In this document: one piece after another, positions 1 to 39,872 of the stretch
Layout: each line of letters starts with the position of its first letter
How positions within the stretch are numbered: the first letter of the stretch is position 1
Made by a program: the position numbers and the translations under genes
Assembly (NCBI GenBank): GCA_031082155.1
Contig: JAVHLL010000026.1
Location: 1 to 39,872, forward strand
Direction: 5' to 3'
DNA from: Thermodesulfovibrionales bacterium
Lineage (GTDB): Bacteria; Nitrospirota; Thermodesulfovibrionia; Thermodesulfovibrionales; SM23-35
DNA length: 39,872 nucleotides
The notes under the pieces: model-generated
Told to the model about the DNA's origin: nothing
Database searches by the model: none
Seen by the model: the letters and a program-made list of their open reading frames with translations, nothing else

Positions 1-69
1 ACACCCTTTTATTTTTTACCTCAAGATTTTTACACAGAAGATTTTACGCTACCATTTCCCCTGTCCAAC

Positions 70-98
70 TTGTATGCCATACCTGCTGTTGTTATAAT
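70..98 (+). promoter_or_regulatory. Sigma-70-type promoter upstream of the DUF3300 gene
   Basis: A -35 hexamer TTGTAT (70-75) and a perfect -10 TATAAT (93-98) are separated by exactly 17 bases. Transcription would start near 105 and leave a leader of about 100 bases before the ATG at 205. Within that leader GGAAACC (127-133) can pair with GGTTTCC (154-160), so a hairpin is possible. The assignment rests on hexamer match and spacing only. Confidence 0.55.
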
Positions 99-204
99 AT
101 TTACATGAACTCGCAATGATTCTGTAGGAAACCGTCACGGTGAGGTATGCTAAGGTTTCCGGGGAAGCTTGGTATTTTGCAGGAGCGCAGAAAAAGGAGA
201 CATC

Positions 205-1395
205 ATGAGAACTGCACGAATTATTATTGCAACGCTGACATGGATCATCACCGCCATGCTTATGATACCGCACGAGCTGCCGGCGCAAGATTCCGGGGAG
301 CTGGAGCAGGATGAAAAATTCAGCAAGGAGGAGCTCTCCCAGATGCTTGCTCCGATCGCCCTCTACCCCGATTCGCTGATCGCACAGATACTGATGGCAT
401 CGACCTATCCGATCGAGGTAGTCGAAGCCGAGCGCTGGTTGCGTCAGAACAAGGGATTGAAAGACGATTCACTGGATAACACCCTACAGTTGAAACCCTG
501 GGACCCGAGTGTAAAATCGCTCTGTCATTTCCCGGATATCCTTTTCGCCCTGAGTGATAAACTTGACCAGACCAGGAAACTGGGAGATGCATTTCTTATC
601 CAGGAAGATGAAGTAATGTACGTCATCCAGGAGCTGCGCGGGAAAGCGTGGGATCAGGGCAATCTCAAGACAACCGCAGAACAGCAAGTCATCGTCGAAA
701 GGGAGATTGTCAGGATCGAACCGGTTGACTCCCGGGTTATCTATGTGCCAGTCTATGACCCTTTTTATGTATATGGGCCATGGTGGTATCCTGCTTATCC
801 CCCTTATTCCTGGTACTCACCGCCGGGGTATATTATCACCGGCGCGTACGTCAGTTATGGACCCCCAATTTTTTTTGGAATCGGGTTCTGGTCCTGGACA
901 TGGTTCGACTGGCATGTCCATCACATCTATGTTGACGACCATAAAACGAAACGATTCCACAGACACCGCGATACGCGTGATTCCGGTGCGGTTTTCTGGC
1001 GTCATGACCCCCGTCACAGGAGAGGAGTTGCCTACAGGGACAGGAGAACCAGTGAACGCTTCGGGTCAAACCCCAAAGCGTCAAGTATAGCCCCGTCAAG
1101 TCAGGAAATACGAGGATACCCGCGAAAAAATTCAGCGGAACCGCCGCGACGTCCTGCCGAGGTCCGGAAAGGAACACCTGTTCCCGGCATCGGAACCAAA
1201 CCGGAAAAAATTCAGCAGACTCCTATGCGGGATACTCCCTTCAGGGGAATCGGCAACGGAAATTTTGAGCGAAGGGCCAGTGAACGTGGAGGCGAAAGCC
1301 ACAGGAGCATGGAAACAATACGTCCAGAAAGCAGGGGAAGACAGCAGGATGACGGATTCCGGAACAGCGGAAGAGGAGGAGTATTCCGCAGGTAG
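205..1395 (+). CDS. DUF3300 domain secreted protein
   Basis: This encodes a 396-residue exported protein of the DUF3300 family, whose function is unknown. The start at 205 is chosen because AAAGGAGA lies just upstream and the resulting N-terminus is a classic signal peptide (MRTARIIIATLTW, then a hydrophobic stretch ending near PAQD). The DUF3300 core is recognisable from SQMLAPIALYPDSLIAQILM through the region rich in Tyr, Pro and Trp around residues 185-240. The last 140 residues are Arg/Ser/Gly-rich, low in complexity and probably disordered. The gene lies 61 bases before a DUF2950 gene. DUF3300 and DUF2950 genes are commonly adjacent, so the two products probably act together in the periplasm or cell envelope. 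No catalytic motif is evident. Confidence 0.9.
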   Translation: MRTARIIIATLTWIITAMLMIPHELPAQDSGELEQDEKFSKEELSQMLAPIALYPDSLIAQILMASTYPIEVVEAERWLRQNKGLKDDSLDNTLQLKPWDPSVKSLCHFPDILFALSDKLDQTRKLGDAFLIQEDEVMYVIQELRGKAWDQGNLKTTAEQQVIVEREIVRIEPVDSRVIYVPVYDPFYVYGPWWYPAYPPYSWYSPPGYIITGAYVSYGPPIFFGIGFWSWTWFDWHVHHIYVDDHKTKRFHRHRDTRDSGAVFWRHDPRHRRGVAYRDRRTSERFGSNPKASSIAPSSQEIRGYPRKNSAEPPRRPAEVRKGTPVPGIGTKPEKIQQTPMRDTPFRGIGNGNFERRASERGGESHRSMETIRPESRGRQQDDGFRNSGRGGVFRR

Positions 1396-1456
1396 GGCAT
1401 CTGAAATCCGTCCTGAATTTTTTCAGGGATGATACATGCACGAGGGAGGAAAATAA

Positions 1457-2440
1457 ATGAATATCGTCATATCTCATGAAAAGGGAAAGGTGCATTGGTT
1501 GTCTTTGCTGTCCTGCCTCACCATGTTTGCAGTATTCCTGCTGGCAATCGTCCCGGACTTGCATGCAGAGAACATAAAACAGAAGAACTTTCGCTCGCCT
1601 GAAGAAGCGGCGGCAGCTCTTGTCGCTGCAGTCAAGGCACATGACCTGAACGAAATGCTTGCGATACTCGGTCCCGGCAGCAGGGAGTTGATCTCTTCCG
1701 GTGATGAAGCGTCAGACAGGACTGGACGTGAAAAATTCCTCAGGGCGTATAATGAGCTGCATACCCTTTTGCAGAAACCTGCCGATACAATGATTCTTTC
1801 TGTAGGCGCCGATAACTGGCCTATGCCTATCCCAATTGTGAAGAAGGGCTCAGTATGGGTTTTCGACACACAAAAAGGAAGGCAGGAGATCCTGGATCGG
1901 AGAATAGGCAGAAATGAGTTGCTTGTTATGGAGGTCCTGCACGCCTATGTCGCTGCTCAGCATGAATATGCAACTAAGGATTGCAGCGGTAGGGGAAAGG
2001 TCGAGTTTGCTCAGAAAATAATAAGCATCGAAGGGAAACAGGACGGGCTCTACTGGGAAGCAAAAGAAGGTGAGGAAGAGAGCCCGCTGGGACCAATGGT
2101 CGCTCAGGCTGCAAAAGAAGGGTATGCCAACCCCGATCTCCAGCCATTCCATGGGTATTATTTCAAAATTCTGAAGGGCCAGGGGAAACATGCTGACGGA
2201 GGATCATACAATTATGTGGTTAAGGGAAAAATGATCCTCGGGTTTGCGATCATCGCCTACCCTGCAGAATACGGAAATTCCGGGGTTATGACCCTTATGG
2301 TAAATCAACAGGGGATCATTTACCAAAAGAATCTCGGCAAGAATACGAAGCGCAGCGCAGAGGCGATGAAAATATTCAACCCCGACAGGACCTGGACACA
2401 GGTCGAGAAACCGGAAAAGCACAAAGGGACAGAAGGCTGA
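1457..2440 (+). CDS. DUF2950 domain secreted protein
   Basis: The product is a 327-residue exported protein of the DUF2950 family, function unknown. The ATG follows a GGGAGGA ribosome site at 7 bases. The N-terminus has a hydrophobic signal segment (about residues 14-36, ending LHAEN). The family core begins at FRSPEEAAAALVAAVKAHD and runs to the C-terminus, including the GYYFKILKGQG segment near residue 233 and the late Tyr-Pro-Ala-Glu-Tyr-Gly stretch typical of the family. It follows the DUF3300 gene on the same strand with no terminator between, so co-transcription from the promoter at 70-98 is likely. The Lys-rich tail is short. Nothing in the sequence points to an enzyme activity. Confidence 0.9.
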   Translation: MNIVISHEKGKVHWLSLLSCLTMFAVFLLAIVPDLHAENIKQKNFRSPEEAAAALVAAVKAHDLNEMLAILGPGSRELISSGDEASDRTGREKFLRAYNELHTLLQKPADTMILSVGADNWPMPIPIVKKGSVWVFDTQKGRQEILDRRIGRNELLVMEVLHAYVAAQHEYATKDCSGRGKVEFAQKIISIEGKQDGLYWEAKEGEEESPLGPMVAQAAKEGYANPDLQPFHGYYFKILKGQGKHADGGSYNYVVKGKMILGFAIIAYPAEYGNSGVMTLMVNQQGIIYQKNLGKNTKRSAEAMKIFNPDRTWTQVEKPEKHKGTEG

Positions 2441-2583
2441 GGAAGAGATTTTCCGCGAATGCTATTCATCAAACACCTCGATTATAAACTCAGAGAAGAT
2501 ATCTGCCTCAAAGCCGTGGCCGGCAGGGTTAGGGGATGGAAAGTAATTTATTCGGTACAAATCAAATTCACAAGGAGGGAAAA

Positions 2584-3165
2584 ATGTCTAAAAAATGGCT
2601 TATCACTCTATTAACCGTTACCTTTCTTTTCTCAATTTATCATCCCGTTTGGTCATCAGTTGAGGGAATATGGGATATCAATGGAAAAACAACTGTAAAG
2701 GTTACGATCAAGGGATATGGGACCGAAAAAGAAACAACATTTTTCGAAGACGAATTCATTTTCTATAATGACAACACCTTTGAGATGATCGATTCCGAAG
2801 GAACTTGGAGCCAAGAACGAAGGAAATTCAACGTTTACATTGATCCTGCTGATCTTGAGGACTATTTTGAGGACAATCTGGAATATATGCTTGATACAGA
2901 CGTCGATGTTTATATTACTAGTTACTCTTTTTATGGTTCTGAAGACAAATCTTCTCACAAGATTAAAGGAAAAATGAAAATGAATATGTCCCTGTATATT
3001 GATGAATATGATATTGAGGGAACAATTAATGTGAACACGACTTTTACAGGTTATAGAAGCTACGAATATTTTCCTGCTCAAAAAACAGAGGAATCAAATA
3101 TGATTTCTTCATCTCCGATGGAAAATATATTGAATACGATTGATTATCTGCTCCGCACACCATAA
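2584..3165 (+). CDS. Secreted beta-rich protein of unknown function
   Basis: I do not recognise this 193-residue protein. The start at 2584 is chosen over an upstream in-frame ATG at 2536 because AAGGAGG ends 5 bases before it and it gives a clean signal peptide (MSKKWLITLLTVTFLFSIYH, cleavage probably near VWSS). The mature part is acidic and rich in Asp, Glu, Tyr, Thr and Ile, with alternating residues that suggest beta strands. VEGIWDINGKTTVKV followed by a later EGTWSQE resembles the Gly-x-Trp start of lipocalin-like barrels, but this is only an impression. The gene is visibly more AT-rich than both neighbours, a possible sign of recent acquisition. It lies 143 bases after the DUF2950 gene. 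Confidence 0.75.
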   Translation: MSKKWLITLLTVTFLFSIYHPVWSSVEGIWDINGKTTVKVTIKGYGTEKETTFFEDEFIFYNDNTFEMIDSEGTWSQERRKFNVYIDPADLEDYFEDNLEYMLDTDVDVYITSYSFYGSEDKSSHKIKGKMKMNMSLYIDEYDIEGTINVNTTFTGYRSYEYFPAQKTEESNMISSSPMENILNTIDYLLRTP

Positions 3166-3369
3166 TCATAATCAATGGGGGCAGGCTACTTTAACAACTC
3201 GGAAGAATCGTCATAAAGGTATTCTTGTTCCCTGAAAACCTGCCATCAATCATTCAATACCCTGTCTATCATCCACTATCATTAAACCTGCCCGCTGCAG
3301 TGTATATTCGTATGCATCTCCTTTACACACCGGAGCAACTGTGATAGCCTTGGGGAAAGAAAAGATCCC

Positions 3370-3624
3370 ATGCCAAAAGAATTTACAGGGAAATATAAAA
3401 AGGAAATAGAAAATATCATCGGCAAAATTCAATGCCCGAAAGCCTTCCGGTGCTATGCCTCGGACTTTGATGATCTCTGCAACGCGAAAGATATAGGCAT
3501 AGAATCCTTTCTGCTGTGCCTGGAAGAAAAACCGGAAGACTGCAAATTCTCGGTTCCGATGCAGGGCTCGTATCTCTGCCACTGCCCTCTTCGTATTTAC
3601 CTGTGCAAGAAGCTCAGGAAGTGA
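3370..3624 (+). CDS. Small cysteine-rich conserved protein
   Basis: This is an 84-residue cytosolic protein with no signal peptide and eight cysteines, arranged as IQCPKAFRC, DLC, LLC, EDC, LCHCPLR and YLC. The spacing suggests a metal-binding or Fe-S fold. Similar short proteins ending in a CPLR-x-Y motif are, to my recollection, widespread hypotheticals in sulfate reducers and relatives; I cannot name a family. The gene ends 2 bases before the start of the MFS transporter gene, and its own 3' end carries that gene's ribosome site, so the two are probably translated together. The Shine-Dalgarno upstream of 3370 is weak (GGGGAAAG). Function unknown. Confidence 0.65.
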   Translation: MPKEFTGKYKKEIENIIGKIQCPKAFRCYASDFDDLCNAKDIGIESFLLCLEEKPEDCKFSVPMQGSYLCHCPLRIYLCKKLRK

Positions 3625-3626
3625 GA

Positions 3627-4928
3627 ATGTCGGGACCATCACAGGGTCCGTCAGATATTGAAAAAAGGGTTATCGGCAAGGTCTCGCGGCGGCTGATTCC
3701 TTTCATGTTTATCCTGTATGTAATCGCCTATCTTGACCGGGTGAATGTGGGGTTTGCTGCGCTGCAGATGAATGCAGATCTGAATTTCAGCGCAGCGGTA
3801 TACGGATTCGGCAGCGGTATTTTCTTCATCGGGTATTTCCTCTTCGAGATCCCGAGTAACCTGGTCCTTGAGCGTATAGGGGCCAGGATCTGGATTGCGC
3901 GGATAATGATTACCTGGGGCATTGTCGCGTCTGCAACAGCATTTATACAGGGTCCCCGGAGTTTCTACCTCGTCAGGTTCCTGCTGGGTCTGGCCGAGGC
4001 AGGATTTTTCCCGGGCATGATCCTTTATCTTACCTACTGGTTCCCCGCAAAACATCGTGCGAAGACCGTCGCGCTCTTCATGACCGCCACTGCTGTCTCA
4101 GGGGTGATAAGCGGCCCGGTTTCAGGGACACTCCTCACAATGCATGGATTCGGGGGTCTTTCAGGATGGCAATGGCTGTTCCTTATCGAGGGATTTCCGG
4201 CAGTTATTTTGGGGGTAGTGGTGCTCTTTTACCTGACGGACCGACCAGAGAAGGCGAAATGGCTTTCGGATAATGAAAAAACCTGGCTGATAACCCGGAT
4301 GAAGGAAGAGCGGCTCAAGAGGGAACACCATGGAATGGTGAGGCTCAGGCAGGCGGTCGGAAGCGGCAGGGTCTGGGCGCTCTGCCTGATCTATCTTTCG
4401 ATAGTCATCGGCCTTTACGGAGTGAGCTTCTGGATGCCGCTGCTTATCAAAGGAGTATCCGGATTGAGCGACTTCATGGTCGGAATCGTTTCAGTCTTCC
4501 CGTATCTGCTTGCCGCAGCAGGGATGACGGTAATCGGGATGCATTCCGACAGGACCGGAGAACGGCGCATGCACACGGCGGCCTCGATCCTTGTGGCAGC
4601 AGCAGGTATGCTATTGACTGCATATGCATACACTCCTGCAATGGAACTTGCCTGTCTTTCCCTGGTTGCAATAGGAATATGGGGAACGTTAGGCCCATTT
4701 TGGGCTCTGGCAACCTCTTTTCTCAGCGGCACTGCGGCCTCAGGCGGCATCGCACTAATAAATTCGGTCGGCAACCTCGGAGGTTTTGTCGGGCCTTATC
4801 TTGTTGGGGTCATTAAGGACTACACCGGCGAGTTCAAATACGGACTGATCGTGCTCTCAGTGATTCTCTTTTCCGGTTTTCTGTTCACACTTTTCCTGAA
4901 ACAGAATCCCGCGGAAGATACAGAATAA
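3627..4928 (+). CDS. MFS transporter, anion:cation symporter (ACS) type
   Basis: This encodes an inner-membrane major facilitator of 433 residues with about 12 hydrophobic segments. The ATG at 3627 is preferred over the longer frame from 3516 because the extra 37 residues are not hydrophobic and overlap the preceding gene, and AGGAAG sits just upstream. Near the N-terminus YVIAYLDRVNVGFAALQM is the hallmark of the ACS (tartrate, phthalate or hydroxyphenylacetate permease) subfamily. A central loop with Arg/Lys-rich residues (TDRPEKAKWL) and GMHSDRTGERR in the second half are the usual inter-helix signatures. Family members import organic anions with protons; the substrate cannot be told here. 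A convergent SMP-30-like gene ends 17 bases beyond. Confidence 0.9.
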   Translation: MSGPSQGPSDIEKRVIGKVSRRLIPFMFILYVIAYLDRVNVGFAALQMNADLNFSAAVYGFGSGIFFIGYFLFEIPSNLVLERIGARIWIARIMITWGIVASATAFIQGPRSFYLVRFLLGLAEAGFFPGMILYLTYWFPAKHRAKTVALFMTATAVSGVISGPVSGTLLTMHGFGGLSGWQWLFLIEGFPAVILGVVVLFYLTDRPEKAKWLSDNEKTWLITRMKEERLKREHHGMVRLRQAVGSGRVWALCLIYLSIVIGLYGVSFWMPLLIKGVSGLSDFMVGIVSVFPYLLAAAGMTVIGMHSDRTGERRMHTAASILVAAAGMLLTAYAYTPAMELACLSLVAIGIWGTLGPFWALATSFLSGTAASGGIALINSVGNLGGFVGPYLVGVIKDYTGEFKYGLIVLSVILFSGFLFTLFLKQNPAEDTE

Positions 4929-4944
4929 GAGTGAACGTGCATAT

Positions 4945-5907
4945 TCACCGATAGAGCGGCAGTCCCGAAGTATCGACATCTATTGCCTGCAGCACCCCTG
5001 TCTCGTCCTCGGTAACATAAATCTTCTTTTCACCGGCAGCGCCGAAGGCCACGTTGGTCGGTTTGCTTCCTTTTGTCGGGATATGCTGCAGTAACGAGCC
5101 GTCATTCCTGAGCACCGTTACCATACCCTGGCCATAAACCGTAATATAGAGGTTTCCATCCTTTCCGAACTTCATTCCGTCAGGGCCGTTGAATACCTTC
5201 GGTCTCTCTCCGTCAAAGACGCTCCCGAAAAACTCCCGCGCTGCCTTCACTTTCCCGTCTGCCCACCGGTACCGGTACACCTTGCCGGTAAACATTTCGT
5301 CCACATAGAGAGTGTTATCCGGCCCAAACGCAATGCCATTTGCGAATTTAAGCCCGGAATCGATCTTCTCAATGGTCTTCGTATTCACCTCAATCCTGAA
5401 GACACTGCCGTCCGTGTTGATATCCATATAATCAGAACGAAGTTTTCCACCCCGGACAAGATTATTGAATCCGACACCGGAGTCGGTCATGTAGAGCGCC
5501 CCATCCGGGCCGAAAGCGAGGTCGTTGGGAAACAGGAAGGGAACGCCCCTGTATTCTTTCAAAAAAACCTCAACGTCCCCGTCCATGGAAACTTTCAGCA
5601 GTGAAGGGGGATTCACGGATTCCGCAACCCAGATGACACCCTGTTTATCCACGGCAAGTCCGTTTGGCCTTCCCGTTTTTGCAATAATCCGCCGAGTTTT
5701 CCCGTCGGAGCTGATATGGGTGACTGACCCCTTCTCAGGTCCCATCTCGACGACCAGCCAGCTCCCGTCCGGCAGAAGAACAGGGGACTCCGGCTCGTTC
5801 AGGTTTTCCGCAAAAACCACAGGTGCTTTTGTGCCTGACTTTTGTTCACAGCCGCTGACTGCGGCGAGCAGGATTATTACACAAAGAAAAACCATTGCCT
5901 TTTTCAA
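4945..5907 (-). CDS. SMP-30/gluconolactonase-like lipoprotein
   Basis: The product is a predicted lipoprotein of 320 residues with an SMP-30/gluconolactonase/LRE-like six-bladed propeller. A TTG at 5907 is the likely start: GGAGG lies about 5 bases upstream, and it gives MKKAMVFLCVIILLAAVSGC with a lipobox whose Cys is residue 20. The repeated blades are visible as PNGLAVDKQGVIWVAES, FPNDLAFGPDGALYMTDS, ANGIAFGPDNTLYVDE and GPDGMKFGKDGNLYITVYG, which supply the usual metal-ligand Glu/Asn/Asp positions. Family members hydrolyse lactones or related esters; the true substrate is unknown. The gene is not obviously in an operon: the RSH gene that lies upstream on the same strand ends 78 bases away. 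Confidence 0.85.
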   Translation of the reverse strand: MKKAMVFLCVIILLAAVSGCEQKSGTKAPVVFAENLNEPESPVLLPDGSWLVVEMGPEKGSVTHISSDGKTRRIIAKTGRPNGLAVDKQGVIWVAESVNPPSLLKVSMDGDVEVFLKEYRGVPFLFPNDLAFGPDGALYMTDSGVGFNNLVRGGKLRSDYMDINTDGSVFRIEVNTKTIEKIDSGLKFANGIAFGPDNTLYVDEMFTGKVYRYRWADGKVKAAREFFGSVFDGERPKVFNGPDGMKFGKDGNLYITVYGQGMVTVLRNDGSLLQHIPTKGSKPTNVAFGAAGEKKIYVTEDETGVLQAIDVDTSGLPLYR

Positions 5908-5985
5908 AGCCCCCTCCTTTTCGTTTGGGTTATTCATAAAATTAACCATGCACACCGCAGAGATTCCGGGTTAATGCGGCTGCGC

Positions 5986-8121
5986 TCAGAAGATTTTTTT
6001 TGTGCTGATTGCGATGTTCCTCACTTCCTGTATCTTGTGAAGATGTTCGAGATATGAAGAGACTGTCTGGGGAGATTTCTGATAGTATGCAAGACGGTAA
6101 AGCGCCTTGGTGTGGTCGTTTTCGACATTGAATATTTCGAGATTCACGGTTTTGAAGACCGAAGACACCGCGTGCGTAATACCCGAGACGTCATCCGTTT
6201 CTATTCTCATATAAATCATGCCCTCTATCGGTCTTGTCTTCCTGAATTTGACCGAGAAGACCTTTTCCTCCGGGGCATCTGCGATCTTTTTGCAATTGCC
6301 GGTGTGAATGGCAAACCGGTTCTCCGCAAGAACCCCTTTGTGAGGGGAATTGTGCAGGGTAGGGACACAGTAGGGACAGGACAGGTAGTTGGTATCCAGG
6401 AAATCGAGTTCTATAGGCAGCCCTTTCTGGCGGGGTGAAAAAACATTCCATAGTTTACGGAAAGTCTCATCTTTCTTGCGGTGGAGGGAGAGTGTTTTAT
6501 TGTCGATCAGGTCCAGTTCAATCATCAGATCCTCTACTGCGTTCACCGCACGGAGGATACCCAGGACCTTCTCTTTTCTCTCCTTCTCCGCAGGATATGC
6601 TTCCCTGAGCTTTCTCCGGAATTCCTCCGGGTCTGCATGGAATGTGAAAAGATTCTTCTCGATATAGTCCTTGGCGATCTTGACGAGTGAATCTGTATAT
6701 GCATTTTCGAAGAACTTCTTCAGTATCCTCTGCGCCTTGGGTGTAACACATTTTGTAAGAAAATCCTCGGTTGCCGTAACGGTATTCTTTGTGTGCACAT
6801 GGACGATATTCCCGTTTGTCAATTCATGTCCCAGTACTGCCCGCACTCCGTCCACGATTCCATACTCTGCCCGTAATCCCAGCTCTGAATGTATCTTAAA
6901 CGCGAAGTCCAGAACTGTAGCGCCTTTCTTCAGTTCAACGGTAGTCTTCCCGTCCTTGGCAAAAACCTGAATGTCATCCTTCTCGATAAAAGAGATGAGC
7001 GTCCTTACATCCATGAAATTGCTTTCACTCGTCAGATATTCCTGGAGGTGCTCCATGAATTTTTTATTGAGGGCAGTATCCCTGCTGAAGCTGCCATACA
7101 CAAGAATGCCTTTCCTGTTGAACTCATTGAATCTGTCCGTGGCAATGAGGATGGGGATCTTCACCCCTTCTACCACAACGGTATAGAGAATACCCCTGAA
7201 ATTATTGAACCTCGGGACGGAAATATAATCCTCAATGGTGCCGGCAACCTTGTATTGTGTATTGACGAGCCAAAGCAATTTGTACGCATTCTCCACAGTA
7301 TCGACAACAAGCTTAAACAGGAGCACATGCGGGATATGCATGAACCTGTAATCGTTCATAGGGAGGAACGGTTTCCAATGGACCCTGATCTTCTTTATTC
7401 TCACATCGCTTTCGTGGCATTTGACCAGGATATTCATTTTGAACGTGTCGATTACCTGAGCGGCTTCTTCCTGTACCTCTTTCAGACGTGCGGAAAACAA
7501 GCTGAACATTTCAGGATGCAGGATGGGCGCACAAAGACCCTCGATTTCATTCGCGATATCCGTAAGACACAACCGGATGCAGAGCTTATGGTATATATCC
7601 ATGGATTCATTGGCGATTATGACCTGTTTTTCAGGTTTATGGTGGCTCAGGGTTTGGAGATTATGCAGTCTGTCGAAGATCTTGATATAGGCAATCCTCG
7701 GATTATTCACGGTATGAGAAAAAAATTTATCGTACGACTCTGCCTTGTGTTCCTTGATCTTTGTGAGGCCCTCTACAACCTCGGCAACTTCCTCGCCGAA
7801 AGTCGCTGCGATCTCTCTGCTGCTGACTTCACCGTCCTCGATGGCGTCGTGAAGCAGACAGCTGTCGATAGAGGTTTTGTCGACCATGCCGTTTTCTGCT
7901 GCGATAAGTGCTACATTGAGGGGATGAAATATATAGGGGTCGCCGTTTTTTCTCCACTGATTTTCATGGACCGCCGACGCATAGGAAGCGGTTCTTCTCA
8001 CTTCCTCGTATATTTCAGGATAGGTCCTGTACCCGGTGACTACATTCCGTATTTCATGCTCGGCGATGTTGAGTGCAATCTTCTCGACTAATTTTTTTTG
8101 CTGCCTGATGTGCTTATCCAT
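5986..8121 (-). CDS. RelA/SpoT homologue with intact hydrolase and degenerate synthetase
   Basis: This 711-residue protein has the full long-RSH layout: HD hydrolase (about 35-190), synthetase-like region (about 230-345), TGS (about 382-447), a Cys/His region (SCPYCVP, near 600) and a C-terminal ACT domain (about 635-711). The hydrolase keeps R57, H66, H91-D92, E95-D96 and the D150-R-L-H-N154 motif, so (p)ppGpp breakdown looks possible. The synthetase region keeps the EDYISVPRFNNFRG echo of the family's KDYI-x-PK-x-NGYQS, but the catalytic Asp aligns with H265 and the Glu of EIQIRT aligns with L325 (LIATDR). I infer that it cannot make (p)ppGpp. It would be a hydrolase-only SpoT-like paralogue, regulated through TGS and ACT. 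A second, canonical RSH elsewhere in the genome is expected. Confidence 0.85.
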   Translation of the reverse strand: MDKHIRQQKKLVEKIALNIAEHEIRNVVTGYRTYPEIYEEVRRTASYASAVHENQWRKNGDPYIFHPLNVALIAAENGMVDKTSIDSCLLHDAIEDGEVSSREIAATFGEEVAEVVEGLTKIKEHKAESYDKFFSHTVNNPRIAYIKIFDRLHNLQTLSHHKPEKQVIIANESMDIYHKLCIRLCLTDIANEIEGLCAPILHPEMFSLFSARLKEVQEEAAQVIDTFKMNILVKCHESDVRIKKIRVHWKPFLPMNDYRFMHIPHVLLFKLVVDTVENAYKLLWLVNTQYKVAGTIEDYISVPRFNNFRGILYTVVVEGVKIPILIATDRFNEFNRKGILVYGSFSRDTALNKKFMEHLQEYLTSESNFMDVRTLISFIEKDDIQVFAKDGKTTVELKKGATVLDFAFKIHSELGLRAEYGIVDGVRAVLGHELTNGNIVHVHTKNTVTATEDFLTKCVTPKAQRILKKFFENAYTDSLVKIAKDYIEKNLFTFHADPEEFRRKLREAYPAEKERKEKVLGILRAVNAVEDLMIELDLIDNKTLSLHRKKDETFRKLWNVFSPRQKGLPIELDFLDTNYLSCPYCVPTLHNSPHKGVLAENRFAIHTGNCKKIADAPEEKVFSVKFRKTRPIEGMIYMRIETDDVSGITHAVSSVFKTVNLEIFNVENDHTKALYRLAYYQKSPQTVSSYLEHLHKIQEVRNIAISTKKIF

Positions 8122-8347
8122 AAAACATTCTGGAAATTATCGCATTGTTTGTCGCTGGTTAGTTATATGGGTATCCTGGTAAACAGGATATTATTTTTTT
8201 GGCTTTTTATTCTTTATTATAGTTTTTCCCGAAAGAATTTTCTTCTAAAATATTGTTTTCATCCCCCCGGCCAGAAGACGGATATCCCTTTCTGTTTCTG
8301 TACGAATCCTGGCATCCGGGCAGGAATAAGCGACACATAGGGTGCGC

Positions 8348-8689
8348 TCAGCTGCCGGAACGTTTCGGTCTGTATCCCCGATTCTCCAATGTCGCCATAA
8401 TCATTTCCCGGTGGTCGCCCTGAATTTCAAGCAAAGTGTCCCTGACAGCTCCTCCTGTGCCAAGACTTGCCTTGAGCTGCTTCAGGAGCAACTCCCGGTC
8501 CTTGTCCGGCATGCAGAGACCCTCTATAACCGTGACGGTCTTTCCCCCCCTGCCTTTCCGCTCAAGCCGGACCTTCACTTTCTGCTGCGCCTGAGGCACA
8601 CCCGGTGACAGGGCCTCTCCGGTCTTCCTTCCCTTTTGGTAGATTGCTCTGTCTGTGGAATAGACTAATCGGGATTTTTCATCAGCCAT
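8348..8689 (-). CDS. yciH: SUI1/YciH family translation-initiation-factor-like protein
   Basis: A 113-residue bacterial homologue of eukaryotic eIF1 (SUI1). In Escherichia coli YciH influences start-site selection and translation under stress. The SUI1 fold is visible from VKVRLERKGRGGKTVTVIEG through LLKQLKASLGTGGAVRD to EIQGDHREMIMATLENRGY. The LKASLGTGG and IQGDHR stretches are the diagnostic conserved core. The N-terminal 35 residues form the usual short charged extension with Y-S-T-D. The gene stands alone and diverges from the FKBP-type gene. No good Shine-Dalgarno precedes the ATG at 8689. Length matches the family. Confidence 0.9.
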   Translation of the reverse strand: MADEKSRLVYSTDRAIYQKGRKTGEALSPGVPQAQQKVKVRLERKGRGGKTVTVIEGLCMPDKDRELLLKQLKASLGTGGAVRDTLLEIQGDHREMIMATLENRGYRPKRSGS

Positions 8690-8711
8690 GGGTCCATTGT
8701 ACCATGAGGGG

Positions 8712-8741
8712 TTGTCTGAAATACTTTTCCTATATTATACT
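8712..8741 (+). promoter_or_regulatory. Candidate promoter for the FKBP leader
   Basis: TTGTCT (8712-8717) and TATACT (8736-8741) are 18 bases apart, a fair sigma-70 match. TATTAT at 8733 offers an alternative -10. Transcription would begin near 8748 and run into the hairpin at 8772-8798 before reaching the FKBP gene. Confidence 0.4.
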
Positions 8742-8771
8742 GAAAGGGTCGGAACGGGGTATTTGGCATGG

Positions 8772-8809
8772 AACCGCAAATTATTCTGCTTTGCGGTTTT
8801 TTGTTTTTT
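8772..8809 (+). terminator. Intrinsic terminator in the leader of the FKBP gene
   Basis: AACCGCAAA (8772-8780) and TTTGCGGTT (8790-8798) form a perfect 9-bp stem with a 9-base loop, followed by a T-rich run to 8809. This is the strongest intrinsic terminator in the window. It lies about 40 bases upstream of the FKBP start and downstream of no plus-strand gene. It therefore either ends a short RNA of about 60 bases or attenuates the FKBP gene. The T-run is on the plus strand only, so it does not serve the divergent yciH gene. Confidence 0.7.
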
Positions 8810-8848
8810 ACTATTGCGTTTTAACCAGCAGGGATTCAGGGAAAGAGA

Positions 8849-9379
8849 ATGAAAAAACATTTTATGTGGCTCACCGCGTTGGCAGGGCTTATCGCAGCCC
8901 TCTCATTTTCGGCATTTGCATCCGATGCGGCTGAAAAAATAAAAGAAGGAGGTGCGCTCGTGGTCACTGAAGGAAAAACAGTCAAGGTCGATTACACCCT
9001 GGAGGTCGATGGCAAAGTCATTGACAGTTCGAAGGAGCGCGGACCGCTTGAATTCAAGACAGGCAGCGGTCAGATGATCCCCGGCTTCGAAAAGGGCGTC
9101 ATGGGTATGAAGGTCGGTGAGAAAAAGTCTTTCAAGGTTAATCCGGAAGAGGGATATGGTCCTGAAAATCCGGAAGCGATACAAAACATTCCAAAGAATC
9201 AGCTGCCTCCCGAGGTAACCCCTGAAGCGGGGATGACTCTCTATGCACAGTCTCCGGATGGACGGCAGGTCCCAGTGAGAGTTATGGAAATCAAGGATGA
9301 TGTGGTGGTAATGAACTTCAACCATCCCCTTGCAGGAAAGACCCTTGATTTTGACGTCGAGGTTGTGGAGATACAGTAG
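8849..9379 (+). CDS. Periplasmic SlyD-type FKBP peptidyl-prolyl isomerase
   Basis: This 176-residue protein catalyses cis-trans isomerisation of Xaa-Pro bonds, probably on exported proteins. Residues 1-25 form a signal peptide (MKKHFMWLTALAGLIAALSF, then AFAS). The catalytic FKBP domain starts at GKTVKVDYTLEVDGKVIDSS, with IPGFEKGVMGMKVGEKK as the central helix and active-site edge. The insert-in-flap domain typical of SlyD is present (EEGYGPENPEAIQNIPKNQL). The domain closes with NFNHPLAGKTLDFDVEVVEI, the SlyD signature end. The His/Cys-rich metal-binding tail of E. coli SlyD is absent. The GGGAAAGAGA stretch upstream gives a usable ribosome site. A terminator-like hairpin precedes the gene, so expression may be conditional. 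Confidence 0.9.
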   Translation: MKKHFMWLTALAGLIAALSFSAFASDAAEKIKEGGALVVTEGKTVKVDYTLEVDGKVIDSSKERGPLEFKTGSGQMIPGFEKGVMGMKVGEKKSFKVNPEEGYGPENPEAIQNIPKNQLPPEVTPEAGMTLYAQSPDGRQVPVRVMEIKDDVVVMNFNHPLAGKTLDFDVEVVEIQ

Positions 9380-9665
9380 AACCGGGATTATTTTCAGTGC
9401 GTCACAATAGTTATTCTGATGGTAAAGGCAAGTTCTGAAACTTCAGGTTTCTTCTGCACTTCTCCTGTCGGCTTCAATTGATCCAGAAAAGGGGGGAAAG
9501 GAAGAGAGCATTTCGTCGACAAGCACATGCAAACAGTGACGATCTTGCGAACGTGCATTTAAGGACTATCCTGCTATATAATTTCTTTATATGCAACCGC
9601 CTGTATCATCATTTAGAGGATTGCTGGCAGATACGGTTTTTAGGGCAACGAGAGTGTACTGAAAC

Positions 9666-10391
9666 ATGGATGACCTTTCAGGCAATATCTGTCTGGCAAA
9701 ACAGTCGCCCGCTCTTACAAAGTCTCTTCTTGCTCTCGCGACAAATACCGCCGTTCAGAAAGAATTCCCTGATCTAGACCACTACGTAAAAAATCTTATG
9801 GGCGCTCTGCAGACGGGTGATATTCCCCTAACCGAAAACGCGCTGCTCAGTCTGTATACACGATTGCATGGAGCAGGCGCCAGGTATTCTCCCGAGGAAA
9901 GGGAGCGTCTTTCGAAAAGGAAAGGGTATGCATGCTATCCCGGTGGCCTTTCCCCGCTCATAAGGGCTGTACAGTTTATCAGACCTGATTCAGTTGTCGC
10001 TGACCTCGGTGCAGGGAACGGCCTACAGGGTTTATTGTTACAGTGCATCTGCCCTCACCGGAAAACAATCCAGGTCGAGATTTCCTCCGCACTGATCCGC
10101 GTCGGTCAGATCTTTCAGCACACGCTCGGAATAGAGGCTGATCGTATAGAGTGGATTCACGACGATATTGTGCATGTATCGATTGAAGAAGCAGATTTTA
10201 TTTATCTTTATCTGCCGGCAAAACCGCTCGATGGGGGAAAGGAAGTATATGAGGCTATCGCCCGTAAACTGAATAGGACCGAGAAGCCAATTGTTATCTT
10301 CAGTATTGCTGATTGCCTGGCCGGTTTTCTCGGCAGGCGATTCTCCGTTGTTTATACGGACGGCCATCTCACCTGTTTTATCAAAAAATAA
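9666..10391 (+). CDS. Class I SAM-dependent methyltransferase-like protein
   Basis: A 241-residue cytosolic protein with a Rossmann-type SAM-binding core. Motif I is VVADLGAGNGLQG (near residue 110), followed by the acidic strand end IQVEISSALIRVGQ, then RIEWIHDDIVHVSIEEADFIYLYLP, which matches motifs II to IV. The first 100 residues are helical and not assignable. The general layout resembles histone-Lys-type (DOT1-like) or small-molecule methyltransferases, where a D-F-I-Y-L-Y-L-P strand stands in for the usual catalytic motif, but the substrate cannot be deduced. The start follows only a weak GAGAG ribosome site. The 286-base gap upstream shows nothing recognisable. The gene converges with yajQ across the inverted-repeat element. 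Confidence 0.7.
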   Translation: MDDLSGNICLAKQSPALTKSLLALATNTAVQKEFPDLDHYVKNLMGALQTGDIPLTENALLSLYTRLHGAGARYSPEERERLSKRKGYACYPGGLSPLIRAVQFIRPDSVVADLGAGNGLQGLLLQCICPHRKTIQVEISSALIRVGQIFQHTLGIEADRIEWIHDDIVHVSIEEADFIYLYLPAKPLDGGKEVYEAIARKLNRTEKPIVIFSIADCLAGFLGRRFSVVYTDGHLTCFIKK

Positions 10392-10420
10392 CCGACCATA
10401 TATGTGTCCGAAATAATTCA

Positions 10421-10593
10421 GCTAAGGGATATGACTCAATTTCTGAAGCGAGATCACGGGTAATCCTGATGAGGCTGAAGACGAAGCGGAAGTCTCACGT
10501 ATGAATTGAGTAAAAATATTATAGTCAGATAAAGGTATGTACAAAAACAAAGGTAGTTTATATCGCTTCAGAAATTGAGTCATATCCCTTAGC
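10421..10593. repeat. 173-bp element with perfect 31-bp terminal inverted repeats
   Basis: Positions 10421-10451 and 10563-10593 are perfect reverse complements over 31 bases. The left arm begins GCTAAGGGATATGACTCAAT. The 111-base interior has no plausible ORF. The element fills most of the gap between two convergent genes. The layout suits a MITE or a REPIN-like palindrome, and as RNA it would fold into a long hairpin. I see no clear target-site duplication at the edges and no large T-run after either arm, so a normal terminator is less likely. Confidence 0.7.
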
Positions 10594-10620
10594 CAGATTC
10601 TTGCCTAAAAAAATGCGACT

Positions 10621-11118
10621 TCATCTATAGTTGATGAATTCAATATGAAAATCGAAATCTTTCCCTTTCAGCATCTGTATTACCACCTGAAGGTCATCGA
10701 TCTTCTTTGCCCGTACCCTCACCTGCTCTTTTTGAATCTCTGACTGCACCTTGAGCTTCATGTCTTTCACAAGCTTGACAATATCCTTCGCCCGTTCAGG
10801 AGATAAGCCCTTCTGAAGGGTTACTACCTGCCTTACCGTATCACCAGCCGCCTTCTCGATATTGCCGAAGGCTAAGGCTTTCAGGGATACAGTTCTCTTC
10901 ACAAGCTTGTTCTTGAGAATTTCTGTCAGGCTTTTCAGTTTGTACTCATCGTCTGCGATGAGAATGATCTCTCCCTTTTCCTTGCTCAATTCAATACTGC
11001 TTTTGCTGCCTTTGAAATCAAAGCGCTGGCTTATCTCCTTCTCTGTCTGCTGTACAGCGTTTAAAACCTCCTGCATATCAACCTGGCTCACCACATCAAA
11101 TGAATGTTCATCTGCCAT
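10621..11118 (-). CDS. yajQ: YajQ family nucleotide/cyclic-di-GMP-binding protein
   Basis: This 165-residue cytosolic protein belongs to the YajQ (DUF520/UPF0234) family. Members bind nucleotides or RNA, and some act as cyclic-di-GMP effectors. The start at 11118 is chosen over a longer frame from 11184 because MADEHSFDVVSQVDMQEV is the canonical family N-terminus and GAGAGGA precedes it. Conserved blocks are ISQRFDFKGSKSSIEL, IILIADDEYKLKSL, KQVVTLQ-type VRQVVTLQKGLSPERAK, and the terminal QVVIQMLKGKDFDFHIEFIN. Length matches the family. It is transcribed alone, with a 352-base gap upstream. Confidence 0.93.
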   Translation of the reverse strand: MADEHSFDVVSQVDMQEVLNAVQQTEKEISQRFDFKGSKSSIELSKEKGEIILIADDEYKLKSLTEILKNKLVKRTVSLKALAFGNIEKAAGDTVRQVVTLQKGLSPERAKDIVKLVKDMKLKVQSEIQKEQVRVRAKKIDDLQVVIQMLKGKDFDFHIEFINYR

Positions 11119-11282
11119 AACTGTCCTCTCACAACCTTTTCTAGCATTATCCCTGTTTTCTATATTTCCGTCAAGGTGAGCCACCGGATGGACGGAGCCA
11201 GGTCTTCACGATTCAGGCTGTAAACATATGGTTCTGATGGTCAGAGCTGACTCTTGAAATCAGATGACAGAGTTCACCGGTT

Positions 11283-11351
11283 TCATCGAAAGGCAGCAGA
11301 AAGGAAAGGCAGCCGGGCTGAGCCTGCGAAACTAATGAATACCTTTTTCAT
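11283..11351 (-). pseudogene. Short signal-peptide-like ORF, possibly a gene remnant
   Basis: An ATG at 11351 follows an excellent AAAGGAG ribosome site and opens a 22-codon frame beginning MKKVFISFAGSARLP, ending in TGA at 11283-11285. Lys-Lys followed by a hydrophobic run looks like the start of a signal peptide, but the frame closes before any mature domain. It could be a decayed secreted-protein gene or a genuine micropeptide. The evidence is the ribosome site and N-terminal composition only. Confidence 0.25.
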
Positions 11352-11442
11352 GATGTGTCTCCTTTCAGTTTGTTCTTGATTGCAGGATAGAAGAAAATTG
11401 TGGAGAAAAGATGAAGCGACAATTGTGTGAAATGAACTACCC

Positions 11443-11457
11443 CGCAGCAAAGCTGCG
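11443..11457. repeat. Short GC-rich palindrome
   Basis: CGCAGC (11443-11448), a three-base loop AAA and GCTGCG (11452-11457) form a compact hairpin just downstream of the LOG-family gene (minus strand). There is no T-run, so it is a poor intrinsic terminator. Similar CCCCGCAGC/GCTGCGGGG palindromes are, as I recall, dispersed repeats in several anaerobe genomes; whether it is repeated here cannot be seen. Confidence 0.35.
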
Positions 11458-11470
11458 ATGAATTCTTTGA

Positions 11471-12193
11471 CTAAAAACTCCCCCGTGAAAGCCGGCGGAT
11501 GATACGGATGGCGTCTTCGACTGTATTTGCTCCCTGGATAAAATCCATGTCTTCGTTACTTATGGTTCCCTCAGCCAGCAGGGTGTCGTGCATGAAGCGG
11601 CGGAGATGGTCCCAGAAGTCCCTCACCATCCCTACAACCGGGAAACGCTCAAGTTTTCCCGTCTGTGCGAGGGTTATTACTTCGAAGGCTTCATCAAGCG
11701 TGCCAAACCCACCCGGCATGACGACAAAGGCCGAGGAGTATTTTACCAGCATTACCTTGCGTACGAAAAAGTGCTCGAATTCGATGAACTTGTCGAGGTA
11801 GGGATTGGGTTTCTGTTCAAAGGGAAGTGTGATATTGCAGCCCAGGCTCAGCCCCCCGCCTTCCTTGGCACCCCTGTTTGCAGCCTCCATAATCCCGGGG
11901 CCTCCTCCGGTCATGACCGCATAACCTGCGTTGGCCAGCGCCCGGCCGAGCTCGCGCGCGAGCTCATAATAGCGGTGCCTTTCAGGAAACCGCGCCGATC
12001 CGAATACCGTAACGCAGGGGCCGTCAAATTCAAAACTCTCGAAGCCATGCAGGAATTCGAGAAAGAATCGCACTGCACTCTCCAGATCTTCGCCCCGTTT
12101 CCTTCGGCCCGAGAGAAAGAGCTTCTCTGCGCCCACAACCTGATTAAGCAGTGACGTTGATTGTATGATTTCTGACAATCCCTTGTTGTTCAT
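11471..12193 (-). CDS. LOG family protein (TIGR00730 type)
   Basis: This 240-residue protein has the Rossmann-like LOG fold of cytokinin riboside 5'-monophosphate phosphoribohydrolases and related nucleotide-cleaving enzymes. The diagnostic motifs are both present: MTGGGPGIMEAANRGAKEGGG near residue 95 and VVMPGGFGTLDEAFE near 160 (the PGGxGTxxE motif, with the catalytic Glu). An Arg in the LDKFIEFEHFFVRKVML stretch matches the substrate-binding Arg of the family. The N-terminal 65 residues are an extension absent from the shortest LOG proteins and typical of the longer bacterial subgroup. AAGGAG precedes the ATG at 12193. In bacteria the likely role is nucleotide salvage rather than hormone synthesis. 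A distant relative lies at 18502-18954. Confidence 0.9.
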   Translation of the reverse strand: MNNKGLSEIIQSTSLLNQVVGAEKLFLSGRRKRGEDLESAVRFFLEFLHGFESFEFDGPCVTVFGSARFPERHRYYELARELGRALANAGYAVMTGGGPGIMEAANRGAKEGGGLSLGCNITLPFEQKPNPYLDKFIEFEHFFVRKVMLVKYSSAFVVMPGGFGTLDEAFEVITLAQTGKLERFPVVGMVRDFWDHLRRFMHDTLLAEGTISNEDMDFIQGANTVEDAIRIIRRLSRGSF

Positions 12194-12361
12194 AAGTGAC
12201 TCCTTCTTTCTTAAAGCGCTTTCTGTAACTTTATTATAATGTAGCGTATTCAGGATAGCATTACAAATACCTCGGAGTTCGAATAAGCGTCATGCCGCTC
12301 TCACAGGACATTGCAAATCGCCTTAATTTCTAATAACATATTCTTCAAGGAGGTGATAATT

Positions 12362-12982
12362 ATGAAAAAAATATCTGTTCTTTTCATTGCGTTCGGTCTG
12401 CTGTCTATAGTTGCATCGTGTGCTGTTTCGAGCCAGCGGCCTGTTTACCAGGAGAGGTCTGCCTACAATAAGCAAGGCGTTTTTTATGAAAGGATCGAAA
12501 ACCAACAGAGTCGCATCAACCAGGGCATAAAATCCGGCGAGCTTACGCGGCAGGAGGCGGGGATTCTGCTGGACAATTTAAACTGGATAAGGGACAAATA
12601 TGCACGGATGACCGCGAACGGCATACTGACTCAAAATGAACAGGAACTCCTGGACAAAATGCTGGATAAAAACAGCGAGATGATAAGAAACAAAAAAAAT
12701 AACCCCGCAAAACAGCTCTATGATGCCGATGTCCAGGAGCGGATAGACAGGCAGCAAAGGTCGATCAATCAGGGGCTCACATCAGGAGAACTCACTAGGC
12801 GTGAAGCTGATATTGTGCAGGATAACCTGAACAACATCAGGGGAAGATTCACAAAAATGAGAAAGGATGGCATACTCACCATAAAAGAGCTCGAAAAACT
12901 TGACAAGATGCTCGATGAAAACAGCAAGATGATCTATCGGAAGGAGCATAACAGGGATTACAATATAAAGCGGATATATTAA
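12362..12982 (+). CDS. Lipoprotein with two tandem about-70-residue repeats
   Basis: A predicted 206-residue lipoprotein. The ATG at 12362 follows AAGGAGGTGAT, a near-perfect complement of the 16S rRNA tail, so strong translation is expected. The signal sequence ends in the lipobox VAS-C20. Residues about 42-112 and 125-195 are clear copies of one another: ERI-(E/D)-(N/R)-QQ-(S/R)-(R/S)-INQG, then SGELTR-(Q/R)-EA, then NGILT or DGILT followed by a helix ending DKMLD. The D/N-G-I-L-T segments resemble EF-hand loops but lack the full set of acidic ligands. I do not know a named function; periplasmic proteins with this SGELT-xx-EA repeat are usually annotated as hypothetical. It is monocistronic and converges with glgP. 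Confidence 0.8.
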   Translation: MKKISVLFIAFGLLSIVASCAVSSQRPVYQERSAYNKQGVFYERIENQQSRINQGIKSGELTRQEAGILLDNLNWIRDKYARMTANGILTQNEQELLDKMLDKNSEMIRNKKNNPAKQLYDADVQERIDRQQRSINQGLTSGELTRREADIVQDNLNNIRGRFTKMRKDGILTIKELEKLDKMLDENSKMIYRKEHNRDYNIKRIY

Positions 12983-13045
12983 AAGAAATAAGAAAATGTA
13001 TTGAGGGAAGGTTCATCCACTAATTATTTTTGGATCAGGCGTACT

Positions 13046-15514
13046 TTATCTATCCTCAAGATCGATCTTCAGAGGCGCTGCCTTCCATATTTTTTCGTTG
13101 TACTCGCGTATTGACCGGTCCGAGGAGAACTTTCCCATCCGCGCAACACTGAGGATAGACATTCTGGCCCATTTCTCCTTGTCTTTGAATGCAACGTTTA
13201 TCCGGTCCTGGCACTCAATATAGGACTGATAATCGGCAAGGACCATCTGCTCATCACGGCAGAGCAGTGAGTCAACGAGAGGCTTGAAAAGGTCTGTATC
13301 CTTTCTGGAAAAATATCCTGAGCTGATAAGATCGACTGCCGCTTTCAAATCCGGATTCTCATTATAGTATGCCATGGGATTATAGCCCTCAGATTTCATG
13401 GCAGAGATTTCTTCTGCGTTCAGACCGAAGAGGAACATGTTTTCAGCTCCCACCTCTTCACGGATTTCTTTATTCATCCCATTGACTGTCCCTATCGTGC
13501 ATACGCCGTTCATTGAGAATTTTATGCCCCCTGTCCCTGCTGACTCTCTTCCCGCAGTAGAGATCTGTTCTGAGAGGTCGGCAGCCGGATAAATTTTCTG
13601 GGCGTTCTTTACATTCAGGTCTGGAAAGAAGACAACGTTCAACCGTCCTGCAACGTCAGAATCACTGTTCACCACCTCGGCAACGGAACTGATCAGCTTA
13701 AGAATGAGGTTCGCGATGAAATACCCGGGAGATGCTTTGCCTCCAAATAGAAAGGTGCGGGGCGTGATATCCTCCTTCGGATTTTTCTTGATCCTGTTAT
13801 AAAGCGTAATGATATGAAGCACGTTCAGGTGCTGGCGCATGCTTTCGTGGAAGCGTTTCATCTGTACGTCGAAAAACGTATCCGGACGAACTGATACGCC
13901 GGTCCGGGCAAGAATGATCCCTGCGAGTTCTGATTTATTTTCATGTTTTATCTGGAGCCACTTTTTTCTCAGGTTCGGCTCATTCGCAAAGGCTTCGAGC
14001 TGTTGGATTTCCTCCAGGTTCCTGACCCAACCATCTCCGATTGTATTCGTAATGAGTTCAGTAAGTCTTGGATTACTAAGTGCCATCCAGCGTCTTTGTG
14101 TCACGCCACTGGTTATATTGAGAAACCTCTCAGGATAGAGTTCGTAAAGATCCGGGAAAACCGACGTCTTCAGCAGTTCAGAATGGATTTCCGAAACCCC
14201 GTTGACTGCATGGCTTCCCAGACTTCCAAGGTACGCCATCCGGACATATTTCTGATCGCTCTCATCGATAAGCGAGAGACTTGAGCTTTTTTCATTATTG
14301 TCCGGGTATTTTAGCCATATCTCGTCGAGGAAGCGCCGGTTTATCTCATAAATGATTTCAAGGTGCCGCGGGAGGATGTTCGCAAATATGGAAAGAGGCC
14401 ACTTCTCGAGTGCCTCAGTCAAAATAGTCTGGTTTGTATACGAAAAGGCATTCTGTGTGATGTACCATGCCTTGTCCCAGTTCACCAGATGCTCATCCAC
14501 CAGGAGTCTCATGAGTTCCGCAACCGCAATTGCGGGATGGGTATCATTCAACTGCACTGCGAAGGAGCTTGAGAAAGCATTGATGTTTTTCCAGCGCAGG
14601 AGGTGTAGCCGGATCATGTCCTGGAGGGCACAGGAAACAAAGAAATACTGCTGCGCGAGCCGCAGCTGTTTGCCGATATACGGCTCGTCGTCGGGATAAA
14701 GGATCTTGCTGATCGATTCCGACGCAATCTTTTCGTTGACTGCTCCGAAATAATCCCCGATATTGAAGGCCTCATAATCAAATGTTTCGACTGCTTCCGA
14801 CTTCCAGAGACGCAGCAGGTTTGTTGTGGCGACTCTGTAACCGGATATAGGGGTATCATATGCCGTCCCTTTGAGCGCGAATTTGGGAATCCAGCGTACC
14901 CGGAAGCAGCCCTGCTCGTCATAATACGACTCGGTCTGGCCGCCAATATTTACGGTGTAGGCAATCTCATGGCGCTGTACCTCCCATGGGTTCCCGTGGC
15001 CAAGCCATTTGTCCGTCATTTCAATCTGCCAGCCATCCCTGATCTCCTGGTGAAAGGCACCAAATTCATACCGGATACCGTACCCGATCGCAGGGATTTC
15101 AAGTGTTGCAAGTGAATCCATGGAGCAGGCTGCACGCATACCGAGGCCGCTGTTCCCGAGACCGGGTTCTCCCTCCTGCCCGGCAAGTTCCTGCACATTT
15201 AGGCCTAATCCCTGCAAAGCCTGTGAGATTTCATTCGCTATGCCGAGGTTGATAAGATGCATCCCGAGCTGTGGTCCCATGAGAAACTCGTCAGACAAAT
15301 ATGCAACTACGGTGAGATCCTCTGTATAATTCTGAACGGTTTTGATCCATCGCTGCATCAGCCTGTCCCGGACTGTATAGGCAAGCGCCATGTACCAGTC
15401 GTGCTGCGTTGCCGTATCCGGAACCTTTCCAAGGTGGAAATAAAGATTTTCGAGTACAGACTGCCTGATTGCTTCAACACTCAGAGCGGTGCGGTATTCC
15501 TTCAGCATTCTCAA
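13046..15514 (-). CDS. glgP: Glycogen/alpha-glucan phosphorylase
   Basis: This GT35 enzyme of 822 residues releases glucose-1-phosphate from glycogen using pyridoxal phosphate. Near the N-terminus YLSDEFLMGPQLGMHLINLG is the family's early signature. VQLNDTHPAIAVAELMRLL is the substrate/allosteric region. FGGKASPGYFIANLILKLI and NVVFFPDLNVKNAQKIYPAADL precede the PLP site ESAGTGGIKFSMNG, in which the Lys (about residue 663) would hold PLP. That motif reads GTGGIKFS where most phosphorylases have GTGNMKF, so it is slightly unusual but keeps the Lys. AGAGG lies 5 bases upstream of a TTG at 15514; the ATG two codons later is an alternative start. No glycogen-synthesis genes accompany it. Confidence 0.95.
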   Translation of the reverse strand: MRMLKEYRTALSVEAIRQSVLENLYFHLGKVPDTATQHDWYMALAYTVRDRLMQRWIKTVQNYTEDLTVVAYLSDEFLMGPQLGMHLINLGIANEISQALQGLGLNVQELAGQEGEPGLGNSGLGMRAACSMDSLATLEIPAIGYGIRYEFGAFHQEIRDGWQIEMTDKWLGHGNPWEVQRHEIAYTVNIGGQTESYYDEQGCFRVRWIPKFALKGTAYDTPISGYRVATTNLLRLWKSEAVETFDYEAFNIGDYFGAVNEKIASESISKILYPDDEPYIGKQLRLAQQYFFVSCALQDMIRLHLLRWKNINAFSSSFAVQLNDTHPAIAVAELMRLLVDEHLVNWDKAWYITQNAFSYTNQTILTEALEKWPLSIFANILPRHLEIIYEINRRFLDEIWLKYPDNNEKSSSLSLIDESDQKYVRMAYLGSLGSHAVNGVSEIHSELLKTSVFPDLYELYPERFLNITSGVTQRRWMALSNPRLTELITNTIGDGWVRNLEEIQQLEAFANEPNLRKKWLQIKHENKSELAGIILARTGVSVRPDTFFDVQMKRFHESMRQHLNVLHIITLYNRIKKNPKEDITPRTFLFGGKASPGYFIANLILKLISSVAEVVNSDSDVAGRLNVVFFPDLNVKNAQKIYPAADLSEQISTAGRESAGTGGIKFSMNGVCTIGTVNGMNKEIREEVGAENMFLFGLNAEEISAMKSEGYNPMAYYNENPDLKAAVDLISSGYFSRKDTDLFKPLVDSLLCRDEQMVLADYQSYIECQDRINVAFKDKEKWARMSILSVARMGKFSSDRSIREYNEKIWKAAPLKIDLEDR

Positions 15515-15641
15515 TTATACCTCTTTTGCGCATCCGGGGAAACCTGCTCCGCATGCATTGCAACTGGAATATCCGGACGAATCGTCATATTGGATTATAA
15601 GAAGCCCTAGATGAATGGGAAAACGTTAAAACGTCCGCCTA

Positions 15642-16373
15642 CTAATGCCTTACGTCCCATTCCCTGGCTTTTCGGTATTCCCTGAATATCCTCTCACGTC
15701 TTCTGAACTCGGACGAATGCATCAATCTCCGTCCGTTCCTGTTCTCCTCTCCAATCTCGCTGTGAAGCATTTCATGGTAAATCACATATCTGATGTAATA
15801 CAGGGGGATATTCTTCCTGTCAAGGACAGGGTGAATCCGTATGATGTTGTGGTCCCTGCAGTAGCTGCCCAGCGTCCGCCTTCTGACCGACCGCCGGAGA
15901 CTTTTTCGTCCCCATCCGATCGAAGCACAAACCCTTTGATCAAAATATTCACGGTTAATGGAATCAAAAAGCTCTTTCAGGTCAAAACATTTTCCCTGAG
16001 TATTGCCTTTGTAGGGTCTTCCATTGCCTTTCTTGATACAGTGCCGGTTTTCCCTGATGAATCTGGTGATGCGGGGTGTTCTCCGCCTGCTGTTTTTCAG
16101 AAAGACTGCGATCTCTCTGATAACCTCGTCGCCAGCGTGCAGGAACATCCAGTGCAGCCTCACCGACACATGGCTGTTTTCTGGTTTGACCGATACCATA
16201 CGGGTTGAATTGTCGGTGATGATGAGGGATACCGGTTTGCCGGCGCCCTGTTCGAGTATATCTTTCAGTCTGTCCTGATTCAGCGAATAGGGAATGGTTA
16301 ACTGCAGCACACCAGATCCCGTGAATTTCCTTTGAGACAGGACTTCTTCGGATTTATCACGCATACAGGTCAT
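15642..16373 (-). CDS. SprT-like zinc metallopeptidase domain protein
   Basis: A 243-residue protein with a C-terminal SprT-like domain. The zinc-protease motif is YHEMLH (H200, E201, H204), with a further His at 219 (MHSSEF) as the probable third ligand. Upstream, DLKELFDSINREYFDQRV and GWGRKSLRR...TLGSYCRDHNIIRIHPVLD are typical of the SprT fold. The first 110 residues contain an Arg-rich region but no known domain. Eukaryotic SprT relatives (Spartan) cleave DNA-protein crosslinks; bacterial versions are mostly uncharacterised. No ribosome site precedes 16373, and a good promoter lies just upstream, so the message may be leaderless. A second ATG at 16364 is possible. The gene lies about 127 bases upstream of glgP's start, in the opposite direction of none: both are on the minus strand. 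Confidence 0.8.
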   Translation of the reverse strand: MTCMRDKSEEVLSQRKFTGSGVLQLTIPYSLNQDRLKDILEQGAGKPVSLIITDNSTRMVSVKPENSHVSVRLHWMFLHAGDEVIREIAVFLKNSRRRTPRITRFIRENRHCIKKGNGRPYKGNTQGKCFDLKELFDSINREYFDQRVCASIGWGRKSLRRSVRRRTLGSYCRDHNIIRIHPVLDRKNIPLYYIRYVIYHEMLHSEIGEENRNGRRLMHSSEFRRRERIFREYRKAREWDVRH

Positions 16374-16382
16374 GGCTGCAAA

Positions 16383-16412
16383 ATTATAGACGGGTTTCAG
16401 GAATAATGTCTA
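16383..16412 (-). promoter_or_regulatory. Promoter placed to give a leaderless SprT-like mRNA
   Basis: On the minus strand TAGACA (16407-16412) and TATAAT (16383-16388) are 18 bases apart. A transcript starting about 7 bases past the -10 would begin around 16376, within 3 bases of the ATG at 16373. That agrees with the lack of a Shine-Dalgarno sequence there. If the ATG at 16364 is used instead, the leader would be about 12 bases. Confidence 0.5.
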
Positions 16413-16532
16413 TAGTGTTGTGAGGGGGTTCAGTGGTCCCTGTTTTATCTTCGAGAAGAACGCCATACTACAAAAAATACCTTTTGTGCTATGATAAAAA
16501 ACCTTTGTGGCAAATACATCAGGAGGCTTCGT

Positions 16533-18440
16533 ATGGGAAGGTATCAAGATTTATATCAGAGGAGTATTGAAGACCCGGAGGGATTTTGGGGCGATGCCGC
16601 TGCTGATATCACCTGGTACAAGAAATGGGACAAGGTGCTCGATGCATCAAACCCTCCCTTCTACCGCTGGTTTGTCGGCGGTGAACTGAATACCTGTTAT
16701 AATGCCCTCGACAGGCATGTGGAGAACGGCCGTGCCGACCAGACAGCCCTCATCTATGACAGTCCGGTAAGAAACAAGATTCAAAAATTTACTTATCGTG
16801 AACTGCTCGACCAGGTATCGCGGTTTGCAGGCGTGTTGCAAAGCCTTGGCGTGAATAAAGGAGACACTGTAGTGCTCTATATGCCAATGGTGCCTCAGGC
16901 AGTAGTGGCGATGCTTGCCTGTGCACGGCTCGGTGCAATCCATTCAGTGGTCTTCGGTGGATTCGCTGCAAATGAACTCGCGCTGAGGATCGACGATGCA
17001 AAGCCCCGGGTAATCGTCTCCGCGTCAGGGGCCATTGAGGTAAAAAAACTTATCGAATACAAACCTATTCTCGATAAAGGGATTGACCTTGCCAGGCATA
17101 AGCCGGAAACATGCATCATCCTTCAGCGCCAGGTGGTGAAGGCCGAGATGACCCCGGGCCGTGACCTCGACTGGGATGCACTCATGGCAAAGGCAGAACC
17201 TGCCCCCTGTGTCCCTGTCAAAGCAACAGACCCTCTCTATATCCTTTACACCTCAGGAACTACAGGAAAGCCAAAAGGCATCGTGAGAGACAACGGCGGC
17301 CATGCGGTTGCCCTCAGATGGAGTCTCGAAAATATCTATGATACAAAACCCGGTGAAGTATACTGGGCTGCGTCCGACGTAGGCTGGGTGGTAGGACATT
17401 CATATATCGTGTACGCACCCCTTATAACCGGCTGTACGACAATCCTTTACGAAGGGAAGTCCGTCGGCACCCCTGACCCCGGCGCATTCTGGAGGGTTAT
17501 ATCACAGCACAGGGTAAAAACTCTTTTCACCGCTCCGACAGCGTTCCGTGCAATCAAGAAAGAAGATCCGAACGGTATCCATATAGGAAAATATGACCTT
17601 TCCGGCTTCCGCTATCTCTTCCTGGCCGGCGAAAGGACCGATCCGGACACGTATCACTGGGCGCATAATCTCTTAAAGAAACCGGTTATCGACCACTGGT
17701 GGCAGACAGAAACCGGATGGCCGATCACCGCAAACAGTCTGGGCATCGAACCTTTCTCGGTCAAGCCCGGATCAAGCACAAAACCTGTGCCCGGATTTGA
17801 CGTCCAGATACTTACAAGCACAGGGGAAAAACTCGGCCCAAACAAGGAGGGACTCGTAGTAGTGAAACTCCCGCTCCCCCCCGGAACACTGCCGACGCTC
17901 TGGAATGCCGACCAGCGGTATATCGATTCGTATATGAAATTATTCCCCGGATATTATTTCACGAGTGACGGCGGACATATGGATGAAGAAGGCTATGTAT
18001 TTATAATGGGGAGGGTCGATGACGTTATCAACGTGGCGGGCCACAGGCTCTCGACCGGTTCGATGGAAGAGGTCGTGTCAAAACACCAGGATATTGCCGA
18101 GTGTGCTGTCATCGGCGCAAAAGATGCCCTGAAAGGCCAACTCCCCGTTGGGCTGGTAGTTCTGAAGTCCGGGGTGGCGAGGGAAGAAGTTGAAATCAAG
18201 CAGGAACTCATCCAGATGATCAGGAACGAAATCGGCCCGATCGCCTGCTTCAAAGAGGCAGTTGTTGTTCCGAGGCTTCCGAAAACCCGGTCCGGCAAGA
18301 TATTGAGGAGTACCATGCGGGATATTGCTGACGGGAAGACCTATGCCATACCATCGACAATCGATGACCCTTCGATCCTGGGAGAGGTCGAGGAAGCCCT
18401 GAAAAAAATAGGCTACAGCCAGAAGGACGAGAAAATCTGA
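16533..18440 (+). CDS. prpE: Propionyl-CoA synthetase-like acyl-CoA ligase
   Basis: An AMP-forming acyl-CoA synthetase of 635 residues that activates propionate or acetate (acid + ATP + CoA to acyl-CoA + AMP + PPi). The ATG at 16533 follows AGGAGG at 6 bases. The ATP-binding motif YTSGTTGKPKG is near residue 240, the DHWWQTETGWP motif (A5) near 390, and PKTRSGKILRS near 585, with the Lys that is essential for adenylation and is acetylated in this family. The N-terminal YQRSIEDPEGFWGDAAADI and the whole layout match PrpE more closely than Acs, but substrate choice is not settled by sequence alone. It is monocistronic. It would feed C2/C3 acids into central metabolism. Confidence 0.88.
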   Translation: MGRYQDLYQRSIEDPEGFWGDAAADITWYKKWDKVLDASNPPFYRWFVGGELNTCYNALDRHVENGRADQTALIYDSPVRNKIQKFTYRELLDQVSRFAGVLQSLGVNKGDTVVLYMPMVPQAVVAMLACARLGAIHSVVFGGFAANELALRIDDAKPRVIVSASGAIEVKKLIEYKPILDKGIDLARHKPETCIILQRQVVKAEMTPGRDLDWDALMAKAEPAPCVPVKATDPLYILYTSGTTGKPKGIVRDNGGHAVALRWSLENIYDTKPGEVYWAASDVGWVVGHSYIVYAPLITGCTTILYEGKSVGTPDPGAFWRVISQHRVKTLFTAPTAFRAIKKEDPNGIHIGKYDLSGFRYLFLAGERTDPDTYHWAHNLLKKPVIDHWWQTETGWPITANSLGIEPFSVKPGSSTKPVPGFDVQILTSTGEKLGPNKEGLVVVKLPLPPGTLPTLWNADQRYIDSYMKLFPGYYFTSDGGHMDEEGYVFIMGRVDDVINVAGHRLSTGSMEEVVSKHQDIAECAVIGAKDALKGQLPVGLVVLKSGVAREEVEIKQELIQMIRNEIGPIACFKEAVVVPRLPKTRSGKILRSTMRDIADGKTYAIPSTIDDPSILGEVEEALKKIGYSQKDEKI

Positions 18441-18501
18441 TCAATGCGGGGACTACAAAGCGGATCAGGCTTGTCGGGGGAGAAGGGTATGAATAATAAG
18501 G

Positions 18502-18954
18502 CTAAGCCTTCAACAATTCAAAGGCCTTTTCTATAGCTACACCTGCGTTTTCTGCAGGTACAACTCCCTTTATGTCCCAGGTGCGAATGCCGATAACCGG
18601 TTTGCCCATCTGGAGCGCAAAGGCAATCTCCGAGAGGGTGCCATATTCTCCGCCGACCGCAATCAGCGCATCTGCCGTGCGGGCGATGACAACGTTCCTC
18701 CCTATGCCAAGACCTGTGACAATCGGGATATCGATATACTGATTTGCTCCTTTTGGGTCATTCTGCGGAAGAATGCCGACTGTGAGGCCCCCTTCTGCCT
18801 TAGCCCCACGGGATGCTGCCTCCATGACACCACCCAATCCGCCGCACACAAGCACGGCGCCATTCCCCGCTATCAGACGTCCGACTTCCTCAGCTTCTTT
18901 CAGGAGCGCCTTTTCAGTCCTTCGTCCCCCTATGACAGCGATTATTCTTTTCAT
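18502..18954 (-). CDS. LOG-like Rossmann protein, TIGR00725 type
   Basis: A compact 150-residue member of the TIGR00725 branch of the LOG/DprA-like Rossmann superfamily. Visible motifs are IIAVIGGRRTEKALLKEAEEVG at the N-terminus, CGGLGGVMEAASRGAKAEGG (nucleotide-binding loop) and VGGEYGTLSEIAFALQMGKPVIG, where G-G-x-Y-G-T-L-S-E replaces the PGGxGTxxE of true LOG enzymes but keeps the Glu. The family is uncharacterised; nucleotide or ribose-phosphate binding is likely. Downstream gene of a minus-strand set lonB-like, yhcC, this gene, with 28 bases between yhcC and its start. Confidence 0.88.
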   Translation of the reverse strand: MKRIIAVIGGRRTEKALLKEAEEVGRLIAGNGAVLVCGGLGGVMEAASRGAKAEGGLTVGILPQNDPKGANQYIDIPIVTGLGIGRNVVIARTADALIAVGGEYGTLSEIAFALQMGKPVIGIRTWDIKGVVPAENAGVAIEKAFELLKA

Positions 18955-18982
18955 AGTTCAGTTCCCATAGGCTAACTTTTGC

Positions 18983-19909
18983 TCAGATTGCAGCATGCTC
19001 CTTCATCTTCATGCCTTGAAAAGTGTCCCTTACCTCCATCCTTTTTTCAATATCCCTGTAGATCTCCTGCCTGTTCCTGCCCCATACCGGCGCTATAAGG
19101 ATGTTGTCCGGTGCAGTGGCGAACAGCCTCTGGAGAACAATACGGGGAGAGAGACGCTCCATGAAGTCGCAGACAAATTCCAGATATTCTTCGTAGCTGA
19201 ATACGTGAAACGGTGTTTCTTTGTAGAGAACCTCGAGAGGGGTGTCTCTGATGACCTGGAGTTGATGAATCTTGAGAAATCCGGCAGGCAACTGCGAAAG
19301 TTCGTCCGCCATTCCAAGCATTTCTTCCCGTGTCTCTGTGGGGAATCCGACTATGATATGCGCTCCGATATGAATCCCCCTGTCTTTTGTCAAGGCAAGG
19401 GCCTGGAGAAACGCCTTGTAGGTATGGCCACGGTTTATGAACTCAAGTGTCTTGTCATAAATCGACTGCATTCCGTATTCGATGAGGATAAAGGCATTTT
19501 TTGCAAGGGATTCGAGAAGCTGGATCTTCTCCCTATCAACCGTATCGGGTCTCGTACCGATTGCCAGCCCGACCACTCCTGGTTCGGCCAGTGCCGCTTG
19601 GTAGAGGCTCTCCAGCACGTCAACCGGTGCATAGGTATTTGTATATGGCTGGAAGTAAACGAGATACTTTTTTGCTTTATACCGTTTCTTCACATAGGTA
19701 ACACCGTTTCTGATCTGTTCGACGACCGAGAGTGTCGGCTTGCAGGAGTTCGGTCTGAAGCTATCATTGTTGCAGTATATACAACCTGTGGTCCCAAGGG
19801 TCCCGTCCCTGTTTGGGCATGTGAACCCGGCGTCTACATTGACTTTATACACAGTTGTACCGAAACGTCCCCTGATATATGAGCCGAATAAGTTGTACCG
19901 TCTGGACAT
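18983..19909 (-). CDS. yhcC: Radical SAM protein, YhcC/TIGR01212 family
   Basis: A 308-residue radical SAM enzyme of the TIGR01212 family, related to Elp3 but without the acetyltransferase domain. The iron-sulfur cluster Cys residues are in FTCPNRDGTLGTTGCIYCN, the spaced C-x9-C-x2-C arrangement peculiar to this family (about residues 29-42). VGLAIGTRPDTVD and EYGMQSIYDKTLEFINRGH follow as in Elp3-type barrels, then GAHIIVGFPTETREEML. The substrate is not established; RNA modification has been suggested for the family. It lies between the lonB-like and LOG-like genes on one strand. The start at 19909 (MSRRYNLFGSYIRGRFG) matches family starts, although the ribosome site is weak. Confidence 0.92.
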   Translation of the reverse strand: MSRRYNLFGSYIRGRFGTTVYKVNVDAGFTCPNRDGTLGTTGCIYCNNDSFRPNSCKPTLSVVEQIRNGVTYVKKRYKAKKYLVYFQPYTNTYAPVDVLESLYQAALAEPGVVGLAIGTRPDTVDREKIQLLESLAKNAFILIEYGMQSIYDKTLEFINRGHTYKAFLQALALTKDRGIHIGAHIIVGFPTETREEMLGMADELSQLPAGFLKIHQLQVIRDTPLEVLYKETPFHVFSYEEYLEFVCDFMERLSPRIVLQRLFATAPDNILIAPVWGRNRQEIYRDIEKRMEVRDTFQGMKMKEHAAI

Positions 19910-19983
19910 ACTTAATTATTTCTTCTTGAGTACACTTCTGTCAACGAACCCTCCTATAGAAGACAATGCCGACATTCTTTGGG

Positions 19984-22422
19984 TTAAAAAGTTTCTGATG
20001 GTGAAGTCATATAACCCCTCATCCTCTCTGCATAATCCCTGAGGCGCTTGTCCATAAGCGCATTCACTGTTCCCTCAGGAAACGTTCCATCAGACTGCCT
20101 TTCCCCGGCAGGCACACCGGTAAGAATTTCGATACCCTGATCGACAGTTTTCACCTCATAAAGATGGAAGGTTCCCGCTTTGACAGCCTCGACCACATCT
20201 TCACGAAGCATCAGATGTCGCGCATTCAGAGAGGGAATCATGACCCCCTGTTTTCCTGTAAGTCCCTTCGCCGTGCATATATCGAAAAAACCCTCTATTT
20301 TCTGGTTCACCCCGCCTATCGGCTGCACCTCTCCTTTCTGATTTACAGAACCGGTGACGGCAATATCCTGGCGAATCGGCAACCCCGAGAGACTTGACAT
20401 AATCGCATAGAGTTCGGTCGAAGAGGCGCTGTCACCTTCAACGCCCGAGTACGACTGTTCAAAACAGATGCTCGCCGAGAGGGACAATGGCTTGTTCTGC
20501 GCATACTTCCACCCGAGGTATCCCGATAAAATAAGGACTCCTTTATCATGGATTCGTCCGCTCATCTGGGACTCCCTCTCAATATTAATAACACCCCGCC
20601 TTCCCAGAAACGTTTTCGCGGTAATGCGGTTGGGATGTCCGAAGCTGAATATGCCAAGGTCATATACTGACAGCCCGTTCACCTGTCCGGTAACCGCGCC
20701 CTTGACGTCAATCATGAGCGTGCCGTCGATAATCATTTGCCTCATCCGTTCAGCGACAAGATCAAGCCGGTGAACTTTTTCCCGTGCCGCTTTCTCAACA
20801 TCTTCACCGGATATCATCTCACGGTTTGCCTCGCGGGCCCAATAGTCTGCTTCGACGAGGAGGTCCTTGAGCGGACCAAACCGTGCAGAAAGCCTCTCCT
20901 GATCACCGGTCGACCTGACCGCATACTCTATCACTTTGGCAACCCCTGAACGGTCAAAGGGCTTGAGTTTTTCATCATCACAGCATGTCCGTATAAAGCA
21001 GGCAAAAGACCTCATATTTTCATCGGAACGCTCCATATGAGAATCGAAATCGGATTTTACCTTGAACATTTCCCAGAAATCTTCATCATAGAGAGTAAGC
21101 ATCTGATAGAGAGTATCATCACCCATAACTATGATCTTGAATTCAACAGGCATAGGCTGTGCCTTCATCCCCTGTGGCGCGAGAAATCCTAACTGCTCCC
21201 AGGGGTCCTCAACCCGGACCTCTTTTGCCCTGATTACCCTTTTCAACCCTTCCCATACGCCCTGATTGATCAATACGTCGCGGATATTGAGGATAAGGTA
21301 CCCGCCATTTGCCTTCTGGACAGCGCCTGATTTAATCATCGTATGGTCACTCACATATGTTCCCATAAATGCCTTCCGCTCGATCTTTCCGAAGATATTG
21401 AACCAGTTGGGATTCGGCTCTATGACGATGGGCGGACCGTTGAGGGAACTGTTGTCGATAAATATATTCACTTTGTACGCCATAATAGCGTCAGTCTGTA
21501 AGGCAGGCGGGATACTGGGCATCTGGGCTGTTGGTTGTGCCTGCAGGAACAGATCGAGCCTTGAAAGCGTATACTCCTTGAGCTGCGTCAGAAAGTCCAT
21601 GATATCGGGATGCTCACGGTACTGGTTGAATATTTCTTCAAATGGATTTGCTACCGCAAATTCTCCCGCCTTCTGTTCAATCTCCTTCATTTTTTCGCCG
21701 ACCTCTTTTTCAAGGTCGCGGAGGCGGGAATATGTCTCCTCAACCTTCCTCATAATTTCGAGGCGCTTGGCTTCGATCGGCTCTCTTTCTGATTCGGGCT
21801 TAGCCAGGAATTCCTCTCTCGGAAGCGGTTTGCCATCAGCGAGCGGCACAACAGCCGCACCCATGGGGGAGAGCTGGACCATAAGGCTATTCCTTGCTGC
21901 CTCCTGTTCAAGAACATCTATCGCTTCCTGGTATCGTTTCTGGTGGTCCTGCATGACATTTTGTTTTCTCTTGTTGTATTCTTCGCTGCCGAAGGTCTTT
22001 GGGATTTCCTCCCTGAGCTTTTTGAGAAGCGCGTCGAGATTACTGCTGAAGGTTCTTGCCATCCCTTGCGGCATTCTCAGAATACGCGGCTGATCAGGCT
22101 CTGAAAAGTTATATACGTAGCACCAGTCATGCAGTTCGTAGCGCATCCCTTTTCCCTGTTTTCCGGCAATGAACCGCTCAAGATGTGCCTTGATCGTTGC
22201 AGCCTTGCCCGTGCCTGTCAGCCCCGTCAGGAAGAGATTATACCCTGATCTCTCAACTGCCAGGCCAAACTTTATCGAGTCAATAGCCCTCGTCTGACCG
22301 ATGAATTCTTTTAACGGTTCGATATCGCTCGTACATTCGAAAGCAAAAATGTCCTGCGAACAGACCCAGCGGAGTTTTTCTATGGGAACAGCATATTTCT
22401 TCACTTTTACCGTTTTCCTCAT
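19984..22422 (-). CDS. LonB-like ATP-dependent protease (COG1067 type)
   Basis: An 812-residue cytosolic protease with a AAA+ ATPase and a Lon-type Ser-Lys protease domain on one chain. It lacks the Lon N-terminal substrate domain. The Walker A motif is GLTGTGKA (67-74). A long coiled-coil insertion, rich in Glu/Lys, spans about 160-260. The protease end has GVEGDSASSTELYAIMSSL, whose second Ser after Asp is the catalytic position, and TGSVNQKGEVQPIGGVNQKIEG, which supplies the catalytic Lys. AGGAGG precedes the ATG at 22422. Homologues are annotated as Lon family protease or PF13654 AAA_32 proteins; targets are unknown. It heads a minus-strand set with yhcC and the LOG-like gene. Confidence 0.93.
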   Translation of the reverse strand: MRKTVKVKKYAVPIEKLRWVCSQDIFAFECTSDIEPLKEFIGQTRAIDSIKFGLAVERSGYNLFLTGLTGTGKAATIKAHLERFIAGKQGKGMRYELHDWCYVYNFSEPDQPRILRMPQGMARTFSSNLDALLKKLREEIPKTFGSEEYNKRKQNVMQDHQKRYQEAIDVLEQEAARNSLMVQLSPMGAAVVPLADGKPLPREEFLAKPESEREPIEAKRLEIMRKVEETYSRLRDLEKEVGEKMKEIEQKAGEFAVANPFEEIFNQYREHPDIMDFLTQLKEYTLSRLDLFLQAQPTAQMPSIPPALQTDAIMAYKVNIFIDNSSLNGPPIVIEPNPNWFNIFGKIERKAFMGTYVSDHTMIKSGAVQKANGGYLILNIRDVLINQGVWEGLKRVIRAKEVRVEDPWEQLGFLAPQGMKAQPMPVEFKIIVMGDDTLYQMLTLYDEDFWEMFKVKSDFDSHMERSDENMRSFACFIRTCCDDEKLKPFDRSGVAKVIEYAVRSTGDQERLSARFGPLKDLLVEADYWAREANREMISGEDVEKAAREKVHRLDLVAERMRQMIIDGTLMIDVKGAVTGQVNGLSVYDLGIFSFGHPNRITAKTFLGRRGVINIERESQMSGRIHDKGVLILSGYLGWKYAQNKPLSLSASICFEQSYSGVEGDSASSTELYAIMSSLSGLPIRQDIAVTGSVNQKGEVQPIGGVNQKIEGFFDICTAKGLTGKQGVMIPSLNARHLMLREDVVEAVKAGTFHLYEVKTVDQGIEILTGVPAGERQSDGTFPEGTVNALMDKRLRDYAERMRGYMTSPSETF

Positions 22423-22758
22423 GATATCCTCCTGTTTTACCGGTAATTATATCATGGAACAGGTACGAGGAGACTCTGCCGATGGTCTGAAAATACCTCT
22501 GCTTCCTGTCGGCAAACAACGCAGCATGATCTCCCCCTGAACCAGGTTCACGAAAAAGCAAGTTACAGGCATTCTCGTTTTTAACAATGAGAACTGCAGA
22601 AATGAGAATTGAGCCTGGGTAAAAACACTTGCTTTAAAAGATGTATTGACTATGTATCTGCGGATAAACATTGAAGTTATGACTTCCCTGGGACAGGGAG
22701 CTTTCTATGGCATTAATTTTGCTTTTTATAAAACTACCAAAGGAGGATTGCAGAAAAC
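22423..22758. other. Gap between the lonB-like and IVS-protein genes
   Basis: This 336-base divergent intergenic region contains a 7-bp hairpin with a three-base loop (22684-22690 pairing with 22694-22700, CCCTG/CAGGG core) about 60 bases upstream of the IVS-protein start. No convincing promoter pair was found on either strand: TTGACT at 22646 has no -10 at the right distance. No ORF in it looks real. Confidence 0.4.
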
Positions 22759-23268
22759 ATGTCCGTTCTCAAAGAATCAAAGAACCTCTCCGCCATGCCC
22801 CGGAATTCGGACCGCAAACCCGAAACCTTCATGCAACACGGGACTGATATGGATAAAAGATCCGTCTCCGTTGATAAAAGGGGAAAAAAGACTATGTATG
22901 CGAAAAAAAGCATGAGAAATGGTAAGGACTTCGAAGTGTACCGGTTTGTCTTCGAGACCGCGATCGAGATATTCGAAGAGATATTCGAGACATCCAGAAG
23001 TTTTCCGAAAGAGAAGACATTCCTGACCGAACAGATCCGGAAACATGCACGGTTGGTCTGTACAAATCTCGCAGAAGCCTGGCACATGAAAAAACAGAAG
23101 GCTTGCTTTATCAACAAACTCTCTGACGCAGCACAGGCAGCATCGAAAACGCAACTCTTCCTCGAGTATTCGTCAAAATACAATTATATCGATCACGGGG
23201 TTTTCAGGAAATTAGATTCGAAATATGAAGATATATTCGATATTCTCTGCGATGTGACGAGGGATTGA
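22759..23268 (+). CDS. Four-helix-bundle protein, 23S rRNA IVS-protein family
   Basis: The C-terminal 118 residues form an intervening-sequence (IVS) type four-helix bundle: FEVYRFVFETAIEIFEEIFE, then FLTEQIRKHARLVCTNLAEAW, KACFINKLSDAAQAASKTQ and LEYSSKYNYID. These small helical proteins occur within rRNA insertions and also free-standing, as here; their function is unknown. AGGAGG at 22741-22746 supports the ATG at 22759, which gives 169 residues. However, the first 45 or so residues are charged, low in complexity and unlike the family. A start at 22894 or 22912 would give the usual length. The region near 22860-22890 resembles a degraded copy of the G/C repeat seen in the cobA-hemD gene. 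Confidence 0.75.
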   Translation: MSVLKESKNLSAMPRNSDRKPETFMQHGTDMDKRSVSVDKRGKKTMYAKKSMRNGKDFEVYRFVFETAIEIFEEIFETSRSFPKEKTFLTEQIRKHARLVCTNLAEAWHMKKQKACFINKLSDAAQAASKTQLFLEYSSKYNYIDHGVFRKLDSKYEDIFDILCDVTRD

Positions 23269-23423
23269 CCGCGCAAGGGAGATGCATCCTCTCTACGGAT
23301 AAAAACTCATTGTTTTCTGTATATTCTGACGTCGCACAAAAATAGCCTGTTTTTCCATCCCGCAGGAAGGCCTCTCTTTCTCGTTGGGAAAAGGTCTGGA
23401 GAGCAATGGTATTTTCATTTGTG

Positions 23424-23452
23424 TTTAAAAAAACCTGACTGTTTGCTATACT
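23424..23452 (+). promoter_or_regulatory. Candidate promoter for the kdsC operon
   Basis: TTTAAA (23424-23429) and TATACT (23447-23452) are 17 bases apart, with transcription expected near 23459 and a leader of roughly 95 bases before kdsC at 23553. The -35 matches the consensus at four of six positions. The gap 23269-23552 shows no other signal. Confidence 0.35.
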
Positions 23453-23552
23453 CTTTCTGTTACCGATTTCCATTGCAGAATATGCACAAAACCGATGGGA
23501 GACTCCTGCTTTACACATCAGTCCTGTGACTCTCGGGAGGATAAGAAACTCT

Positions 23553-24095
23553 ATGGGTACCTTGGCCGAAGATGAAATCCTGAAAACTGCACGGGAGATC
23601 AAGCTCCTGATACTCGATGTTGACGGCGTACTGACAGACGGAAGCATTATCTTTGACGAAAATGAGAACGAGTTCAAGATATTTCATGTGCGGGACGGCC
23701 ATGGAGTAAAAATGCTGATTCGTGCAGGAATTAAGGTTGCGTTAATCACCGGGAGACATTCCCGGGTCGTTGAAAGAAGAGCGCATGAACTCGGCATTAC
23801 CGATGTGATTCAGAAATGCTACGATAAACGTATCCCCTATCGCCAGCTTGCCGAGAAATATTCAGCGAGCGACAGAGAAATAGCATACATCGGTGATGAT
23901 ATCGTCGATATCCCTGTTTTGAAGAAATGCGGCCTTCCTATCGCGGTTGCCGATGCCGAAGAAGAGGTGAAGGCACAGGCAGCCATTATCACCAAAAGAA
24001 GAGGCGGCAGGGGGGCGGTAAGGGAAGTGTGCGACCTCCTTCTCAAGGCAAAAGGGGTATGGGGGAATATCATCGATGAATACTCTCAAACTTAA
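23553..24095 (+). CDS. kdsC: 3-deoxy-D-manno-octulosonate 8-phosphate phosphatase
   Basis: A HAD-superfamily phosphatase of 180 residues that converts Kdo-8-phosphate to Kdo for lipopolysaccharide core synthesis. The start at 23553 is preferred over a GTG at 23526 because it gives a normal N-terminus behind GGGAGG. HAD motif I is ILDVDGVLTDG with the nucleophile and acid Asp pair, motif II is ALITGRHS, motif III the Lys in KCYDKR, and motif IV YIGDDIVDIPVL. The family's conserved GRGAVREVCDLLLKAKG is at the C-terminus. It overlaps pgsA by 20 bases and starts an eight-gene plus-strand run. The rest of the Kdo pathway (kdsA, kdsB) is not in the window. Confidence 0.95.
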   Translation: MGTLAEDEILKTAREIKLLILDVDGVLTDGSIIFDENENEFKIFHVRDGHGVKMLIRAGIKVALITGRHSRVVERRAHELGITDVIQKCYDKRIPYRQLAEKYSASDREIAYIGDDIVDIPVLKKCGLPIAVADAEEEVKAQAAIITKRRGGRGAVREVCDLLLKAKGVWGNIIDEYSQT

Positions 24096-24615
24096 CCTGC
24101 CGACGATCCTGACGCTCAGTAGAATTGTTCTGATTCCTGTATTTATATTCACCGTTTACCTGCATCCCCTCTTCGGCGCATTTGTCTTCGGCGTTGCCTC
24201 TCTTACAGATTTTCTTGACGGGTACCTTGCGCGGCGGTCGGGAGATATTACAAAATTCGGGATTATCCTTGATCCCATTGCCGACAAATTCCTTGTTATT
24301 TCCGCCCTTATTGTCCTCGTGGACATGGAGAGACTGCCCGCGTGGATAGCCATCATAATTATCGCCAGAGAATTCCTTATTACCGGTTTAAGGGCAGTTG
24401 CCCTTTCAAAGGACATAGTCATTCCTGCGGAGATGGGCGGCAAGATAAAGACGACTTTTCAGATAATAGCAATCCTCTGCCTGATCCTGAAACAGAGTCT
24501 TTTCGATATAGACCTGTATGATATCGGTATCGTCCTGATTTGGGGGGCGCTCGTGCTCTCTCTCGTCTCGGGCGTCCAGTATACTATTTCGTTCGGGAGA
24601 AAAATCTCGGAATGA
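24076..24615 (+). CDS. pgsA: CDP-diacylglycerol-glycerol-3-phosphate 3-phosphatidyltransferase
   Basis: A 179-residue inner-membrane enzyme that makes phosphatidylglycerol phosphate from CDP-diacylglycerol and glycerol-3-phosphate. The CDP-alcohol phosphatidyltransferase signature is complete: DFLDGYLARRSGDITKFGII followed by LDPIADKF, which gives D-G-x2-A-R-x8-G-x3-D-x3-D. Several hydrophobic segments follow (SALIVLVDM, WIAIIIIAREFLITGLRAV and the C-terminal helices). It is coupled to kdsC by a 20-base overlap and to plsY by a 4-base ATGA overlap, so translation is linked. The family length is typical. Confidence 0.95.
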   Translation: MNTLKLNLPTILTLSRIVLIPVFIFTVYLHPLFGAFVFGVASLTDFLDGYLARRSGDITKFGIILDPIADKFLVISALIVLVDMERLPAWIAIIIIAREFLITGLRAVALSKDIVIPAEMGGKIKTTFQIIAILCLILKQSLFDIDLYDIGIVLIWGALVLSLVSGVQYTISFGRKISE

Positions 24616-25211
24616 GTACCCTGATCTTCAGTGTGCTTTTTCTTGCTGCCTTTCTTCTTGGATCTATTCCATTTGGTATAATAATAGCAAAAATTAAGGG
24701 CGTCGACCTGAAAAAGGTCGGAAGTGGAAACATCGGAGCAACAAATGTACTGCGGTCGCTCGGGAAGTGGCCGGCAGCCATTACCCTTTGTGGAGATATT
24801 TTGAAAGGAACCCTCGCGGTAGCATTAGCACGATATTTTGAGGCCGGACCAGTCTGGGAAGGTTTTATCGGTATATCCGCTATCCTGGGACATAATTTCT
24901 CGGTCTTTCTCGGGTTCAGGGGGGGCAAGGGCGTAGCCACAAGTCTCGGAGTGCTGATGATCTATTCTCCGCTCGCAGCATTCCTGACCCTGATCATATG
25001 GCTTGCCGTCGTTGTTCTCACAAAATATTCGTCACTGGGCGCACTCATATCTTTTGCTCTCCTTCCATTAAATGTGTTCCTTTTTGATACAGGATACAAG
25101 GGAAAACTCTTGATTACCCTGCTTATCGCTGTTATTATTTTTCTTAGACACAGAGAGAATCTCAAGAGACTTTTACAAGGCACCGAAAGAAAGATAGGAC
25201 AGCGGATATGA
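24612..25211 (+). CDS. plsY: Acyl-phosphate glycerol-3-phosphate acyltransferase
   Basis: An inner-membrane acyltransferase of 199 residues that transfers an acyl chain from acyl-phosphate to glycerol-3-phosphate, the first step in phospholipid synthesis. The ATG at 24612 overlaps the pgsA stop as ATGA and gives the normal N-terminus; a longer frame from 24540 is only an extension. The PlsY motifs are all visible: GSIPFGIIIAK and DLKKVGSGNIGATNVLRSLGK (glycerophosphate binding), DILKGTLAVALA, then LGHNFSVFLGFRGGKGVATSLG. About five to seven hydrophobic segments are present. It overlaps the next gene by 4 bases. Confidence 0.95.
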   Translation: MSTLIFSVLFLAAFLLGSIPFGIIIAKIKGVDLKKVGSGNIGATNVLRSLGKWPAAITLCGDILKGTLAVALARYFEAGPVWEGFIGISAILGHNFSVFLGFRGGKGVATSLGVLMIYSPLAAFLTLIIWLAVVVLTKYSSLGALISFALLPLNVFLFDTGYKGKLLITLLIAVIIFLRHRENLKRLLQGTERKIGQRI

Positions 25212-26872
25212 TACAACGCATTCTCCTTTGCATAATGCTGCTTTTTCTCCCTTCCCTCACTCAAGGGGAAACACCCTATGAAGAGCAGCTGAACAGGGGG
25301 ATCCGGAATTCGGACCCGTATGCGTATATCCTCATCAAACAGTCGAAAACAGAAAACACGAAATCTACAGAACTCCTGAGGGAAGCGCTGAAACATTCCC
25401 CCGACCTTCCTGCCACATATTTTGAGCTTGCAAAGGCCAGGTTCTCTTTCCAGCCCCATCGGGTATTCGAGGCTCTCGACTATATATTTCAGGGAATCAG
25501 TATCTACAAGCAGAATTTCTGGTCGTCATTCATGCTGGCGTCCTCACTCCTCACAAGCCTCCTCTTATCCTTCCTGCTCACCACAGGAATCATCGTCCTC
25601 ATCAGGCTATTGAAGGATATCCCGCTGATTTCTCATGACATTCAGGAAAACAGGAAAAAAGTCCTGATACTCTTGGTCCTTTTTCCGGCCTTCTTTGGTC
25701 CGCTTTTTCTTCTCGGCAGTCTGCTCATCCTGCTCGGACTCTATATGACCAGATGGGACAAGGTCGTCCTCTCTCTCTACCTCGTTTTTCTGCTCTCCTC
25801 TCCCTGGACTTTTTATGCGCTTTCAACAGCGATGTCGGCTCCTGCTTCCGGTGCGCTGAAAGCCGTCGTGGAAGTCAATGAAGCAAGGGGAAACACCTAT
25901 GCGCTCTCGGTTTTACAGAACAGAGAAAATCCCGTTGAACTTTTTTCCTATGCCCTTGCATCAAAACGGGAAGGAAAGTATGGGGAGGCCATCGCTTCAT
26001 ACAACAAACTGCTTGCGCTGAGACCGGACCCGCGTGTATATAATAATCTCGCAAATTGCTATGTGGCTCTCCGGAACATAGAGAAAGCCAAGGAACTCTA
26101 CAAGAAATCGGCCCAGATGCGCCCTGCGGCTACGGTGCTGTATAATCTGAGCCAAGTATATCGGGAGACGCTCGACTTTGGGAAAGGAGAAGAATATTTC
26201 CTCGAAGCACAAAGACGCGACACGAATGCCGTTTCGCAATTCAGGGCCATATTTTCCAGGAAACCGAACAGGTTTGTCATCGATGAGGACCTGCCTGAAC
26301 CCGTGCTCTGGAACCATACCAGGACAAAGACATACCGCATCTCGACGATGGGGCTGTCACTCCTGCCGCCATGGGCAATAGCTGCGGTGGCAGTGCTCAT
26401 GGGAATTCTCTTTTTGTGGATGAATGACCGGATAAAGAACAGGGCGTATCGGTGCACCCGGTGCGGAAAGATCATGTGCAGTAAATGTGAAAAACATATT
26501 CTCTGGGGACATATGTGTCCGCAGTGCTTTAAATCTCTGGTAAAACTTGATGAACTTGATGCACGGGAGAGAATTGCACGGATTCTCGATGTATATGAAC
26601 ACAAGAAAACTCAAAGGGATATAATTAAAATCATCACCCTTTTCCTGCCGGGTTCCGGTTTTATCTATGCCGGGAATATCATGAGGGGCATGCTCTTTCT
26701 CTGGCCTTTCCTTTTCTTCCTGCTCATTCCCCTGGCGAATTCTTTCTTTGCGACCGGAATGCCAAATTTTTCACATATCTGGCTAAATCTTGTATCACTG
26801 GTTTTTATGGTAGTCGTCTATGGTTTGGCTAATATCATTACCAGGCGGAGGATTGCAAAAGGATGGCTTTAG
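25208..26872 (+). CDS. TPR-containing membrane protein with a zinc ribbon
   Basis: A 554-residue membrane protein not assignable to a named family. It has a signal peptide (residues 1-20, MIQRILLCIMLLFLPSLTQG), a helical repeat region (about 40-95), two or more membrane helices (about 105-200), TPR-like repeats (around 245-345: EGKYGEAIASYNKLLALRPD, ANCYVALRNIEKAKELYKKSA, YNLSQVYRETLDFGKGEEYF), another membrane helix near 390 and a Cys4 zinc ribbon (CTRCGKIMCSKCEKH, WGHMCPQC). Two C-terminal helices follow. It starts inside plsY's stop and overlaps the DUF4388 gene by 10 bases, so the pair probably works together at the inner membrane. A scaffold or assembly role is an inference. Confidence 0.8.
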   Translation: MIQRILLCIMLLFLPSLTQGETPYEEQLNRGIRNSDPYAYILIKQSKTENTKSTELLREALKHSPDLPATYFELAKARFSFQPHRVFEALDYIFQGISIYKQNFWSSFMLASSLLTSLLLSFLLTTGIIVLIRLLKDIPLISHDIQENRKKVLILLVLFPAFFGPLFLLGSLLILLGLYMTRWDKVVLSLYLVFLLSSPWTFYALSTAMSAPASGALKAVVEVNEARGNTYALSVLQNRENPVELFSYALASKREGKYGEAIASYNKLLALRPDPRVYNNLANCYVALRNIEKAKELYKKSAQMRPAATVLYNLSQVYRETLDFGKGEEYFLEAQRRDTNAVSQFRAIFSRKPNRFVIDEDLPEPVLWNHTRTKTYRISTMGLSLLPPWAIAAVAVLMGILFLWMNDRIKNRAYRCTRCGKIMCSKCEKHILWGHMCPQCFKSLVKLDELDARERIARILDVYEHKKTQRDIIKIITLFLPGSGFIYAGNIMRGMLFLWPFLFFLLIPLANSFFATGMPNFSHIWLNLVSLVFMVVVYGLANIITRRRIAKGWL

Positions 26873-27912
26873 AAGGCTCTCTCAAAGATTTTGGCCTCGC
26901 CGATATTCTTCAGCTTATCTTCTTTCAGAGGAAGACCGGCGTTCTCACGATCGACAGCAGGATGGACAAAATCAGGCTGCTCTTCATCGAAGGGCATATC
27001 ACCGGCGCCGAATCGAAGCGCAGGATAGAGGCAAACAGGCTCGGCAAAGTCCTTGTAAAAAAAGAAATCCTTCGCGAAGAACAGCTTCAGGGTTTGCTCG
27101 ATGAACAGCGGAGCACCAATATCAAACTCGGCAATCTCCTGGTCAGAAAAGGACTGGTCACAAAAGAAGAGCTTGAAGAAATACTGACTGGTCAGATTAA
27201 AGAGACCATAATCCAGGTATTCGCCTGGAAAGACGGCACCTATGCGTTCACTCCACAGGCAGTGCCTGCAGATAAGGATATACCCATATCCATTGATACC
27301 CAGCACTTGCTCATGGAAGGGTTGAGGATTGTTGACGAATGGACGCTCATAGAAGGGAAAATCACACTCGATACCGTATTTTCAAAAATATCCGGCCACA
27401 CTGCCGAACTCACCGCGAACGAAGAGGATATTCTTTCCCTGGTAGACGGTGGAAACGATGTAAGCACAATTATTGACCTGAGCGGACATGACGATTTCGA
27501 GGTATCGAAAACCCTTGTCTCTCTGCTCGAAAAACATGCGATAGAGTTGACAACAGCGGCGCCGGTTGTTGGAGAGATAGCGCTTGCTGCACCAAGGAAG
27601 CCTTCAGCCTCTTACCGTCTAACCCCTGTCTTTGCAGTCGTTCTTGCACTGCTAGTATCCCTGCCTTCTGTATTTCTTGATAGCAGCCAGATGTTTAAAA
27701 AACTGAGGGCCGCCGAGACAATTAATGATTTGAGGTTCGAAATCAAGGTTTACAAATTCGAGCATGGTGTATACCCTGAAAAACTCGACATGATTTCTCA
27801 AAAAGCGGACCCGTGGGGAAACCCGTATTTCTATACACAGAACAATTATGCCTTCATTGTTCTCAGCCCTGGACCTGATGGTGCACAGGGTACATCCGAC
27901 GATATTTATTAG
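26863..27912 (+). CDS. DUF4388 protein fused to a pseudopilin-like C-terminus
   Basis: A 349-residue protein with an unusual build. Residues 1-60 are a DUF4388 (PATAN) domain, [20 protein letters not shown] being its standard start. Residues about 60-135 contain a helical region like the MshE/GspE N-terminal module ([20 protein letters not shown]). Residues 150-230 continue a helical bundle. A single membrane helix follows (253-272). The last 65 residues ([38 protein letters not shown]) match the globular end of GspG-type pseudopilins, including their Ca-binding Asp-rich tail. The prepilin leader is not at the N-terminus, so it cannot be processed as a normal pilin. GGAGG lies 10 bases before the ATG. 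Confidence 0.85.
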
Positions 27913-27920
27913 CACTTCCA

Positions 27921-28718
27921 ATGATCGGGAATAAAGCTTTAGTCCTCCTGAGCGGCGGCATCGACTCCGCGACAACACTCGCGATTGCAAAATCCGGAGG
28001 ATACGAAATCTATGCCCTGAGTTTCGATTACAGCCAACGGCACGCACGAGAGCTTGAGTCTGCACAGATGGTCACCTCGGTCTTCGGAGTTAAACAGCAG
28101 CTTGTAATACAATTCAATCTCAGAGAAATAGGGGGTTCTGCACTGACCTCTGACATAGAAGTACCGAAGGGACGTTTAAAAGATAAATTAAGCGGGTCGG
28201 GAGCATCATCCATCATCCCCGTCACTTACGTTCCTGCCCGGAATACCATCTTTCTCTCCTTCGCTCTTGCATGGGCCGAGGTCCTTCTTGCAGAACATAT
28301 TTTTATCGGCGCGAACGCAGTCGATTACAGCGGGTATCCTGACTGCAGGCCGGAATATCTTAAGGCATATGAAGCAATGGCCAACCTTGCAACAAAGGCC
28401 TCCGTTGAGAAGAAGATACAATTTCACATTCATGCACCCCTTCTCCGGATGAAAAAATCCGAAATTATCAAAAAGGGGGTTGAACTGGGACTCGATTATG
28501 CACTGACTTGGAGTTGTTATGACCCGCAACCAAAAAAAATTGGAAGTGAAAAATTAAGAGTGAAAAGGCATGGAAAACAAAAATCCGGACCCAGAACTCT
28601 GCCCTCAGGAACTGTACTCGTTCCCTGCGGAAGATGTGACAGTTGCGTGTTCAGGGCAAAAGGGTTTCAAGAGGCGGGTATGCAGGACCCTCTGCTGAGA
28701 AGTTTTAAGGACTCATAG
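27921..28718 (+). CDS. queC: 7-cyano-7-deazaguanine synthase
   Basis: QueC makes preQ0 from 7-carboxy-7-deazaguanine, ammonia and ATP, for queuosine in tRNA. The PP-loop LSGGIDSAT (residues 10-18) binds ATP. The zinc site needs four Cys: C199 (TWSCYDPQ), C236, C239 and C242 (PCGRCDSC), all present. The protein is 265 residues, longer than the usual 220-235. Between C199 and C236 there is a Lys/Arg-rich insertion of about 30 residues (residues 204-233, bases 28530-28619) that most QueC proteins do not have, and its first half is AT-rich. No ribosome site precedes the ATG; it begins 8 bases after the DUF4388 stop, so coupling is likely. queD and queE are not in the window. Confidence 0.92.
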
Positions 28719-28737
28719 TATACACTGATCAGACCCT

Positions 28738-29178
28738 ATGGAATCTATGCATATATCCCCTGTCAGCCTGAGAGGTCATCACCTGATATGCCTCCATTTC
28801 TTTAATGGTGAAGGATACCGCCCTAACTTTGTGGCAAATCTCAGGAATATTCTGGAGAGAGCAGAGACAGGGGAACAGATCAATATTTGTGAGGGCGCCG
28901 ACGATATCTGCAGTGCGTGTCCTTCTCTGCAGGAAAAACGCTGCCGCTATAGTGAAGATTCCGAGAAAGAGATCAAAGAAATGGACAGGGCAGCAATTGA
29001 ATTACTCCATATCCAGTCCCATGTGAAAATCTCATGGCTGGCAATAAAAGAACGCATACCGGAAATATTCGCTTCCTGGGCCGGGAAATTCTGCAGGGAA
29101 TGCGACTGGTTTGCCGTGTGCAGGAATAACAAAGTCTTCACCCGTTTACTCGATGAAAAAGCTCAAAGTGAATTTTGA
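28738..29178 (+). CDS. DUF1284 domain protein
   Basis: A 146-residue cytosolic protein of the DUF1284 family, thought to bind an iron-sulfur cluster. The core is VSLRGHHLICLHFFNGEGY, then NICEGADDICSACPSL, KRCRYSEDS and near the end FCRECDWFAVC. These provide about eight Cys that could hold one or two clusters. Function is not known. The ATG at 28738 has no ribosome site; the ATG at 28747 (MHISPVS) is an alternative. It follows queC by 19 bases and overlaps the UPF0158 gene by 26 bases, so it belongs to the same transcript. Genes of this family are often found in anaerobes. Confidence 0.88.
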   Translation: MESMHISPVSLRGHHLICLHFFNGEGYRPNFVANLRNILERAETGEQINICEGADDICSACPSLQEKRCRYSEDSEKEIKEMDRAAIELLHIQSHVKISWLAIKERIPEIFASWAGKFCRECDWFAVCRNNKVFTRLLDEKAQSEF

Positions 29179-29686
29179 CGAGATTCAGAAGGCAATGGAA
29201 GACGTCGTACGCGACAACTTCGATTATTTTCTCGATATTGCAACCGGGGAAGTGATCGCCTTCTCCGAAGAAATGCTGGAGGAAGCTCAATCCAGGCTGC
29301 ATGTTGAAGACTTTGACGATATGATGGATGAGATTGAATCCATAGAATTTGATGAATTGCCTGACCTTCCGGAATATATGGAAGACGAAGTTGAGATAAT
29401 ACTCGAAATTCTGCTTGACGAAAGCGGACAGTATGTCAGGATACCGGAAAGGCCTTCCTCGACCGCCTATACATCCATGTCCCTGTTTATTGAAACAGTC
29501 GCAGACCCCGCGCTGAAAACAAAACTGCTCGATGCCCTCGATGGAAAAGGAGCGTTCAGGAACTTCAAAGACGTGTTAGTGCACTATCCCAAAGAAAGAA
29601 AACGCTGGCACAGTTATAACGCAAAAACAATAAAAAAAGAAATCAATGAATGGCTTCATATCATCGGGGCCAATTCCCTCTCATAG
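29153..29686 (+). CDS. UPF0158 family protein
   Basis: An acidic, cytosolic 177-residue protein of family UPF0158, function unknown. The start at 29153 (MKKLKVNFDEIQKAMEDVVR) matches the family's N-terminus; a longer frame from 29111 is inside the preceding gene. Conserved features are FDYFLDIATGEVIAFSEE near the start and, toward the end, the KGAFRNFKDVLVHYPKERKR stretch followed by WHSYN. Asp and Glu dominate residues 50-100. It overlaps the DUF1284 gene by 26 bases and closes the long plus-strand run that begins with kdsC. Confidence 0.85.
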   Translation: MKKLKVNFDEIQKAMEDVVRDNFDYFLDIATGEVIAFSEEMLEEAQSRLHVEDFDDMMDEIESIEFDELPDLPEYMEDEVEIILEILLDESGQYVRIPERPSSTAYTSMSLFIETVADPALKTKLLDALDGKGAFRNFKDVLVHYPKERKRWHSYNAKTIKKEINEWLHIIGANSLS

Positions 29687-29789
29687 CATTTTTGCTTACC
29701 CTCTTTTATCCGGGAATCTCCATTTTATCCCCAAAGCCGTTTACGGATTTTCCCTTAATTCTCTGCCTCCTGAGAAACAACGGACATTA

Positions 29790-30071
29790 CTATTCAATGC
29801 CCATTTTGTGCAGGGCTTCATCCGCAGAACTCTTTGCCGCCGGGGCCTCCTCAGGCAGATAGAGCATGACCCCGCCCCTGACAGGCCTTATAATTATCTT
29901 CCCTTCGCCTGACAGTTTATTCGTGACCTCAACCGGGTTTTCACCATTGAAATACTTTTTGAACGCCTCGTTGAACCCTGAGTAGACACTGTGAATACCC
30001 TTGTACCCTTCCTTCCTCAAACTCACGACAGCTTTCTTAATAAACTCCTCATGACTTAACTTTTCTGACAT
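29790..30071 (-). CDS. Small conserved protein of unknown function
   Basis: A 93-residue, lysine-rich protein with no signal peptide or membrane segment. AAAAGGAGGAGGGAACC precedes the ATG at 30071, a strong ribosome site, which supports it as a real gene. MSEKLSHEEFIKKAVVSLRK is helical, followed by KGIHSVYSGFNEAFKKYF, then a beta-like EGKIIIRPVRGGVMLYLP. A winged-helix-like order of helices followed by strands is possible but not proved. I do not recognise the family. It converges with the UPF0158 gene and has its own weak promoter signal. Confidence 0.7.
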   Translation of the reverse strand: MSEKLSHEEFIKKAVVSLRKEGYKGIHSVYSGFNEAFKKYFNGENPVEVTNKLSGEGKIIIRPVRGGVMLYLPEEAPAAKSSADEALHKMGIE

Positions 30072-30098
30072 GGTTCCCTCCTCCTTTTCTTGTATTTC

Positions 30099-30104
30099 AT
30101 TATA
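30099..30104 (-). promoter_or_regulatory. Possible -10 element for the small protein gene
   Basis: TATAAT on the minus strand at 30099-30104 is a perfect -10, placing the transcription start about 20 bases before the ATG at 30071. No -35 close to consensus lies 16-18 bases upstream, so confidence is low. Confidence 0.3.
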
Positions 30105-30144
30105 GTAGGGTTATATTTACTTATATATATCCATCATAACGTTA

Positions 30145-31542
30145 TCAAAGTAACGCTGTTTCATCAAGTTTTATCTTCTCATCAGAGTCAATGGCTGTCT
30201 GTTTTCTGATTTCTTCTATTTTTTTCAGAGGTCTCTCAAGCATGTTTCTCCTTGTCGTAACGAGGATATCGTATTCCTTTTTTGCTGCATCCAGTCTCTC
30301 ACCCATGCTTGTAAATTTATCCTTATAGGCATTCCATTGCTTCGAAAACTCACTCAGCAGGTTCAGTATCTCCGCAGCGGTCCGTTCAAGATTGAAATTC
30401 TCGATTGCCTGCCTTATGACCGCAAGAACTGCATATAAGGTAAAAGGAGAACATAAGATAACTTTCTGCTTCAGTGCCTCATCCATGATTGTTGTGTCCG
30501 CTTCATTGATAAAACTGAATACCTGTTCATTCGGGATAAACATGAGCACATAATCGACAGTATTCTCTGCAGGATTAATGTAATCACGTGTAGTCAACTG
30601 TTTCATCATGACTTTCGTATTCTTCAGGAGTTCATCTCTGTAGCGTTTCCTGTCGTGATCAGATTCTGCATGGAGATAGTGCATATAATTATCAACCGGG
30701 AACTTCACATCCATATTGACCTTCAGCTGGTTCGGAAGATAGAAAGTATAGTCGGGCCTGCCCGATGTACTGTCCATCGTCTTCTGTTTTATGTAATTGA
30801 TCCCTTCTACCATGCCCACAAGACGGATGATATCTTCTGCCATACGTTCACCCCACTCACCTCTTTTTTTGGAGCTCGCAAGCGCATGACTGAGCCGTTC
30901 GGTAGTCTCCTTCAGGGTAAACGTAACTTCTTCGTGCTTTTTGATAAGAGTAGCAACCTCAGTAAATTTTTCACCGCTGGCCTTGCCGATTTCCTCGATT
31001 TTTCTCTGAACGTCGGAGAGTGTTTTCCCGATCGCTTCGATATTCTGGTCAATAAGTTCCTTTTTGCCGTCGAGTTCCTTCTTGCCGTCTACTGTCTGGG
31101 TCTTCAGTTTCTCTTCAGCAAGCCGGATAAAATCATCTGCATATTTTTTGAATTCCTCGGTATTTTTTGTGAGGGCGTCCAGCGAGAGGGCTTTAAATGT
31201 GTCGCTGAGCCTTGCTGCCATTGACTCAAATCGTTCTCTCTCTTCCTTCAGATGTTTCTGGGCTTCCTCGAGTCTCGCCTTCATTTCACGCTCGATATCA
31301 AGCTCGTTTCTTATCTGTTCAAGCTCGAAATCCCTGTGCTGAACCTGCTGCCTCAGTTCCTCTACGCGCGCCTCGGCTCCGCTTGCCCTTTTCCCCAGTT
31401 CCGTGATCTGGTTTGCATATGACACCTGGATGTCGGAGACCTGTTTGTCAGACTGTCGCTGCCGGCGTGAAATTGCAAGGAGCCATGCGATGATGCCACC
31501 TATTATCAGGCCGGAAATAAAATACAGTATGGATATCGTCAA
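30145..31542 (-). CDS. rmuC: DNA recombination protein RmuC
   Basis: A 465-residue protein of the RmuC family, which limits recombination at inverted repeats in E. coli and carries a nuclease-like core. It has an N-terminal membrane anchor (about residues 1-23, ILYFISGLIIGGIIAWLLA), a long coiled coil (about 25-200, rich in Glu/Lys/Gln) and the C-terminal RmuC domain with RPDYTFYLPNQ and the MDVKFPVDNYMHYL motif of PD-(D/E)XK type enzymes. The start is a TTG at 31542 behind GAGG at about 6 bases. A 123-base gap separates it from the upstream GroES-like gene. It is the last gene but one of the minus-strand group. Confidence 0.93.
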   Translation of the reverse strand: MTISILYFISGLIIGGIIAWLLAISRRQRQSDKQVSDIQVSYANQITELGKRASGAEARVEELRQQVQHRDFELEQIRNELDIEREMKARLEEAQKHLKEERERFESMAARLSDTFKALSLDALTKNTEEFKKYADDFIRLAEEKLKTQTVDGKKELDGKKELIDQNIEAIGKTLSDVQRKIEEIGKASGEKFTEVATLIKKHEEVTFTLKETTERLSHALASSKKRGEWGERMAEDIIRLVGMVEGINYIKQKTMDSTSGRPDYTFYLPNQLKVNMDVKFPVDNYMHYLHAESDHDRKRYRDELLKNTKVMMKQLTTRDYINPAENTVDYVLMFIPNEQVFSFINEADTTIMDEALKQKVILCSPFTLYAVLAVIRQAIENFNLERTAAEILNLLSEFSKQWNAYKDKFTSMGERLDAAKKEYDILVTTRRNMLERPLKKIEEIRKQTAIDSDEKIKLDETALL

Positions 31543-31623
31543 TAGATACCTCTTTCCCGGGCTTCCTTATTATACATGTTCATAGACCAGAATCCTTCCG
31601 CCGTTTCGTGTCTCTCCTATCCT

Positions 31624-31648
31624 CTTCACAAGCTTCTTCTTGTGGAAG
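31624..31648 (-). other. Hairpin after the GroES-like gene
   Basis: CTTCACAAG (31624-31632) pairs with CTTGTGGAAG (31639-31648), allowing a one-base bulge and a six-base loop. It begins 18 bases downstream of the GroES-like stop on the minus strand. There is no T-run, so it is a weak terminator or a 3'-end stabiliser. Confidence 0.3.
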
Positions 31649-31665
31649 CTTTTATGCGGAGAATG

Positions 31666-32043
31666 CTAATGCTCGCTTTCGGTCTCGATCTCAACCCTCA
31701 CTATCGCCAGGATGGAAGAATGGGGAACGATAAGGTATTTCTTCCCTTCAAACTCTATCTCCATAGCAGAATCCTTAAGGAAGATTGCATAATCTCCTTC
31801 GGTTGCCTGAAGGGGGATATACCTTACTTCCTGTGTTGCGCCCGCAGCCCAGGGTTCGTCGGAAACATTCGGGTTATGGATTGCGTAGCCCGGACCAGCT
31901 TTTACCACATAGCCTCCGACAACTTTCTCCTTTGCTTTCACAGTGTCCGGGAGATAAAGCCCTGAACTTGTCTTGTCCATACCTTCATCCGGGTCGATGA
32001 GAACCCGGTCACCGATAACGATAAGGTTTTTCTTTGCCTTCAT
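31666..32043 (-). CDS. Long GroES-like co-chaperone
   Basis: A 125-residue member of the Cpn10/GroES family, about 28 residues longer than ordinary GroES. The N-terminal IVIGDRVLIDPDEGMDKTSSG-type region contains the mobile loop (residues about 16-32, ending SGLYLPD), which in GroES contacts GroEL. An extra stretch AIHNPNVSDEPWA follows the roof loop, and the protein ends with YLIVPHSSILAIVRVE, the expected final strand. Long solo GroES-like proteins occur in several phyla beside unrelated genes. No groEL is next to it. It may be a housekeeping variant or partner of a separate GroEL. No ribosome site is visible before the ATG. Confidence 0.85.
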   Translation of the reverse strand: MKAKKNLIVIGDRVLIDPDEGMDKTSSGLYLPDTVKAKEKVVGGYVVKAGPGYAIHNPNVSDEPWAAGATQEVRYIPLQATEGDYAIFLKDSAMEIEFEGKKYLIVPHSSILAIVRVEIETESEH

Positions 32044-32103
32044 AAAGGTATTTTAAAATATTTTGGAATCCTGATGCACATAAGCAGCGTCCCCTCCTCT
32101 ATA

Positions 32104-33486
32104 TCAGAGGGCAAAAACATCTCCCTTCGCGGGCACATGCGTGGCGAAACCAAATTTCTCCTTCACGAGTGCACCAAACGAGAGCGCCACATCTTCTTCT
32201 CCGTGCACGATAAAAACTTCTGGTGAATTGCGAAAATGCGAGAGCCATGCCATGAGTTCCGCCCTGTCTGCATGTGCGGAGAAACCGTTGATGGTATAGA
32301 TCGAAGCCCTTATCGCAATCTCATCACCGAGGATGTTCACACTCCTTGCCCTGTCGACTATTTTCCTCCCGAGGGTCCCTTTCCCCTGGAACCCGACGAA
32401 CACAATACTGCATTCACGCCGCCAGAGGTTATGCTTCAGGTGATGACGGATCCTCCCGCCATCGCACATTCCGCTCCCTGCGATCACGATGATTCCCGAT
32501 TTTATTTTATTCAGGGCCATCGAACCCTGAACGTTCTGCACGAAGTGCAGCCTGACGGCAGGATCAAAATCCAGCTTCGCAAAAAGTCTCTTGGCTTCAT
32601 CGTCAAAGAGCTCAGGATGCGCCAGATATACTTTTGTTGCCTCTTCTGCAAGCGGACTGTCAAGGTACACCTGAAGGCCTGAAAGCCTCTTCTCCCTCAC
32701 GAGATCGTTGAGGATATAGAGCAGATCCTGCGTCCTTCCCACTGCAAAAGAGGGGATATAGACATTGCCGCCTTTTTTGAACGTTGTTTTGATCGCTTCA
32801 GCGAGCTCGTCTATGCTGTCTTTCAGCGGCTTATGGAGTCTGTTGCCATAGGTAGACTCCATGACGATGAAATCGGCTGCAGCAGGCGCGGAGGGGTCCT
32901 GCAGGATGGGATTCCCCCGCTTCCCGATATCGCCTGAAAACACGACCTTCTTCTCTCGTTCGCCATCCTGAAACCAGAGTTCGAGCGAACCGGAGCCGAG
33001 AATATGGCCGGCTTCAACAAACCGGTACTGCACTCCGTTCCCGAGAGGGAAAACAGTGTTGTATGGTTTTGTCTCGAAAAGCTCCATCACGTTCCTGACA
33101 TCATCAATCGTATACAGTGGAGAAACAGGAGGCATGCCTGCTCTCTCTGCCTTTTTCGTCAGCCATAGCGCATCATTTTCCTGAATATGTGCGGAATCCG
33201 AGAGCATGAATTCGAGAAGATCTCTCGTAGCAGGCGTAGTGAGAATCCTCCCCCGGAACCCCTCCCTCGCAATCCTCGGCAGCATGCCTGAATGATCAAG
33301 ATGGGCATGGGTGATGAAGATATACCGGATATCCTCAGGCTGGAAATCGAACTCTGTTCTGTTTATTTCGTCTGCATCCTCACCCTGAGAGAGCCCACAT
33401 TCTACCAGCATCTTCAGTGCATTGCATTCCAGATAAAAACAGGACCCTGTCACCATTCGTGCACCACCAAGAAACTTTAGTACCAT
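32104..33486 (-). CDS. Metallo-beta-lactamase/beta-CASP RNA-processing-type hydrolase
   Basis: A 460-residue cytosolic hydrolase with the MBL, beta-CASP and RMMBL order seen in CPSF-73 and archaeal/bacterial homologues. The zinc motif HAHLDH is H60, H62, D64, H65; then EAGHILGSGSLEL supplies another His, and SGDIGK the bridging Asp. The beta-CASP part contains MESTYGNRLH and SFAVGRTQDLLYIL, then IIVIAGSGMCDGGRIRHHLK. RMMBL ends with FSAHADRAELMAWL. Such proteins are ribonucleases, but RNA processing by this one is inferred. It follows sixA by 37 bases and precedes the GroES-like gene by 60 bases. The ATG at 33486 has a weak GGAG ribosome site. Confidence 0.9.
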   Translation of the reverse strand: MVLKFLGGARMVTGSCFYLECNALKMLVECGLSQGEDADEINRTEFDFQPEDIRYIFITHAHLDHSGMLPRIAREGFRGRILTTPATRDLLEFMLSDSAHIQENDALWLTKKAERAGMPPVSPLYTIDDVRNVMELFETKPYNTVFPLGNGVQYRFVEAGHILGSGSLELWFQDGEREKKVVFSGDIGKRGNPILQDPSAPAAADFIVMESTYGNRLHKPLKDSIDELAEAIKTTFKKGGNVYIPSFAVGRTQDLLYILNDLVREKRLSGLQVYLDSPLAEEATKVYLAHPELFDDEAKRLFAKLDFDPAVRLHFVQNVQGSMALNKIKSGIIVIAGSGMCDGGRIRHHLKHNLWRRECSIVFVGFQGKGTLGRKIVDRARSVNILGDEIAIRASIYTINGFSAHADRAELMAWLSHFRNSPEVFIVHGEEDVALSFGALVKEKFGFATHVPAKGDVFAL

Positions 33487-33523
33487 TATAGTCTCCTCTC
33501 AATCTGTACTATCCGGGTTACCC

Positions 33524-34003
33524 TTACAACGAATCACAGTACCCCACTGTTTCTCCCACAATAGTCTGCGGCGTTATCATCCACTGCAGCGACCATATAC
33601 CTGATTCATTTCTCTTCAGACACACGACCCCTGCCATCTGAAAAGCAATGATATTCTTTTCTGCATCATCGCACAGGAGGAGGGAAGAGAGTCTGGCAAG
33701 ATGGGGGAGATGACCAACAAGAAACAGGTTGTCCGATAAACCGGTCAGCCTCTCTTTCCATATTGCCGGATTTTCAAGGGGTAACAGGCCATCTTTTTCC
33801 GATATTCCTTTCATCGGTTTGAGATACTTGCAGATTACTTCTGCTGTCTGTCGCGCCCGCAATTTCGTGCTGTGAATTATATCATCCACCCTGATATCAA
33901 GTTTGGAAAGGCAGGAAGCAACCCTTGTGATATCCATCAGCCCCTGTGAGGAGAGAGGTCTGGAAGGGTCTTCTTCTTCCCCTTTTGCTGCTCCGTGCTG
34001 CAC
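33524..34003 (-). CDS. sixA: SixA-type phosphohistidine phosphatase with a damaged 5' end
   Basis: A histidine-phosphatase-superfamily protein related to SixA, which removes phosphate from His-phosphorylated signalling proteins. QHGAAKGEEEDPSRPLSSQG holds the catalytic His (the family's RHG is here QHG), and STKLRARQTAEV supplies Arg, while FLVGHLPHLARLSSLLL holds the second His. The natural beginning should be Met-x-Leu-Tyr-Leu-Val, but an ATG at 34016-34018 with a perfect AAAGGAGG is followed at once by TAG (34013-34015). The frame then continues open. The coordinates given start at the first downstream GTG, which would drop the first beta strand. It is either a pseudogene, a reinitiation case or a recent mutation. 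Confidence 0.75.
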   Translation of the reverse strand: MQHGAAKGEEEDPSRPLSSQGLMDITRVASCLSKLDIRVDDIIHSTKLRARQTAEVICKYLKPMKGISEKDGLLPLENPAIWKERLTGLSDNLFLVGHLPHLARLSSLLLCDDAEKNIIAFQMAGVVCLKRNESGIWSLQWMITPQTIVGETVGYCDSL

Positions 34004-34032
34004 CAGATAAAGCTACATGGAAAACCTCCTTT
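34003..34032 (-). promoter_or_regulatory. Start-stop ATG-TAG with strong ribosome site before sixA
   Basis: Read on the minus strand: AAAGGAGG (34025-34032), a 6-base spacer, ATG (34016-34018), TAG (34013-34015), then CTT TAT CTG and GTG (34001-34003). The codons after TAG spell the expected SixA first strand Leu-Tyr-Leu-Val. A single base change from AAG (Lys) to TAG would explain it. A two-codon start-stop ORF followed by reinitiation at GTG 9 bases on is an alternative reading. Confidence 0.7.
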
Positions 34033-34072
34033 CTTTCACCCACGACATACCCAATATAGGAACACGATATTC

Positions 34073-35011
34073 CTATTCTCCCGCATGTCCGCTGACATGA
34101 ATCTGTAAACCTTCTTTTTTGTATCTGATGTATTCAACAAGACCGAGGAGGTTGCCTGCCGATATCGTAAGAAACCACGACAATGAAATTGCTGCTGCCG
34201 CATCGGGTTTTATCCCAATGAGTCCAAAAAAGAACACGAAAGTCCCTTCCCTGACCCCAAGCCCGGAGATGGAGATCGGGAGCATGGTAAAGAGAATGAT
34301 GAGGGGAAGGAATACGAGAAGCGAAAGAAAGGGGACATGCTGCCCAAGACCGAGGGCAAGAACATAGACAGCGAGAAAACCGGAAAATTGGACAACAACA
34401 GATAAGAGAAGTGCGTGTGCCATAGTATTCTTCTGGTTCCGGTATGCGTGAAAAGAGGTATAAAAGACCGAGAGCATCGGTATCCTGTTGCCAAGGCGAA
34501 GACCGAACATGAGAATACTCGCGATAAAAAAAGATGCTACAGCGGCAGGGAGGAGCCACACAATGTCAGCCCCCTGAAAATACGGATAGCCGAAAGGAAA
34601 AGCCAGTGCGCTTATGACAATCATTACAAACAAGCCGAGATACCTGTCCATAAAAACAGAGGCAAATGCGAGGGGCCCTTTCCCGGTAGCCTGATAGAGA
34701 TAATAACCTTTCACTGCATCTCCTCCAACCAGGCCAGGAAGAAAGGTGTTGAAGAACGACCCGATCATATAGAGCGAAAACAGTTTCCGCATTTTCATCT
34801 CTCCCGGGAGGAGAAGTTTCCAGCGCACGGTGGATATGAACTGAGCAAAGACATAAAGAGCTATTGCGAAGAAAAAAGCGGCAGGACTGAGATGTCTCAT
34901 TACAAGGAATACCCGATCGAGACCAGTCCTTGAGAGAACGAGATAGAGAAGTCCGGAGCTGATGCAGATTTTCAGTATGAGAAGTACGGCTTTATTTGCT
35001 TTCAGGGCCAA
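34073..35011 (-). CDS. UPF0104/flippase-like membrane protein (AglD/MprF-N type)
   Basis: A 312-residue inner-membrane protein with about eight helices, belonging to the lysylphosphatidylglycerol synthase transmembrane (UPF0104) family. Members include the flippase half of MprF and archaeal AglD. The recognisable core is LSPAAFFFAIALYVFAQFI, STVRWKLLLPG, then MIGSFFNTFLPGLVGGDAVK and SVFMDRYLGLFVMI. The GGDAVKGYYL and DRYLGL motifs are the family hallmarks. It overlaps the GT2 gene by 20 bases. With the neighbouring GT2 and PAP2-GT83 genes a role in moving or modifying a polyprenyl-linked sugar across the inner membrane is likely, but that is inference. Confidence 0.88.
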   Translation of the reverse strand: MALKANKAVLLILKICISSGLLYLVLSRTGLDRVFLVMRHLSPAAFFFAIALYVFAQFISTVRWKLLLPGEMKMRKLFSLYMIGSFFNTFLPGLVGGDAVKGYYLYQATGKGPLAFASVFMDRYLGLFVMIVISALAFPFGYPYFQGADIVWLLPAAVASFFIASILMFGLRLGNRIPMLSVFYTSFHAYRNQKNTMAHALLLSVVVQFSGFLAVYVLALGLGQHVPFLSLLVFLPLIILFTMLPISISGLGVREGTFVFFFGLIGIKPDAAAAISLSWFLTISAGNLLGLVEYIRYKKEGLQIHVSGHAGE

Positions 35012-35939
35012 GGATCTTCTTAATCACATAAATGGGTTTTCTTTGACTTTCGTGGTAAACCCTCACGAGCATCTCTCCAAGGAGGCCCATGCCGATGAGC
35101 TGTATGCCAACAATAATCAAAAGGGCTCCAAGAAGAAGCAGTGGTCTCCCCCCAATATCATGACCAAAAAATAATTTATCAAACGTCAGATAGAACAGGA
35201 TGAGGAACCCGAGAAAACCGCTCAGGACACCGACCGGTCCAAAGAACTGAATAGGCTTTGTTGAAAAACTCTGGAGAAACTTCACTGTTATGAGATCGAG
35301 CACCACCTTTACTGTACGCGAGATGCCATACTTCGATTTCCCGTGTAGACGCGGATGATGCGTCGTCTCGACTTCAGCTATCCTGACTCCGTACCAGCTT
35401 GCAACCGCAGGGATAAATCTGTGCATTTCTCCATACAACTTCAGGTTCTTGATGACTTCCCTCCGGTATGCTTTGAGCGAACATCCGTAATCATGGAGCT
35501 TAACGCCGGTGACATTACTGATCAGCCAGTTCGCGAGAATAGAGGGTAACCTTCTCGAAAGAAAAGGGTCCTTCCTTTTCTTTCTCCATCCGCTCACCAG
35601 GTCATTGTCTTTGATCTGCTCAAGGAGCTTCGGTATGTCAGACGGGTCATTCTGCAGATCCCCGTCCATCGTTACCACGACATCTCCCTGTGCAAAATCA
35701 AACCCTGCAGCAAACGCCGCGGTCTGTCCAAAATTTCGTCTCAGACTGAGGACCATCACATGGTTATCCCGCCGCTGGATCTCTTCGAGCAGAGAAAGTG
35801 TCCTGTCGGAACTTCCATCATCAACCAGGATAAGTTCATATTCCGTGTTTAAGGTGTCAAGGACACTTTTCAGCTGCTCATGGAGCATCTGAACGTTCTC
35901 CTCTTCATTATAGACAGGTATCACAACTGAAAGTGTCAT
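34992..35939 (-). CDS. GT2 polyprenyl-phosphate glycosyltransferase (ArnC/DPM1-like)
   Basis: A 315-residue glycosyltransferase that would transfer a sugar from a nucleotide donor to undecaprenyl phosphate on the cytoplasmic face. The GT-A motifs are VVIPVYNEEENV, LILVDDGSSDRT (Asp-Asp), VTMDGDLQNDP (the metal-binding D-x-D) and LHDYGCSLKAYRREV. Two C-terminal helices (about 230-255 and 265-290) anchor it, as in ArnC and GtrB. It shares one base with the PAP2-GT83 fusion stop and overlaps the flippase-like gene by 20 bases. The three look like a lipid-linked-sugar modification set. Donor sugar unknown. Confidence 0.92.
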   Translation of the reverse strand: MTLSVVIPVYNEEENVQMLHEQLKSVLDTLNTEYELILVDDGSSDRTLSLLEEIQRRDNHVMVLSLRRNFGQTAAFAAGFDFAQGDVVVTMDGDLQNDPSDIPKLLEQIKDNDLVSGWRKKRKDPFLSRRLPSILANWLISNVTGVKLHDYGCSLKAYRREVIKNLKLYGEMHRFIPAVASWYGVRIAEVETTHHPRLHGKSKYGISRTVKVVLDLITVKFLQSFSTKPIQFFGPVGVLSGFLGFLILFYLTFDKLFFGHDIGGRPLLLLGALLIIVGIQLIGMGLLGEMLVRVYHESQRKPIYVIKKILGPESK

Positions 35940-38008
35940 TAAAATCTCCCGGGTTTCTCCTTCTGCAGTCCTTTGAAATCATAACACAGATACAGGGAAT
36001 AGTCCCTGATTTTTACCCGTTGCTTAGTATAAGCGGTAAAAACCTTTTTCTCAACTCTGCTGAATGCCGAGGCAATCTTTTCAGGCAGTGCAGCATCATC
36101 TTGCCTTACAAAGATCGCATCATACCCGAGAAGATTGCTGAATCCCGGCCACAGGTCGTACTGGTTCATCCTCCGGTTAAGATTCACACAGTAGGTAACT
36201 GGTTTGCCCTGCACATAGAATGCAAGTTCGCTCGCAATCTGGTATCTGTCAGAGAAAATAAACACAGGATGTGATAAGGACATCTGCTCATGGATCTTTG
36301 TGACCTCGGCTCCCAGCTCCTTCCAGCCCCTGAGCCTCGCCGAGGGGTCAAGCTTCACCGGCAGACCGAGCACAGAGGGATAATGTGCCACCGCGGTCAC
36401 TGCAAATGCCAGGACAATCGATAGATACAGCAGGATTTTCCTGACTCTCCCCCATGAATGGAGCCCTTGCAAAGAATATGCAGAAAACGCGATAACCCCC
36501 GTGATAAATCCTGGAAGGGCCCAGTTCGCCTGGACTTTTGCCTGAAGACTTTTCAGAAGAAAAAAGGCGACAACCGGAAGAGAAAACCAGAGGAGGAAAG
36601 CACCGGCAAGGGTTTTTCTGAGTTTCCATAATGCAACGGCCATAAAGACCAGGAGAAGAGGCGTAATCACGCCGAACTGTGAACCCAGGAACTCAATGAA
36701 ACTGTCGATGGATATCTGAAATCCCTCTGACATATGCGCCTGGCCTGCAGTATGCCTGATTGTAACCCAGTCATGATTCATGTTCCATAGAATTACAGGA
36801 CTGAAGACGACGAGACTGAGAATCCACGCAAGATGAGGTCCCCGGGTGAGCAAAAGCCCTCTCTTTTCACGGGACGAGAGAAGATACAGAAATCCGGAAA
36901 GCAGAAAGAAGGCCATGGTATATTTTGTGAGAAGGCCGAGACCGATGGTAAAGCCAAGGAGTATCCAGGAGAGGACTTCCCCGCCCCGCTCTTTTCCTTG
37001 ACTTTCCCGGTACCTTGTCTGCTGAGGGGGGCTGAGGGAACTGCCTATGTCAGCCGCTCTCGTGAAGAAATAGAGCGATATTATCCAGAAAAATATGAAC
37101 GGAGAATCTATAGTGAAGATTACTCCAAAGGTAGAAAAAAGGGGGATGATCTGGAATATCACCGCAGACATAACCCCGGTCTTCTCGTCGGAGAGTCGTT
37201 TCCCGATCAGATAGAGGAATATACTGCTGAGCAGAGAAAAAACAACGGCCATAATTCTGATCCCTATCACCTGATCTCCAAAAATTTGTGTGCCGATGAA
37301 TATCAGATAGGCGATCATCGGTCCTTTTGAGTAGTAGCTGATGTCCAGCCTGCGTGACCATTCCCAATAATGGGCTTCGTCCGGGCCCAAGTCAAGAGGG
37401 GCATGGAGGATATAATAAATACGGAAAAGGCTGATCATAAAAAGAGAAAGATACAGAATCGTTGTGGAAGGTCTTTCTCTGAACCTTAGCGATGACCACC
37501 GGTAGAGGCAGATTACTGAAAAGGATATTCCTGCACCGAACAACACCCCTGCAATGATATCAGAAGGGTAATGCACCCCCACATAAACACGGGACAATGC
37601 TACAAAGAATGCAATCAGATAAAAAGCGTACCGCACACGGCCTCTGAGCAGAACAATGAAAGGAGTAGCAAATGCAAAGGCATTCGAGGCATGATTTGAA
37701 GGCATGGAAAAGGATTGGCTGCACCCCTTGAGGAGTCTGACCTGATCCAGTATATGACATGGTCTTACTCTCTCAAAAACAAGCTTCAGTTCATAGGAAA
37801 ACCAATCGGTGAGAAGCAATGCGCCGAAAGCAAGAATCAGTGCAGTAATCGCATCCTTTTTATTTCTGAACAGAAAATATATAAAAACAGGCAGGTAGAA
37901 TACATATGACCTGTCGGTAATAAAGGGCATGAAAAGATCAAAAAAACTGTTCCGGAGACCATGATTGATAAGAAAAAACAGGAAGATATCTAAGTCAGGG
38001 AGGCTCAT
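35939..38008 (-). CDS. PAP2 phosphatase fused to a GT83 glycosyltransferase
   Basis: A 689-residue integral membrane protein with two enzymes on one chain. Residues 1-180 are a PAP2 phosphatase: K75-x6-R82-P83, P103-S104-x-H106 and S139-R140 with H146 and D150 complete its three motifs. Residues 190-540 are ArnT/GT83-like: LDLGPDEAHYWEWSRRLD (D210-E211 as the catalytic acidic pair of GT-C enzymes) and YYSKGPMIAYLIFIGTQIFG. The last 130 residues are periplasmic. A natural inference is that it dephosphorylates the isoprenoid pyrophosphate carrier released by the transfer, or acts in lipid A sugar addition with the GT2. It starts within the cobA-hemD stop (ATGA overlap). No arnA/arnB genes are nearby. 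Confidence 0.88.
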   Translation of the reverse strand: MSLPDLDIFLFFLINHGLRNSFFDLFMPFITDRSYVFYLPVFIYFLFRNKKDAITALILAFGALLLTDWFSYELKLVFERVRPCHILDQVRLLKGCSQSFSMPSNHASNAFAFATPFIVLLRGRVRYAFYLIAFFVALSRVYVGVHYPSDIIAGVLFGAGISFSVICLYRWSSLRFRERPSTTILYLSLFMISLFRIYYILHAPLDLGPDEAHYWEWSRRLDISYYSKGPMIAYLIFIGTQIFGDQVIGIRIMAVVFSLLSSIFLYLIGKRLSDEKTGVMSAVIFQIIPLFSTFGVIFTIDSPFIFFWIISLYFFTRAADIGSSLSPPQQTRYRESQGKERGGEVLSWILLGFTIGLGLLTKYTMAFFLLSGFLYLLSSREKRGLLLTRGPHLAWILSLVVFSPVILWNMNHDWVTIRHTAGQAHMSEGFQISIDSFIEFLGSQFGVITPLLLVFMAVALWKLRKTLAGAFLLWFSLPVVAFFLLKSLQAKVQANWALPGFITGVIAFSAYSLQGLHSWGRVRKILLYLSIVLAFAVTAVAHYPSVLGLPVKLDPSARLRGWKELGAEVTKIHEQMSLSHPVFIFSDRYQIASELAFYVQGKPVTYCVNLNRRMNQYDLWPGFSNLLGYDAIFVRQDDAALPEKIASAFSRVEKKVFTAYTKQRVKIRDYSLYLCYDFKGLQKEKPGRF

Positions 38009-39597
38009 TCAGGGTGGGGTACGCTTTTCCCGGACACTTTTTTGTTCTGCTTTTTAACCAATACAATGATCGCCTCAACCATCGCTTCAATCGTGGCTTC
38101 TTCCGGCATGATATGAACCTTCAGCCCCGCCTTCTGTACCGCTTTTGCGGTAACAGGCCCTATGACGGCAATTGTTACTCCCTTGAGAAGCTGATCAACA
38201 TCCTTGCCCATAATTTGCTGTAGATTATTGAATGTGGCAGCGCTGGTAAATGTTGCTATCGATATTTTGCCTTCTTTCAAGAACCGCCTGAGTCTCTTGC
38301 CGTGAGACTCAGGTTTGACTGTCCTGTATGCCACAGGCACATCTATCTCTCCACCGAGTTCCCTCACCTTTTCCGGAAAAATTTCCCGCGCCACCTCGGC
38401 ACGGGGAAGAAGGAACCGCATGCCTTTCAGGGGTTTGTTTGAGACCCCCTGAGCCCCCCCCTTAACAAGGGGGGGATGGGGGGGTAAAAACGCCTTTATA
38501 AGTCCTTCTGCACGAAATTCCTCCGGGATTAAATCAACGTGTATTCCGAACTTTTTTACCTCTTGGGCTGTCTTCGTGCCGATTGCACAGATTTTGATCC
38601 CTTTCAGATCTCTGATATCCCGCTCCTTCTCAAACAGACGCTGGAAGAAAAACTTTACCCCATTTCTGCTCGTAACTATAATCCAGGTATATTTCTCTAT
38701 CGTATCGATCGATTTGTCGAGATCCTTATAGTCTGTAGGAGGGACAACCTCTATGGTAGGAAATGCAATGATCTCTGCACCGAGTTCAGCCAGCGGATCG
38801 AATCCTTCACTGTGCTCTCTGGTCACCAGTATCCGATGACCGAAAAGGGGCTTTTTTTCATACCATTGCAGAGAGTCCCTGAGTCTTACCACCTCTCCTA
38901 CTACCGTGACTGCAGGCGGCCTGATGTCTTTCTCTTTCACGAGCGCTGCAATGGTGTTCAGAGTGCCGACCAGTGTCGTTTGATCCGGCCTTGTCCCCCA
39001 GCGGATAACAGCGACTGGCGTATCAGGTGAACGACCATGTTCGATCAATTTTCGAACGATAAGATCAAGGTTCTTTACCGCCATGAGGAAAACGATAGTG
39101 CCCACGCCGGTTGCAAGCTTCGACCAGTCGATCACGCTTTCCTTTTTCGTGGGATCTTCATATCCGGGCACGACTGCGAAAGACGACGAAAGGTGCCGGT
39201 GGGTCAGTGGAATGCCGGCATATGCAGGGGCTGCGATTGATGAACTTACTCCCGGCACTATTTCGAATTCTATCCCTTCCTCTGCAAGCGCCTCTGCCTC
39301 TTCACCTCCCCTGCCGAATACAAAGGGGTCACCGCCTTTCAGTCTGCATATCATCTTCCCCTGTTTTGCCCTTTCCACAAGGGTCCTGTTGATTTCATCC
39401 TGTGTCATCGTATGATGGCCGCCGCGTTTTCCGGCATAGATAAACTCTGCATTATGGTCGATATAATTGAGCACCTGGGCGTTCAGATGGAAGTCATAGA
39501 CAACAACATCCGCATTTTTCAGACAATTCAGCCCCTTGATGGTCAGGAGGCCTATATCACCGGGCCCCGCGCCTACCAAATATACCTTGCCCTTCAT
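38005..39597 (-). CDS. cobA-hemD: Fused uroporphyrinogen-III C-methyltransferase/uroporphyrinogen-III synthase
   Basis: A bifunctional tetrapyrrole enzyme of 530 residues. Residues 1-250 are CobA, which turns uroporphyrinogen III into precorrin-2 with two SAM: VYLVGAGPGDIGLLTIKGL, the CRLKGGDPFVFGRGGEEAE loop and TPVAVIRWGTRPDQTT are present. Residues 255-530 are HemD, which closes hydroxymethylbilane: VTSRNGVKFFFQRL, FLLPRAEVAREIFPE and TFTSAATFNNL. The ATG at 39597 is preferred over 39615 because AGAAGG precedes it. A Pro/Gly-rich insertion (about residues 369-388) coincides with a G/C palindrome. The gene heads the envelope-glycolipid set by ATGA overlap. Product precorrin-2 leads to sirohaem, B12 or haem d1. 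Confidence 0.95.
   Translation of the reverse strand: MKGKVYLVGAGPGDIGLLTIKGLNCLKNADVVVYDFHLNAQVLNYIDHNAEFIYAGKRGGHHTMTQDEINRTLVERAKQGKMICRLKGGDPFVFGRGGEEAEALAEEGIEFEIVPGVSSSIAAPAYAGIPLTHRHLSSSFAVVPGYEDPTKKESVIDWSKLATGVGTIVFLMAVKNLDLIVRKLIEHGRSPDTPVAVIRWGTRPDQTTLVGTLNTIAALVKEKDIRPPAVTVVGEVVRLRDSLQWYEKKPLFGHRILVTREHSEGFDPLAELGAEIIAFPTIEVVPPTDYKDLDKSIDTIEKYTWIIVTSRNGVKFFFQRLFEKERDIRDLKGIKICAIGTKTAQEVKKFGIHVDLIPEEFRAEGLIKAFLPPHPPLVKGGAQGVSNKPLKGMRFLLPRAEVAREIFPEKVRELGGEIDVPVAYRTVKPESHGKRLRRFLKEGKISIATFTSAATFNNLQQIMGKDVDQLLKGVTIAVIGPVTAKAVQKAGLKVHIMPEEATIEAMVEAIIVLVKKQNKKVSGKSVPHPE
38441..38490. repeat. C/G-run palindromic repeat inside cobA-hemD
   Basis: A run of eight C (38454-38461), a seven-base centre TTAACAA and seven G (38469-38475) form a palindrome, flanked by further C- and G-runs (38445-38449 and 38478-38484). 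It is read through in frame and encodes LPPHPPLVKGGAQG. Repeats that encode PPLxKGG are, as I recall, scattered through the genes and spacers of several anaerobic lineages. Its presence in a loop of HemD has apparently been tolerated. Confidence 0.7.
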
Positions 39598-39810
39598 TTT
39601 ACCTTCTCTCTGCATAACCCTTTGAATCTTTTATCATAAACCTTTCCGGCCCAATAAATCATCTCTGTGCTGTATTTTGAAGGAAATGAGATACGCATTG
39701 TAAAAGATGCATGAGAGAAAAAAGGGATATGGTTATTTATACTCGCTAAAGTACAGAGGAAATACACAACGATACAGTGTTAAGATATGCGTCGAAATAA
39801 TTACGAAGCC

Positions 39811-39872
39811 TTACTGAGAGTTCATCGCCTCCCTGAGGGCCTTGCCTACCTTGAAATGCAGGACCTTTTTCC
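39811..39872 (-). CDS. HU-family DNA-binding protein, C-terminal end only
   Basis: The last 19 codons of a gene that continues beyond the window. The visible peptide is KKVLHFKVGKALREAMNSQ, which matches the final helix of HU/IHF proteins (P-x-F-K-x-G-K-x-L-K/R-E-A-V-N). HU proteins are small dimeric nucleoid proteins that bend DNA. The stop is TAA at 39811-39813. Its 5' end, size and HU-versus-IHF type cannot be decided here. The gap 39598-39810 between it and cobA-hemD shows no clear terminator. Confidence 0.85.
   Translation of the reverse strand, partial: KKVLHFKVGKALREAMNSQ

Follow-up and report, generated by a model that had tools for sequence, protein, structure and literature searches.

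A nonsense codon at position 2 of an otherwise intact sixA gene in an uncultured member of the Thermodesulfovibrionales: most likely an ordinary recent one-letter mutation or an assembly error

The window, by which we mean the whole stretch of 39,872 nucleotides that was analysed, carries a gene for the signalling enzyme SixA, a phosphohistidine phosphatase, in which a TAG codon directly follows the start codon. Read on the minus strand from 34032 down to 33995, the sequence is AAAGGAGG-TTTTCC-ATG-TAG-CTT-TAT-CTG-GTG-CAG-CAC, and the run CTT-TAT-CTG-GTG-CAG-CAC-GGA, which follows the TAG from 34012, begins a frame of 162 codons that stays open as far as the terminal stop at 33526-33524. A preliminary description of this DNA had reported a ribosome site, six bases, ATG-TAG and a frame encoding Leu-Tyr-Leu-Val-Gln-His-Gly without stating the strand, and all of these are confirmed on the minus strand. 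Its further observations, that a nonsense codon occupies position 2 of a gene showing no other damage and that a GTG lies nine bases downstream, are likewise borne out (TAG at 34015-34013, followed by the 162 open codons; GTG at 34003-34001). The features of the locus are as follows.

33524..34018, minus strand: sixA, 164 codons plus stop, intact apart from codon 2
34025..34032, minus strand: Shine-Dalgarno sequence AAAGGAGG, 6 nt before the ATG; the congener has the identical site and spacing
34019-34024, minus strand: TTTTCC spacer between AAAGGAGG and the ATG
34016..34018, minus strand: ATG, the conserved sixA start codon; homologous start codon in 26 of 26 aligned orthologues
34013..34015, minus strand: TAG, codon 2; TAT (Tyr) in the congener; of the 176 order genomes searched, the pattern is in this one alone
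34001..34003, minus strand: GTG, codon 6 (Val), nine bases past the TAG; a mechanically listed 159-aa ORF opens here
34013..34048, minus strand: 11-codon ORF MSWVKERRFSM, opened by an in-frame upstream ATG and ending at the sixA TAG

The assignment of the gene to sixA, already made in the preliminary description, is upheld by an NCBIfam profile search in which the 162-residue frame scores 102.5 bits against TIGR00249 (SixA), above the cut-off of 74.5, with frame residues 1-148 aligned to profile positions 3-154. Pfam His_Phos_1 also matches the frame, weakly yet above its cut-off. The window frame also has the catalytic His8 and the Arg and His residues conserved in the histidine phosphatase superfamily: His8, Arg54 and His103 are invariant in 27 of 27 sequences, Arg20 is found in 25 of the 27, and all four are present here. 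The gene is single copy in the assembly. The frame is nevertheless not uninterrupted from its start codon, TAG standing at codon 2: the locus is a sixA gene by descent, and the making of SixA protein from it is doubtful. In Escherichia coli, SixA is described as dephosphorylating the phosphocarrier NPr (PMC6282199, PMC7948535), with nucleoside diphosphate kinase as another reported target (PMC12934123), and its catalytically inactive H8A mutant is reported not to complement (PMC6282199). An HPr/NPr domain (PF00381), the target of the E. coli enzyme, is not detectable in this whole genome, and one nucleoside diphosphate kinase (Ndk) gene is present. Because no PF00381 domain can be detected even though sixA is present in the lineage, it is suggested that SixA has a target other than NPr in this group. 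A search of 61 genomes left 32 in which the gene itself was not detected, and 3 of these are among the 19 other genomes of its genus and family. As about half of the relatives searched are without a detectable copy, sixA is dispensable in the order and its loss is tolerated.

The position of the start codon is fixed by comparison with relatives. The orthologue alignment comprised 26 sequences (L002-L026 and L032; L031, a second copy of the congener's sequence, is the same contig as L002 and no independent witness), all of which have a start codon at the homologous position, usually ATG and rarely GTG or TTG, and in most cases closely preceded by a Shine-Dalgarno-like site. On this alignment the ATG at 34016..34018 is the true sixA start. 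Codon 2, by comparison, varies freely among the aligned orthologues (Phe, Leu, Asn, Tyr, Arg, Ile) and is a stop in none of the 26. The start of the gene in the congener, a member of the same genus, reads ATG TAT CTT TAT CTG GTG CAG CAC, which is one base off the window across 24 bases; AAG had been put forward as the undamaged codon 2, and the TAT of this closest orthologue speaks against it. When the genomes of the order were searched more widely, the pattern ATG-TAG-(hydrophobic)-Tyr-Leu-x-x-His was found in one of 176, namely this one alone, and a looser pattern allowing any codon 2 gave matches in 71. Among the 45 SixA-like starts that were kept for inspection from these looser matches, residue 2 is most often Tyr (12 of 45), relatives have 11 different residues at this position, and the window has the sole stop. 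Two other ATG-stop matches of the loose pattern, G025:C11 and G113:C20, were rejected, since neither encodes a SixA start and both genomes have an intact SixA-like start elsewhere.

As a control, the bare combination of a strong Shine-Dalgarno sequence with ATG-TAG was counted and occurs only twice in the genome, which is background level. The single match other than sixA lies antisense inside what we take to be murE, and the idea of a start-stop arrangement repeated in the genome was discarded. Because homology in 26 orthologues fixes both the ATG and the frame, the ATG-TAG at sixA is, on that comparison, not a chance motif match. The arrangement is, as far as the genomes searched tell, private to this assembly and is not a conserved start-stop element. 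A comparison with orthologues had been proposed at the outset as the means of separating a mutation from a functional arrangement, and its outcome, a stop found in no relative, speaks for either an error or a mutation of recent date, and against a conserved functional arrangement.

The region upstream of the gene differs from that of the congener. Some 44-48 bases at about 34043-34086, immediately before the ribosome site of sixA, are missing from the congener and include a 9-bp hairpin, and with this leader indel the upstream flippase gene ends differently (HVSGHAGE in the window, DVTGHKN in the congener). This leader stretch has no second copy in the genome, and a repeated element was rejected as the source of the indel. 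Elsewhere in the window, a stretch of about 165 bases at 10405-10592 is an apparent dispersed repeat, with over a dozen matching places in the congener at 68-88% identity. The upstream ATG of the MSWVKERRFSM frame has no Shine-Dalgarno sequence and sits in the leader stretch that the congener lacks; that this frame ends at the sixA TAG is probably coincidence.

It had been proposed that ATG-TAG constitutes a functional start-stop mini-ORF, followed by reinitiation at the GTG of Val6, which would allow residual or regulated expression of a 159-aa SixA minus residues 1-5. The Shine-Dalgarno sequence, ATG and TAG are ideally placed for such an arrangement, the shortened protein would keep the catalytic His8, and constraint on sixA is not relaxed. 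Furthermore, the 9 nt between the stop and the GTG fall among the short intercistronic distances over which bacterial ribosomes can restart, and short-distance reinitiation is common in bacteria (reviewed in PMC5972666). The comparative evidence, however, makes this reading unlikely. Not only is the stop found in none of the 26 orthologues and the pattern in just one of the 176 genomes of the order, but codon 6 is GTG in just 12 of the 45 SixA starts (the window included) and elsewhere is GTC, GTT, GTA or an Ile or Met codon. Since relatives vary it among Val, Ile and Met codons, codon 6 is under protein-coding and not start-codon constraint, and the conservation in relatives of a start-stop together with a downstream start that would mark a functional element is not seen. 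The product would also lose Tyr4-Leu5, invariant in 27 of 27 sequences, as part of an N-terminal stretch that aligns gap-free from residue 1 with the structures 1UJB and 3F2I. A structure prediction made on the reading TAG=K with a 3-sequence alignment places a strand at residues 2-6, but with a pLDDT of 40 is too poor to use. Nor is there significant structure in the sixA leader RNA, which folds no better than its shuffles (z -0.28).

Trace expression by reinitiation is possible, and nothing points to an evolved device. The literature found on second-codon nonsense with reinitiation in bacteria consists of a general review alone (PMC5972666). It is highly improbable that ATG-TAG serves as a translational attenuator, throttling SixA so that a little shortened enzyme is made via the GTG or a little full-length enzyme via amber readthrough. 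A functional start-stop would, if true, matter as a translational control device; nothing here supports one. There is also a caution for annotation, as a mechanical ORF caller opens sixA at the GTG (34003) and so yields a falsely shortened SixA.

A further proposal was that the TAG is read through or recoded, a residue being inserted at position 2 to give full-length SixA. Low-level natural amber readthrough is general, and, given that position 2 tolerates as many as 11 different residues among relatives, almost any insertion would do. Against this, TAG is an ordinary terminal stop in the window, where the ends of 34 genes, taken as real, are TGA in 13 cases, TAG in 11 and TAA in 10. No PylS match above the cut-off was obtained in the genome, weak matches being found also in 13 of 14 control genomes. 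Of the 38 Rfam tRNA hits, 37 gave tRNA genes, none with a CUA anticodon, and the 38th, at 29 bits, has no ARAGORN call. The assembled tRNA set is itself incomplete (no Tyr or Ile tRNA is seen in it), which leaves a slight possibility of a suppressor encoded in a stretch missing from the assembly. With no PylS above the cut-off, no CUA tRNA called at these hits and no depletion of TAG as a stop, pyrrolysine or suppressor decoding of the sixA TAG was rejected, and readthrough in general, programmed or otherwise, is very unlikely to account for the codon.

The age of the stop can be gauged from the constraint on the rest of the gene. Between the window and the congener, sixA has a dS of 0.186 and a dN of 0.039 (dN/dS 0.208), the adjacent genes giving dN/dS values of 0.114 (beta-CASP) and 0.195 (flippase-like), and sixA contains no further nonsense codon or frameshift. 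Purifying selection thus acted on the gene until recently. Neutral evolution along the whole window branch would be expected to give a dN/dS near 0.6 and more stops or frameshifts, and neither is seen. Polarised amino-acid changes in sixA do fall more often on the window side (6-7) than on the congener side (2-3), but this skew is no evidence of relaxed constraint because the neighbouring flippase gene, taken as a control, is skewed in the same way (17 against 5). An old pseudogene in slow decay, for which the stop codon itself and a count of seven window-side derived changes against two on the congener side might be adduced, is therefore barely credible: dN/dS is 0.21 overall, frameshifts and a second stop are absent, and the skew is no stronger than that of the flippase neighbour. 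The original judgement that old decay is improbable accordingly stands. Normal constraint and the lack of other damage imply that the stop is either recent or not real, although both would also be expected were sixA still somehow expressed. In another part of the window, the relation is reversed for an intact 711-aa gene (5986-8121, minus strand), whose copy in the congener (G001) carries one in-frame stop.

Of the four options originally listed, the start-stop with reinitiation and the readthrough thus find no support, and the young pseudogene and the error are retained. Most likely, the codon is an ordinary one-letter mutation or an assembly error, with no special translation device. Between the two, we favour as probable that codon 2 of a single-copy and otherwise intact sixA has recently mutated to a stop, a change that would abolish or strongly reduce SixA. 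The main rival, which we consider appreciably less probable though a serious contender, is a consensus, sequencing or strain-mixture error, codon 2 being intact in the organism. The assembly is a draft of 2.65 Mb in 56 contigs with an estimated contamination of 2.12%, and the window is one whole contig; the TAG is one base from the congener's TAT, the rest of sixA is under normal constraint, and a consensus error would yield the same picture as a real nonsense change. On the other hand, the 34 window genes have no in-frame stop other than the sixA TAG in a total of 11,843 codons, a weak test in that the genes were picked as open frames. Moreover, in bacterial genomes a truly disrupted gene is commoner than a substitution error in a short-read consensus.

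We infer, then, that the nonsense change exists in the population and that it silences sixA. A single base change would have turned codon 2, Tyr TAT in the congener, into TAG, and very recently. A ribosome that loads at the strong Shine-Dalgarno sequence and starts from the conserved ATG would immediately encounter release factor, and little or no SixA would be made. Any residual product would be at most a trace, made by amber readthrough or by ribosomes weakly reinitiating at the GTG of Val6; in the latter case it would be without the N-terminal strand. If genuine, the change means that one lineage has recently lost a regulatory phosphatase that is dispensable.

By its profile match, the gene belongs to the same family as E. 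coli SixA (PDB 1UJB) and Alr0221 (PDB 3F2I), with which it shares a similar length and the same start site, and it differs from both in having TAG at codon 2. At the catalytic motif, positions 7-8 (33995-34000) are Gln-His in the window and in most SixA proteins of the order, whereas E. coli SixA has Arg-His. With known start-stop elements and termination-reinitiation systems (PMC5972666), the locus has in common an ATG with an immediate stop and a possible start nearby downstream; in contrast to them, neither the stop nor the downstream start is conserved here, and initiation at the latter would cut into the folded domain. The closer likeness is to strain-level nonsense mutations and young bacterial pseudogenes, which share with this sixA a single base change, an intact remainder, confinement to one genome and a dispensable gene, although here the stop lies at codon 2, directly after the start. 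The nonsense change in sixA is in this respect an ordinary event.
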